From an uncultured Bacilli bacterium (GTDB lineage Bacteria; Bacillota_I; Bacilli_A; RF39; UBA660), in contig CANRCV010000007.1 of assembly GCA_947629205.1 (NCBI GenBank), positions 1 through 42,859 of the forward strand: 42,859 nt of DNA. Direction: 5' to 3'. The notes beneath the pieces were generated by a model. The model was not told the DNA's origin. It saw only the letters and a list, made by a program, of their open reading frames with translations, and made no database searches. Made by a program: the position numbers and the translations under genes. This document shows positions 1 to 42,859 of this stretch, in pieces; within the stretch, counting starts at the first letter, position 1, and each line of letters begins with the position of its first letter.

Positions 1-90
1 TTTAACTGGAATTATGTGTAAGACTAAATTCTTGCTAAATATATTGAAACTGGAATTTACTTTTTCATTTCACAATTATACAAAAACATT

Positions 91-128
91 AACAGATAAA
101 TCAAAATAATGGTTTATCTGTTTTATTT
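91..128 (+). terminator. Intrinsic terminator of an upstream gene outside the window
   Basis: A 10-bp perfect stem (AACAGATAAA / TTTATCTGTT) with a 12-nt loop is followed by TTATTTAT. No gene is visible in bases 1-90, which carry only an A+T-rich tail with the 10-mer AACTGGAATT twice. The hairpin most likely ends a plus-strand gene lying before the window. Confidence 0.6.
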
Positions 129-129
129 A

Positions 130-138
130 TGGTATACT
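130..138 (+). promoter_or_regulatory. Extended -10 promoter for the membrane protein at 154
   Basis: TGGTATACT is an extended -10 element with no clear -35. Transcription would start near base 145, only about 9 nt before the preferred ATG at 154, giving a very short leader. Confidence 0.45.
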
Positions 139-153
139 TAAGTAGTGATGAAT

Positions 154-1029
154 ATGAAAAAACAGTTTAAAAAAATAATTGAATTTTTTAAAGGAATAAA
201 ATTAAGTACCATCTATAAATTCGTTGGACTTGCTCTTTTAGTAGCTATTCTATTTTGGATTTATATAACTTGGAAAGGGCAAAATAGTATCCAAAATCAA
301 ACAAATGATACTTATATTAATGGAAAAGTAACCAATAAAGGAAATGATTACATTATTGTAGAAGATGAAAATCAAAATGAATATAAAATACCAAGTACAG
401 AAGATGTTCCAATTGGTAGTGCTATTCAAGCAAAAGTAGAAGAAAATAAAAGTGAAACTACAAGTGAAGAAGATAAAGAAGAAGAACAAGTAGAGGCACC
501 AAAAACTATAATGAGTAGTGATGTAACGGTTACGAATGAAAAAGTGGAAAATAAAAATGCAGATGCTGATGTAATTGCTTATTTTAATGAAACAGAAAGT
601 ACTTTAAAAGATCCTAGTTTAAAAGAAGAGGTTAAGTCTCGTTTTATTACAATTGTTGATTTTCTATTCTATGACGGAACCATAAAAGGCTATACATTAA
701 ATGATTTATCTAGTAAAGCTAAATTACAAATTTTAAAAATTGCATTAGCAATTGATTCAAAAATAGAAAATTATATTCCGGGTTATAAAGAAACAATTAC
801 CTCAACAACTGGAAAAGTATATACAGGAGTAAAAACCAAAATTATTGAAAGTTATTTAAAGATTACGACGAAAATTTGTAGTTATGATGAAGATACTTGT
901 AATCAAGCTAAAAAAGATTTTCAAGATATGAAAAAATCATTTTCGATTACTTGGAATTTAATCAAAGGATTGGTTTCCAGTGGAGCAGAAAATCTAAAAG
1001 AATGGTATGAGATTTTTAGTGGAAAATAG
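154..1029 (+). CDS. Membrane-anchored protein of unknown function
   Basis: I do not recognise a named family. The protein (291 aa from ATG 154) has a basic N-terminus, one membrane segment at about residues 22-43 (GLALLVAILFWIYITW), then a short beta-rich stretch (residues ~50-95, NGKVTNKGNDYIIVEDENQ) that resembles a small OB/SH3-like barrel of the DUF5666 kind. An acidic Glu/Lys linker and a helical C-terminal region with two Cys (CSYDEDTC) follow. This implies an N-terminal anchor with the bulk outside the cell or in the wall zone. ATG 154 is chosen over GTG 145 and ATG 148 because GTGAT ends 4 nt before it, a spacing seen at several genes here. It lies 47 bp before the HerA-like gene on the same strand. 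Confidence 0.6.
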   Translation: MKKQFKKIIEFFKGIKLSTIYKFVGLALLVAILFWIYITWKGQNSIQNQTNDTYINGKVTNKGNDYIIVEDENQNEYKIPSTEDVPIGSAIQAKVEENKSETTSEEDKEEEQVEAPKTIMSSDVTVTNEKVENKNADADVIAYFNETESTLKDPSLKEEVKSRFITIVDFLFYDGTIKGYTLNDLSSKAKLQILKIALAIDSKIENYIPGYKETITSTTGKVYTGVKTKIIESYLKITTKICSYDEDTCNQAKKDFQDMKKSFSITWNLIKGLVSSGAENLKEWYEIFSGK

Positions 1030-1076
1030 AATGATTTTATGATATAGTTAAAGAGAATAATAAAGAGGTGCTAAAT

Positions 1077-2897
1077 ATGTTTGGAAAAATAAAATACATT
1101 GGTGAAAGTATTGCTACAGTAGAAAATCTAGGTGGAGATGCTGGAACAACCGATTTAATGAATATAAATGTTATTTTTGAAGCCCCTGAGCAAAGAATTT
1201 TAGGAGAAGTAACGGAATTTAATAAAGATGAAATAAAAATACGTTTTCTAGGAGAGTATTTAAATGGTCGTTATGTAAATGGTGTTATTAGAAAACCTCT
1301 TTTATCAAGTAAAATTCGTATTATCAATAACGAAGAATTAATGGAACTTGTTGGACGCGAAAGCGATAAATCTTTTGTTTTAGGAAATAGTGCTATTTAT
1401 AAAAACTATAAGGTTTGCCCAAGTATCAATGATTTATTATCTAACCATTTAGGAATATTTGGAAATACTGGTAGTGGTAAATCTTGTGGGGTTGCTAGAA
1501 TCGTTCAAAATTTATTTTCCAATCCAAATATGCTTTCTTATAATGCTAATATCTTTGTATTTGATGCGTATGGCGAATATAAAAATGCATTTGGAAGTAT
1601 CAATAAAATTAATCCCAATTATAGTTATAAATTTATTACCACAAATCCAATTGATCAAGATGATTATTTATTACAAATACCAGTTAATTTACTAAATTTA
1701 GATGATTTTGCACTCCTTTTACAAGCAACCAATCATAGTCAATTACCAATTATTGAAAGAACCATAAGACTTGCAAAAATCTTTAGTCAAGATAGTGAAG
1801 AATCAAATAAATATAAGAACCATTTAATTGCTAAAGCATTACTTGCTATTTTATTTAGTAATCAAACAACAGCAAGAAAGAAAAATGAAGTCTTCCAAAT
1901 TATTGAGGTTTGTCACACAAAAGAATTTAATTTTGATAGTACTATTAATGGTTTAGGGTATACAAGAACCTTCAGTGAATGCTTTGAAATCGATTCAAAT
2001 GGTTATTTTGGTGAAAGTGTTTTAATTACCGAATATATTTTAAAACATATTGAAGATTCTTATGAAGAAATGGAAGAACCAAAGGAATACAATTATTCTC
2101 TTGCTGATTTTGCTAAAGCCTTAGAATTTACAATGATTAGTGAAGGATTCCAAAACAATTCGAATTTATATGATGATGCCGTTATCTTAAAAGTAAGATT
2201 AAATACAATTTTAAATACCAAAGTAGGAAAATATTTTTCCAACAATGGCTATATCTCTATAGATAAATTTGTTAGTAGTTTAGTAGTTAAAAATAATCGT
2301 AAAGCCCAAATTATTAATATTAATCTAGAAGATGTCGATGATACGTATGCAAAAGTAATTGTTAAAATTATGGCTCGTTTATTCTTTGAATTTTCTAAAA
2401 ACTTAAAACAAAGAGCAAGTATTCCTTTCCATATTTTCTTAGAAGAAGCCCATCGTTATATTCAAAGGGATAATGATAATTACTTACTTGGTTATAATAT
2501 CTTTGAACGTATTGCCAAAGAAGGAAGAAAATATGGTGTTTTACTAGGTATTATTAGTCAAAGACCCGTTGAAATTTCTGATACGGTTATTTCCCAAGTT
2601 TCCAACTTCTTAATCTTCAAAATGACACACCCTAAAGATATTAAATACATTGAAGAAATGTTACCAAATATTTCTGCAGATGTTATTGAAAAGCAAAAAA
2701 CATTACAACCGGGTAGTTGTGTTGGATTTGGTTCAGCCTTTAAAATACCAATGATTATGCGTCTAGAACTACCAAATCCACTTCCATACAGTTCAAACTG
2801 TGATGTAGCAAGTAGATGGAATGTAAAAGCTCAAAATACAACCCCTAGTACCCAAAGTACATCAAGTACTATAAATGGAGAAGTAAGCAACGGATAA
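1077..2897 (+). CDS. HerA-like DNA-translocating ATPase (DUF87/HAS-barrel)
   Basis: This is a 606-aa hexameric-type P-loop ATPase of the HerA/FtsK superfamily. Residues 1-95 look like the HAS-barrel (MFGKIKYIGESIATVENLGG). Walker A is GNTGSGKS near residue 133. A Walker B-type FLEEAHRYI lies near 455, followed by GVLLGIISQRP and the HerA-typical ISQVSNFLIFKMTHPKD. The last ~40 residues are a Ser/Thr/Asn-rich tail. HerA proteins pump or thread DNA, in archaea with the NurA nuclease for end resection and in bacteria often inside defence cassettes. No NurA, SIR2 or other nuclease partner is adjacent, so its role here is open. The start is ATG 1077, because AGAGGTG at 1064-1070 is the ribosome site and overlaps the GTG at 1068. 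Confidence 0.85.
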   Translation: MFGKIKYIGESIATVENLGGDAGTTDLMNINVIFEAPEQRILGEVTEFNKDEIKIRFLGEYLNGRYVNGVIRKPLLSSKIRIINNEELMELVGRESDKSFVLGNSAIYKNYKVCPSINDLLSNHLGIFGNTGSGKSCGVARIVQNLFSNPNMLSYNANIFVFDAYGEYKNAFGSINKINPNYSYKFITTNPIDQDDYLLQIPVNLLNLDDFALLLQATNHSQLPIIERTIRLAKIFSQDSEESNKYKNHLIAKALLAILFSNQTTARKKNEVFQIIEVCHTKEFNFDSTINGLGYTRTFSECFEIDSNGYFGESVLITEYILKHIEDSYEEMEEPKEYNYSLADFAKALEFTMISEGFQNNSNLYDDAVILKVRLNTILNTKVGKYFSNNGYISIDKFVSSLVVKNNRKAQIININLEDVDDTYAKVIVKIMARLFFEFSKNLKQRASIPFHIFLEEAHRYIQRDNDNYLLGYNIFERIAKEGRKYGVLLGIISQRPVEISDTVISQVSNFLIFKMTHPKDIKYIEEMLPNISADVIEKQKTLQPGSCVGFGSAFKIPMIMRLELPNPLPYSSNCDVASRWNVKAQNTTPSTQSTSSTINGEVSNG

Positions 2898-2906
2898 GTT
2901 GCTTTT
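2885..2906 (+). terminator. Terminator overlapping the HerA-like stop codon
   Basis: A perfect 7-bp stem AAGCAAC/GTTGCTT has the TAA stop in its 6-nt loop and is followed by TT. The final residues of the protein are encoded by the stem. The short T-run makes it a modest terminator. Confidence 0.55.
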
Positions 2907-2970
2907 CATTTGACTTAAAAATATATAAAAAATTAGAAAAACATAATATAAATCGATGATTAGAATTAAA

Positions 2971-2999
2971 TTGCTAAATAGATAATTCTATGATACAAT
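2971..2999 (+). promoter_or_regulatory. Sigma-A promoter of the 6S RNA
   Basis: TTGCTA (2971-2976) and TACAAT (2994-2999) are separated by 17 bp, with GA before the -10. The predicted start falls at about 3005-3006, exactly where the closing stem of the RNA begins. Confidence 0.75.
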
Positions 3000-3005
3000 G
3001 TAAGT

Positions 3006-3177
3006 ACCTGAAGGAATAGTTTGTTTCACATAAAACCGACTATTGGATATTATTGGGAATCTAATTGAGTGTGGTGTAGAAGACTAGCCCATTAAGTGTT
3101 GCTAGGATCCTAAAGCATTTCATGTGATGCCCACCTCGCGTGAGCGGGCTTTTATCCAAACAGACTTTCCTTTGGGT
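3006..3177 (+). ncRNA. ssrS: 6S RNA (RNA polymerase-binding regulator)
   Basis: This is a ~172-nt RNA with long-range pairing. Bases 3006-3026 (ACCTGAAGG..., AGTTTGTTT) pair with 3158-3177 (AAACAGACT..., CCTTTGGGT) as a ~20-bp closing stem with one bulged base and some G-U pairs. Inside, CACAT (3027-3031) can pair with ATGTG (3122-3126), and GCCC..GGGC forms a small hairpin on the 3' side (3129-3149). A T-run follows at 3177. Length, the rod with an open centre, and position directly upstream of tcdA/yrvM with rarA beyond all match Bacillus 6S-1 RNA (bsrA), which binds the sigma-A holoenzyme and represses promoters in stationary phase. The call rests on structure and synteny, not on a covariance-model search. 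Confidence 0.75.
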
Positions 3178-3196
3178 TTTTATTTGAGGTGAAAAA

Positions 3197-3871
3197 ATGT
3201 TTGAACGCACATTAAAAATAATAGATGAACACTTATTAGGAAAAATAAAAAAACAAAATATCTTACTTGTTGGAGTAGGGGGAGTAGGTGGTTTTGCTTT
3301 AGAAAGTCTTGTTCGTTTAGGATTTTCTTCTTTTACAATCATTGATGCCGATCTTTTTGAAGAAAGTAACTTAAATAGACAAGTTTTATGTACAAAAGAA
3401 ACAATTGGACACTCTAAAGTAGAAGAAGCCAAGAAAAGGGCATTAAGTATAAACCCTAATGCCCAAATAGAAATAAAACCTATTTTTTTAAATCAAGACA
3501 ATATAAATGAAATATTTGAGACTTCCTATGATTATATTATTGATGCTTGTGATACCGTAACAACAAAGTATTTACTTATTAAAAAAGCAATAGAGTCTAA
3601 TACTAAAATAATTTCTTGTATGGGAACCGGAAACCGATTGAATCCTAGTAAAGTAACGATTACAACATTACAAAAAACGTATAATGACCCTCTTGCTAAG
3701 GCTATGCGTGAAATTTTAAGAAAAAATGAAATTTCTGTAAATATTCCTGTTGTGTGGAGTAGTGAAAATCCTATTAAGACAAAAGAAAAAGCACCAGGTT
3801 CTATTGTTTTAGTTCCTGCTGCTGCTGGATTACAAATTGCTTATTTTATTTTAATGGATTTAAAGTTGTGA
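3197..3871 (+). CDS. tcdA: tRNA threonylcarbamoyladenosine dehydratase TcdA
   Basis: This E1/ThiF-fold enzyme of 224 aa uses ATP to cyclise t6A at position 37 of ANN-decoding tRNAs to ct6A. The nucleotide-binding loop GVGGVGGFALE lies at residues ~26-36. The ThiF-type DADLFEESNLNRQ (~55-67) and DACDTVTTKY (~115-124) follow. The C-terminal PAAAGLQIAYFI is typical of the TcdA/CsdL (B. subtilis YrvM) branch. There is no rhodanese or MoaD-type partner beside it, which argues against ThiF or MoeB. GAGGTG 6 nt before ATG 3197 sets the start. It sits 19 bp after the 6S RNA and overlaps the 3' end of convergent gpsA by 12 bp. Confidence 0.9.
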   Translation: MFERTLKIIDEHLLGKIKKQNILLVGVGGVGGFALESLVRLGFSSFTIIDADLFEESNLNRQVLCTKETIGHSKVEEAKKRALSINPNAQIEIKPIFLNQDNINEIFETSYDYIIDACDTVTTKYLLIKKAIESNTKIISCMGTGNRLNPSKVTITTLQKTYNDPLAKAMREILRKNEISVNIPVVWSSENPIKTKEKAPGSIVLVPAAAGLQIAYFILMDLKL

Positions 3872-4852
3872 ATTTAATTTTGTTGCTTCTAAAGCATCCA
3901 TTAGAATTTGTGGTTGAGCATCTTCAAATACAATTTGATAAATCGCTGTAATAAGCGGTGTTTTTATATGTTTCTTTTTAAAGATTTGCGTTACAATTTC
4001 TAAGGAAGCAATACCTTCTAATGTATTTTTTTCTTTATAAGTTGTAATTTCTTTTTTATTCTTTTTCTTTCCAAGAAGAACTCCAAATGCATAGTTTCTA
4101 CTTTTATTTGAAGAACAAGTTGCTACTAAATCTCCTAAACCCGCTAAACTATGTAAAGTACTTAAATTGGCATCATACATATATAAAATCGTTTCCAATT
4201 CTTGGAAAGCAGCCGTTATATAATAAGATTGCGTACTTGTATGATAACCTAAACCCTCAATTATTCCTGCACCAACTGCATAAATATTTTTAACACTACC
4301 AGATAGAGCCGTTCCTAGTAAATCTTTTGAAAATTTAATACGGGTGGTTGTATTTTCAAAAGCACGATTGATTTGATTTTTAACTTTTTTTCCTTTACAA
4401 GCTACTGTAAAAGCAACTTGATCCCCCTCTAAAACATCGTCTGCAAAAGTTGGACCACTTAAAATACTAATTGGATTTTTTAAGTATTTTTTAACTATTT
4501 GGTGTACTAAAAGACCTTTTTCTTTATCCATACCTTTTGTTCCAATAATTACCGGTATTGTTTTTACTAAATATTCTTTTAAGGATTCACATACACTTTC
4601 TAAGTAGGTAAGAGAAGGCATTAAAAAGACCAATTCTACATCATTAACGACCTCTGCATAAGAGTTTGTAAGTGTTATATTATTAGGAAATACCTTTCCT
4701 TTAAAAATTATATCCATTTTCTTTGTTTTTTTATAATCTTCAACAAGTTCTTTATTTTCACTCCACATAATAATATTATTCTCTGTATTTTGAGCAAGAC
4801 AATGAGCCATCGCTACACTAAATACTCCTGTTCCAACAATTCCTATTTTCAT
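3860..4852 (-). CDS. gpsA: Glycerol-3-phosphate dehydrogenase [NAD(P)+]
   Basis: This 330-aa enzyme reduces dihydroxyacetone phosphate to sn-glycerol 3-phosphate for phospholipid synthesis. The N-terminal Rossmann loop is GTGVFSVAMAHCLAQN. Other family marks are MWSENKELVEDYKKTKK, the SGPTFADDV motif (~residue 135), KNIYAVGAGIIEGLG with the catalytic Lys (~188), and LAGLGDLVATCSS. The usual GSWGTALA of the family reads GVFSVAMA, so the cofactor loop is diverged, although the Gly-x-Gly core is kept. Its ATG overlaps the rarA TAA (TAATG), which implies translational coupling, with GGTGG as ribosome site inside rarA. Confidence 0.92.
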   Translation of the reverse strand: MKIGIVGTGVFSVAMAHCLAQNTENNIIMWSENKELVEDYKKTKKMDIIFKGKVFPNNITLTNSYAEVVNDVELVFLMPSLTYLESVCESLKEYLVKTIPVIIGTKGMDKEKGLLVHQIVKKYLKNPISILSGPTFADDVLEGDQVAFTVACKGKKVKNQINRAFENTTTRIKFSKDLLGTALSGSVKNIYAVGAGIIEGLGYHTSTQSYYITAAFQELETILYMYDANLSTLHSLAGLGDLVATCSSNKSRNYAFGVLLGKKKNKKEITTYKEKNTLEGIASLEIVTQIFKKKHIKTPLITAIYQIVFEDAQPQILMDALEATKLNSQL

Positions 4853-6057
4853 TATTCATTTCCACCTTTCATTTCATTAAATAGTTTATTGATATTATCT
4901 TCATATTTATTTTGTTTTTTATTATAATATTTTTTACCTTTTAAATTATCTGGTAAATAGTCTTGTTTTACCCAATCATTTTTATAATCATGAGGGTATT
5001 TATACGTGGTACTTGTGGTTTTAATATGATTGGGTACATTTCCTGTATTTCCAGCATGAATATCACTTAATGCGGCATCAATTCCTAAATAAGCACTATT
5101 ACTTTTAGGAGACAAGGCCATTTCCGTTACTACAACTCCTAAGGGAATACGGGCCTCAGGCAGTCCAACCAGTTCACTTGCATGAATCGCTGCCATGACT
5201 TTAGGTCCAATACTTGGATTTGCAAGTCCTATATCTTCATAAGCAATAACACTCATTCTTCTATAAATGCTATCCAAATCTCCTGCCTCTATTAATCTAG
5301 CTAAATAATGTAGGGATGCATCTACATCACTTCCACGAATTGATTTTTGAAAAGCACTTAATACATCATAATGGCCATCTTCATTCTTATCATGAAAGAA
5401 AACCGGTTTACTATTAATTTCTTTTACTAAATCAATAGAAACAACTTTATCTTCTTTCGTAGAGTAGTAAGCTACTTCAAGTAAATTAAGAGCACTACGA
5501 AAATCTCCAGAAGAAAGATTAGCAATATAATGAATCGTATCATCATCAATTTTAATATTTTCTAAATGCGTTAAAGCTCTTTTTATACCTATTTCAATAT
5601 CTTCACAACTCAATTCTTTTAGTTCAAATATTTGTACACGACTACGAATGGCCGGATTAATTTTATGGTAAGGATTAGATGTTGTAAGACCAATTAAAAT
5701 GATTAAACCACTTTCAATGTAAGGAAGCAATAAATCTTGTTTATCTTTATTCATACGATGAATTTCGTCAATGATTAATATTAATTCTCCATTCATTTTT
5801 GCTTCTTCAATGGCAATATCAAAATCTTTTTTATTATTTATAGTTGCATTTAAAAACCGATGCATTACTCCCAGTTCTTTTACAATTGCATTTGCAATAC
5901 TTGTTTTTCCTGTCCCCGGTTTTCCATATAAAATAAAAGAAAATATTTTTTTATTTTTAACCATATTCGATAAAATTTTACCTTCTCCAATTAAATGGGT
6001 TTGTCCAATAATATCACTTAATTTTTCTGGTCTTAATACATTTGATAATAGTTCCAC
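4852..6057 (-). CDS. rarA: Replication-associated recombination protein RarA (MgsA)
   Basis: This AAA+ ATPase of the clamp-loader family acts at stalled forks. Walker A is GKPGTGKTSIANAI (~residues 45-58), Walker B is LILIIDEIHRM (~95-105) and the arginine-finger region is AIRSRVQIFEL. The C-terminal RarA/MgsA tetramerisation part contains KSIRGSDVDASLHYLARL and YEDIGLANP. The reading frame is open to TTG 6069, but I place the start at GTG 6057 (401 aa, MELLSNVLRPEKL). GGTGG sits 5 nt before it, and the promoter predicts a message starting near 6070. It is the first gene of a two-gene operon with gpsA. Confidence 0.9.
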   Translation of the reverse strand: MELLSNVLRPEKLSDIIGQTHLIGEGKILSNMVKNKKIFSFILYGKPGTGKTSIANAIVKELGVMHRFLNATINNKKDFDIAIEEAKMNGELILIIDEIHRMNKDKQDLLLPYIESGLIILIGLTTSNPYHKINPAIRSRVQIFELKELSCEDIEIGIKRALTHLENIKIDDDTIHYIANLSSGDFRSALNLLEVAYYSTKEDKVVSIDLVKEINSKPVFFHDKNEDGHYDVLSAFQKSIRGSDVDASLHYLARLIEAGDLDSIYRRMSVIAYEDIGLANPSIGPKVMAAIHASELVGLPEARIPLGVVVTEMALSPKSNSAYLGIDAALSDIHAGNTGNVPNHIKTTSTTYKYPHDYKNDWVKQDYLPDNLKGKKYYNKKQNKYEDNINKLFNEMKGGNE

Positions 6058-6074
6058 ATCTACCACCAATTAGT

Positions 6075-6103
6075 ATTATACCAAATCCCCTAAGAAACAA
6101 CAA
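6075..6103 (-). promoter_or_regulatory. Sigma-A promoter of rarA-gpsA
   Basis: On the minus strand TTGTTG (6103-6098), 17 bp and a perfect TATAAT (6080-6075) predict a start near 6069. The leader would be only about 12 nt. Confidence 0.7.
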
Positions 6104-6119
6104 TTATTTCCCTAAAAAA

Positions 6120-6148
6120 TTGACAGTTTTCTAAAAAATTTATATACT
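6120..6148 (+). promoter_or_regulatory. Sigma-A promoter of the Xer recombinase
   Basis: A consensus TTGACA (6120-6125), 17 bp and TATACT (6143-6148) lie back to back with the rarA promoter. Transcription should start near 6155. Confidence 0.75.
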
Positions 6149-6170
6149 TAAAAGAGAATAGAGTGATCTT

Positions 6171-7058
6171 ATGACCAATGAAGAATATTATAATAAATAC
6201 TTAGATTACTTACAATTTGAAAGAAAATTATCGAAAAATACTTTACTTTCATATGAAGAAAACTTAAATCGTTTTGAAGAATTTATTAAAGGAAAATCAA
6301 TTAAAAATATTGAAAGAAACGATATTGAAGCCTATTTAAAGTATAATGAAGAAATGGCAGAAAAAACAAGAGCCCATTATCTAACGGTACTTCGTAATTT
6401 TTATCAATTTTTAGTAGAAGAAGAATTACTAGACCAAAATCCTTGTGAAACAATTCTTATGCCCAAAATAAGTAAAACCTTACCGCATTACCTAACAGAA
6501 GAAGAAATTGAAAAACTTTTATCTTTTCCTCTAAATACACCACTTGATTATCGTAATAAAGCGATGTTAGAGGTTTTATATGCAACAGGAATGCGTGTTA
6601 GTGAACTCATTCATTTAAAAATGAATCAAATTCACTTAGATGAAGATTTAATTCGTGTATTTGGAAAAGGGAGTAAAGAAAGACTTTGCCCTATTAGTTC
6701 AATTTGTGAAAAATATTTAAAAATGTATATAGAAGAATATCGTTTTATATTATTAAAGCAAAAATCAAGTGATTCTTTATTTTTAAATACGTTTGGAAAT
6801 CCTATTACCAGACAAGGTTTTTTTAAAATTTTAAAACAAATTGCTAAAGAGCAGGGGATAGAAAAAGATATTAGTCCTCATACTTTAAGACATTCTTATG
6901 CGACGCATTTACTTTCTCATGGAGCAGATTTAAGAATTATTCAAGAACTTCTTGGACATAGTGATATTTCTACAACAGAAATCTATACGCATCTTGTAAA
7001 TGAAAAACTAAAAAGCGATTATGAAAACCATCCAAGAGCTAAAAAAAATGGAGATTAA
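6171..7058 (+). CDS. xerD: Tyrosine recombinase, XerC/XerD type
   Basis: This 295-aa site-specific recombinase resolves chromosome dimers at dif. An N-terminal SAM-like core-binding domain (residues ~1-90, YLQFERKLSKNTLLSYEENL) precedes the catalytic domain. All catalytic residues are visible: Arg in ATGMRVSEL, Lys in GKGSKER, His-x-x-Arg in HTLRHSYATHLL, His in LLGHSDI, and the nucleophile Tyr in TEIYTH. Length and the C-terminal HPRAKK tail fit the XerD/RipX branch, but XerC cannot be excluded. GTGAT ends 3 nt before ATG 6171. It is monocistronic and reads toward a hairpin region. Confidence 0.88.
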   Translation: MTNEEYYNKYLDYLQFERKLSKNTLLSYEENLNRFEEFIKGKSIKNIERNDIEAYLKYNEEMAEKTRAHYLTVLRNFYQFLVEEELLDQNPCETILMPKISKTLPHYLTEEEIEKLLSFPLNTPLDYRNKAMLEVLYATGMRVSELIHLKMNQIHLDEDLIRVFGKGSKERLCPISSICEKYLKMYIEEYRFILLKQKSSDSLFLNTFGNPITRQGFFKILKQIAKEQGIEKDISPHTLRHSYATHLLSHGADLRIIQELLGHSDISTTEIYTHLVNEKLKSDYENHPRAKKNGD

Positions 7059-7085
7059 TCCATTTTTTATAATGTTCTTTTAGAA

Positions 7086-7109
7086 CCAAAAAAGCCTAAC
7101 CAAAAGGCT
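7086..7109 (-). terminator. Terminator of the small Asn/Ser/Arg-rich gene
   Basis: On the minus strand, AGCC (7109-7106) pairs with GGCT (7096-7093) and is followed by a T6 tract. A second hairpin, GTTCT/AGAAC (7074-7086), adjoins it but has no T-run for the plus strand. Confidence 0.55.
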
Positions 7110-7165
7110 AGACTTAACTGCACAATTTTCGTACAGAAATTTAGAAAATAACCAAAGTTAAATTC

Positions 7166-7315
7166 TTAACAATTTTTTTCGTTTCTACTAGATTTTCTAC
7201 TATTATTTCTAGAATTTTCTTGTTTTTGACTATTTTGTCTACTATTTTGTTTTTGATTATTTCTAGAACTATTATTAGAATTTCTACTATTACGAGAATT
7301 ACTATTTCTTTCCAT
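7166..7315 (-). CDS. Small Asn/Ser/Arg/Gln-rich protein
   Basis: This is a 49-aa protein built almost only from Asn, Ser, Arg, Gln and Lys (for example NSRNSRNSNNSSRNNQKQ) with a single C-terminal Cys (EKNC). It is strongly basic and surely disordered. The start is ATG 7315 because a perfect GGGAGG lies 10 nt upstream; the longer frame to 7357 runs through this site. Similar small N/S/R/Q-rich proteins are common in gut Firmicutes without known function. A nucleic-acid or spore/wall-binding role is only a guess. It has its own terminator. Confidence 0.65.
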   Translation of the reverse strand: MERNSNSRNSRNSNNSSRNNQKQNSRQNSQKQENSRNNSRKSSRNEKNC

Positions 7316-7386
7316 AATTTCTATACCTCCCAGTAGTATTATGTACTTAATTTGCAACTTAATTCATAAATTGTATGGGTGATACT

Positions 7387-8139
7387 ATGGAAATAATTGG
7401 TCCATTGCTAATTTCTACCATTGCTGGTTTATCTACGGTTTTAGGAGCTTTCGTTATCTTTTTTAAAATTAAAGAACAAAATATTACCAAGTTTATTACA
7501 TTTTGTCTAAGTTTTTCCATTGCTATTATGATTGGAATTAGTATAACGGAACTTATTCCAGAATCTTTATTTCAATTAATAAATGAGGGAGTAGGGAAAG
7601 GTATATTGATTAGTATTATCTCTTTAATTATTGGTATTGTACTCATTAAATGGGTAATTGTTTGCATTGATAAACAAAAAAAGAATACCACAAGTTTGTA
7701 TAAATTAGGAATATTAAGTATGATTGCTTTAATGCTTCATAACTTTCCAGAAGGAATTGCGACATTTTTAAGTGCCTATCAAGATATGGATTTAGGAATT
7801 AAATTAGGGATTGCCATTATGCTTCATAATATTCCAGAAGGGATTAGCATTGCTGTTCCTATCTACTATGCGACGCATAACAAAAAGGAAGCCATTTTAA
7901 AATCTTTTATTTCAGGACTTGCGGAACCTTTGGGAGCCATACTTGCTTTTCTCTTATTTAAAAATTTTATTACGGATACATTTATTAGTATAATTTTATT
8001 ATTAGTAGCAGGAATCATGATTACCATATCTATTGAAGAAATCTATCCAGAAATTAAAAAATATCATGAATATAAATTATTTTATTTGGGTTTTCTTGTG
8101 GGAATTGTTTTATTACTCATTAATCATTTTTGTTTTTAA
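7387..8139 (+). CDS. ZIP-family zinc/divalent metal transporter (ZupT-like)
   Basis: This is a 250-aa integral membrane protein with eight predicted membrane segments. The two metal-site motifs of ZIP carriers are intact: HNFPEGIATF (TM4) and HNIPEGISIA (TM5), with SGLAEPLGA after TM5. A glutamate-bearing ITELIPE motif lies in TM2. This arrangement matches ZupT, which imports Zn2+ and also Fe2+ or Mn2+. ATG 7387 is chosen over ATG 7375 because GGTGAT (7378-7383) is the ribosome site. It is followed 9 bp later by the amidotransferase gene and is probably cotranscribed with it. Confidence 0.88.
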   Translation: MEIIGPLLISTIAGLSTVLGAFVIFFKIKEQNITKFITFCLSFSIAIMIGISITELIPESLFQLINEGVGKGILISIISLIIGIVLIKWVIVCIDKQKKNTTSLYKLGILSMIALMLHNFPEGIATFLSAYQDMDLGIKLGIAIMLHNIPEGISIAVPIYYATHNKKEAILKSFISGLAEPLGAILAFLLFKNFITDTFISIILLLVAGIMITISIEEIYPEIKKYHEYKLFYLGFLVGIVLLLINHFCF

Positions 8140-8148
8140 GGTGGACTT

Positions 8149-8775
8149 ATGAAAAGAGTAGGGGTACTATTAAAAGAATATAAAAGTAGTAGTGATAAAG
8201 ATTTACTCGCCATACGTAGTGATGTCTTAACATATCTTAGAAACTATGATATAGAAATTATTTGTATACCAATTGCTTATAATGAAAACCTAAATAAGGA
8301 ATTAAACCGTGTTTTAAACTTAATCAATACTTGTGATGGTATTTTATTACCTGGAGGATCTAAAGTACATGAAATTGACTTAAAAATAGCCAAATACTTA
8401 TATGAAAGCGATATACCAACTCTTGGTATTTGTTTAGGAATGCAAATTCTTTCTTTAGCGTTTCAAGGAACTCTAAAACCAATTGGTAATCAAACACATC
8501 AAAGTGATCTCAAATATGTACATCAAGTTAAAATAAAGCAAAATAGTAAATTACGAGAAATTATAAAAGAATCTAGTATTATGGTAAATAGTCGTCATAA
8601 TGATCAAGTCAGTAGTACAGATTTAGATGTTGTTGCTAAATCAAGTGATTCTATTATAGAAGCAGTGGAAGATAAAGAAAAAAAGTTTTTTATTGGTGTT
8701 GAATGGCATCCAGAGAGTATGAGAGGTGATATTTATTCTAAAAGATTATTTGATGCTTTTATAAGTACATTATAA
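8149..8775 (+). CDS. Class I glutamine amidotransferase / gamma-glutamyl hydrolase (peptidase C26, PuuD-like)
   Basis: This 208-aa enzyme has the triad glutaminase fold. The nucleophile Cys is in LGICLGMQIL (~residue 95), the oxyanion-type loop is LLPGGSKVHE (~65), and the catalytic His-x-Glu is in VEWHPES (~185). Stand-alone enzymes of this kind cleave gamma-glutamyl amides, such as gamma-glutamyl-GABA in putrescine breakdown. No polyamine gene is nearby, so the substrate is unknown. AAGGTGG precedes ATG 8149. Genes after it stop for 555 bp. Confidence 0.8.
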   Translation: MKRVGVLLKEYKSSSDKDLLAIRSDVLTYLRNYDIEIICIPIAYNENLNKELNRVLNLINTCDGILLPGGSKVHEIDLKIAKYLYESDIPTLGICLGMQILSLAFQGTLKPIGNQTHQSDLKYVHQVKIKQNSKLREIIKESSIMVNSRHNDQVSSTDLDVVAKSSDSIIEAVEDKEKKFFIGVEWHPESMRGDIYSKRLFDAFISTL

Positions 8776-9330
8776 TTGCTTCTATATTTTAAAGTTAACA
8801 TAATATATATTATATGAAACTATATTTATAGTAAAATAAGATAGAAATAGTCCCCATATGCTCTTAAATATATATCTTAAACTAAAATGAGTACTAATCC
8901 ATAAATAAGCATTCATTTATTTAAAACGTATATAAATATATTTTAAAATTTATTTTTATTTTTTAATCAATATAATTTACTTTCTTATGTACTATTTAGA
9001 TCATTTAAAATGATTTGAGATGATGAATTACCCATCTAAATAAATTTCATCGTCTTTCAAAAGTCTTTTATTTATACTCTCACCCACTTTTTTTGGTTAA
9101 AAGAGGGGAGTTAAATAAAAAATAATAGGGGTTTTATTTTTTATTTTTATTCGCTACATATATAAATTTATATTTATTATATATATTGAAACTTATATAA
9201 AAACTATAAACATTATAATAATGAATTAAAAACAAAGAATTACAAAATAAATTAGCAGTAATATTAATAAATATTTCCCCTATCTTTTAAAATAAAAGAA
9301 GAGGAGTAACATCCCCTTCTCTACTATACT
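8776..9330. other. A+T-rich 555-bp spacer with no confident gene
   Basis: No tRNA, known RNA or gene of useful length is seen. On the minus strand a 19-codon frame (GTG 9093 region, ...KRLLKDDEIYLDG) ends near 9030 and may be the remnant of a lost gene. The arms GATGATGAA and TTTCATCGTC (9020-9058) form an imperfect inverted repeat. Stretches of TATATA and a run GGGGTTTTATTTTTTA near 9128 are also present. The region reads as decayed DNA between the amidotransferase and the XRE gene. Confidence 0.5.
9290..9320 (-). terminator. Terminator after the XRE regulator
   Basis: On the minus strand an 8-bp stem AGAAGGGG/CCTCTTCT (with one G-U pair) and an 8-nt loop are followed by TTTTATTTT. Confidence 0.75.
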
Positions 9331-10107
9331 TTAAACTTTTCTAGACTCAATTTCTGCAATTTTTTCAATAACTTCTTGAGCATTTGATTCATTAATTTCT
9401 GTATAGCCAAGTTCTTTTAAAGCTTGAACTTTAATTGTATTTAATTGTTGTGTACGACTTAGTTTTTCTTCATTTTTTTGTTCAATTTCTTGGACAAAAC
9501 GTTTATGGCTTTCAGCTAGTTTACTACGGCTAGCACCACCATTATTATATAAAGTTAAAGCTGAATACAAAATACCTTCAAATATAAATTGTTTATCTTC
9601 ATTAAATTTATAATCTTCTGGATCAGTAAATCCAGTTGTTTTTGACATATATCCAAAAATATATTTTATTTCTGGTACATTATCTATAGATTGTAACATA
9701 TGATATAAATATTTAATTGCATAGAAATTTTCTTCATGATTTTCTTCATCTAATAACTTTTCTTTAATTAAATAGGTTAAATCAGCAAGTAAAGTTTGTT
9801 CATCTTTATTTAAACCTTTCATATCAAAATAAGCATCCATATCACTAGTTGTTTTCATACCTTGATTTAATCTTGCTTCTACACTCATTAAATAATCTGT
9901 GGTTACTTTAATCGCTTTAATGGTACCTTCTTCACCATCATCAATATCTAATAATTTAAATAATAAAATTTTCTTTTCTTTTGGCCATTTATTAATATCA
10001 TCTAGTTCTAAATAGTTGTATACCATTTGACGAGATACACCTAAATACTTAGCAAGTCTAACTTTTGATATTCCTAATTCTTGTAATAATTCATTTAATC
10101 GATTCAT
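9331..10107 (-). CDS. XRE-family helix-turn-helix regulator with a long C-terminal domain
   Basis: This is a 258-aa protein. Residues 1-55 form a Cro/C1-type helix-turn-helix (LGISKVRLAKYLGVSRQMVY, then a second helix WPKEKKILLFKLLDI). The remaining ~200 residues are helical, acidic and do not match a peptidase or ligand domain I know, so the signal sensed is unknown. The C-terminus ends in a coiled-coil-like stretch (EIEQKNEEKLSRTQQLNTIK). ATG 10107 is chosen because GGAGG lies 8 nt upstream. It has its own strong promoter and terminator, and its promoter contains repeated GTGTTAAGTG-type sequence that may be an autoregulatory operator. Confidence 0.75.
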   Translation of the reverse strand: MNRLNELLQELGISKVRLAKYLGVSRQMVYNYLELDDINKWPKEKKILLFKLLDIDDGEEGTIKAIKVTTDYLMSVEARLNQGMKTTSDMDAYFDMKGLNKDEQTLLADLTYLIKEKLLDEENHEENFYAIKYLYHMLQSIDNVPEIKYIFGYMSKTTGFTDPEDYKFNEDKQFIFEGILYSALTLYNNGGASRSKLAESHKRFVQEIEQKNEEKLSRTQQLNTIKVQALKELGYTEINESNAQEVIEKIAEIESRKV

Positions 10108-10136
10108 TTTTATAACCTCCATGATTTTACATTTAA

Positions 10137-10164
10137 ATTATATCACTTAACACTTATTTGTCAA
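10137..10164 (-). promoter_or_regulatory. Sigma-A promoter of the XRE regulator
   Basis: On the minus strand TTGACA (10164-10159), 16 bp and TATAAT (10142-10137) form a near-consensus promoter. The repeat AAGTGTTAAGTG lies in the spacer, where an autorepressor could bind. Confidence 0.75.
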
Positions 10165-10182
10165 GTCAAACTATACTTTAAA

Positions 10183-11286
10183 TTATAAATAAAATAGTTT
10201 TTCACCATTTTTATAGACTTCTTTAATAATTCCACTTCCTAAACACTCTTCTTCTAAGTAAAAAACACATGCTTGTCCTGGAGTAACAGCTTTTACTTTT
10301 TCAGGATAACTTACTAAAATTTCACCATTTTCTAAGTATTCTAAAGAAATAGGATAGTCCTCTCCCCTATAACGAAATTTAGCAGTACATTCTTTTGGTC
10401 TTTCTTCACTTATGAAATTAATATCTTCTAGTAAGCAAGCATCGCTATATAAATATTCACTGTCTCCAAATGCAACGTATAAAGTGTTTTTTTCTACATC
10501 CTTACCACATACATAATGACGTTCTAAATCTCCACTAATTCCTACATTTCTTCTTTGACCAATCGTGTAGTTCATTAATCCTGTATGAGTCCCAATCACT
10601 TCTTTAGTAGCCACATTTACAATATCTCCAGGATTTGGTTTTAAATAATTTTTAATAAATTCTTGGTAATTTCTTTCTCCAATAAAACAAATTCCTGTTG
10701 AATCTTTTTTTTCTGCAACATTAAGACCAATCTCTAAAGCAATTTTTCTTACCTCTGGTTTTGTCAGTTCTCCAATAGGAAATAAAACATGATCCAATTG
10801 TTCTTTGGTAATTTTTGCCAAAAAGTAACTTTGGTCTTTATTTCGATCAATAGCACGATAGAGTTTATTATCCATATTTCTGGCATAATGTCCTGTTGCC
10901 ATAAAATCAGCCCCAAGACGCATGGCTTCCTTTTTAAATAAATCAAATTTAATATATTTATTACATAAAAGATCAGGATTTGGTGTTCTTCCTTTTTTAA
11001 GTTCTTCTAAAAAATAGGTAAATACAGAATCCCAATATTCTTTTATAAAATCAACTCTATGAAGAGGTATATCTAAAATCTTACAAGTTTCTAAAGCATC
11101 ATTATAATCTTGTTCTTGTGGACATATATTATTATTTATATTAGGATTTCCTTCAATATCATTATTTACTAAACTATCCCAATTACGCATAAAAAGGCCT
11201 TCTACTTCGTACCCTTCTTTTTTAAGTAAATAGGCAGCTACAGCAGAATCAACACCACCAGAAATACCTACAACAACTTTTGTCAT
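10183..11286 (-). CDS. mnmA: tRNA-specific 2-thiouridylase MnmA
   Basis: This 367-aa enzyme puts sulfur on C2 of the wobble uridine (U34) of Lys, Glu and Gln tRNAs. The ATP pyrophosphatase loop is GISGGVDSAVAAYLLKKEGY at the N-terminus. The first catalytic Cys is in NPDLLCNKYIKF (~residue 110), and the second is in DSTGICFIGERNYQEF (~207). GQRRNVGISG and the C-terminal beta-barrel with TPGQACVFY complete the family. AGGTGAAGGTGT precedes ATG 11286. The stop of the type III toxin gene is only 26 bp upstream, so mnmA is probably transcribed at least partly from the toxin-antitoxin promoter. Confidence 0.95.
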   Translation of the reverse strand: MTKVVVGISGGVDSAVAAYLLKKEGYEVEGLFMRNWDSLVNNDIEGNPNINNNICPQEQDYNDALETCKILDIPLHRVDFIKEYWDSVFTYFLEELKKGRTPNPDLLCNKYIKFDLFKKEAMRLGADFMATGHYARNMDNKLYRAIDRNKDQSYFLAKITKEQLDHVLFPIGELTKPEVRKIALEIGLNVAEKKDSTGICFIGERNYQEFIKNYLKPNPGDIVNVATKEVIGTHTGLMNYTIGQRRNVGISGDLERHYVCGKDVEKNTLYVAFGDSEYLYSDACLLEDINFISEERPKECTAKFRYRGEDYPISLEYLENGEILVSYPEKVKAVTPGQACVFYLEEECLGSGIIKEVYKNGEKLFYL

Positions 11287-11312
11287 ACACCTTCACCTTA
11301 CTTTTATTTATT

Positions 11313-11783
11313 TTATATGATTAATTTTTCTAACATTATTTTCTTAATTTTATCTATATCCGGAAAAAACAAATTCGTTCCTTTCTTTTTCATTACTAAT
11401 AAAGTTTTGAAATTTTTTAAAATTTCTTCTTTTAAATAATCTGATACAACAACAGGTACACCATTTTTTGTATGAGGATGATCAATATATTTTTCTAATG
11501 TTGGAAAAGCATTTTGAAGCAATATAACAGATTCTTTTCCTGCAATCTCTCCTAGCATAATGGATTTACAACTACCATACCTTTTTTCTTTTTGTTTGAT
11601 AATAGGTTTATATTTTTCAATCTTACTGCTTAAAGGTATAAACCATAATATATCTTTATCTTTGATTGTAAAATAGGTTGGTCTTGCATGACCATTCTCA
11701 TGATTAATCATTAAACCCTTATCATTAATTTTATCAAAAAAAGCATCTTTAATATGATAGATATAACCTGTTTCAACTTTCAT
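11313..11783 (-). CDS. Type III toxin-antitoxin endoribonuclease (ToxN/CptN-like)
   Basis: This compact basic protein of 156 aa resembles the ToxN/AbiQ/CptN superfamily of endoribonuclease toxins that are held inactive by a repeat-containing RNA. The family-like core is YFTIKDKDILWFIPLSSKIE (~residues 37-56), followed by the basic KEKRYGSCKSIML, QNAFPTLEKYIDH, and a C-terminal helix NLFFPDIDKIKKIMLEK. Known members cut A-rich mRNA and cause growth arrest or phage abortive infection. The best evidence is context: directly upstream lie a promoter, two ~50-nt tandem repeats and a leaky-type terminator, the exact type III layout. CptIN of Eubacterium rectale, with two ~45-nt repeats, is the closest described arrangement. 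AAGGGGATGG precedes ATG 11783. Confidence 0.85.
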   Translation of the reverse strand: MKVETGYIYHIKDAFFDKINDKGLMINHENGHARPTYFTIKDKDILWFIPLSSKIEKYKPIIKQKEKRYGSCKSIMLGEIAGKESVILLQNAFPTLEKYIDHPHTKNGVPVVVSDYLKEEILKNFKTLLVMKKKGTNLFFPDIDKIKKIMLEKLII

Positions 11784-11805
11784 ACAACCATCCCCTTCAT
11801 TTAGA

Positions 11806-11814
11806 ATTATATCA
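11806..11814 (-). promoter_or_regulatory. Possible extended -10 directly before the toxin
   Basis: On the minus strand TGATATAAT lies between the antitoxin terminator and the toxin ribosome site. No good -35 accompanies it. If active, the toxin could be transcribed without its antitoxin RNA, which is unlike classical type III loci. Confidence 0.35.
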
Positions 11815-11819
11815 TATAC

Positions 11820-11850
11820 AAAAAGAAAACTCTATTTTAAATAGGGTTTT
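11820..11850 (-). terminator. Attenuating terminator between antitoxin RNA and toxin
   Basis: On the minus strand, AAAAC-C-CTATT pairs with AATAG-A-GTTTT around one C.A mismatch and is followed by C and five T. In type III systems this hairpin sets the RNA:toxin ratio by letting only a fraction of transcription through. Confidence 0.8.
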
Positions 11851-11859
11851 CACACATTT

Positions 11860-11958
11860 TCGGTCGGAATCATTTATGAGTCGCACCATCCGTAAGCGAC
11901 TAACATTTCGCAATCGGAATCATTTATGAGTCGCACCATCCGTAAGCGACTAACATTT
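11860..11958 (-). repeat. Two tandem ~50-nt direct repeats of the antitoxin
   Basis: Plus-strand copies start with TCGGAATCATTTATGAGTCG at 11864 and 11914, and 45 nt are identical (11864-11908 and 11914-11958). Only the 5-nt joints differ. There are no other copies with this spacing, so it is not a CRISPR array. Confidence 0.95.
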
Positions 11959-11969
11959 TCCTTAAATGT
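11860..11969 (-). ncRNA. Type III antitoxin RNA (ToxI/CptI-like), two repeats
   Basis: The transcribed strand reads two units: 11958-11909 (50 nt) and 11908-11860 (49 nt). The first 45 nt are identical. A partial third start, AAATGTG, follows. Each unit begins AAATGTTAGTCGC and contains the hairpin GTCGC/GCGAC around TTACGGATGGT, then TCATAAATGATTCCG. In type III systems the toxin cuts such a precursor into single repeats, each folding as a pseudoknot that wraps and inhibits the toxin. Promoter, repeat count and unit length fit the CptIN class. The cleavage point is probably in the A-rich AAATG junction (inference). Confidence 0.85.
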
Positions 11970-11975
11970 AATTTT

Positions 11976-12004
11976 ACTATAATACAATTTATAATGAATG
12001 TCAA
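11976..12004 (-). promoter_or_regulatory. Promoter of the type III antitoxin-toxin operon
   Basis: On the minus strand consensus TTGACA (12004-11999), 17 bp and TATAGT (11981-11976). The whole stretch TTGACATTCATTATAAATT is repeated at the orphan unit (12216-12198). Confidence 0.8.
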
Positions 12005-12080
12005 GTCCATTTTAAACATATTATAGTACTTTAATTATATGCTAAAAATTCAAGTTTATGTATTACTTTTTTATATTTTT

Positions 12081-12111
12081 AAAAAGAAAACTCTATTTTA
12101 AATAGGGTTTT
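12081..12111 (-). terminator. Terminator of the orphan antitoxin RNA
   Basis: The stem-loop is identical to the one at 11820-11850 (AAAACCCTATTT... then TTTTT). No toxin gene follows, only ~75 bp of A+T-rich DNA before the next promoter. Confidence 0.8.
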
Positions 12112-12120
12112 CATACATTT

Positions 12121-12180
12121 TCAGCCGGAATAATTTGTATTCCGCACCATCCAAGAGCGGTTAACATTTTCTAAAAATGT
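12121..12180 (-). ncRNA. Orphan, diverged type III antitoxin RNA (one repeat)
   Basis: A single 49-nt unit (12169-12121) has the same start (AAATGTTA), the same core GGATGGTGCG and the same end (TTCCG..GA then AAATGT) as the active repeats, but many changes elsewhere. The stem shows a compensatory change: T-A in the active hairpin is C-G here (CCGC/GCGG). The 3' part now forms a longer hairpin CGGAAT/ATTCCG. It has its own promoter and terminator but no toxin. It may be a decoy, an antitoxin against a related toxin elsewhere, or a relic. Confidence 0.75.
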
Positions 12181-12186
12181 AACTTT

Positions 12187-12216
12187 ACTATATTATAAAT
12201 TTATAATGAATGTCAA
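12187..12216 (-). promoter_or_regulatory. Promoter of the orphan antitoxin RNA
   Basis: On the minus strand TTGACA (12216-12211), 18 bp and TATAGT (12192-12187) form a near copy of the promoter at 12004-11976. It starts 13 bp after the stop of the 169-aa gene. Confidence 0.75.
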
Positions 12217-12228
12217 GTTTAATTACTC

Positions 12229-12738
12229 TTATTCAAGAACTGGTATTTTTTCTAATTTACGTAATCTTATACGAGCATTATTTTCTAATATTGCATTATT
12301 CCAATCTTTGTTGATACGTTCCATAGCTCGATTTTGTTTTAAATCAAAAAGCGAATTTAATACTTTTTGAATTGACTTACTATACTTTTCTTGTTTATAT
12401 ACATCATCAAGAATTGAATTATCTGTAATTTTTCGCACATTACCTAAACCTACCATACATAATATATCTTTTTGAAAACAAAATCTTAAATTTGCAGTAT
12501 TGGTAATACCTAGAATATATTTTTGGGTATAATACTCACAAAAAAGACCATTTCCCATATATTTTAAGATAGTTATTAAATGTGCAGAAAAATTAAATTC
12601 TGCCTCTAAAAGTATATTTACCGCTTGTTCATCTATTTCATTAATGATAAATTCATCAGGAATGATTAGTTTTCTTAAAGAACAACAATATAAATTTCCA
12701 ATTACTAAATCGCTTTCATTTAAATCTTTTTTTGCCAT
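12229..12738 (-). CDS. Hypothetical 169-aa soluble protein next to the type III TA locus
   Basis: I do not recognise this family. The protein has no membrane segment or signal. Its middle is hydrophobic and Cys-rich (GNLYCCSLRKL, FCEYYTQKY, NLRFCFQKDILCMVGLG), and its C-terminus is a basic helical stretch (RAMERINKDWNNAILENNARIRLRKLEKI). AGGGGAGAAAA before ATG 12738 gives a clear start. It lies directly upstream of the orphan antitoxin promoter and reads in the same direction, so its transcript could run into both antitoxin units. It could be an accessory protein of the toxin-antitoxin island or an unrelated regulator. Confidence 0.55.
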   Translation of the reverse strand: MAKKDLNESDLVIGNLYCCSLRKLIIPDEFIINEIDEQAVNILLEAEFNFSAHLITILKYMGNGLFCEYYTQKYILGITNTANLRFCFQKDILCMVGLGNVRKITDNSILDDVYKQEKYSKSIQKVLNSLFDLKQNRAMERINKDWNNAILENNARIRLRKLEKIPVLE

Positions 12739-12763
12739 ATTTTTCTCCCCTAAATTAATGTGC

Positions 12764-12880
12764 TTATTTACTTAACTTTAATACTTCGTCTTCAGCATAA
12801 TCATAAATGATTTTAATCTCATCTTCTGGATATTCTTCACTTAATTCACCTATTAGTGAATTTATTATACCATAATTCAT
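12764..12880 (-). CDS. Possible small acidic protein (38 aa)
   Basis: An open frame starts at ATG 12880, overlapping the TGA of the SpoIIM-like gene (ATGA), and reads MNYGIINSLIGELSEEYPED and on to EDEVLKLSK. The composition (many Glu/Asp, amphipathic helices) looks protein-like. However, a promoter with extended -10 (TGGTATAAT) lies inside its first codons, and no good ribosome site precedes it. It could also be the leader of the 169-aa gene. Confidence 0.35.
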   Translation of the reverse strand: MNYGIINSLIGELSEEYPEDEIKIIYDYAEDEVLKLSK

Positions 12881-12891
12881 CCTAAAAGCAA
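12864..12891 (-). promoter_or_regulatory. Promoter reading toward the 169-aa gene
   Basis: On the minus strand TTGCTT (12891-12886), 16 bp and TATAAT (12869-12864) preceded by TGG. It lies in the tail of the SpoIIM-like gene and gives a leader of about 120 nt before ATG 12738. Confidence 0.55.
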
Positions 12892-13446
12892 GGTTAAAAT
12901 ACGATTAGAAACAAAGTAAACAAAGCAATCATTTAATAAAATGAAAATAAGTAAAATTACTAAATTTTTAAAATGTCTTAAAAAGTGATAATTTTTCTTT
13001 TTAATAGATAAAAAATAATTTTTAAGAAATAAACAAGCTTTTACAAAAAAGAAAAATAAGTAAAATAAATAGAAAAATTTAATGAATACAAAGTACAAAC
13101 TAAAAATACCAATAGCATTTATTTTATAAATAGAAAAGAAAAGTGGAAGAATAAAACCAATAGAAATTCCTTCAAAAAAGATATAAAGAACAAGTAAAGG
13201 TAAACCTATAATACAAAATAAAGAAAATAAAATAAAAAATAAAAGAAGAAAATGATAAAAAATATTTTTAAGAGGAAATACATTATTTTGAAATAAATTG
13301 GTTAAAGATAAAACCATATTTTCTTTGGTAGAAGCCTCTTGTTGTAAATAAAATAAAATACCTGTTATCAATCCAAATAAAAATAAAACACTTATAAATA
13401 CAAATAAAGTTTGATGTCTTTTTAGGCTTGTCCATATTGTTTTCAT
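12877..13446 (-). CDS. SpoIIM-like integral membrane protein
   Basis: This 189-aa protein has about five membrane segments. The first (HQTLFVFISVLFLFGLITGI, residues ~10-35) and the loop ENMVLSLTNLFQNN resemble Bacillus SpoIIM, a part of the sporulation DMP engulfment complex. The central VLYIFFEGISIGFILPLFF fits the family's conserved Gly-rich membrane region. Many non-sporulating Firmicutes keep SpoIIM-type (DUF95) proteins, and no other sporulation gene is clear here, so a role in wall or pilus biology is as likely. ATG 13446 is chosen because GGTGAT lies 4 nt before it. In Bacillus spoIIM lies near xerD, as loosely here. Confidence 0.65.
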   Translation of the reverse strand: MKTIWTSLKRHQTLFVFISVLFLFGLITGILFYLQQEASTKENMVLSLTNLFQNNVFPLKNIFYHFLLLFFILFSLFCIIGLPLLVLYIFFEGISIGFILPLFFSIYKINAIGIFSLYFVFIKFFYLFYLFFFFVKACLFLKNYFLSIKKKNYHFLRHFKNLVILLIFILLNDCFVYFVSNRILTLLLG

Positions 13447-13522
13447 ACGTATCACCTAATAAAGCATATTTACTAAATTAAAAAAATATGATAAATTGTA
13501 TATGGTTTAGAGGTGAAGAATC

Positions 13523-13624
13523 ATGAAAAAGAAAACAAGAAAACTCGTTGTATGGCTTATGGTATTTATTATGGTTGGTAGTGTTTTTGCAACTTTAATT
13601 GGTTATATGTTAGCAGCAAGATAA
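13523..13624 (+). CDS. DUF4044-like single-span mini-membrane protein
   Basis: A 33-aa protein (MKKKTRKLVVWLMVFIMVGS and on to GYMLAAR) has a Lys/Arg-rich start and one membrane helix. This is the size and plan of the DUF4044 family of tiny Firmicute membrane proteins, whose function is unknown. GAGGTGAAG lies 8 nt before ATG 13523, and a strong terminator follows at the stop. It is divergent from the SpoIIM-like gene, and pilB starts 83 bp after it. Confidence 0.75.
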   Translation: MKKKTRKLVVWLMVFIMVGSVFATLIGYMLAAR

Positions 13625-13647
13625 ACCTAATCTTTTAGGTTTTTTTC
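13624..13647 (+). terminator. Terminator of the DUF4044-like gene
   Basis: AACCTAA/TTAGGTT is a 7-bp stem with a 4-nt loop followed by TTTTTT. The first base belongs to the stop codon. Confidence 0.85.
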
Positions 13648-13707
13648 TTGTCATTAAATAATTTCTATTATATAATAGAAGAAGAATAATAAGAGGATTG
13701 TGATTAT

Positions 13708-14985
13708 ATGTTCAAAGAATACGATTATGAAAAATTACCTGTAGTAGATATTGTAAACGCTATGATTTTAGATGCTGCAAGTAAAAATGCTAGTGATATC
13801 CACTTTGATCCTACTCCTACCGTATTAAATGTAAGAATTCGTGTTGATGGAGAATTAATCAATTATGCAACTGTACCTGAATCTGTTAAAAATCCTTTAA
13901 TTACGAGAATTAAAATTATTTCTGGTATGAATATTACCGAATCAAGACTTCCTCAAGATGGTGCTATTAAAAATATAATCGAAGATGATGATTTAGATCT
14001 TCGTGTTTCTAGTTTACCTACTGTTTATGGTGAAAAAGTAGTTATTCGTATTTTAAATTATAAAATGAGTATGAATGGTTTAGAATCTTTAGGATTTTCG
14101 AATCAAAACTTAGAAAAAGTCAAAAAATTAATTAATGTACCCAATGGAATTATATTAATTACTGGTGCAACTGGTACTGGTAAATCAACAACTGTTTATT
14201 CTATGTTACAAATTTTAAATACCACAGAAAGAAATATTATTACAGTAGAAGATCCCGTTGAAATGAAATTAAGTGGTGTTAATCAAGTCCAAACAATGAG
14301 TGAAATCGGTCTTACATTTGCAAATACGTTAAGAAGCATTTTAAGACAAGATCCAGATGTTATCATGATTGGTGAAATTCGTGATGATGAAACCGCTAGA
14401 ATTGCTGTTCGTGCCTCTATTACTGGACATTTAGTTTTATCTACAATACACACCAATAACTCTTTAAATACTATTGAACGTTTACTAGATATGGATGTTG
14501 AACGTTACTTATTAGGTTCTGCCTTAACTGGAGTTATTAGTCAAAGATTGGTTAAAAGATTATGCCCAAAATGTCGTACGTCAAGACCTGCTACCCCATA
14601 TGAAAAAAATGTTTTTAAACAAGTTTTAGGAATGGATGTTACCGATATTTATACTCCTGTTGGATGTAATGAATGCTATCAAGGCTATAAAGGACGTATT
14701 GCTATTCAAGAGGTTTTAGTTTTAAATCAAGATATAAGAGATGCTATTACCAATAATATACGTAAAGATGAATTAAGAAAATTAGTTTATAATAAAGAAA
14801 ATACCATTACTTTACTAGAAGATGGTCTTGCGAAAGTTATTGAAGGTTTGACGAGTTTTGAAGAAATATTAAGAGTTATCGATATTGAAGATGATTTAGG
14901 AACAGAAGATATTGCTATTAAAAATGCTTTAATAGGAAAAGATCCAACACCTATCCAAGAAGAAACAGAAATTGAAATATTATAA
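13708..14985 (+). CDS. pilB: Pilus/competence assembly ATPase (PilB/GspE/ComGA)
   Basis: This 425-aa hexameric ATPase powers assembly of a type IV pilus or competence pseudopilus. The N-terminal lobe holds SDIHFDPTPTVLNVRIRVDG. Walker A is GATGTGKSTTVY (~residue 151), the Asp box is TVEDPVEM, Walker B is DPDVIMIGEIRDDETA, and the His box is GHLVLSTIHTNNS. A four-Cys zinc site follows (CPKC ... GCNEC). The MshEN N-terminal domain of long PilB proteins is missing, so the size lies between ComGA and PilB. It is monocistronic and converges on the prepilin peptidase, with a shared terminator. No pilin gene lies in this window. Confidence 0.93.
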   Translation: MFKEYDYEKLPVVDIVNAMILDAASKNASDIHFDPTPTVLNVRIRVDGELINYATVPESVKNPLITRIKIISGMNITESRLPQDGAIKNIIEDDDLDLRVSSLPTVYGEKVVIRILNYKMSMNGLESLGFSNQNLEKVKKLINVPNGIILITGATGTGKSTTVYSMLQILNTTERNIITVEDPVEMKLSGVNQVQTMSEIGLTFANTLRSILRQDPDVIMIGEIRDDETARIAVRASITGHLVLSTIHTNNSLNTIERLLDMDVERYLLGSALTGVISQRLVKRLCPKCRTSRPATPYEKNVFKQVLGMDVTDIYTPVGCNECYQGYKGRIAIQEVLVLNQDIRDAITNNIRKDELRKLVYNKENTITLLEDGLAKVIEGLTSFEEILRVIDIEDDLGTEDIAIKNALIGKDPTPIQEETEIEIL

Positions 14986-15006
14986 AAAAGCCTTAAGGCT
15001 TTTTAT
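14985..15006. terminator. Bidirectional terminator between pilB and pilD
   Basis: AAAAAGCCTTAAGGCTTTTT is a perfect palindrome with a T-run on both strands, lying between the two convergent stop codons. Confidence 0.85.
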
Positions 15007-15010
15007 TTTG

Positions 15011-15763
15011 TTAAAATAAATTCAATATAAACTTAAATTTATCTAAGAAAAAATACACTATAAAGGCACTACTGACTAAGAATGGTCCAAAAGGGACTTC
15101 TTTATCTTTATTGAGTAACATAGAAGCAACAGCATATGGAAGAGCTAGAAAGGTAGAAAATAACAAAGCCATAATAGCATATTTAAAACCTAAAGCCATT
15201 CCTAGTAAAAAGGAAAATTTAATGTCCCCTCCTCCTAATGCTTCTCTTTTAAAAAGAATTGTTCCTATATACCCAATAAAAAGCATGACTAAAAAGGTAA
15301 GAAAGCCCCAAAGTAAATTTAGGATGGCGTTTTCAAAACCAAAGTAAATAATACGTAATCCAAATAGGAAAATACCTCCAATAACAAGAGGAGAATCTAA
15401 TATGATCATATATTTAAAGTCAGTAATAAAGATTAAAACAACTAAAGAAGATAAAATAATCGATACAAAAAATTCATATTGAAAACCAAATTTTACATAA
15501 CTAACACAAAATAAGATACCAGTAAGTAATTCATAAAGAATGTATTCTTTAGATATTTTTTTATGGCAATTTTTGCATTTTCCTCTTAAAACTAAATAGG
15601 AAAAAATAGGTATTAATTCATACCATTTTAATATATGTTGACAGTAAGTACAATGACTTCTAGGTTTAATTAAAGATTCATGATTGGGCAAACGAGTACC
15701 TACTACATAGTAAAATGAACCCATAATTGTTCCTAGTAAAAAGATAAATACGATCATAAACAT
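15011..15763 (-). CDS. pilD: Prepilin leader peptidase (PilD/ComC)
   Basis: This 250-aa membrane aspartyl protease cuts and N-methylates prepilins. The N-terminal domain carries the two CxxC pairs (CTYCQH ... CKNCHK, residues ~38-70) inside the typical KPRSHCTYC...WYELIPIFSYL. The catalytic aspartates lie in ITDFKYMIILD (~112) and GGGDIKFSFLLG (~177). Six to eight membrane segments are visible. AGGGGA precedes ATG 15763, and the pilC stop is 9 bp upstream, so the two genes form an operon. Confidence 0.93.
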   Translation of the reverse strand: MFMIVFIFLLGTIMGSFYYVVGTRLPNHESLIKPRSHCTYCQHILKWYELIPIFSYLVLRGKCKNCHKKISKEYILYELLTGILFCVSYVKFGFQYEFFVSIILSSLVVLIFITDFKYMIILDSPLVIGGIFLFGLRIIYFGFENAILNLLWGFLTFLVMLFIGYIGTILFKREALGGGDIKFSFLLGMALGFKYAIMALLFSTFLALPYAVASMLLNKDKEVPFGPFLVSSAFIVYFFLDKFKFILNLF

Positions 15764-15772
15764 ACAAATCCC

Positions 15773-17338
15773 CTACTCTAAATTTCCCATTAAACCAAAC
15801 ATTGGCATTAAAACAGCTAAGATAATAATACCAACAACAATAGCTAGAAAAGCAATCAATATAGGTTCTATAAATGCTTTTAAGTTATTGACAATACTAC
15901 GATGCATTTCTGCATAGTAATCACTTACTTTTTTCATCATTTCAGCAAGATGTCCAGTAGATTCTCCTGTAACAATCATATAGTAAGCAACATCTGGAAT
16001 TGCCCAATGACTTTGAAAAGAGGTAGATATTTTTTCTCCTTTAATAATATTATCAACTGTTGAATTCATAATTTCTTTATAAATTTCATTATTGGTAATT
16101 TTACTTAATATTCCCATACTATCTGTAATAAATACGTTATTCGCTAGTAAAGATGAAAATGTTTTTGTAAAAATAGTTAATTCATTGTATATAATAATTT
16201 TTCCAATAATAGGCATATGCATTAAAGCATATTGAATATTTTTTCGAAAAGCTTTAATTTTGGTATAACATAAATATAAAATTAAAATAATGAGGGCAAT
16301 ACCTAAAATAATAGAAAGAATATTGTCTTTTAAGAAATAACTTAAATTAATTATTGTTAATGTTAAACCAGATATGGTGGCATTGGATTGTTCATAAATT
16401 TTAACAAATTCTGGAATAACATATAATAAAATAAAAGTAATAACTCCAATAGCAAAAACTAAAATAATGGTTGGATACGTAATCGCACTTATCATTTCTT
16501 TTCGCGTTTTATCAACCTCTTCATAATAAGTAGCCATATCACTTAAAGTTGATTCAAGTTCCCCTGTTGCTTCTGCTGCACGAAGCATATTAATTAATAA
16601 AGCTGGAAACATAGATCCTTGTTTTTCTAAGGCTTTGGAAAATGGTTCTCCCATCGTAAGTTCATAAACAATAGATTGAAAGTATTTACGATATTTTTTC
16701 TTTCTTTGAAATTGATTATTTAATATTTTGACAGCTTCTGTTAATGTAATACCACTTCTAATATAAGTAGATAATTGGGTTAACCAGAATAATAAATCTT
16801 TTGTTGACATTTTAACCGCCAGTACGCTGGTTTCTCCATATAAAAAATCAATCATTTTATTACTTTTAATCGAATAAACGGTATAATCTTCTTGAATTAA
16901 AAAGGTATTAACATCTAATTTCGAATAACCATTAATGGTTCCTGTTTCTAATCTCCCTTTTTTATTACGAGCAATATATTGAAATACACGGGTATTTTTG
17001 CTTCGTTCACTTCCTTCATTTTGTAAATCAACTAGTAAAGCTTGACGCATTTTTTCTAGTCGTTCATTTTGTTTTTTTACAATCCATAAGTTATTATAAC
17101 GTTCTTGTCTCTTGGCTCTTTTTAAATCTTCTTTTTTCTTTTCTTCACTTTTTTCGTTACTTACGATTCTTTTGGTAGAAAGATAAGCACGATTTACTTT
17201 TTCACTACTACGATTAAATAAAGAAACAAATAAATCTATACAAAGAAATTTAAATCCACGATAAATAAAATAAAAAATATCTTTGATAATCAAAAAAGGC
17301 AACATAAGTGCAGTTGAACTCTTGCTATTTTCTTCCAT
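15773..17338 (-). CDS. pilC: Pilus/competence platform protein (PilC/GspF/ComGB)
   Basis: This 521-aa inner-membrane platform couples the PilB ATPase to pilin assembly. Two T2SF domains are seen: residues ~175-300 (LTQLSTYIRSGITLTEAVKI ... LRAAEATGELESTL) and ~380-510 (FTKTFSSLLANNVFITDSMG ... VTGESTGHLAEMMKKVSDYY). Three membrane segments follow the domains. The first ~160 residues are unusual: a membrane-near helix, then a long Lys/Arg/Glu-rich coiled segment (STKRIVSNEKSEEKKKEDLK). Usual PilC proteins are ~400 aa, so this is a lineage-specific cytoplasmic extension. An extended -10 TGTTATAAT (17386-17378) and AAAGGAGG precede it. Confidence 0.9.
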   Translation of the reverse strand: MEENSKSSTALMLPFLIIKDIFYFIYRGFKFLCIDLFVSLFNRSSEKVNRAYLSTKRIVSNEKSEEKKKEDLKRAKRQERYNNLWIVKKQNERLEKMRQALLVDLQNEGSERSKNTRVFQYIARNKKGRLETGTINGYSKLDVNTFLIQEDYTVYSIKSNKMIDFLYGETSVLAVKMSTKDLLFWLTQLSTYIRSGITLTEAVKILNNQFQRKKKYRKYFQSIVYELTMGEPFSKALEKQGSMFPALLINMLRAAEATGELESTLSDMATYYEEVDKTRKEMISAITYPTIILVFAIGVITFILLYVIPEFVKIYEQSNATISGLTLTIINLSYFLKDNILSIILGIALIILILYLCYTKIKAFRKNIQYALMHMPIIGKIIIYNELTIFTKTFSSLLANNVFITDSMGILSKITNNEIYKEIMNSTVDNIIKGEKISTSFQSHWAIPDVAYYMIVTGESTGHLAEMMKKVSDYYAEMHRSIVNNLKAFIEPILIAFLAIVVGIIILAVLMPMFGLMGNLE

Positions 17339-17458
17339 TTTCGTTCTTGCCTCCTTTATTATTCTTACCTATTTTCCATTATAACATAAAACTTTATATT
17401 TGTTATAAAAATGTGCAACAAATAAATGAAAAAACATAAAATAGGATAAGGTGATGGT

Positions 17459-17737
17459 ATGTTTAACTCCATTGGAATTACGAGAGGCTTATCTTTAACC
17501 AAAATTATTGGTGGTATTTCAAAAACGTTACAAATTGCCAATCAAATGATTCCTCTTTATCAAAAAGCAAAGCCAATGATCCAAAATGCTAGAGGAATTA
17601 TGAATTTAATGAAAGATTTTGGTAAAAATGCTAAAAAAGTTTTAAATGAACAAGAAGAAAAACAAATACCACAATCAAAAACAAAACCAATCGAAATGAA
17701 AAAAGAAGAAAATACCTCTCCTACTTTCTTCTTATAA
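17459..17737 (+). CDS. YqfQ/VrrA-like protein
   Basis: This is a 92-aa protein. Its middle (LQIANQMIPLYQKAKPMIQN then ARGIMNLMKDFG) matches the conserved helix of Bacillus YqfQ/VrrA, whose gene also sits near sigA-trmK. The function is unknown. The N-terminus lacks the long Gly/Pro repeats of the Bacillus members, and the C-terminus is a Lys/Glu/Pro-rich tail. GGTGAT ends 3 nt before ATG 17459. It overlaps the 3' end of convergent trmK by 6 bp. Confidence 0.65.
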   Translation: MFNSIGITRGLSLTKIIGGISKTLQIANQMIPLYQKAKPMIQNARGIMNLMKDFGKNAKKVLNEQEEKQIPQSKTKPIEMKKEENTSPTFFL

Positions 17738-18370
17738 ATATTTTTTAAGTAAATGTTTTTGATAAGATAACTTTACTTTTTTTCTTGCTTGTTTCCAAGT
17801 TAATTTATTTAAAATTGTTTGATACTCTTTCCATAAATAAAGGTAATATTCTTTATTTTTTTCTTGATAAAAACCAAAGTAGTCTTCTACTTTTTTGGTT
17901 TTTCTTTTTTCTCTTGTATAAGCATCTATGACATAGTAATGCCCTTTTTCCCATACAATTTCTTCTTTTTGGGCATAAAAACCATACGTTTTTAACGTTT
18001 TTCTTAATGTATATAAATCATTATTTGATTGGACAACTATTTTTTTAATAGAGGACGTACATTGTTTTACAATTTCTAATATGGTATGTGCTCCCATTCC
18101 CGCTATAATTAAGGTATCTATTTTTTTTTGATTGATTTTTTCAAGTCCATTGGATAAAAGAAGAGGAATTTCTTTTTCTAAATGCACTTTTTCAATATTT
18201 TTTTTAGCCATTTCTAAAGCATTTTGGTTTATATCACTTGCTAAAATTGTTTTGCAACCCTTTTTTTGCCACAAATAAATAGAAAGATAGGCATGATCAC
18301 AACCAATATCGGCGACTTTATCCTCTGGATCAATTAAGGAGGCAATTTTTTTTAAACGTAGGGAAATCAT
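17732..18370 (-). CDS. trmK: tRNA (adenine(22)-N1)-methyltransferase TrmK
   Basis: This 212-aa Rossmann methyltransferase uses SAM to form m1A22 in tRNA. The SAM loop is VADIGCDHAYLSIYL (~residues 19-33). ILASDINQNALEMAKKNI and the TrmK-typical LIIAGMGAHTILEIV (~85-99) follow, then VVQSNNDLYTLRKTL and a Lys-rich coiled-coil C-terminus. It starts on the same base where the sigA stop ends, so it is the third gene of dnaG-sigA-trmK, the same order as in Bacillus. Confidence 0.92.
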   Translation of the reverse strand: MISLRLKKIASLIDPEDKVADIGCDHAYLSIYLWQKKGCKTILASDINQNALEMAKKNIEKVHLEKEIPLLLSNGLEKINQKKIDTLIIAGMGAHTILEIVKQCTSSIKKIVVQSNNDLYTLRKTLKTYGFYAQKEEIVWEKGHYYVIDAYTREKRKTKKVEDYFGFYQEKNKEYYLYLWKEYQTILNKLTWKQARKKVKLSYQKHLLKKYL

Positions 18371-19467
18371 TAATCCGATAAAAAGTCCTTTAATTTTTTA
18401 GCACGAGAAGGATGTCTTAACTTGCGTAAAGCTTTCGCTTCTATTTGACGAATACGTTCTCTTGTAACATTAAAACGTTTTCCTACCTCTTCCAAAGTAT
18501 GACTAGTTCCATCAACAAGTCCAAAACGAAGTTCTAGTACTTCTTGTTCTCTTTCTTGTAATGTTTCTAAAACGGATTTAATTTCTTCTTTTAGAATTTC
18601 ATTGGTTGCATACTCCTCAGGTGTCATAGAACTAGCATCTGGTACAAAATCTCCTAAATGAGAATCATCTTCTTCTCCAATAGGAGTTTCCAAAGATACT
18701 GGATCTTGACTAATTTTAATTACCTCTCTTACCTTTTCAACAGATATTCCCATTTTTTTAGCAACTTCTTCTTCCGTTGGTTCACGATTTAACTCAAGTG
18801 TTAATTGTCTTTGAATTCTAGCCATTTTATTAATTGTTTCGACCATATGCACTGGTACTCTTATAGTTCTTGCTTGATCAGCTAAGGCACGAGTAATAGC
18901 TTGACGAATCCACCAAGTTGCATAGGTTGAAAATTTAAATCCTTTATCATAATCAAACTTATCTACAGCTTTCATAAGACCAATATTTCCTTCTTGAATT
19001 AAATCTAAAAATAAAAGTCCACGTCCTACATAACGTTTGGCAATACTAACCACTAAACGTAAATTAGATTCTGCTAAAATATTTTTAGCCATTTCATCTC
19101 CAGCTGCTGCTCTTTTTGATAAGTCAAGTTCTTCTTCTGCAGACAACAAGCTAATACGTCCAATTTCTTTTAAATACATACGAACCGGATCATTAATATT
19201 AATATCTTTGGTAATTTCAGCATCATCTAAAATAATTGGTTCTTCTTTTTCGAGGCTTTTCTCTTCATTACCACTATCTTCATCTTCTTCTGCTACAATT
19301 TCAATACCATTTTCTACAAAAAAAGTATAAAGTTCATCTAAAGAATCATTATCAACCTCTAATCCTTTTAAACTTTCTGCTAATTGTTCAAAGGTAATTT
19401 TCCCATTTTCCTTTCCTAATTTTAATAGCTCTTCTTTTCTTTCTTCTAGTGTTTTAATTACTTTCAT
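18370..19467 (-). CDS. sigA: Primary RNA polymerase sigma factor SigA/RpoD
   Basis: This 365-aa group 1 sigma factor has region 1.2 [20 protein letters not shown] and region 2 [20 protein letters not shown] followed by [16 protein letters not shown], which read the -10. Region 3 is [12 protein letters not shown], and region 4 is [20 protein letters not shown], which reads the -35. An acidic spacer ([17 protein letters not shown]) lies near residue 60. The frame is open to GTG 19476, but ATG 19467 is better spaced from AAGGA. That leaves 1 nt after the dnaG stop. Consensus TTGACA/TATAAT promoters across the window fit this factor. Confidence 0.96.
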
Positions 19468-19468
19468 T

Positions 19469-21217
19469 TCATTCACATCCTTCTTCTATATCCATTTTTA
19501 TTTCTGCTATCTTTTCTAATAGTTCTACTTTTTTATTAACATCCATTTCTTGTTGTATTTCTTTTTTAATTTTTAAAATCTCTTCTTGTTTAATTTTTCT
19601 TTTCATAACCCCTAAGAGTTCTAACATTCCTTCTTCACTAAATTCTTCTTCTCTTTCGTTATTTATTATATCCATAATTTCTTCTTTTAAATTTGTATTT
19701 TCCGCATAAGTAATAAAATCTGCTAAATTAATGGTTTTATGCGTTTCTACATAATACAAAATTTCATTGGCTATACTACGATATTTTTTAGTAGGAAATA
19801 TCCCTAACTTCGTTTGATATAGCTTTACAAAATTTTTTTGATGCATCATATAATAAAGAATTTTTTCACATATTCGATCATAACTTGTTTTTGATTCTTT
19901 GACAATTGGTTTTGATGCCTCATATTTCTTTTCCTTCTTTTTTTCATTTTCACCCAGTTGTTCTTTTAATATCGCATAGGAAATATTATAATCATTACTT
20001 AATTTTTGTAAAGTAATTTCTTTTAAAATTTCATCATCATTATTTTTTAAACTATTTAATACCGCCTTTATATATTCAGCTAAATCACTGGCTTCATTTA
20101 AATTTTTATTTTGTTTAAAATATTTTAATTTAAAATCCATAAAAGAAATAGCATTTTTAATGGCATCTAACATAGCTTCTTTACCATTTTTAATGATGTA
20201 TTCATCTGGATCTTTTTCACCACTTAATCGAACAACACTAAAATCCAAATGATTTTCTTCTAAAAGTGAGCCGATAGCATAGGTGGCTGTTTCTCCCGCT
20301 TGGTCATTATCAAGCATTAAAATTACTTTAGCATGTAGCTTTTTTAGGGCATTTATTTGTTCTTTTGTTAAACTTGTTCCCATAATCGCTACCACATTTT
20401 TAATACCAACGGAGGAAAGACGGATGGCATCCATATTTCCTTCCACAACTATGATTTGTTTCGTAAGACGGACACTATCTTTAGCACGATGATAATTAAA
20501 TAAAATCATTCCTTTTTTAAATAAATACGTTTCTTTGGTATTTAAATATTTAGGAGTTTCTTCTTTTTTATAACAACGAGCAGTAAATCCAACAACTTGT
20601 CCATCTAAATTATGAATAGGAAACATAATACGATTGCGAAACACATCATAGTATTGACCATTCTTTTCTTGAATCAATCCTAAATCCACTAACATTTTTT
20701 CTTTATAATCTTTCTTTTTTAAGATCGAATACAAAACATTATTTTCTAAAGATAAACCAATACAAAATTCTTTTCGCGTTTCTTCTAATAAATTTCGTTT
20801 TTTTAAATAATGAATAGCTTCTACTCCTGCTTCCGTATTTAAATTATTTTGAAATAGTTTTAAAACAAAATCCATTAAAGCATATTCTTCTTGATAAGGA
20901 GTACTTTTTTTATGGTCTATCGGGGTTTGAATAGAGATTCCTACTTGTCTTGCAACAATTTCTACGGCTTCTATAAAAGAAACATTTAAGAAATTTTCTA
21001 CAAACGTAAATACATTACCAGTTGCTCCACAAGAAAAACATTTATAAATTTGCTTTTCACTGGAAACACTCATACTTGGAGAATGATCTTCATGAAATGG
21101 ACACACGCCAAAATAATTCTTCCCTTTTTGGGTTAAAGGAAGATATGAGGAAATGACATCCACTATGGAAGCACTATTACGAATATGATTTAATTCTTCT
21201 TGTGAAATAAAGGCCAT
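19469..21217 (-). CDS. dnaG: DNA primase DnaG
   Basis: This 582-aa primase makes RNA primers at the fork. The CHC2-type zinc finger is at the N-terminus ([13 protein letters not shown] ... [10 protein letters not shown], residues ~39-66). The catalytic core contains the TOPRIM glutamate and aspartates in [13 protein letters not shown] (~255) and [11 protein letters not shown] (~300). The helical C-terminal helicase-binding part (~430-582) is Lys/Glu-rich. AGGAGG precedes ATG 21217. It is first in the dnaG-sigA-trmK operon. Confidence 0.96.
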
Positions 21218-21241
21218 AAAAAGAACCTCCTACTTATATAT

Positions 21242-21276
21242 ATTACCCCTTACCCCTCAATTTCCTTTTTTTTGAG
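21242..21276 (-). promoter_or_regulatory. Candidate alternative-sigma promoter of dnaG-sigA-trmK
   Basis: On the minus strand CTCAAAAAAAAGGAAATT is followed after 12 bp by GTAAT. The AGGAAAT block resembles the -35 of SigH-type promoters (RWAGGAWWT), which also drive this operon in Bacillus. Nearly the same 5' block occurs before comEA. The region has no good sigma-A -10. Confidence 0.35.
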
Positions 21277-21324
21277 TGAAAAAAATGCAAAAAATGACAT
21301 TTTTTTTGTAAAATATACCAATTT

Positions 21325-22218
21325 TTACTCTTTTAAACGTTTTTTAACCATTTGTTTTTGAATAGCATTTAATAATACAACAACACTATTTGATAGTGCT
21401 AGAGCAATATATACCCCTTCATAAAAATTAATAAGTAAACTAAATGGTAGAATCGTACCTCCAAACAAAATACAATAAATGAAAGTTCTTTTTTTAGTAT
21501 ATGGGGAAAAACAAGATAAAGGAGCTAAAAAAACAATTACAAATAAAATAGTACTGGAAAATAAATTATTTAAAATAAAATTCATATCACTTTTTAAAAA
21601 AGCATAGAAAACTAAAGTGATGATATAAAAACCATAACTATAAAAAGGTATTTCTTTTTTATAGTAAGAATCAAAAAATAGAACACCAAAAGATAATAAA
21701 ATGAAAAAGACATTTGAGGTAAAAATAGCACTTACATTATGACCAAAAATACCATCTAAATAAGAATATATAAACATATGACTTTCTTCTAAACCATTTG
21801 CATATCCATAATTATGTTGTAAAAACAAAAATAGAACAAAAAGTAATTTACCAAACACTAAAAAATTAAATTCTAAGTTTTTACGACTAATCAAAATCGT
21901 ATTGATAAATAGTAATAAGGATAAAAAGAATAAAAAATAGCAAATATTCGTAGAAATGGGTAGGATTAGACTAAAAAGTAACCCATAGAATTTATTCGTA
22001 TAAAAATGGGTTGTTTTAAATAAAAGATCAAATAAAGCCCCAATTCCTAGTCCACATAAAGGATATAATAAAATAAGTATTAACTGAGAAAAATTGGTAT
22101 AATGGTTAAAATAAGGTACAAAAGCATTTTTATACCAACCATATAGAACAAAACAAAAAAGTAAAAGATACATCTTTTGTACTAAGCTAAGTTTTGTAAT
22201 TTTATGTAAACGATTCAT
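21325..22218 (-). CDS. Diverged RnfD-like membrane subunit
   Basis: This 297-aa membrane protein with eight or more helices aligns in plan with RnfD/NqrB. FGHNVSAIFTSNVFFILLSF (~residue 155) matches the conserved Gly-rich helix. FLAPLSCFSPYTKKRTFIYC (~235) matches the DPVTSPxTxxGR block, and NFYEGVYIALALSNSVVVLL matches the last helix. The Ser/Thr-Gly-Ala-Thr motif that carries covalent FMN in real RnfD is not seen. It overlaps the upstream RnfC-like gene by 4 bp (ATGA). No RnfA, B, E or G follows, so it is unlikely to be a normal Rnf pump subunit. Confidence 0.65.
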   Translation of the reverse strand: MNRLHKITKLSLVQKMYLLLFCFVLYGWYKNAFVPYFNHYTNFSQLILILLYPLCGLGIGALFDLLFKTTHFYTNKFYGLLFSLILPISTNICYFLFFLSLLLFINTILISRKNLEFNFLVFGKLLFVLFLFLQHNYGYANGLEESHMFIYSYLDGIFGHNVSAIFTSNVFFILLSFGVLFFDSYYKKEIPFYSYGFYIITLVFYAFLKSDMNFILNNLFSSTILFVIVFLAPLSCFSPYTKKRTFIYCILFGGTILPFSLLINFYEGVYIALALSNSVVVLLNAIQKQMVKKRLKE

Positions 22219-23345
22219 TCATTATCCTCCTTTACATATTGATAAAGTGGAATATTAGAAGGACAAATATAAGTACATAAACCACAATTCATACAAGTAA
22301 TCTTACGATTTAATTGATAAGCCATTAAAGGATTAGCGTGTTTTGGACATAATAAAATACATTTTCCACATTTAATACATTCTCTTTTTTTACGCATTTG
22401 TTTTTTCATCATTAAAATTCCTTTTAAATCCTTAGTAACAATTAAATAATTTAAATCCATTTGTTTCCCTTGCATCATACCATTCACAAAAAAAACACAA
22501 TTCGATAAATCTTCTTTAAAAAATTTAAAAAATAAATCCGTTACTTTGGTTCCAATTTTGGCTTTTATAACAATGGGTTTTTGACAACCATTTCCACTAA
22601 ATGTAATAAACGTTTCGGTTAGTGGTTTTCTTCCCTTTATATTTAAATATAGTTCATAAAGTTCACTTACTTTTAAAAAAAGATAAGGTTCTTTCATATG
22701 TAAATATTTTGTTAAAAAGTATTCTTGTCCAATTAAATATAAATCTTCTACGAATTTAATTTCAATATTTTTATACATTCCAAGTATATTTTGATAAGCC
22801 ATAATGGTTTTACTATCGGTATTTTTAAGAGCAATATAGGCTTTTGTATTAGGATAAATACTAAGGAGTGCTTCTATCATATCTACAAGCATTTTGGTAT
22901 GATTTTGACCAATAATGGATTCATTTTCAATATAAGGTTCATCCTCTATTCCAGAAATTAATAAAAGAGAAGGATTTGATCGTTCTAGTTTTTCTTTTAA
23001 ACGAGTATCCAATATACTTTCTAACATTTCTTCTTTAGATAAGGTACTAATTTTTTTACGAGTCGCTTTACCACCAACTTGTTTTTCTTGAAAATCATTT
23101 TCATAAACCAAACAATGTACCCATTTTCCACTTGGTAGTAGACAATCTTCAATCTTTTTTAATTTCCCAGAAATAGGAGCATAAAAATTAGGATATAAGA
23201 AAGATCCTTTTTTAATTTCTTTTTCTTTTTTTAAATCTTCTTTTTTACGAGGAAATGGAACATAAACAACATCAGGTGTTAAATATTCTACAACTTTTCC
23301 ATCCACTACAATTGGTTCTTTATCTAAATGAATCAGTTTTGTCAT
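22215..23345 (-). CDS. RnfC-like iron-sulfur protein lacking the FMN/NADH loop
   Basis: This 376-aa soluble protein follows RnfC domain order. An N-terminal barrel-sandwich hybrid (YAPISGKLKKIEDCLLPSGK, ~55-75) comes first, then an RnfC core containing LLLISGIEDEPYIENESIIG (matching NGAECEPY in RnfC). An SLBB domain follows (ETFITFSGNGCQKPIVIKA, ~245-262). Two [4Fe-4S] motifs, CIKCGKCILLCPKHANP and CMNCGLCTYICPSNIP, lie at ~325-368. The Gly-rich GLGGAGFPTHVK loop that binds FMN/NADH and the YPQGGE motif are gone. It probably passes electrons between an unknown ferredoxin-type donor and the RnfD-like partner. AGG lies close before ATG 23345. Confidence 0.75.
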   Translation of the reverse strand: MTKLIHLDKEPIVVDGKVVEYLTPDVVYVPFPRKKEDLKKEKEIKKGSFLYPNFYAPISGKLKKIEDCLLPSGKWVHCLVYENDFQEKQVGGKATRKKISTLSKEEMLESILDTRLKEKLERSNPSLLLISGIEDEPYIENESIIGQNHTKMLVDMIEALLSIYPNTKAYIALKNTDSKTIMAYQNILGMYKNIEIKFVEDLYLIGQEYFLTKYLHMKEPYLFLKVSELYELYLNIKGRKPLTETFITFSGNGCQKPIVIKAKIGTKVTDLFFKFFKEDLSNCVFFVNGMMQGKQMDLNYLIVTKDLKGILMMKKQMRKKRECIKCGKCILLCPKHANPLMAYQLNRKITCMNCGLCTYICPSNIPLYQYVKEDNE

Positions 23346-23378
23346 GTTCCTTCACCGCTTTTTATTATACACTATTTT

Positions 23379-25142
23379 TTATTGAAAGTCTTTTAAAAAA
23401 GTAAATAAATTTTTAGAAACTTCTTCTGGTAAAATTTCTTGTAATTCTTCTAAAGAAGCTTGTTTCATTTTCATAACACTTCCATATTTTTTAATAAGGG
23501 CTTTTTTACGTTTCTCCCCTATTCCTTCAATATGATCTAAAACACTTCCTATGCTTCCTTTACTTCTTATCGTTCTATGATAATTAATGGTATATCTATG
23601 AACCTCATCTTGCATACGTGTTAAATAATGAAATAAATTACTGGTTTTATCAATATTTAAAACCTCTTCTGTGTCTCCTAAAATCAAATCATTCGTTCTA
23701 TGATGTTCATTTTTTCTAAGTCCACAGACTTTGATGTTTAAATGAAGTTCTTCTAAAACCTCTTGACAAGCATGAATTTGATTAATACCTCCATCGACAA
23801 TAATTAAATCCGGTTTTTCTCCTTTTTCTATAAGCATACGATAATATCTTCGATAAATAACCTCTTTCATTGTATGATAATCATCATTTTTATCAACTTG
23901 TATTTTAAATTTACGATAATCTTTTTTACTAGGTCTTCCATTTTTAAATACAACCATCCCACTAACGGAAAAATTACCAAATAGATTTGAGTTATCAAAT
24001 AAATCAATACGATTTAAAGAAGAAAGACCAAGTACATCTTGTAATTCTTTATTGGCTTGTTCGGTTTTATATTCATCTTTTTTAATCATTTCTAATTCAT
24101 TTTCTAAATTAATTTTGGAATTCATAACCGCCATTTCTAATAATTTCTTTTTAGCTCCTCTAGTAGGAACGACAAATTTTACTTGTAAAAGACTTTCTAA
24201 AAGAGAAGCATTCATATCTTCTAAAACAAGTATTTCTTTAGGAATTTCATGACGACTATAAAAATTCATAATGTATTCATCTAAATCATCAACGGCTTCA
24301 CTAACAATTGGAAAAATATCACTTTTTCCTCCCACCATTTTTCCATTTCTTAAAAAGAAAATTTGAATACTGATATAACCTTTATCAAAATAATATCCAA
24401 TGACATCACGATTCACTAAATCATGTAATTCCACTTTTTGTTTATTCATAATAATTTTGATATATTCTAATTCTTTTTTCATTTCTAAAGCCATTTCATA
24501 ATTTAAGGATGCACTATATTCTTGCATTTTGGCTTCTAAACGATGAACTAACACCTTATCATTTCCATTTAAAAAACTCAAGATTTCTTTTTCCATCTCT
24601 TCTAATGCTTTTTGATCTAATGTTTTACTACAATATCCTAAACATTCATGAATATGATAATACAAACATAATTCTTTTTTTCTTCCTTCACATTTCTTTA
24701 AAGGATAAACACGATTTAATAGATTGACAATTCTTCTTGCTGCATAGGCATTCGGGTAAGGTCCAAATAACTTTTTATTATCTTTTTTACGTACATTTAA
24801 ATAACGTGATACTTTTACTCTAGGATAAGGTTTTTTTATATATTCAATGTAAGGATAACTTTTATCATCTTTTAATAAAACATTGTATTTTGGAGTATAT
24901 TGTTTAATTAAATTAAGTTCTAAGACAAAAGCTTCTAATTCACTATTTGCAACAATATAAGTAAAATCAGCTATTTCCGCAACCATTTTTTTAGTTTTAC
25001 CTGTTTGCGTACGATTAAAATAAGAGGAAAGTCTTCTATGTAAATCTTTGGCTTTTCCCACATAAATAATAACATTATCTTGATTACGCATTTGATAACT
25101 TCCTGGTAAATGAGGTACTAAAGATAATTTTTCTTTAAACAT
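23379..25142 (-). CDS. uvrC: Excinuclease ABC subunit C (UvrC)
   Basis: This 587-aa dual-incision nuclease of nucleotide excision repair has the GIY-YIG domain (residues ~12-90, HLPGSYQMRNQDNVIIYVGK). Four Cys follow (CEGRKKELC...CLGYC, ~155-175), then the UVR motif (YSASLNYEMALEMKKELEYI, ~205). The RNase H-like C-domain starts at IDLFDNSNLFGNFSVSGMVV (catalytic Asp, ~385) and includes DLIIVDGGINQIHA. A helix-hairpin-helix ends it (IEGIGEKRKKALIKKYGSV). AAGGAGGGAAGGGTT lies before ATG 25142. Confidence 0.96.
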   Translation of the reverse strand: MFKEKLSLVPHLPGSYQMRNQDNVIIYVGKAKDLHRRLSSYFNRTQTGKTKKMVAEIADFTYIVANSELEAFVLELNLIKQYTPKYNVLLKDDKSYPYIEYIKKPYPRVKVSRYLNVRKKDNKKLFGPYPNAYAARRIVNLLNRVYPLKKCEGRKKELCLYYHIHECLGYCSKTLDQKALEEMEKEILSFLNGNDKVLVHRLEAKMQEYSASLNYEMALEMKKELEYIKIIMNKQKVELHDLVNRDVIGYYFDKGYISIQIFFLRNGKMVGGKSDIFPIVSEAVDDLDEYIMNFYSRHEIPKEILVLEDMNASLLESLLQVKFVVPTRGAKKKLLEMAVMNSKINLENELEMIKKDEYKTEQANKELQDVLGLSSLNRIDLFDNSNLFGNFSVSGMVVFKNGRPSKKDYRKFKIQVDKNDDYHTMKEVIYRRYYRMLIEKGEKPDLIIVDGGINQIHACQEVLEELHLNIKVCGLRKNEHHRTNDLILGDTEEVLNIDKTSNLFHYLTRMQDEVHRYTINYHRTIRSKGSIGSVLDHIEGIGEKRKKALIKKYGSVMKMKQASLEELQEILPEEVSKNLFTFLKDFQ

Positions 25143-25173
25143 AACCCTTCCCTCCTTTTATTCGTTTTTCTTT

Positions 25174-26097
25174 TTAGTCTTCCACTATAGTGGTTACATC
25201 ATTCGTTATTCTTACTACAGATGTTGTCGTTTCTGTATGAGTAACAACTCCTAATTGATCCTCTAATTCTTCTAAACTAGCACCTTTACTATAATAAAGG
25301 ATTAGATCTAAGCCAAAATCAAGATCTTCTTGATCAAAATGCATACTATTTTTCTTAACTGAACTTTCTTTTAAAGCATAATCAAATATAGGCATAGCTG
25401 CATCTAAAATGGTTCTATAATCTACTGCAACACTGGAAATAGATGTTATAGGGCTCATTAAAGAATTAAGAGTAGCATCTCCAAAATCTAAATCCGTTGG
25501 TATCTCTCTTAACCCACGAGAAAGTGTTTTGTTAATATTATCTATAGAAAAACGTACGTCTTCACGGAAGGTTTCATCGGTATTAAATTTAGTTAATAAA
25601 TACGTTAAAGTCTCATCATCAATGTACTCAACCATACGTTTTGTAAGAGTAGCATCTAACAAAACATACGCTTTATTCTTAGCACTTAAATCCCATTCAT
25701 CAATATAGGCAAAAGTTGTTTTAAACTCTTCACGATGATTTTGTAAAGGAGCAGCCATAACCGGTTTAATTCCTAAAAACTTTTCTGTTACCGTTTCTTC
25801 TTTTAAATAATAATTTTGTACACTACTTCTGGTAATTACATAAGTAACTGGAGAATAACGTACTTTATAAACAATAACAACCTCTAAACCAATAATGAAT
25901 AGAAAAACAGCAAATTTTAAAGGTTTTGTGACAAAAGAACGAATCACCCTCCAAACTTTAATCCTTGTTGGCATATTTTTAAATTTCTTTTCTGGTTTTC
26001 TTACAAATAAAACTTTCCAAATAAACCATACTGGAGATGTAAGAATAATAACTATTTTTAATAAAATTTTTCCTACTTTTTTTAATTTTTCTTTCAT
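25174..26097 (-). CDS. Membrane protein of unknown function
   Basis: I do not recognise this family. The 307-aa protein has a membrane segment at residues ~10-30 (ILLKIVIILTSPVWFIWKVL), a basic loop (RKPEKKFKNMPTRIKVWRVI), a second segment at ~65-85 (FAVFLFIIGLEVVIVYKV), and a ~220-aa external helical domain with no Cys. It ends in a Thr/Val-rich tail (TTTSVVRITNDVTTIV). ATG 26097 is taken because GAGG touches the ATG at 26103. It stands between uvrC and the divergent YigZ gene. Confidence 0.6.
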   Translation of the reverse strand: MKEKLKKVGKILLKIVIILTSPVWFIWKVLFVRKPEKKFKNMPTRIKVWRVIRSFVTKPLKFAVFLFIIGLEVVIVYKVRYSPVTYVITRSSVQNYYLKEETVTEKFLGIKPVMAAPLQNHREEFKTTFAYIDEWDLSAKNKAYVLLDATLTKRMVEYIDDETLTYLLTKFNTDETFREDVRFSIDNINKTLSRGLREIPTDLDFGDATLNSLMSPITSISSVAVDYRTILDAAMPIFDYALKESSVKKNSMHFDQEDLDFGLDLILYYSKGASLEELEDQLGVVTHTETTTSVVRITNDVTTIVED

Positions 26098-26192
26098 AAA
26101 CATCCTCTTTTCTTAATTTATATCTGTATTATAGCATTTTTTTCTTTCTAAATCTATGAAAAGACTTTATAATAATGAAAAAGGTGTTGGAT

Positions 26193-26555
26193 ATGAAATT
26201 AATAAATACATTTACCTATGAAATCAAAAAATCAAAGTTTATTGCTTACTATTATGAAATAGATCAAAAAGAAGAGGCAGATGAACTTTTACAAACTTTA
26301 AAAAAAGAACATAAAAAAGCTAGACACATTCCCTATGCTTATAAAATTGATACACTTATTCGTAAAAGTGATGATAAAGAGCCTTCTAATACAGCAGGAA
26401 CTCCTATTTATAAATTAATTGAACAACTTGATTTAAACCATGTTTTCATTGCTGTTGTACGTTATTTTGGTGGTATTAAGTTAGGTGCTGGTGGTTTAAC
26501 ACGTGCTTACTTGAATGCTGCAAAAGAAGTAATAACTAAAAAAGATGACGAATAG
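26193..26555 (+). CDS. YigZ/IMPACT-family protein, single domain
   Basis: This 120-aa protein matches the N-terminal UPF0029 domain of YigZ/YvyE: the opening KLINTFTYEIKKSKFIAYYY, ARHIPYAYKID, SDDKEPSNTAGTPIYKLIE and VVRYFGGIKLGAGGLTRAY. Bacterial members are usually ~205 aa with a C-terminal DUF1949 domain; here the gene stops after the first domain and a terminator hairpin covers the stop. The family is linked to translation control, but its exact role in bacteria is unclear. ATG 26193 is chosen since AAAGGTG (26180-26186) lies 6 nt before it. Confidence 0.8.
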   Translation: MKLINTFTYEIKKSKFIAYYYEIDQKEEADELLQTLKKEHKKARHIPYAYKIDTLIRKSDDKEPSNTAGTPIYKLIEQLDLNHVFIAVVRYFGGIKLGAGGLTRAYLNAAKEVITKKDDE

Positions 26556-26566
26556 TAGTCATCTTT
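26535..26566. terminator. Terminator shared by YigZ-like gene and trxA
   Basis: A 9-bp perfect stem AAAGATGAC/GTCATCTTT has an 8-nt loop, with T6 on the minus strand and only ATAATT on the plus strand. It overlaps both stop codons. It is stronger for trxA. Confidence 0.75.
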
Positions 26567-26867
26567 ATAATTCCTTTAAAATTCTTTCTAATTCTTCTTT
26601 GGTTTTAAAACCAATTTCTTTTTTTATCATTTCTTTATCTTTAAAGAAAACTAAAGTAGGAATACTCATCACACCATATTCTCTTGCTAATTCTTCATGG
26701 GTATCGGTATTAATCTTAATAATTGAAATACCTTCCATACTCTCTAAAACAGTACCCATCATCTTACAAGGTCCACACCAATCGGCATAAAAATCAACAA
26801 TACAAATACCATTTTCTAAAACATCTTCTAATTTTTCATCTTCTAAATATTTAATCATTTTTTTCAT
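26565..26867 (-). CDS. trxA: Thioredoxin-like protein
   Basis: This 100-aa thioredoxin fold reduces disulfides in the cytoplasm. The active site DWCGPCKMM is at residues ~30-38. The cis-proline region is MSIPTLVFFKD (~73), and GICIVDFYADW is the family's central strand. The length is typical. It overlaps the 3' end of cvpA by 17 bp and shares its transcript. Bacillus also keeps trxA near cvpA-uvrC. Confidence 0.93.
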   Translation of the reverse strand: MKKMIKYLEDEKLEDVLENGICIVDFYADWCGPCKMMGTVLESMEGISIIKINTDTHEELAREYGVMSIPTLVFFKDKEMIKKEIGFKTKEELERILKEL

Positions 26868-27567
26868 CTCCTTTGTATTGTTCTACAATTTCACGAGCAT
26901 TAGTAAACGTAATTTTTTTCTTTTCAATTAAAATAGTTGCATTTTCTTTACTTAAAACATTATATTTTAATAAAACCTCTAATCCATTTTGATTCAATTC
27001 TTCTTTATTTTGAGATGTAACAAATTCTTTGTTAATCGTAACGATTTCTTTGACAGCATTATAACTATTTTCTAAAGCTCCACTAGCAAAAGGTGTTTTT
27101 GTTAAAATAAAATTGGCAAACTTACTTTCTTCAATTAAACTACTCTTTACATTAAAAGTAGAAAGAGCAAATAAAGCAACAAAAATAAATAAATACATTT
27201 CTAAGAAACCAAAAATAGCTCCCAAAATTTTAGAAGGAATTCCTAAAATAATAGTAAATTTTAAGACGGTTTCAATAATACCAGAAATTTTTATAACCAC
27301 TCTTAAAAGAATAGAAAGTAATGAAAATAAAATCAAAAAAGCAATTCCTTCATAAATTAAAACATTTAAGACATCCACTCCAACATGAAAAAAGGGAAAA
27401 TGTAAATATAAAAACTCTGATAAAGCATTTTTAAAAGTAAAGGATAAAACAATAACTAAAATTGTACCAATAAAAGAAACAACACTTTTAATAATTCCTT
27501 TTTTAAAACCTAAAACTGCCCCTAAAAGTAAAAACAAAAGAATAACAGCATCTAAAACGCTTAACAT
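26851..27567 (-). CDS. cvpA: CvpA-family membrane protein
   Basis: This 238-aa protein has four N-terminal membrane segments. The opening VLDAVILLFLLLGAVLGFKK and GIIKSVVSFIGTILVIVLS are characteristic of CvpA, named from colicin V production and linked to envelope homeostasis. A soluble C-terminal helical tail (~165-238) reaches past the usual ~180-aa family length. It is first in a two-gene operon with trxA and divergent from rnhC. The zapA, polX and mutS2 genes found here in Bacillus are missing. Confidence 0.88.
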   Translation of the reverse strand: MLSVLDAVILLFLLLGAVLGFKKGIIKSVVSFIGTILVIVLSFTFKNALSEFLYLHFPFFHVGVDVLNVLIYEGIAFLILFSLLSILLRVVIKISGIIETVLKFTIILGIPSKILGAIFGFLEMYLFIFVALFALSTFNVKSSLIEESKFANFILTKTPFASGALENSYNAVKEIVTINKEFVTSQNKEELNQNGLEVLLKYNVLSKENATILIEKKKITFTNAREIVEQYKGDEKND

Positions 27568-27662
27568 ATCATCACTCCTAACTTATTATTTACTATTATT
27601 ATATACTAAATTTAATGAAAATAAAAGAAAATTATGCTAAAATACTTATGAGGTGAATACGT

Positions 27663-28601
27663 ATGACAATCGTATTTAAAGTAAGTGACAATGTTGCTAA
27701 AAAAATGACTGAATACTATAAAGATGTAAGAAGAGAAAAAACTCCACCCTATGCGGTATTTCAAGCTATGGAAGCCGATACGATTATTACCCTTTATGAA
27801 AGTGGTAAAGCGATGTTTCAAGGTATTAGTGCAGATGTTGATGCAAACATTTGGGCAGATTTAGAACAAAAATTAAATCATCGTACGATTGATATTACAG
27901 AATCCAAAAAAGAAAAAGAAAAATATAAAGAAGAATTAAATTACTATTATAGTCTATCGACGATTGGATCTGATGAGGTTGGTACTGGTGATTACTTTGG
28001 ACCTATTATTGTTACAGCAGCTTTTGTAGATAAAAGTAAAATTAACTTAATAAATGATTTAGGAGTCAAAGATTCTAAAAAATTAACAGATGACAAAATA
28101 CTTAAAATTGCCCCTATTTTAATTAAAGAAATTCCATATGTAACACTCACTTTAAATAATGAAGAATATAACAAATACCAAAGTATGGGCTATAATATGA
28201 ATAAAATTAAAGCTATTTTACATAATAAAGTTTTATATACCCTAACCCATAAAGATGACTATCCTTATCAAAAAATAGTTGTTGATCAATTTGTATATCC
28301 TAGTAAATATTTTGAACATATAATGGAATCCACTGAAAAAGTAACCAATATTACTTTTACAACTAAAGCAGAAAGTAAATGTGCTAGTGTTGCTGTTGCT
28401 AGTGTGATCAGTCGTTATTTCTTTTTAAAAAAGATGGAAGAATTATCTAAAGAATATGGTATGGAAATTCCAAAAGGTGCAAATGCTATTGTAGATACTG
28501 TAGGAAAAGAAATTGCTTTAAAATATGGAATAAAAAAACTAAAAGAAATAGCCAAATTAAACTTTAAAAATACCGATAAAATTAAAGAAACGATCAAGTG
28601 A
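27663..28601 (+). CDS. rnhC: Ribonuclease HIII
   Basis: This 312-aa enzyme removes RNA from RNA-DNA hybrids. The N-terminal TBP-like substrate-binding domain (residues 1-85, including KTPPYAVFQAMEADTIITLY) separates HIII from HII. The catalytic residues are in IGSDEVGTGDYFGP (Asp-Glu, ~98), GVKDSKKL (Asp), KIVVDQF (Asp) and FTTKAESKCASVAVASVISR (Glu). GAGGTGAATACGT precedes ATG 27663, and a strong terminator follows. It is divergent from cvpA, as in Bacillus. Confidence 0.95.
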   Translation: MTIVFKVSDNVAKKMTEYYKDVRREKTPPYAVFQAMEADTIITLYESGKAMFQGISADVDANIWADLEQKLNHRTIDITESKKEKEKYKEELNYYYSLSTIGSDEVGTGDYFGPIIVTAAFVDKSKINLINDLGVKDSKKLTDDKILKIAPILIKEIPYVTLTLNNEEYNKYQSMGYNMNKIKAILHNKVLYTLTHKDDYPYQKIVVDQFVYPSKYFEHIMESTEKVTNITFTTKAESKCASVAVASVISRYFFLKKMEELSKEYGMEIPKGANAIVDTVGKEIALKYGIKKLKEIAKLNFKNTDKIKETIK

Positions 28602-28618
28602 TGATCATTTCTTTTTTC
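28587..28618. terminator. Bidirectional terminator after rnhC
   Basis: GAAACGATCA/TGATCATTTC is a 10-bp stem with a single internal mismatch followed by TTTTTTC on the plus strand. On the minus strand TTTAATTTT follows, which can end the surface-protein gene. Confidence 0.8.
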
Positions 28619-28624
28619 TTTTTA

Positions 28625-30424
28625 TTATTCTTTAGGGGCTAGAACAATACGGAAACCATTTAAACTATTTGCATTTCCAACCCAATGTGCAAAAGTAAAT
28701 AAACCTGCAAGTGTATTTTCACTAATTCCACCACCACGAGAAAAGCATGGATATCCACCTCCTGCAAATCTTGCCCAATCTCCATAAAATGATCCTACAT
28801 AATAATCAGAAGCTGATGATACAAATGGCCCCATTTCTCCAGTGGCATCACCAAGTATTCTTCGATTAAAATGAGCTTGATCTGCTCCATAATCGTATAA
28901 ATCATAGTATTTAGGGTCTGTTAATTTTCCATTCAACTCACTCGATGCATAGGATGGTGTAGTACCACCTACTGAACTTGCCATAATACTAGCCATTTGA
29001 TCCCAAGAACCACCTCTTAAATCATAAATTCCGGTTACGTTTTTAGTGGTACTTGCATCCCCACTATTACTATTAGGGAAAACATAATTTGTATTTAAAT
29101 ATCCTGTTCTATAACTTGTATTTGTATTGATTCCAACCTCAGTACATTCATTACTACTTGTGCATCTTCCATAGATACTTTGTGTTAAATAAGCAACAGC
29201 TCCCCACTCGGTATTTTTCATATTATGACTATCTAAATTTCTATTATATTCAAAGCTAATAGTATATGAATTTCCTAATGATTGTTCTCTCCAACTTGCA
29301 ACATTAGGTTTTATTTGAACTTTACTACCACCAGCATCACTTGTTTCAAATTTTCCTACCCATAATCCTTTTGTATCAAAGGCAATAAATGCTGGATGTG
29401 TCATCCATTCACCTTCATTGCATTCTCCACTTTTACCAGACGCACCTTGAACATTATTAGCAAGCATAGGTGTTGCACATTCTTTATGTTTTTCATTACT
29501 TTCATCATTTGTTGTATTTACTAGTCCAAATTCGATTTCGATTGCTGTGGTTGGTCCTTTGTCTGTTAAAGTAGCTACAGCAGATTGATATTCTCCCATA
29601 TCAAATAACTTATAACTATATTTTGGTATCCATACAAAATAACTTTCTATATCATCTTCTTTTATTTCTACATTGTCTTCTGGAGTTTCTACTCCTTCTT
29701 TTAAGATAACAGCATTTGCCCATTCTTTATTTTTATAGTTGTACCACTCTTCTGTTACTTTAGCTTTAGTGACTGTTCCATTTTCCAGATTAATTTTTAC
29801 TGGAACTAACTTTCCTTCTTCATCTAATACTGGATCTGCTCCATTTAAGATTTGTTCTGTATAAATGGCTACTTGATTTTGTAAAGCATCTATTATAATT
29901 TTGCTTTTAAATGTTTTATTTTGAGCATCATTCCCAGCATTTATATCTAACCATAATCTTAAACTATGTTCTACACTGGTATGTGGTTCTAATGTTCCTT
30001 GGCCAATTTTATAAATGTCCCCAGTCTCTCCTTCAACTATAGTTTTTCTATCATTTGTTAATACGACTTTATCGTTTTCATCAATCTTTGTTGCAATGTT
30101 TGTAGCAGACATTGCATTTGCTTCTTGAATGATTTCTAAGTCGATATTATAATCGACTCCTACATTACAAGTATTCGTTAATTTAAAAGTATAGGGTTCT
30201 GTAGTTTCTCCCTTACTATCTTCCATTGGATAGGCATTTTTTAAAGTAATAGCATTTGTTACATCTTCAAGTTCAACATTAATACAATTGGTTTGTACTA
30301 CATTCGTACTTTGTTGTTTGGTATCTTTTCTTATGTATGCATAACTTATACCTATGATAAGTACGAGTATTAAAATACTCGTAATACTAGTTATTAATGT
30401 TTTTTCTATTTTTTTAGTATTCAT
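28625..30424 (-). CDS. Secreted surface protein with C-type-lectin-like C-terminus
   Basis: This is a 599-aa exported protein. A signal or anchor segment (residues ~9-32, ITSITSILILVLIIGISYAY) resembles TasA/SipW-dependent exports. A TasA-like beta domain with two Cys follows (NCINVELEDV ... TFKLTNTCNVGVDYNIDLEI, ~47-185), then a linker, and a domain from ~270 onward with FVWIPKYSYKLF, MKNTEWGAVAYLTQS, VTGIYDLRGGSWDQM, RILGDATGEMGPF and a final NGFRIVLAPKE. This last part looks like the formylglycine-enzyme/C-type-lectin fold used by targets of diversity-generating retroelements. Residues between SFYGDW and NGFR would be the variable surface. The same domain is at 42090. AGGAGAAAAG precedes ATG 30424. 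The ligand is unknown. Confidence 0.75.
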   Translation of the reverse strand: MNTKKIEKTLITSITSILILVLIIGISYAYIRKDTKQQSTNVVQTNCINVELEDVTNAITLKNAYPMEDSKGETTEPYTFKLTNTCNVGVDYNIDLEIIQEANAMSATNIATKIDENDKVVLTNDRKTIVEGETGDIYKIGQGTLEPHTSVEHSLRLWLDINAGNDAQNKTFKSKIIIDALQNQVAIYTEQILNGADPVLDEEGKLVPVKINLENGTVTKAKVTEEWYNYKNKEWANAVILKEGVETPEDNVEIKEDDIESYFVWIPKYSYKLFDMGEYQSAVATLTDKGPTTAIEIEFGLVNTTNDESNEKHKECATPMLANNVQGASGKSGECNEGEWMTHPAFIAFDTKGLWVGKFETSDAGGSKVQIKPNVASWREQSLGNSYTISFEYNRNLDSHNMKNTEWGAVAYLTQSIYGRCTSSNECTEVGINTNTSYRTGYLNTNYVFPNSNSGDASTTKNVTGIYDLRGGSWDQMASIMASSVGGTTPSYASSELNGKLTDPKYYDLYDYGADQAHFNRRILGDATGEMGPFVSSASDYYVGSFYGDWARFAGGGYPCFSRGGGISENTLAGLFTFAHWVGNANSLNGFRIVLAPKE

Positions 30425-30453
30425 ATTCTTTTCTCCTCTATTTTCTTAAAATT

Positions 30454-30483
30454 ATTATACAACATTTTAGTTGTTTAATACAA
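30454..30483 (-). promoter_or_regulatory. Promoter of the surface protein with a nearby inverted repeat
   Basis: On the minus strand TTGTAT (30483-30478), 18 bp and TATAAT (30459-30454). The inverted repeat TAGTTG/CAACTA (30469-30486) covers the -35 and could be an operator. TTGTAT occurs again at the -10. Confidence 0.55.
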
Positions 30484-30516
30484 CTAAAAAAAACTTAGAA
30501 ATTTTTATTCTAAGTT
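30484..30516 (-). terminator. Terminator of holA
   Basis: On the minus strand a 9-bp stem AACTTAGAA/TTCTAAGTT, starting inside the stop codon, is followed by eight T. Confidence 0.85.
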
Positions 30517-31447
30517 AAATTGTTTTTAATAAAAAGGCTTTTAATTCTATATAAGGATCACTTTGACCGCTTTTCATTCGATAATCACAATCTGCAAGTT
30601 GAATTAAAAGTATTTTTAATTCATTTTTACTATAATGCGTAACATCCATCATAGCTTGTTTTAATTGCCAAGATTGTAAACCTAATTTTTTTTCTATTTC
30701 GTTTAAAGAATAATTATTATCTAATAAATTGAGTACCATATATAAAAGACGATATTTATAAACAAGTGCCATAAATAAAGAAATAATTTCTGTGTGTTTG
30801 GCTAGTAAATCCTCTAAAATTTTTAATGCTAGAGGCATATTGTGTTTTATAATGGCATCTACAAATTTATAATTATTATCAATTAATGTTTTAGAGGTGA
30901 TTTCTTTTACCACGTCATATTCGATCTTAGTTGGTTTTTCATAATATAAAAATAATTTTTCTAATTCCTTTATAATTAAATCAAAATTTTTTTGACAAGC
31001 TTGAACTATATAAGAAATAGAACGATCATCTATTTGATATTTTCTTTTGGTTATAATTTCTTTTACTTTTTTTTCTATATCTTGCGGATATTTAAAACCA
31101 ACTGAAATAACGTTGTATTTTTTTGCAAATTCTTTATAAATCTTTTTTCGAGCATCAACGGGTGCATAAGAGGTAAAAATAATGGTTGTTAAAGAAACAG
31201 GATTTTCCATGTATTTTAATAATAGTTCTATATCTTCTTCTTTTGTTTTGTTGCTTGTAAAAAAAGATGCATTACGAACAAGAATATATTTTTGTTCTTG
31301 AAACATAGAAACGTAAGTAGCTTCTTCAATGATTTCTTCTAAATTTGTACTATTTAAGTCCATGGTAATGATTGGTGCATCTTTTTTAACAATTTTATTT
31401 ATTTCTTCTTCAATTAAATGATAACTTTCACCATAAATTAAATACAT
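30515..31447 (-). CDS. holA: DNA polymerase III delta subunit
   Basis: This 310-aa clamp-loader subunit opens the sliding clamp. It starts MYLIYGESYHLIEEEINKIV, with the family's early GE/D loop but no functional Walker A, as normal for delta. MFQEQKYILVRNASFF (~50-65), the mid-domain VDARKKIYKEF, and the C-terminal collar domain (HNMPLALKILEDLL ... YRLLYMVLNLLD ... SGQSDPYIELKAFLLK) are typical. AGGAGG precedes ATG 31447. It follows comEA-comEC on the same strand, the usual Firmicute order. Confidence 0.92.
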   Translation of the reverse strand: MYLIYGESYHLIEEEINKIVKKDAPIITMDLNSTNLEEIIEEATYVSMFQEQKYILVRNASFFTSNKTKEEDIELLLKYMENPVSLTTIIFTSYAPVDARKKIYKEFAKKYNVISVGFKYPQDIEKKVKEIITKRKYQIDDRSISYIVQACQKNFDLIIKELEKLFLYYEKPTKIEYDVVKEITSKTLIDNNYKFVDAIIKHNMPLALKILEDLLAKHTEIISLFMALVYKYRLLYMVLNLLDNNYSLNEIEKKLGLQSWQLKQAMMDVTHYSKNELKILLIQLADCDYRMKSGQSDPYIELKAFLLKTI

Positions 31448-31489
31448 AAAAAATCCTCCTAGAAATATTATACTAAAAATAAGAAAAAG

Positions 31490-31516
31490 AAAAAAGAAGA
31501 AAAATTCTTCTTCATC
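31490..31516 (-). terminator. Terminator of comEA-comEC
   Basis: On the minus strand GAAGAA/TTCTTC forms an A+T-rich stem followed by TTTTTTC. It lies about 30 bp after the comEC stop. Confidence 0.6.
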
Positions 31517-31523
31517 TATTAAA

Positions 31524-31539
31524 ACATTATCGATAATGT
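31524..31539. repeat. Perfect 16-bp palindrome after comEC
   Basis: ACATTATCGATAATGT is an exact palindrome without a loop, placed between the comEC stop and its terminator. It may be a protein-binding site or only part of the 3' hairpin region. Confidence 0.5.
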
Positions 31540-31547
31540 ACTTTATT

Positions 31548-33611
31548 TTATGTTAGCATTTCATTTATGTGTATCTTATCTTGTTTTATTTTAATTTCAA
31601 TTGTTCCTGATGTTTGGGTATTGAAATAGGATATATTTAAGGCATCCAAACGATTTATTGTTTCAATAGACGGATGATGGTAAATATTATTACGACCGGA
31701 TGAAATAATAGCATATTTAGGATTTACTTTTTTTAAAAAGGAAGTAGAAGAACTCGTATTCGAACCATGATGTCCTAGTTTTAAAAAAGTAGTAGCAAAG
31801 TTAATTTGTGGCATTAATTCTTCTTCTACAGTACTTGATGCATCTCCCATCATTAAAAATGTATAAGCATTTATTTTTATTTTAGCAACTTGACTATTAT
31901 CATTTTCATTCTCATATAGTTTTGTTTTTAAAAGTGTTAAATCAAAATGTTTTGATGAATACGTATTAACTTGATGCGATTTTTTTACTAAATCTTGTTC
32001 ATAGGTATTTTCCTCTCCCTTATTAATCATAACTTGTTTAAAAGGTATATTTTCTTGAATAGTGGATGCGTATCCTAAGTGATCATAATCCCCATGAGTT
32101 GCAATAAATAAATCAATTTTGCGTATTCTTTTACTTTTTAAAAACGTTACAATATTGTCTCCTAAATCAAATTCTTTTTGTTTTTGTTGCCAACTTTTTT
32201 TATTAAAACTTACCTGACCTCCACTATCAATTAAAATGGTCTCTTTTCCATAAGGGGAAATAAACAAAGTACTATCCCCTTGTCCTACATCTAAAAAATA
32301 AACGAAGTATTCAGGATTGAATTTATTTTTATTATATAAGAAGAGAAAAAAGAAAATAAAAGCTACTACAACCTTTTTTTGATGACTTAAAAAATAAAAG
32401 ATAAGAAAGAAATAAAGAAATAAGACATCAATTAATAAAATTTTACCAACAATTAAATTAAAAGCAAATGTAGAAAAGAAAAGATTCATTTGCTCTAGTA
32501 AATAAATACTAGCATTAAAAATAGGTAAAAAAAGGGGAAGAAAAAAAGTTAGAAAAGATAAAGGAAAGACAATGGTACTAATAAAAGGAACAAAAATAAT
32601 ATTATTGAAAATAGAAAACAAATTAATTTCATAATTCATATAAATGGAAATGGGCATACTAAATAAAAAAGTAATACTGCTAATGGCTAGAATTTGTTTT
32701 CTTTTTTCTAATTTTTGAATGGTTTTATGACAAAAAATCAAGGAAAAAGTAACCACAAATGTATACCAAAACCCTACTGCATAAATATAAAAAGGATTAA
32801 AAAGGATTAAAAGAAAAGCCGTTAGAAATAGGACTTTTAAATTAGAAAGTTCTAATTTTAATTTTTTATTTAAATCTAATAAAAACATAAATAAAATAGC
32901 TCTTAGAAAGGAAACGGAACAACCCGTAATGAATAAATATACAAGGAGTAAAATATAAATAATTCCTTTTTTTCCTTTTATTTTAGCAAGTAGTTTATTC
33001 AAAAACAAATAAATAAACGATAAATGCATTCCAGATAAAGCAAATAAATGACTAACTCCATTTTTAATAATTGTATTATATTGTTCTTGATCCAAATTGG
33101 TTTTATCTCCTAAAATAAATGCTTGCATATAAGGATTATCTCCAAGAGAATGAATTCGTTTGGCTATTTTTTCTCTTATTTGATTGATCAAACCAATTTT
33201 AGTATTTTCAAGAGTTATTTTCGAAACAGAAAAACAAAAATAGATTTTTTCTCTTTTTAAATAGGTTTGATAATCAAAAGTATTGGGTATGGTATTTCCT
33301 ATGATTTCTTTTTCTTTTCCCGTTAAATGAACAAGAACTCCTATTTTAAGATTTTTTGCTAAATCTTCTTTTTCTTGTTCACTTGCTATCGTATAAGTTG
33401 CTTTTACTTTTTCTTTAGCATCTACGAGCAGATTTAACTGATTTCCATCAATGGTATAGGATTTTATTTTTCCAACAATTGTTGTTGTAGAAGAAGGATA
33501 TAAAGAAGAATAGGTTTTGATTTTACCAAAATAGAAACAATAAAAAAGGAGAAATAGAAAAAACAAGATATAAAAAGTATTAGATCGTAATATAATCTTT
33601 AATCTTTTCAT
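31548..33611 (-). CDS. comEC: DNA uptake channel ComEC/Rec2
   Basis: This 687-aa membrane channel carries single-stranded DNA into the cell during transformation. An N-terminal OB-like part (IVGKIKSYTIDGNQLNLLVD) comes first, then the competence membrane domain (NPYMQAFILGDK ... HLFALSGMHLSFIYLFLNKL, ~185-205). About ten helices follow, then a C-terminal metallo-beta-lactamase domain with FLDVGQGDSTLF, ATHGDYDHLGY and LKLGHHGSNTSSS; its metal ligands appear intact. The long frame reaches 33638, but ATG 33611 (MKRLKIIL) has GGAGA 9 nt upstream inside comEA. The two genes overlap by 32 bp. Confidence 0.93.
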   Translation of the reverse strand: MKRLKIILRSNTFYILFFLFLLFYCFYFGKIKTYSSLYPSSTTTIVGKIKSYTIDGNQLNLLVDAKEKVKATYTIASEQEKEDLAKNLKIGVLVHLTGKEKEIIGNTIPNTFDYQTYLKREKIYFCFSVSKITLENTKIGLINQIREKIAKRIHSLGDNPYMQAFILGDKTNLDQEQYNTIIKNGVSHLFALSGMHLSFIYLFLNKLLAKIKGKKGIIYILLLVYLFITGCSVSFLRAILFMFLLDLNKKLKLELSNLKVLFLTAFLLILFNPFYIYAVGFWYTFVVTFSLIFCHKTIQKLEKRKQILAISSITFLFSMPISIYMNYEINLFSIFNNIIFVPFISTIVFPLSFLTFFLPLFLPIFNASIYLLEQMNLFFSTFAFNLIVGKILLIDVLFLYFFLIFYFLSHQKKVVVAFIFFFLFLYNKNKFNPEYFVYFLDVGQGDSTLFISPYGKETILIDSGGQVSFNKKSWQQKQKEFDLGDNIVTFLKSKRIRKIDLFIATHGDYDHLGYASTIQENIPFKQVMINKGEENTYEQDLVKKSHQVNTYSSKHFDLTLLKTKLYENENDNSQVAKIKINAYTFLMMGDASSTVEEELMPQINFATTFLKLGHHGSNTSSSTSFLKKVNPKYAIISSGRNNIYHHPSIETINRLDALNISYFNTQTSGTIEIKIKQDKIHINEMLT

Positions 33612-34248
33612 AAACAGATTCTCCAATACCAGAAACATTCATGATTTCACTAATGTCTTTAAATGGTGTTTTTTCTCGGTAAGCAATAATACTTAAGGCT
33701 TTTGCTTCCCCAATTCCACTTAATGTCATTAATTCATCTTTTGTTGCTGTATTAATAGAAATTTTTTTGTTTTGATTTGTTTCGGTAGTTGCATCTTTAG
33801 GCGGAGTTGTCGATGTAATACTATATCGGGATGAGGAGTTGGTACTAAAAGTAGTAGAACTGGTTGAAACGCTATTTTGTTTTTTAATCTCACTTTTAGA
33901 AGAGACAACAACTACATCTTCACTATTTAATTTTTTGCTTAAATTCAAATTATCTGTTGTACCATTTGATTTTAATCCACCAGCAAGTTTAATTAAATCG
34001 TTTAAAATCATACCTTCTGTTACCTCATAGACACCAGGTTTTTTAACATACCCTTTAATGTCTACTTTAAATTTTGTACTTTCAATAGGTTCGATACTCA
34101 TACTTGGACATTCTTCACAAATACATTCTTCTACTTTATTTTCTTGCTGTAAAAAATACCAAGCCGTAAAAATATTTGTACCAAATAGTAGAAGAAGAAC
34201 TCCTAAATACAAAAATTTACTATGGAAATACTTAAAGATTTCATTCAT
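33580..34248 (-). CDS. comEA: Competence DNA receptor ComEA
   Basis: This 222-aa protein binds double-stranded DNA outside the membrane. It has one N-terminal membrane segment (~residues 10-30, LYLGVLLLLFGTNIFTAWYF), an SLBB domain (VDIKGYVKKPGVYEVTEGMI, ~62-125), a Ser/Thr-rich linker, and a tandem helix-hairpin-helix (ISINTATKDELMTLSGIGEA ... IMNVSGIGESVYEKIKDYI, ~160-222). An acidic CICEEC motif lies near residue 40. GGAGGTGAT is 8 nt before ATG 34248. It is first in the comE operon. Confidence 0.93.
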   Translation of the reverse strand: MNEIFKYFHSKFLYLGVLLLLFGTNIFTAWYFLQQENKVEECICEECPSMSIEPIESTKFKVDIKGYVKKPGVYEVTEGMILNDLIKLAGGLKSNGTTDNLNLSKKLNSEDVVVVSSKSEIKKQNSVSTSSTTFSTNSSSRYSITSTTPPKDATTETNQNKKISINTATKDELMTLSGIGEAKALSIIAYREKTPFKDISEIMNVSGIGESVYEKIKDYITI

Positions 34249-34274
34249 AAAAAATTATCACCTCCTACTCTTAT

Positions 34275-34312
34275 ATTTACACCGTAAATTTGTAATTTCC
34301 TTTTTTTTGGAG
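34275..34312 (-). promoter_or_regulatory. Candidate alternative-sigma promoter of comEA-comEC
   Basis: On the minus strand CTCCAAAAAAAAGGAAATT (34312-34294), 13 bp, then GTAAAT (34280-34275). The 5' block is almost the same as the one before dnaG. It resembles a SigH-type -35 (AGGAAAT). The site lies 25-60 bp before comEA, and no sigma-A -10 is evident. Confidence 0.35.
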
Positions 34313-34389
34313 ATGATTTTTTAAAAAAAGTGTTTTTTTCATTAAATTTTACATAAAATTAGACATATGACTTTACATATAGTTTATAT

Positions 34390-35550
34390 TTATAATTTAG
34401 CCATTTCTCTTTGAAAATTCATCGATTTATTTTCAATGGCTACTCGTTGTACTAAGAATAACATTAAAATTAAATTAATTGTATAACTACCACCATAACT
34501 TAAGAATGGAAGAGGAACTCCTGTTAAAGGAATTAAAGCTAAAGCTCCCATTAAATTAACAATAATATGTAAGAATATATAAATAAAAGTACCATAACAT
34601 AAAATCATATTTCGTACATTTCCTCTTGCTTCTTTACCAATTTTTAAAATACGATATAGCATCAATATATAACCCATTAAAATAACTATTCCTACAATAG
34701 CCCCTAATTCTTCTACAACAATAGGAAAAATAAAGTCCGTATGAGCTTCTGGTAAATATAAATATTTTTGCGTAGAATTACCAAGCCCTACTCCAAACAA
34801 ACCACCATTATGAATAGCAATATAGCCATTACAAACTTGGTATCCGGTCTTTTCTATATATCTAGAACAGGGATTTTTAAAAACTAAAAGACGAGAGATT
34901 TGCCCTTCACTTAATAAACTACTACCACTATAAAGAACAATACCAACAGCTAAAATGACCCCTACTCCTAAAACTTTTATAAGCTTTAGAGCATTTTGTT
35001 TAGCAAAAGGTAAAGATAAAAAGATAAAAAAGGTAATCCCTCCAATAATTAAAGCTCCCCCTAAATCGGGTTGACGAGCGACTAATATAAATATAATTCC
35101 TGCAAGACTAATAGGAATCAAATTATAGTATAAATTGGCATTTTTTCTTTTAATCGTTTTATGATAGAAAACCGCCATATAAATAATAATTGCTGATTTA
35201 GCAAATTCAACTGGTTGAAAATTAAAAAAACCAATTCGATACCAACTTTGCGCATTATTCGTAACAATTCCATAAAAAAATAAACCAACTAAAGAAGCAA
35301 TAATAAGTAACATATATAATGGTGCAAAAAAAGAATAATACATCTTTTTTAATTTTAAGATAATAAATCCAGCACAAAAAGAAAATCCCACAAAAAGAAG
35401 TTGACGTAAGAAAAAGTAATAAGTTGATACATTATAACGAAGAACAGCAGATACTGAAGAGGCACTTAAAATCATAATTAAACCTAAAATGGAATATACA
35501 ATCATAAGTGCTAGTAATGGAAGATCTATTTTGGATAGTACCTTTTTCAT
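34390..35550 (-). CDS. ftsW: Septal peptidoglycan polymerase FtsW (SEDS family)
   Basis: This 386-aa membrane glycosyltransferase has ten helices. SEDS marks include LLALMIVYSILGLIMILSAS at the start, WYRIGFFNFQPVEFAKSAII, RQPDLGGALIIGGI, PEAHTDFIFPIVVEELGAIV and the last PLPFLSYGGSYTINLILML. FtsW and RodA are hard to tell apart; PEAHTDFIFPIVVEELG slightly favours FtsW. The frame is open to 35766, but ATG 35550 (MKKVLSKIDL) has TTAGGTGAG just upstream and gives the family length. The longer version would also cover the promoter of the Gly/Tyr-rich gene. Confidence 0.88.
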   Translation of the reverse strand: MKKVLSKIDLPLLALMIVYSILGLIMILSASSVSAVLRYNVSTYYFFLRQLLFVGFSFCAGFIILKLKKMYYSFFAPLYMLLIIASLVGLFFYGIVTNNAQSWYRIGFFNFQPVEFAKSAIIIYMAVFYHKTIKRKNANLYYNLIPISLAGIIFILVARQPDLGGALIIGGITFFIFLSLPFAKQNALKLIKVLGVGVILAVGIVLYSGSSLLSEGQISRLLVFKNPCSRYIEKTGYQVCNGYIAIHNGGLFGVGLGNSTQKYLYLPEAHTDFIFPIVVEELGAIVGIVILMGYILMLYRILKIGKEARGNVRNMILCYGTFIYIFLHIIVNLMGALALIPLTGVPLPFLSYGGSYTINLILMLFLVQRVAIENKSMNFQREMAKL

Positions 35551-35691
35551 ACGCTCACCTAAATTCATTCTATCATAAAAAAAGAAACCTGCGTAAAAAA
35601 TATCTAAAAAGTAGACACATCTAGGTGTTTTTTGTAGCATTTTTTTACATTTTAAATAAACTATAGTAGATACATAAAGGAGGTATAATGT

Positions 35692-35892
35692 ATGTATTAT
35701 TACGGAAATAACGGCTACTATAATGCAGGTTATGGTGCTGGATATGGTACCGCTCCTTGTTGTCAAAATACTGGTTATGCTGGATATACTTCTGGTTACG
35801 GTATCGGCGGTGCTATATGGATTGTCCTATTTATCCTTCTTATCATCATTATTGGTGCTGGCTGGAATTGGGGCAACAATTATAACAACTAG
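35692..35892 (+). CDS. Small Gly/Tyr-rich single-span protein (YjcZ-like)
   Basis: This 66-aa protein has a Tyr/Gly/Asn-rich first half (NGYYNAGYGAGYG, with a Cys pair in APCCQNTGY) and one C-terminal membrane helix IWIVLFILLIIIIGAGW. The helix matches the YjcZ/YczN family of tiny sporulation-associated proteins (ALIVVLFILLIIVG type). A perfect AAGGAGGT lies 7 nt before ATG 35692, and a strong terminator follows, so it is well expressed and monocistronic. A second frame at 35723 is a shadow. A coat or envelope function is a guess. Confidence 0.8.
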   Translation: MYYYGNNGYYNAGYGAGYGTAPCCQNTGYAGYTSGYGIGGAIWIVLFILLIIIIGAGWNWGNNYNN

Positions 35893-35915
35893 GAAGTTTA
35901 ATCTTCCTTTTTTTT
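35892..35915 (+). terminator. Terminator of the Gly/Tyr-rich gene
   Basis: GGAAG/CTTCC (6-nt loop) then eight T. The stem begins with the last base of the stop codon. Confidence 0.85.
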
Positions 35916-35956
35916 GATTTTCTTGGTACAATATAGGTCGAAAGAAAGGGATTTTT

Positions 35957-36511
35957 ATGAAATTACCAGAAATACATATCTTAGATGAAAAAGATAAAAG
36001 ATTACGTTTAAAAAGTAAAGATGTTTCCTTCCCTTTATCCAAAGAAGATAAAAAAAATATTAAAGATATGTTAGAGTATTTAAAAATGAGTCAAATAGAA
36101 GAATATCGTGAAAAATATAATCTTCGTGCTGGTATGGGACTTTCTTATATTCAAATGGGAATTCCTAAACGTATTTTTGTTGTTGTTGATGAAGATGAAG
36201 AACAAGAAACATTTGAAAATTATGTTTTAATTAATCCAAAAATCGTTAGTAATAGTGAAGAATTAATTTATGTTGGTGAAGGAGAAGGTTGTTTAAGTAT
36301 TAATCGTGAGGTAGAAGGTATTGTTCCAAGATATGCTAGAATTACAGTAGAAGCATATGATATAAATGGAAATCCTTTCACGATTCGAGTACGAGAAGAA
36401 TTGTCTATTGCTTTTCAACATGAAATGGATCACTTAAATGGTATTTTATTTATTGATCATATTGATCCTAAAAATCCTTATAAAAATGCAAATCAAATGA
36501 GAGAAATATAA
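35957..36511 (+). CDS. def: Peptide deformylase
   Basis: This 184-aa metalloenzyme removes the N-terminal formyl group from new proteins. Motif 2 EGEGCLSI (metal Cys, ~residue 112) and motif 3 AFQHEMDHLNGILF (HExxH, ~155) are intact. Motif 1, usually GxGLAAPQ, reads GMGLSYIQMG (~56): Gln is kept but the two Ala and Pro are changed. Length and insert (EDEEQETFENY) fit the Gram-positive type 2 class. AAAGGGA precedes ATG 35957. It is monocistronic and ends at a bidirectional hairpin shared with smc. Confidence 0.92.
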   Translation: MKLPEIHILDEKDKRLRLKSKDVSFPLSKEDKKNIKDMLEYLKMSQIEEYREKYNLRAGMGLSYIQMGIPKRIFVVVDEDEEQETFENYVLINPKIVSNSEELIYVGEGEGCLSINREVEGIVPRYARITVEAYDINGNPFTIRVREELSIAFQHEMDHLNGILFIDHIDPKNPYKNANQMREI

Positions 36512-36539
36512 AAAAAGAAGAGTTTTCTTCTTTTTTTTT
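36511..36539. terminator. Bidirectional terminator between def and smc
   Basis: AAAAAAGAAGA/TCTTCTTTTTT forms a long A/T stem with GTTT loop and T-runs on both strands, between the two convergent stop codons. Confidence 0.75.
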
Positions 36540-39477
36540 AGGCATTTTCTAATTTTACACTGACAATTTTTGAAACCCCGGATTCTTGCATCGTAATTCC
36601 ATATAAAGTATCGGCATATTCCATCGTTCTTTTCTTATGGGTAATTAATATAAATTGACTATTTTTCTTATATTCTTGTAAATATTTACCAAAGGCATCA
36701 ACATTCGCTTCATCCAAAGCTGCTTCTACCTCATCTAAAACACAGAAAGGAACCGTTTTAACATTTAATATCGCAAATAACAAAGCAATGGCTGTTAAGG
36801 TTTTCTCTCCTCCACTTAATAAACCAATCGAATTTAATTTCTTTCCTGGAGGTTCAGCAATAATTTCAACTCCTGTTTCTAAGATATTTTCAGGATCTGT
36901 AAGTTCCAATTTTCCATTTCCACCTTTAAACAACTTTTTAAAGACTTTTTGAAATTCTTCATTAATTTGATGGAAGGTTTTAGTAAATCTCTCAATCATA
37001 ATGCTATCCATCTCTTCAATAATCGTTCGTAAATTAGTACTAGCAAGGAGCAAATCTTCTTTTTGATGCGTTAAAAAATCATAACGAGTACTTACTCTTT
37101 CATATTCTTCTATGGCAAAAACATTGACCTCTCCTAATTTTAAAATAGCACTTTTTAAACTACTGACTTTATTTTTAGCAATTTCTGGATCCATATCCAA
37201 ATGATAATTTAATTTTGCTTGTTCATACGTTAAATTATAACTTTCATTTAAAGAAACAAGTAAATGATCTAGTTGAATATCAAATTTTCCAATCGCAACC
37301 TCTTTTGTTTTTAACTCATTTTGTAACTTATTATAAACACTATTTTTTTCACGATATTTTTGTTCTAATTCTTCTATTTCACTATTTAAAGCATTCTTAT
37401 TTTCTTTTAATTCTTGTAAATTTTGTTCGACAACGACTTTTTCTTGTTCTTTTATAGAAAGTTGTTCTAATAAAGTAATTAATTTTTCATCAACAGCATT
37501 CCTTTGTAAAGCTAGGGAACCCTCTAATTCTTTTTGTAATTCTTCTTTCTTTTCTTTTTTATTTACTAAAACCATATTCTTTTCATTATGACTCTCTTTT
37601 AAATTTAAAATCGTTTTGGTATACATTTGTTCTTTTTCTTGTATTTCTTCTAACGTTTTATCATACGTATTTAATTCTTTTTTTAAAGCATCTATTTCTT
37701 CTTCTAACGTTTTACCCTCTTGCATTACTTTTTCTAAAGCCATTTTATCTTTTAAAGAACTATGATCTGTTTTATATGTTCCACCTGTTAAAGACCCACC
37801 TGCATGCATAATTTCCCCATCTAAACTAACAATGCGATATTTATACTCTAATGATTTTCCTAAAGCATTTAAACTATTAATATCTTCTACAACAAAGACA
37901 TTTCCTAATTGATTTTCAATAATGTTTTGAAATTTTTCTTCGTATTGAATTAAATTCGAAGCAATTCCAATAAATCCCTTTGTTTTTTTAGCAATTTGTA
38001 TACTACTTTCTGGTACATTTCTTTCTTTAATAATATTTAATGGGAAAAAGGTAGCACGCCCTAATTTGTTTTCTTTTAAAAATAAAATACAATCTTTTGC
38101 CACTTTTTCATTTTCAACAACAATAAAATGACTACTAGCCCCTAAAGCTGTATCAATAGCATTTACATATGTATTTGGAATATCAATTAATTTTCCAATC
38201 GTATTATATACTCCTTTTAATCGTACATTATTTAAAACATTTTTAACAGCAGAAGGCATCTTTACATCATTTAAAATATTATTTTCTAAAATTTCTTTTT
38301 GATTATTACATTCAAATAACTTATGAATTTGTTCTTGTAATTTTAAAGATACTGAATTTCTTTTTACTTTTAATAAACTACTTTCTTCATTACAATCTTG
38401 TAATTCTTTTTCCTGTTTTTCTAAACTCGTACTTACTTGTTTCATTTGCGTTTCTAAAAGGGTAATTGCTTCTTCTAATTTTAAAACCTCTTCTTTTAAA
38501 ACAACAATATTATTTTCGACCTCTTTACTATTACCACTAAATTTTTGTCTTTCCGTATACATTACTTTTTCATTTTGTAAATTAACAAATTCGCGGGTTA
38601 CATCTAATAATTTTTGATTTTGTTCACTTATTTTTTCTTCTAAACGAATATTTTTTAATTTTAAGGTTTCTAAAAGAGAAGCATCTTCTATTCCCTTTCC
38701 TTCTTCTTGCATTAATTCTTTCTTTACTTGTTCCATTTCTGTTTGTAATGTATGATATTTTTCTTCAATCGTTGTAATTTCTTCTGTGATAGTAGCAATT
38801 TCAATATTTTTTAATTCTTCTTTTAAATCTAAATACTTTTTAGCATTTTGACTTTGTTCTTTTAACGGCTCTAAATTTACTTGTAATTCTTCAATAATTA
38901 AAGTCACTTTCTCTATATTTTCTTTCGTTTTTTCTAGTTTTCTTAATGTTTCATCTTTTCTTTTTTTGTATTTTAATACACAAGCTGCCTCTTCAAAAAT
39001 AACTCTTCTTTCATGCGGTTTACTATTAACAACAGAACCAATACTTCCTTGACTAATAATGTTAAAAGAATCCGTTCCAGCTCCCGTATCTAAAAATAAA
39101 TCCGTAATATCTTTTAAACGGACTTTTGCTCCATTAATAAAGTATTCACTTTCTCCACTACGATATAAAACTCTTTTAATTTCTACTTCTTTAAAATCAC
39201 ATTTTAAGTAGTTATCTTGGTTATCAAATGTTAAAGCCACCTCTACTCGATTGGCTTCATTTCTTGATTTTGATCCTGCAAAAATAACATCCGCCATCGA
39301 AGAACCACGAATATTTTTAGCAGATTGTTCCCCTAAAACCCAACGAATAGCATCTACAATATTGGATTTACCACTTCCATTTGGTCCTACAACACAAGTA
39401 ATATTCCGATCAAGACTAATATTTGTTTTTTCAGCAAAAGATTTAAAACCACTTGCATAAATATTTTTAAGATACAT
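36538..39477 (-). CDS. smc: Chromosome partition protein SMC (short-armed)
   Basis: This is a condensin ATPase of 979 aa. The N-terminal head has Walker A GPNGSGKSNIVDAIRWVLGE (~residue 32). The hinge spans ~415-565 (GVYNTIGKLIDIPNTYVNAI ... MHAGGSLTGGTYK). The C-terminal head has the signature LLSGGEKTLTAIALLFAI and Walker B FCVLDEVEAALDEANVD (~915). Bacterial SMCs are normally ~1,180 aa; here both coiled-coil arms are ~80-100 residues shorter while head and hinge are complete. It is 11 bp after rnc on the same strand, the standard rnc-smc order. ScpA/ScpB are not in the window. Confidence 0.95.
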   Translation of the reverse strand: MYLKNIYASGFKSFAEKTNISLDRNITCVVGPNGSGKSNIVDAIRWVLGEQSAKNIRGSSMADVIFAGSKSRNEANRVEVALTFDNQDNYLKCDFKEVEIKRVLYRSGESEYFINGAKVRLKDITDLFLDTGAGTDSFNIISQGSIGSVVNSKPHERRVIFEEAACVLKYKKRKDETLRKLEKTKENIEKVTLIIEELQVNLEPLKEQSQNAKKYLDLKEELKNIEIATITEEITTIEEKYHTLQTEMEQVKKELMQEEGKGIEDASLLETLKLKNIRLEEKISEQNQKLLDVTREFVNLQNEKVMYTERQKFSGNSKEVENNIVVLKEEVLKLEEAITLLETQMKQVSTSLEKQEKELQDCNEESSLLKVKRNSVSLKLQEQIHKLFECNNQKEILENNILNDVKMPSAVKNVLNNVRLKGVYNTIGKLIDIPNTYVNAIDTALGASSHFIVVENEKVAKDCILFLKENKLGRATFFPLNIIKERNVPESSIQIAKKTKGFIGIASNLIQYEEKFQNIIENQLGNVFVVEDINSLNALGKSLEYKYRIVSLDGEIMHAGGSLTGGTYKTDHSSLKDKMALEKVMQEGKTLEEEIDALKKELNTYDKTLEEIQEKEQMYTKTILNLKESHNEKNMVLVNKKEKKEELQKELEGSLALQRNAVDEKLITLLEQLSIKEQEKVVVEQNLQELKENKNALNSEIEELEQKYREKNSVYNKLQNELKTKEVAIGKFDIQLDHLLVSLNESYNLTYEQAKLNYHLDMDPEIAKNKVSSLKSAILKLGEVNVFAIEEYERVSTRYDFLTHQKEDLLLASTNLRTIIEEMDSIMIERFTKTFHQINEEFQKVFKKLFKGGNGKLELTDPENILETGVEIIAEPPGKKLNSIGLLSGGEKTLTAIALLFAILNVKTVPFCVLDEVEAALDEANVDAFGKYLQEYKKNSQFILITHKKRTMEYADTLYGITMQESGVSKIVSVKLENA

Positions 39478-39488
39478 TTTTTTTCCTC

Positions 39489-40139
39489 CTAACGACTTGC
39501 CTTTAAATATGCATCCTTTGCTGCATTTTGTTCAGCTTCTTTTTTACTATTTCCTACCCCTTTACCATAAATCATACCATCAATTTGTAATTCAACCTCA
39601 AATCTTTTTTTATGCGCTGGTCCTTCTTCTTTTACCACAACATATGTTAAACTTTTTTGATCGGTTTGAACCATTTCTTGAAATAAACTTTTATAATCAA
39701 ATTTAAATTGTCTATTTTCTTTTATATAAGGAACAATTAAATCCAGAACAAACTTTTTAGTTATATCTAAGCCATTTTCTAAATAAATGACAGCTAGTAA
39801 ACTTTCAAATACATCAGCCATAATTGTAGCATTAATATCTTTTTCTTGTCCATGACCAACTAAAATATAGTTTTCAAGTCCTATATCTTGAGCATAGATA
39901 AAAAGGGCTTCTTCACATACATAGTTGGCTCTTTTTTTCGTCATTTCTCCTTCATTTAAATTGGTTGTTAAATAAAAGTATTCACTGGTAATTAATTCTA
40001 AAACAGCATCTCCTAAATATTCCAAACGTTCATAGTTTTTGGTATTATGCTCATAAGAAAAAGAACTATGGGTAAGCGCCATATTTAATAAGTTTTCATT
40101 TTGGATTGTGATTCCATACGTTTTTAATTTTTCAATCAT
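39489..40139 (-). CDS. rnc: Ribonuclease III
   Basis: This 216-aa double-strand RNA nuclease matures rRNA. The signature NYERLEYLGDAVLEL (~residues 35-49) holds catalytic Glu and Asp. A second acidic pair is in ADVFESLLAVIYLE (~115). A C-terminal dsRNA-binding domain (YKSLFQEMVQTDQK ... GVGNSKKEAEQNAAKDAYLK, ~148-215) completes it. The frame opens at GTG 40148, but GAGG lies 2 nt from that codon, so ATG 40139 is preferred with an 11-nt spacing. It leads the rnc-smc operon and has its own promoter. Confidence 0.95.
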   Translation of the reverse strand: MIEKLKTYGITIQNENLLNMALTHSSFSYEHNTKNYERLEYLGDAVLELITSEYFYLTTNLNEGEMTKKRANYVCEEALFIYAQDIGLENYILVGHGQEKDINATIMADVFESLLAVIYLENGLDITKKFVLDLIVPYIKENRQFKFDYKSLFQEMVQTDQKSLTYVVVKEEGPAHKKRFEVELQIDGMIYGKGVGNSKKEAEQNAAKDAYLKASR

Positions 40140-40171
40140 TTGTAACACATCCTCTAAATCTTCTAAAATAT

Positions 40172-40180
40172 ATTATAGCA
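40172..40180 (-). promoter_or_regulatory. Extended -10 promoter of rnc-smc
   Basis: TGCTATAAT on the minus strand, with no strong -35, gives a start about 25 nt before rnc. It separates rnc-smc from the AbiE operon upstream. Confidence 0.6.
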
Positions 40181-40229
40181 CGATGCATCCATTTTGTGTT
40201 AAGAAACAAGCAATTCTTTAAGAAAACAA

Positions 40230-41078
40230 TTATAATTTTTTTATTACTATTACGGGAATTATTACCTTAACAATTTCTTCAATACTTTTCATTATTTCTT
40301 CAAATACAATGTTACTTGCATAATTATATTTTTTTCTATAAGAATCCCAACGATTTTTAATAATTTCACTATTTTTTAATATGGTAATCGTTTCTTCAAT
40401 ATTTCCATCATATTTTCTATTAGAAAACGTTTTCGTTATTGCCTTACGTAAATCTAGAATATTAACATCTTTCCATCCTTTAGTATATATTAAAAATAAA
40501 TCATAGTAATCTCTAATTCTACTATTAGCTTCAGCTCTTCTTAAAATTGTTTCTAACTTTTCTGCTATTATAGTTTCTAAATTATATGACCATACATTTA
40601 TATGATTATCACCTAATATTGGAAGATATTTATATACTATTGGTTGTGGCGTAATAGGATCACCTGTAGCTATATCAATCTGTAAGTTTTCTCTAATTGT
40701 ATCAACTTTAACATTTAGCACAACTCTAAATCCTCCATATTGATCTTCTTCACGTATATTACCAATTTCTACAAAACTTATTACAGCACCATCACAAATA
40801 TCTATTGCAATAATTGATTGAATCATTTCTTCAACATTTTCTTTAGTAAAATTAGCATCTTTAATTGCAGTATCTATATCTTTTGTTGAACGACTTTCTA
40901 CTCCAAATAAAGTGCTTAAATAAAAACCACCTTTTAAAATGAAATTATCTCGATATTTGCTTACTGCTAATCTTTCTATAAATCTATCATACATATATAA
41001 ACGAAGTAATGTATTAAAATCTAAATTTCTTTTTACTGCTATATTTTTTAATTTATCTTTTATTTGCATACTATTCAT
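40230..41078 (-). CDS. abiEii: Type IV TA toxin AbiEii (nucleotidyltransferase)
   Basis: This 282-aa toxin of the DNA polymerase-beta-like nucleotidyltransferase superfamily carries FILKGGFYLSTLFG (motif I, ~residue 46), SRSTKDIDTAI (motif II, catalytic Asp pair, ~62-72), LQIDIATGDPITP (motif III, ~135) and ETIIAEKLETILRRAEANSR followed by RDYYDL (motif IV, ~170-195). Related AbiEii/MenT toxins bind GTP or modify tRNA and cause reversible growth arrest, stopping phage spread. It follows abiEi with an 8-bp overlap, so the pair is translationally coupled. The antitoxin does not bind the toxin in this type; it represses or opposes it. Confidence 0.92.
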   Translation of the reverse strand: MNSMQIKDKLKNIAVKRNLDFNTLLRLYMYDRFIERLAVSKYRDNFILKGGFYLSTLFGVESRSTKDIDTAIKDANFTKENVEEMIQSIIAIDICDGAVISFVEIGNIREEDQYGGFRVVLNVKVDTIRENLQIDIATGDPITPQPIVYKYLPILGDNHINVWSYNLETIIAEKLETILRRAEANSRIRDYYDLFLIYTKGWKDVNILDLRKAITKTFSNRKYDGNIEETITILKNSEIIKNRWDSYRKKYNYASNIVFEEIMKSIEEIVKVIIPVIVIKKL

Positions 41079-41697
41079 ACATCATCGTCACAAAATCCAT
41101 AACTTCTTCTTTTATGCCAAAAATATCAGCATACTTTGAAAGTTTAATTAGATCATTGTCCTTTCTTTTAAGATATTCTTTAACTGCATATTTTACATGT
41201 TCCAAATCCATTCTTTTTTTTGAACGAATTATATCACAAATACACCTTTCCATATCATAAGCTTTCACTTTATTTCCTTGTGGTGTTTCAATCATAATTA
41301 TTCCTACTTCATAATACTTGTCATCAACATAAAAAACATTATGTTTTTTTAGTTTTGGGTTATTATATTTTTTTGTAACAGTTATATCAAAAGAACTATC
41401 TGGTGTTTTAATTGAAAGATTATGAAAATAAAGTGCAGTCATATGTGAATAAATTATCTTCGGTGTACTAATGCTAAGTACATAATATACATCTTCGATT
41501 TTTGATATATCTATATATACACCTTTAGCAACTTTTTCTATCATATTTTTCTTTTTCATAATTGTTAAATAATTTCTATTTATATTAAAAATTTTAAGGT
41601 CATTTACTGTAATATAACCATTATTTTTTTCCATAAGTTTTTGAATAATTTCAATATTACTTTCATTGATAAATTCTTCTTTTGTCATATGATCCAT
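41071..41697 (-). CDS. abiEi: Type IV TA antitoxin/repressor AbiEi
   Basis: This 208-aa antitoxin has an N-terminal winged helix (YITVNDLKIFNINRNYLTIM then KKKNMIEKVAKGVY, residues ~25-62). The AbiEi core follows, PKIIYSHMTALYFHNLSIKT (~78-97), then the typical KHNVFYVDD...VGIIMIETPQGNKVKAYDME (~118-150). Known AbiEi proteins bind inverted repeats in their own promoter and repress the operon, which fits the perfect 14-bp repeat just upstream. The frame opens at 41721, but ATG 41697 (MDHMTKEEF) has GGTGAT 3 nt before it and agrees with the predicted message start. Confidence 0.92.
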   Translation of the reverse strand: MDHMTKEEFINESNIEIIQKLMEKNNGYITVNDLKIFNINRNYLTIMKKKNMIEKVAKGVYIDISKIEDVYYVLSISTPKIIYSHMTALYFHNLSIKTPDSSFDITVTKKYNNPKLKKHNVFYVDDKYYEVGIIMIETPQGNKVKAYDMERCICDIIRSKKRMDLEHVKYAVKEYLKRKDNDLIKLSKYADIFGIKEEVMDFVTMMYE

Positions 41698-41714
41698 ACT
41701 ATCACCACATTGTT

Positions 41715-41752
41715 CATTCATACGGATATTATATTATTTATCCGTATGAATG
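41715..41752. promoter_or_regulatory. AbiEi operator: perfect 14-bp inverted repeat
   Basis: CATTCATACGGATA (41715-41728) and TATCCGTATGAATG (41739-41752) are exact reverse complements with a 10-bp centre. The repeat overlaps the -10 and reaches the -35 of abiE, so a bound AbiEi dimer would block RNA polymerase. Confidence 0.85.
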
Positions 41753-41756
41753 TCAA
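41728..41756 (-). promoter_or_regulatory. Consensus promoter of abiEi-abiEii
   Basis: On the minus strand TTGACA (41756-41751), exactly 17 bp and TATAAT (41733-41728). This is the best promoter in the window and fits a locus kept off by repression. The start is expected near 41721. Confidence 0.85.
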
Positions 41757-41843
41757 TATTGTTTTTGAGCCAGTTTTTTCTCTTTCTTCAGGTGATTTGT
41801 TTTTTTTTACTTTTAGTAGTTGTTATATTATTCATTTTAAAAT

Positions 41844-41917
41844 AAAAAAGCACCAACCTGTTAAAGGTATAGTGCAAACGAAATCGTGAGTGCTATTTAA
41901 TTTGGTAGCACTTACAT
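41844..41917 (-). ncRNA. Small two-hairpin RNA between the two AbiE operators
   Basis: On the minus strand overlapping TATAAT elements (41932-41922) precede a ~74-nt segment. It has a hairpin AGTGCTA/TAGCACT (41912-41889, 10-nt loop), then a terminator hairpin GCAC-ACCT/AGGT-GTGC (41875-41850) followed by T6. No reading frame fits it. It could be a free small RNA or an insulating terminator that protects abiE from upstream transcription. No -35 is clear. Confidence 0.55.
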
Positions 41918-41934
41918 TTTGATTATATTATAGT

Positions 41935-42009
41935 TTATATATTTTTTCCAGAAAAATAAACCTTTAATCTTCTGCTTCTCCTTTTTTCACTAATTGTCAT
42001 ATAATTCAT
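41935..42009 (-). pseudogene. Remnant of a second abiEi start (24 codons)
   Basis: From ATG 42009 the frame reads MNYMTISEKRRSRRLKVYFS and stops at 41935. Leader and first codons match the intact abiEi copy almost base for base (ATGAACAATG..GATGATAGTATG and ATATGACA), then similarity ends. This is what is left of a duplicated abiE locus. Confidence 0.7.
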
Positions 42010-42026
42010 ACTATCATCTCATTGTT

Positions 42027-42064
42027 CAATCATACGGATAATATGCTATTTATCCGTATGATTG
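42027..42064. promoter_or_regulatory. Second AbiEi-type operator, promoter decayed
   Basis: CAATCATACGGATA (42027-42040) and TATCCGTATGATTG (42051-42064) form another perfect 14-bp inverted repeat with a 10-bp centre. It differs from the first at one position, changed symmetrically in both arms. The -35 is TTTACA, and the -10 at 17 bp reads CATATT, so promoter strength is mostly lost while the operator stays perfect. Confidence 0.8.
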
Positions 42065-42089
42065 TAAATGCCCTTTATTTTTATTTTCA

Positions 42090-42859
42090 TTATGGTGTTA
42101 AGACAATACGGAAAGAAATATGTGTAGCACCTCCACCATCACGACGACCACCGAAATTAAATATTCCACAAATAGTTCCATCGCTCATATTACCACTTCG
42201 TTCAAACCAAGGAGCAGTAGAATAACCAAACGCAGAATCATCATCATGCCAAGAACTTATAGTTCTTGTTTGAGTACCATATTTTTTTCTTACAAAAGGT
42301 CCCATTTCTCCAGTTGCATCACCAAGTATTCTATAACTGTAATTTGTTTGACTTGTACTATAATTATAAACATCATAATACTTTTTATTGCTTTCTAGAT
42401 TATCAAATGGAAAACCACCAGTACTAAATCCACTTTGAACAAACAAATATCCACTATTACTTGCATCCTTCATTACTCCCATGACATATTCCAATGCTCC
42501 ACCACTCATATCATATATGCCTGTATAATTTCCTGTTGTACTAGCAACTGTACTTAAAGAATTTTTATAATTAAAAGTCACATCCCCATCTGCTCCTAAT
42601 TGATTTGGATATTCACGTTCATTACAAGCATTTGGGTGGTCTGTACAAGATTCATTTGTTCCAGTATACCCAGTAGTAGGTTCATTTTTAGCTGCATATC
42701 CAGTCATATAATTACCATTATTGTTGAGTCTTACACTTTGTTCGCTACCATACTTACTATGTTGTAGATAAGCAACTGCACCCCACTCAGTATTCTTCAT
42801 CATATGACTATCTAAGTCTCTTTGATATTTATAACTTGCATCAAAGGCATTTCCAATTG
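42090..42859 (-). CDS. Surface protein with C-type-lectin-like domain (5' end outside window)
   Basis: The frame is open to the window edge, so only the C-terminal ~255 residues are seen. It matches the protein at 28625: GNAFDASYKYQRDLDSHMMK, NTEWGAVAYLQHSKYG, YTGIYDMSGGALEYVM, RILGDATGEMGPF and final FRIVLTP. An inserted Cys loop (ESCTDHPNACNER) is specific to this copy. In the last 50 residues the differing positions are mostly NNT codons: CAT GAT GAT GAT in SWHDDD, and GGT GGT CGT CGT GAT GGT in GGRRDG. Adenine-targeted mutagenesis of AAT/AGT codons would produce such a pattern. Function: probably ligand binding at the cell surface (inference). Confidence 0.7.
   Translation of the reverse strand, partial: IGNAFDASYKYQRDLDSHMMKNTEWGAVAYLQHSKYGSEQSVRLNNNGNYMTGYAAKNEPTTGYTGTNESCTDHPNACNEREYPNQLGADGDVTFNYKNSLSTVASTTGNYTGIYDMSGGALEYVMGVMKDASNSGYLFVQSGFSTGGFPFDNLESNKKYYDVYNYSTSQTNYSYRILGDATGEMGPFVRKKYGTQTRTISSWHDDDSAFGYSTAPWFERSGNMSDGTICGIFNFGGRRDGGGATHISFRIVLTP

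Follow-up and report, generated by a model that had tools for sequence, protein, structure and literature searches.

In the window (the whole stretch of DNA that was analysed, 42,859 nucleotides), a live abiE operon is preceded by its own operator (site 1) and, further upstream, by a second AbiEi-type operator without a gene (site 2). In our view, with a probability of about 0.6, site 2 is what remains of a second abiE unit. Many relatives carry similar gene-less sites, and site 2 is therefore most likely a remnant and not a special regulatory device. An operator may be flawless without being used, and this corrects a tempting over-reading.

The live abiE operon and site 1

On sequence grounds, site 1 (41715–41752, minus strand) serves a live type IV abiE operon as its operator. 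The operon is encoded on the minus strand and consists of the antitoxin and repressor gene abiEi (41071–41697; ATG at 41697, ribosome-binding site GGTGAT) and, downstream and overlapping by 8 bp, the nucleotidyltransferase toxin gene abiEii (40230–41078). AbiEi was assigned by Pfam, PADLOC and alignment. The PADLOC AbiEi model matched residues 14–207 with 5.8e-55, and Pfam AbiEi_4 scored 22.7 bits, slightly under its cut-off. AbiEii was matched by PF08843 (Pfam, 1.2e-37) and by PADLOC AbiEii (1.6e-94). The site-1 operon comprises an AbiEi antitoxin of the kind defined by an N-terminal winged helix and a C-terminal domain, a downstream AbiEii nucleotidyltransferase-like toxin in the same operon, and inverted repeats over the -35 and -10 of the operon promoter. 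In AbiE type IV systems, repression results from AbiEi binding to the repeats; the AbiEii toxin, which is bacteriostatic, is countered by AbiEi.

The arms of site 1 are perfect over 14 bp and enclose a centre of 10 bp. Promoter 1 within it (TTGACA-17-TATAAT, 41728–41756, minus strand) matches the consensus at 12/12 positions. AbiEi would bind both arms and cover the promoter between them, resulting in autoregulation of abiE. For comparison, AbiEi relatives were drawn from 386 family genomes. Nearly all of the closer ones share a fixed arm spacing with the -35 in the outer left arm and the -10 in the centre, and the arms of live operators covary (CATAC..GTATG, GATAC..GTATC, GGTAC..GTACC). More distant AbiEi genes are preceded by other arm sequences in a similar layout. 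With AbiEi and AbiEii confirmed and the same architecture before abiEi in dozens of relatives, the original prediction of AbiEi-type operators is supported.

Site 2 and the DNA between the sites

Site 2 (42027–42064, minus strand) lies upstream of the live operon and retains an intact palindrome (perfect arms of 15 bp around an 8-bp centre), equivalent to 14 and 10 bp in register with site 1. Its arms differ from those of site 1 by one base pair changed symmetrically (CATTC..GAATG in site 1, CAATC..GATTG in site 2), and the two sites are 312 bp apart. The predicted geometry was thus recovered in full: 14-bp perfect inverted repeats with 10-bp centres, a single symmetric base change, a distance of about 300 bp and a flawless second operator. 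In the own genome (~1.05 Mb), a search allowing up to 3 mismatches returned these two sites only and the reversed control none; the paired sites are far beyond chance. Site 2 is embedded in a 76-bp direct repeat (41994–42069, minus strand) of operator, leader and first ~5 codons, which is 87% identical to its partner at 41682–41757.

Remnant promoter 2 (TTTACA-17-CATATT, 42040–42068, minus strand) keeps the 17-bp spacing of site 1, with 5/6 matches in the -35 and 4/6 in the -10. It had been called dead; damage was indeed found, but with CATATT and an overall match of 9/12 "weakened" is the safer term. Likewise, the gene behind it had been described as cut to 24 codons. Gene loss and a 24-codon relic ORF (41935–42009, minus strand) were both found, but the abiEi match is limited to the first ~5 codons and the rest of the ORF is an unrelated repeat element. 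The site 2 unit therefore possesses an operator palindrome of the same class, lacks downstream abiEi and abiEii coding sequence, and is regarded as a remnant, not as a member of the abiE systems.

The leader (14/16) and first codons (13/15) of site 2 are closest to those of site 1. The arm allele of site 2 was also seen in genome G102, where it belongs to a live operator. Descent from a G102-type lineage was considered and rejected: the arm allele fits, but leader and codons are nearer to site 1. Site 2 was also rejected as a terminator, as no T run follows it and only a separate hairpin (41886–41915) was flagged. Rfam searches over both sites and the RNA-like element gave sub-threshold chance matches only.

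As a remnant, site 2 would be what is left of the control region of another abiE unit, either a partial duplicate of the first or its sister copy, which would have lost its coding part after ~5 codons. The -10 of site 2 has been damaged, including a T to C change of its first base as in three other relics (see below), and the arms have stayed. AbiEi binding at site 2 is probably still possible, and the site would act at most as a minor extra one. Early silencing of the consensus promoter may have been a safe way to switch off a toxin-antitoxin pair, or an unrepressed strong promoter may have been costly.

A dispersed repeat, composed of an antisense-RNA-like gene and a small ORF for a hydrophobic peptide, is located in the DNA between the sites. 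The short RNA (41843–41950, minus strand) has a promoter (TGGAAA-17-TATAAT), two hairpins, the second of which is a terminator, and a fold z-score of -3.5. It is convergent with a 31-aa ORF (MSILFLSQFFLFLQVICFFLLLVVVILFILK; 41750–41845, plus strand). This ORF starts inside site 1; its usual 5' end therefore seems to have been replaced, and the window copy looks 5'-truncated. Further matches in the own genome lie at C2 (two), C35, C31, C9, C5, C1 and C26. In other copies, the two-hairpin short RNA is convergent with a conserved ~30-residue hydrophobic peptide of the M(T/K)KESLH..LLVVIVMLFVIILRLT type. From its sequence, the repeat looks like a type I toxin-antitoxin module. Element copies were noted at window positions 41750–41956 and in L033, L036–L039, L042, L043, L047, L049 and L050 (peptide e.g. 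MTKESLHVLVVFLLVVIVMLFVIILRLT). Genomes of the genus contain several copies each, and the window copy has no Rfam match. A multi-copy gene family with products ending in FRIVLTP or FRIVLAP and no Pfam match was seen in the window (42090–42857), L033 and L048; in G009, the type-I-like element comes a few bases after the end of such a gene. Within the genus, rnc loci vary in their upstream region, which often opens with a yidD-like gene, and none of the other 19 rnc loci carries the operator.

Gene-less operators and promoter decay in relatives

Pattern searches with the two close operator types yielded 30 sites before abiEi and 37 candidates without abiEi, the latter including window site 2 and the G017 site, which were known from separate searches. 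Reversed controls of both searches gave few or no matches. Among the 37, the G201 site proved on inspection to be that of a live AbiEi unit with a long N-terminus, truncated by the end of its contig, the G081 site is the only clearly intact one before another gene, and a few may be chance matches. All 30 live promoters had a -10 matching at least 5/6 positions and starting with T. The mean -10 match of the gene-less sites was 3.7/6 (n = 37; Mann-Whitney p 3e-10 against live promoters). Because the searches needed nearly intact arms, strongly decayed relics are invisible to them, and this contrast between arms and promoters is partly a selection effect. Gene-less operators occurred mostly in genomes in which no cognate AbiEi was found. 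No description of gene-less AbiEi-type operators was found in the open-access literature.

Some matches were set aside. These were 29 viral-contig matches to the site-1/site-2 pattern, regarded as chance since none showed the outer arms that are conserved or was accompanied by a convincing abiEi gene, and a match in G226 (L057) with different spacing and without abiE. The second operator type had no match in viral contigs. In G081 (L174:2519–2600), an intact abiE-type promoter-operator stands directly before an fmt-like gene (methionyl-tRNA formyltransferase), as if it had been captured as the promoter of that gene. Paired tandem AbiEi-type palindromes with a shared or nearly shared outer arm and no abiE gene nearby were observed in L186:2563–2660 and L173.

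Five relics combine a broken -10 with intact arms: site 2 and those in G225, G314, G017 and G033. Four of the five retain abiEi start stubs of 5–34 codons, and in four of the five, site 2 included, the first -10 base is changed from T to C. The G225 relic has perfect arms, ~32 to 34 abiEi codons and the -10 CAAAAT. In G314, the relic (6-codon stub, -10 CAAAAT) has a live abiE operator of the other type downstream, at a centre-to-centre distance of 126 bp. The relic in G017, from the same genus, has ~5 codons and the -10 GAAAAC and is located behind a recO-like gene; that in G033 has no codons and the -10 CAAAAT. By comparison of their sequences, the four are parallel relics that form a decay series. 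In this series of type IV toxin-antitoxin remnants, loss of the -10 seems to precede loss of the operator, which suggests how addictive pairs of this kind are retired safely.

G126, G069 and their kin have a decayed operator of a third class (a C-type relic) close before the live A-type operator. Relic operators next to live abiE are thus recurrent, yet not of the same specificity.

Alternative explanations and known systems

Three observations count against the remnant reading: constraint on the arms, the selection effect of the searches, and the -10 of site 2, which still matches at 4/6 positions. The two copies differ at 8/48 positions outside the arms and, inside them, at one complementary pair in 28. 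If the arms mutated freely at the outside rate, that exact outcome would have a probability of ~0.001, which indicates constraint (or template-switch correction) on the arms at some time since the copies parted. The constraint is dated no more finely than that, and periods before or after gene loss both fit.

Of the alternatives, one would make site 2 part of a functional class: gene-less AbiEi-type operators would serve integrase-linked elements and be bound by AbiEi or a related protein. We regard this as unlikely for site 2. The class itself is suggested by a palindrome with a non-promoter centre between an integrase-end-like remnant (named from its sequence alone) and cargo at 8 Fic and 8 DUF7695 loci. 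Arm likeness at these loci is 0.87–0.89, compared with 0.74–0.78 for the centre and 0.56–0.67 for the left flank, and the Fic set contains two compensatory arm changes versus a few one-sided ones. The sequence sets are small, however (eight each), and G089 carries a live abiE ~120 bp behind the same remnant, so that the sites may also be abiE scars. For site 2 in particular, the window genome (G000) gave no match to the integrase-end-like remnant, and abiEi start codons are present at site 2 but absent from the element sites. Several Fic loci match from the Fic promoter onward only and have no palindrome. The remnant (GGTACA..) was noted at Fic loci L166, L168, L181–L183 and L187 and at DUF7695 loci L069–L075 and L191, and a recG-like gene adjoins the Fic and DUF7695 element palindromes in several genomes.

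The element palindromes may be abiE scars in a shared cargo slot, or may be in use; the compensatory arm changes keep a use for gene-less operators conceivable. In its widest form, the proposal would be that promoter-silenced solo AbiEi operators are widespread in this gut Bacilli family and about as numerous as live promoters, that the remnant-linked ones are selected without abiE genes, that AbiEi-type binding serves element life or cargo exchange, and that site 2 is a chromosomal example. We hold this extended proposal to be doubtful. If element-borne solo operators turn out to be constrained, that would hint at an unrecognised role of AbiEi-type sites in mobile elements. This wider class of gene-less operators is the more interesting lead.

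Looping or titration was the use that the original prediction saw suggested by retention of the operator: site 2 would be a working auxiliary site, with AbiEi at both sites looping the DNA or being titrated and so tuning abiE. The two intact palindromes, their symmetric difference, the use of the site 2 arm allele in the live G102 operator and the multiple operators of the related Rv2827c system (PMC7319586) are in agreement with it. But operators without a gene are widespread, mostly in genomes for which no cognate AbiEi was detected. The double site whose conservation had been looked to is absent from the genus, and in related Bacilli none of the 32 other live abiE loci (24 + 8) has a second site of the same type in the DNA retrieved. 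Neighbouring relic and live operators elsewhere differ in specificity class, which argues against cooperative binding, as a single AbiEi would probably not bind both. At 29.7 helical turns, the spacing is neither clearly in nor out of phase, and AbiEi is reported as two monomers on the repeats of one promoter, with no distant action described (PMC7319586). An auxiliary operator is accordingly unsupported and quite unlikely. Least probable is that the palindrome was kept perfect by a mutational process and not by use, namely quasi-palindrome template switching between the arms, described as established in E. coli (PMC7202029): it would yield a symmetric change like that between sites 1 and 2, but uncorrected one-sided arm changes in element sites L167 and L188 indicate that correction is inefficient.

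The locus can be compared with two known systems. The AbiE system of S. agalactiae, in the available text of PMC3985639, is likewise a bicistronic abiEi-abiEii operon with the -35 in IR1 and the -10 (there TAAAAT) between the outer repeat cores. The operator extends over ~49 bp there and ~46 bp here, and the repeat sequences are TGTTGCTTTTA there and TTGACATTCATACGGATA here; unlike here, that text describes no gene-less second operator. Rv2827c-Rv2826c of Mycobacterium tuberculosis (PMC7319586) resembles the present locus in having an AbiEi-family repressor and more than one inverted-repeat pair upstream. Its two pairs are 4 bp apart and serve one promoter, whereas the sites described here are separated by 312 bp and the second has its own damaged promoter and gene stub.

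Follow-up and report, generated by a model that had tools for sequence, protein, structure and literature searches.

Lectin-like paralogues with putative variable regions of the retroelement type in an uncultured Bacilli assembly in which no such element was found

The genome of an uncultured Bacilli bacterium, here labelled G000, encodes a dispersed family of 24 lectin-like paralogues, the 3′ ends of which are probably variable regions (VRs) of the type written by diversity-generating retroelements (DGRs), now either retired or remote from a cassette that was lost or left unassembled. The copies are regarded as retired or remote because no template, reverse transcriptase (RT), Avd or acceptor hairpin was found in the assembly. 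The VRs form a compositional island within their genes, and related genomes carry DGRs with targets in the same family, where the sequence marks of adenine-error copying into targets are evident. A DGR would also have written the island in G000, and we infer that the cassette has been lost rather than missed by the assembly. The lectin-like (FGE-like) protein is probably surface-exposed.

The variable region and its protein family

The window, i.e. the whole 42 859 nt stretch of DNA analysed, is contig C7 in its entirety, and belongs to a genome of about 1.05 Mb in 45 contigs that is approximately 90% complete. An open frame on the minus strand (42090..42857) runs to the contig end, where the gene is cut, and encodes the C-terminal 255 aa of a lectin/FGE-like protein; the fragment gave no Pfam family match. 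Alignment with DGR targets of sister genomes places its VR at 42096..42230 (minus strand), from the phenylalanine at 42230, or one to two codons earlier as mapped from sister template/target pairs, to FRIVLT. The VR has as its fixed 3′ end the FRIVL anchor (TTCCGTATTGTCTTA; 42099..42113, minus strand), which is the 3′ limit of template/target homology in the sister cassettes. A second paralogue (28625..30424, minus strand) is complete at 599 aa and has, close to its N-terminus, a hydrophobic stretch that by eye resembles a membrane anchor; paralogue alignment puts its VR (FAGGGYPCF...FRIVLA) at 28637..28768 on the minus strand, with the anchor at 28641-28654.

An initial annotation had suggested a possible variable region in the window-end gene on the basis of NNT codons that could arise from AAT or AGT by changes at adenines only, with a stretch shared by both paralogues as a candidate fixed 3′ anchor. 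The anchor was borne out, as homology between sister templates and targets stops at FRIV. The shared stretch, TTTCCGTATTGT, is present in both genes (42103-42114 and 28644-28655, both minus strand) but had been quoted out of frame; in frame, TTC CGT ATT GTC encodes FRIV. It has six copies in the genome, every one within members of the lectin-like family. The quoted codons are real: HDDD is encoded by CAT GAT GAT GAT (42248 down to 42237, minus strand) and GGRRDG by GGT GGT CGT CGT GAT GGT (42152 down to 42135, minus strand). GGRRDG lies inside the VR, but HDDD is just 5′ of it, judging from the VR start in sister template/target pairs. With probabilities conditioned on the residues and on the codon usage of the 34 other ORFs of the window, NNT at HDDD is expected (P = 0.75) because an AT-rich genome uses those codons anyway, and plain NNT codon bias was rejected as evidence there; GGRRDG has P = 0.0075 but had been chosen by eye. 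Over the VR of the window-end gene alone, 30 of 46 codons are NNT against 0.54 expected (p = 0.08, not significant); a strong signal emerges at the level of the family.

The 24 family genes were obtained by merging 33 matched stretches by hand. The shared C-terminal domain follows N-terminal parts of two or more kinds; within it RILGDATGE and FRIVLxP are almost invariant, and the columns between them are partly hypervariable and partly fixed. The candidate lectin fold is based on weak sequence matches, namely an FGE-sulfatase match in 9 of the 24 members (best E = 1.3e-4) and PDB profile matches to PvdO (E = 0.11) and 5vf4 (TaqVP; E = 0.12), since the AlphaFold models were too poor to be of use (mean pLDDT 43.5 and 39.0).

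Two features of the surrounding sequence were also recorded. In five of the 24 family genes a small ORF comes next, with a 4 nt overlap at the family stop codon (for example, L016:1301-1486, L025:1298-1489 and L030:1947-2126); four of the five encode 60-64 aa and one 27 aa, and the three that were scanned are HTH_3. By a loose sequence rule, such an ORF follows 6 of 19 members in genome G014, 5 of 20 in G011, 4 of 6 in G021, and none of 20 in G015 or 14 in G020. At the window end, an AbiEi/AbiEii toxin-antitoxin pair (the AbiEi match is below cut-off) adjoins the lectin gene, and the stretches concerned, upstream region included, are 40230-41721 and 41682-42069. The AbiE upstream region contains a perfect inverted repeat (41715-41752), and a 76 nt second copy of that region (41994-42069), 87% identical, separates the pair from the lectin gene. 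A perfect 15 bp inverted repeat 26 nt downstream of the window-end gene was rejected as a DGR hairpin because it is part of this second copy and has an 8 nt loop.

DGR cassettes in sister genomes

Among 22 genomes of the genus, 13 have an RVT_1 match and 7 an Avd match. A close RT (E at most 1e-60) occurs together with Avd in G005, G014, G015, G018, G019, G020 and G021, the Avd of G005 being a weak match of 28% identity. The combination was found in 7 of the 12 genomes with at least nine family matches and in none of the other 10 (Fisher p = 0.005), where the cut of nine was set after the counts had been seen and matches are not gene counts. The family-rich genomes in which neither a close RT nor Avd was found are G000, G003, G007, G010 and G011.

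The G019 cassette has a repeat that reads SNPWFNRGGGYNNTSNAGVFNFNNNSGTVNNNIGFRVVLA and, downstream of it, an RT whose PIGNYTSQ and YMDD motifs are of the kind typical for DGR RTs; between the two is Avd (bAvd, 1.7e-18; PHROG ‘Avd protein of DGR’; NCBIfam DivGenRetAVD, below cut-off). Between template and Avd the same cassette holds a 119 aa ORF resembling MutS domain I (PF01624, 8.6e-10; L045:589-948), and translated sequence akin to it occurs near RTs in G018 (L053) and G008 (L061). A phage search for this RT lineage gave Bordetella phages among its matches; a viral origin of the lineage was rejected, with the 80 viral loci listed at 43% identity or less, all 158 phage records below 60%, and the nearest relatives from the same genus at 58-65%. 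The genus has further DGR-like RTs (PLGNQSSQ and PIGNMTSQ motifs; L050, L052, L057 and L059) with imperfect repeats nearby, and a PADLOC scan gave generic RT and DRT matches, none of them decisive.

Template-to-target differences fall on adenines in 15 of 15 cases in G019, 11 of 11 in G014 and 17 of 20 in G015; the cassette comparisons leave out the G018 template and the cassette-adjacent targets of G005, G018 and G020. The G014 target (G014:C3:22402-23100) is a family profile match (E = 3.1e-84), the last 136 nt of which match the template, and the gene adjoining the G021 template is likewise a family match (E = 5.3e-86); for the G015 and G019 targets the family resemblance comes from their translated tails. 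The variable region proposed for the window was therefore right in kind, its family being that of the sister DGR targets.

Across the family, 103 members were examined: 24 from G000 and, among the matches listed, all 19 from G014, 20 of 23 from G015, all 14 from G020, 6 of 8 from G021, and 20 from G011, not its full set; family matches of the remaining genomes were left out, RT neighbourhoods excepted. Some dispersed members are still close to a template. In G015, three differ from it at 12, 12 and 21 of 32 adenines but only at 2, 3 and 3 of 107 other bases; in G020, two differ at 17 and 15 of 29 adenines and at 2 and 3 of 110 other bases. The remaining members examined grade up to 57 of 107 (G015) and 55 of 108 (G020) non-adenine differences. 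For G014, the cassette-adjacent gene alone is clean, and the other 18 members examined have 34-54 non-adenine differences. The closest RT of G021 is interrupted by stops and its template can still be read, which looks like an intermediate stage; this genome also has an intact RT of another subtype.

A hairpin with a 4 nt loop, beginning 20-22 nt from the first base of the FR anchor, follows the VR in all four cassette-adjacent targets examined (G014, G015, G019 and G021, with loops GCGA, GTAA, CTTG and GTAA). No hairpin was seen at the G014, G015 and G020 templates; the G019 template has one at +30, which is AT-rich. No hairpin was found at the 20-22 nt place in remote members of G014 (0/18), G015 (0/20), G021 (0/5) or G011 (0/20, with one at +41), and 1 of 14 members in G020 has a hairpin, at +16. 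The 103 regions searched start at the anchor, and the chance expectation is 0.02 hairpins per 75 nt region (mononucleotide shuffling of G000 regions). The fresh remote members of G015 (L110, L112 and L121) and G020 (L130 and L134) are without the post-VR hairpin, so they were either written without it or received their VRs by recombination. In phage BPP-1 the post-VR hairpin is needed for efficient homing, with residual hairpin-independent activity (PMC3240598).

Search for a DGR in the G000 assembly

Searches of the approximately 90% complete G000 assembly with RVT_1 and with a sister DGR RT gave no match to a DGR-type reverse transcriptase, and none was obtained for Avd. The template repeat, which the initial annotation had proposed to look for, was not found at any anchor-pattern place outside the family VRs; the patterns TTYCGTRTNGYNYT and TTYCGYNTNGYNYT occur at 25 and 27 places, of which 23 are family anchors and the other four were read, and such a search is blind to a template that has a different anchor or lies in an assembly gap. 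A hairpin at the usual place is present in none of the 24 members, with one hairpin at +47.

Where the initial annotation looked for differences confined to template adenines, the VRs of the 24 G000 members vary at every base. When four sister templates serve as reference, mean difference fractions are 0.57-0.61 at template adenines and 0.42-0.46 at non-adenines, and among the VRs listed the eight nearest have at least 30 non-adenine differences to each template. Third positions agree in at most 0.75 of cases between nearest-neighbour VRs in G000, and in 0.95 between the best G015 and G020 pairs. A test of third-base agreement reached p <= 0.01 in 7 of 276 pairs in G000, 38 of 190 in G015 and 15 of 91 in G020; the pooled excess in G000 is slight (0.42 vs 0.40 by shuffling; 0.43 vs 0.38 upstream). 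One pair, L009/L012 (C2:11662-12387 and C38:320-1057), differs at positions 1 or 2 in 17 codons, of which 13 agree in the third base where 7.0 would be expected (p = 0.001, for one pair among 276). Seven of the 13 are C, and the two genes have the highest tail GC3 of the G000 family (0.43 and 0.42). This pair may be read as the least faded relic of a common adenine mutagenesis of AAC/AAT codons. VR synonymous divergence faster than that of the scaffold was rejected as proof of template turnover, the values for four-fold codons being 0.44 vs 0.39 in G000 and 0.43 vs 0.43 in G015; the excess is stronger in G011 and G020.

These results bear on the possibility that G000 has an active DGR that was not assembled, with the RT/template cassette in an assembly gap, the 24 genes all remote, and one unseen gene as the live acceptor. 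G014 provides a precedent, as it has a live-looking cassette and yet 18 of its 19 members examined carry 34-54 non-adenine differences, like the G000 VRs against sister templates. Contig C7 stops inside the window-end gene, and the genome is 90% complete. We nevertheless regard an active, unassembled element as unlikely, given that no RVT_1 match, close RT or Avd was detected, that none of the four anchor-pattern places outside the family is a template, and that 0 of 24 members have the acceptor hairpin at its usual place. Moreover, G003, G007, G010 and G011, which are family-rich and 88-92% complete, are likewise without close RT and Avd. Contigs often start or stop inside or near family genes (the C7 end and several contig starts of G020 and G021), so the family may cause breaks in short-read assemblies, with cassettes perhaps under-represented.

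Composition of the variable region

GC content of the last 51-60 codons exceeds that of the upstream domain in all 24 genes (mean 0.40 vs 0.32, with 0.27 for the window; 0.41 vs 0.33 in the window-end gene), and does so equally, in 24 of 24, when the VR body alone is taken. As a control, the last 48 codons are GC-richer than the body in 16 of 30 other ORFs of the window. Codon choice points the same way: T/C-ending synonymous codons make up 0.675 of 292 in 25 hypervariable tail columns (22 in the VR as mapped and 3 just 5′ of it) vs 0.419 of 265 in 25 equally variable upstream columns, and the fraction is higher in the tail in 22 of 24 genes (column permutation p = 1e-4). NNY-type codons are not exclusive, as K/E/Q/M/W account for 12% of hypervariable tail codons. 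The fixed tail columns are biased too (0.70 vs 0.40), so the whole segment, not the variable residues alone, has a different codon usage. When the gene is divided into bins, T/C endings account for 0.20-0.29 in the two RILGDATGE bins and 0.53-0.76 in the five bins of VR and anchor; bins further upstream lie at 0.47-0.63, however, so the VR edge is not marked by a clean step in codon use. Arginine is encoded by CGT in 67% of cases in the tail and by AGA in 82% upstream. The codons of the FR anchor are TTC in 22 and CGT in all 24 members, compared with 10% TTC and 41% CGT in the 34 other window ORFs; binomial values for these biases are overstated because related genes are not independent.

The island also bears on whether these are ordinary paralogues under diversifying selection on a ligand-binding surface, recombining with one another and involving no retroelement. 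Relative to changes at position 3, those at codon positions 1+2 are more frequent in the VR than upstream in all six genomes compared (ratio of 0.90 vs 0.59 in G000, 26 pairs), as diversifying selection would predict. Recombination has a candidate example in L092/L093 of G014, where the VRs are 97% identical but the upstream parts 90% overall and 82% over the nearest 52 codons; this pattern is as in gene conversion and suggests that VRs can be shared between copies. Diversifying selection leaves unexplained, however, the T/C-ending synonymous bias, the CGT and TTC usage and the GC island of the tail, as well as the sister templates with adenine differences in the same region, and we consider this account quite improbable. 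Least credible of all is that the NNT codons merely mirror an AT-rich genome: HDDD and the window-end gene taken singly would fit such an artefact, but the VR is GC-richer rather than AT-richer, and at the family level 24 of 24 tails against 16 of 30 control tails contradict it.

The pair L165/L166 of G011, a genome in which no RT was found, is 96% identical upstream and about 78% identical in the VR, and could be a case of VR replacement or rapid change in the absence of a visible DGR. In a scaffold tree of the 103 members, G000 sequences are interspersed among the G014 and G011 ones (12 label changes for G000), which suggests that much of the family is older than the separation of these species; for G015, G020 and G021 the members mostly group by genome of origin, and 33 of 100 inner branches are open. 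The named relatives are uncultured Bacilli/Tenericutes genomes, the isolate names of which point to rabbit, mouse and chicken samples, among others.

Discussion

Our data are consistent with a model in which the G000 tails are DGR-type VRs that have outlasted, or lie remote from, their element. The sequence marks in the relatives are those of a DGR that copies a GC-rich template with errors at adenines, the copy replacing the 3′ end of the target gene up to the fixed FR-x-V-L anchor. In G000, such segments would persist as a compositional island with hypervariable codons, and the 24 copies are probably retired or remote targets that are now drifting and perhaps recombining. This proposal, drawn from comparison of sequences, does not extend to present-day writing by a DGR in G000.

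More tentatively, and with less than even confidence, the DGR of the genus could be viewed as a generator that feeds a chromosome-wide archive, such that the lectin repertoire is kept after the cassette dies and G000 represents the end state. The acceptor hairpin would then be confined to the cassette-adjacent gene, and finished variants would pass, through recombination or hairpin-independent homing, to dozens of paralogues that mostly have no hairpin.

DGRs are usually detected through an RT and a nearby repeat, an approach by which targets that outlive their element are missed. The genus offers what appears to be a series: a cassette with an adenine-only target; one template with graded dispersed targets; a template that can still be read next to a broken RT; and targets on their own. 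Such a series allows us to ask what becomes of hypervariable proteins after the engine is lost, and whether hairpin-less remote copies are written directly or via recombination. As DGRs and dispersed targets are already known, the targets-only repertoire is a variant; our literature search, which did not cover most subscription papers or bioRxiv preprints, found no paper on DGR target families in these Bacilli.

Adenine bias and C-lectin folds are near-universal in DGRs, in a survey where detection demanded a repeat at most 1 kb from the RT (PMC8144416). The G000 family resembles the FGE-type C-lectin proteins of known DGRs (Mtd of BPP-1, TvpA and TaqVP; PMC6328139, PMC3240598), of which TaqVP (5VF4) is of the FGE subtype of the C-lectin fold (PMC6328139), in having the VR at the 3′ end of the ORF with a fixed anchor, and it shares NNY-rich hypervariable codons with FGE-type variable proteins (PMC6328139, PMC3240598). 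It is unlike the Mtd, TvpA and TaqVP systems in that template, RT, Avd and hairpin were not found in G000, that 24 paralogues occupy a small genome, and that the fold is a candidate one. The sister cassettes, with template, Avd, RT, adenine-restricted differences and a post-VR hairpin with a 4 nt loop, are like known DGRs, although their loops GCGA, GTAA and CTTG do not fit the GRNA consensus of phage elements (PMC3240598).

A further parallel is found in cyanobacteria. Two DGRs lie elsewhere in the genome of Nostoc PCC 7120 (PMC7517822), unlike G000, where the whole assembly yielded no RT or Avd, as was the case in 5 of the 12 family-rich genomes. The gene all3226 of that strain retains remnant TR-VR homology with no nearby RT or RT pseudogene, and it has been suggested that diversification parts may be removed after a variant has been selected (PMC7517822). 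Cyanobacteria also have dispersed paralogues of CLec variable proteins (PMC7517822), and the lectin-like paralogues of G000 are dispersed in the same way.
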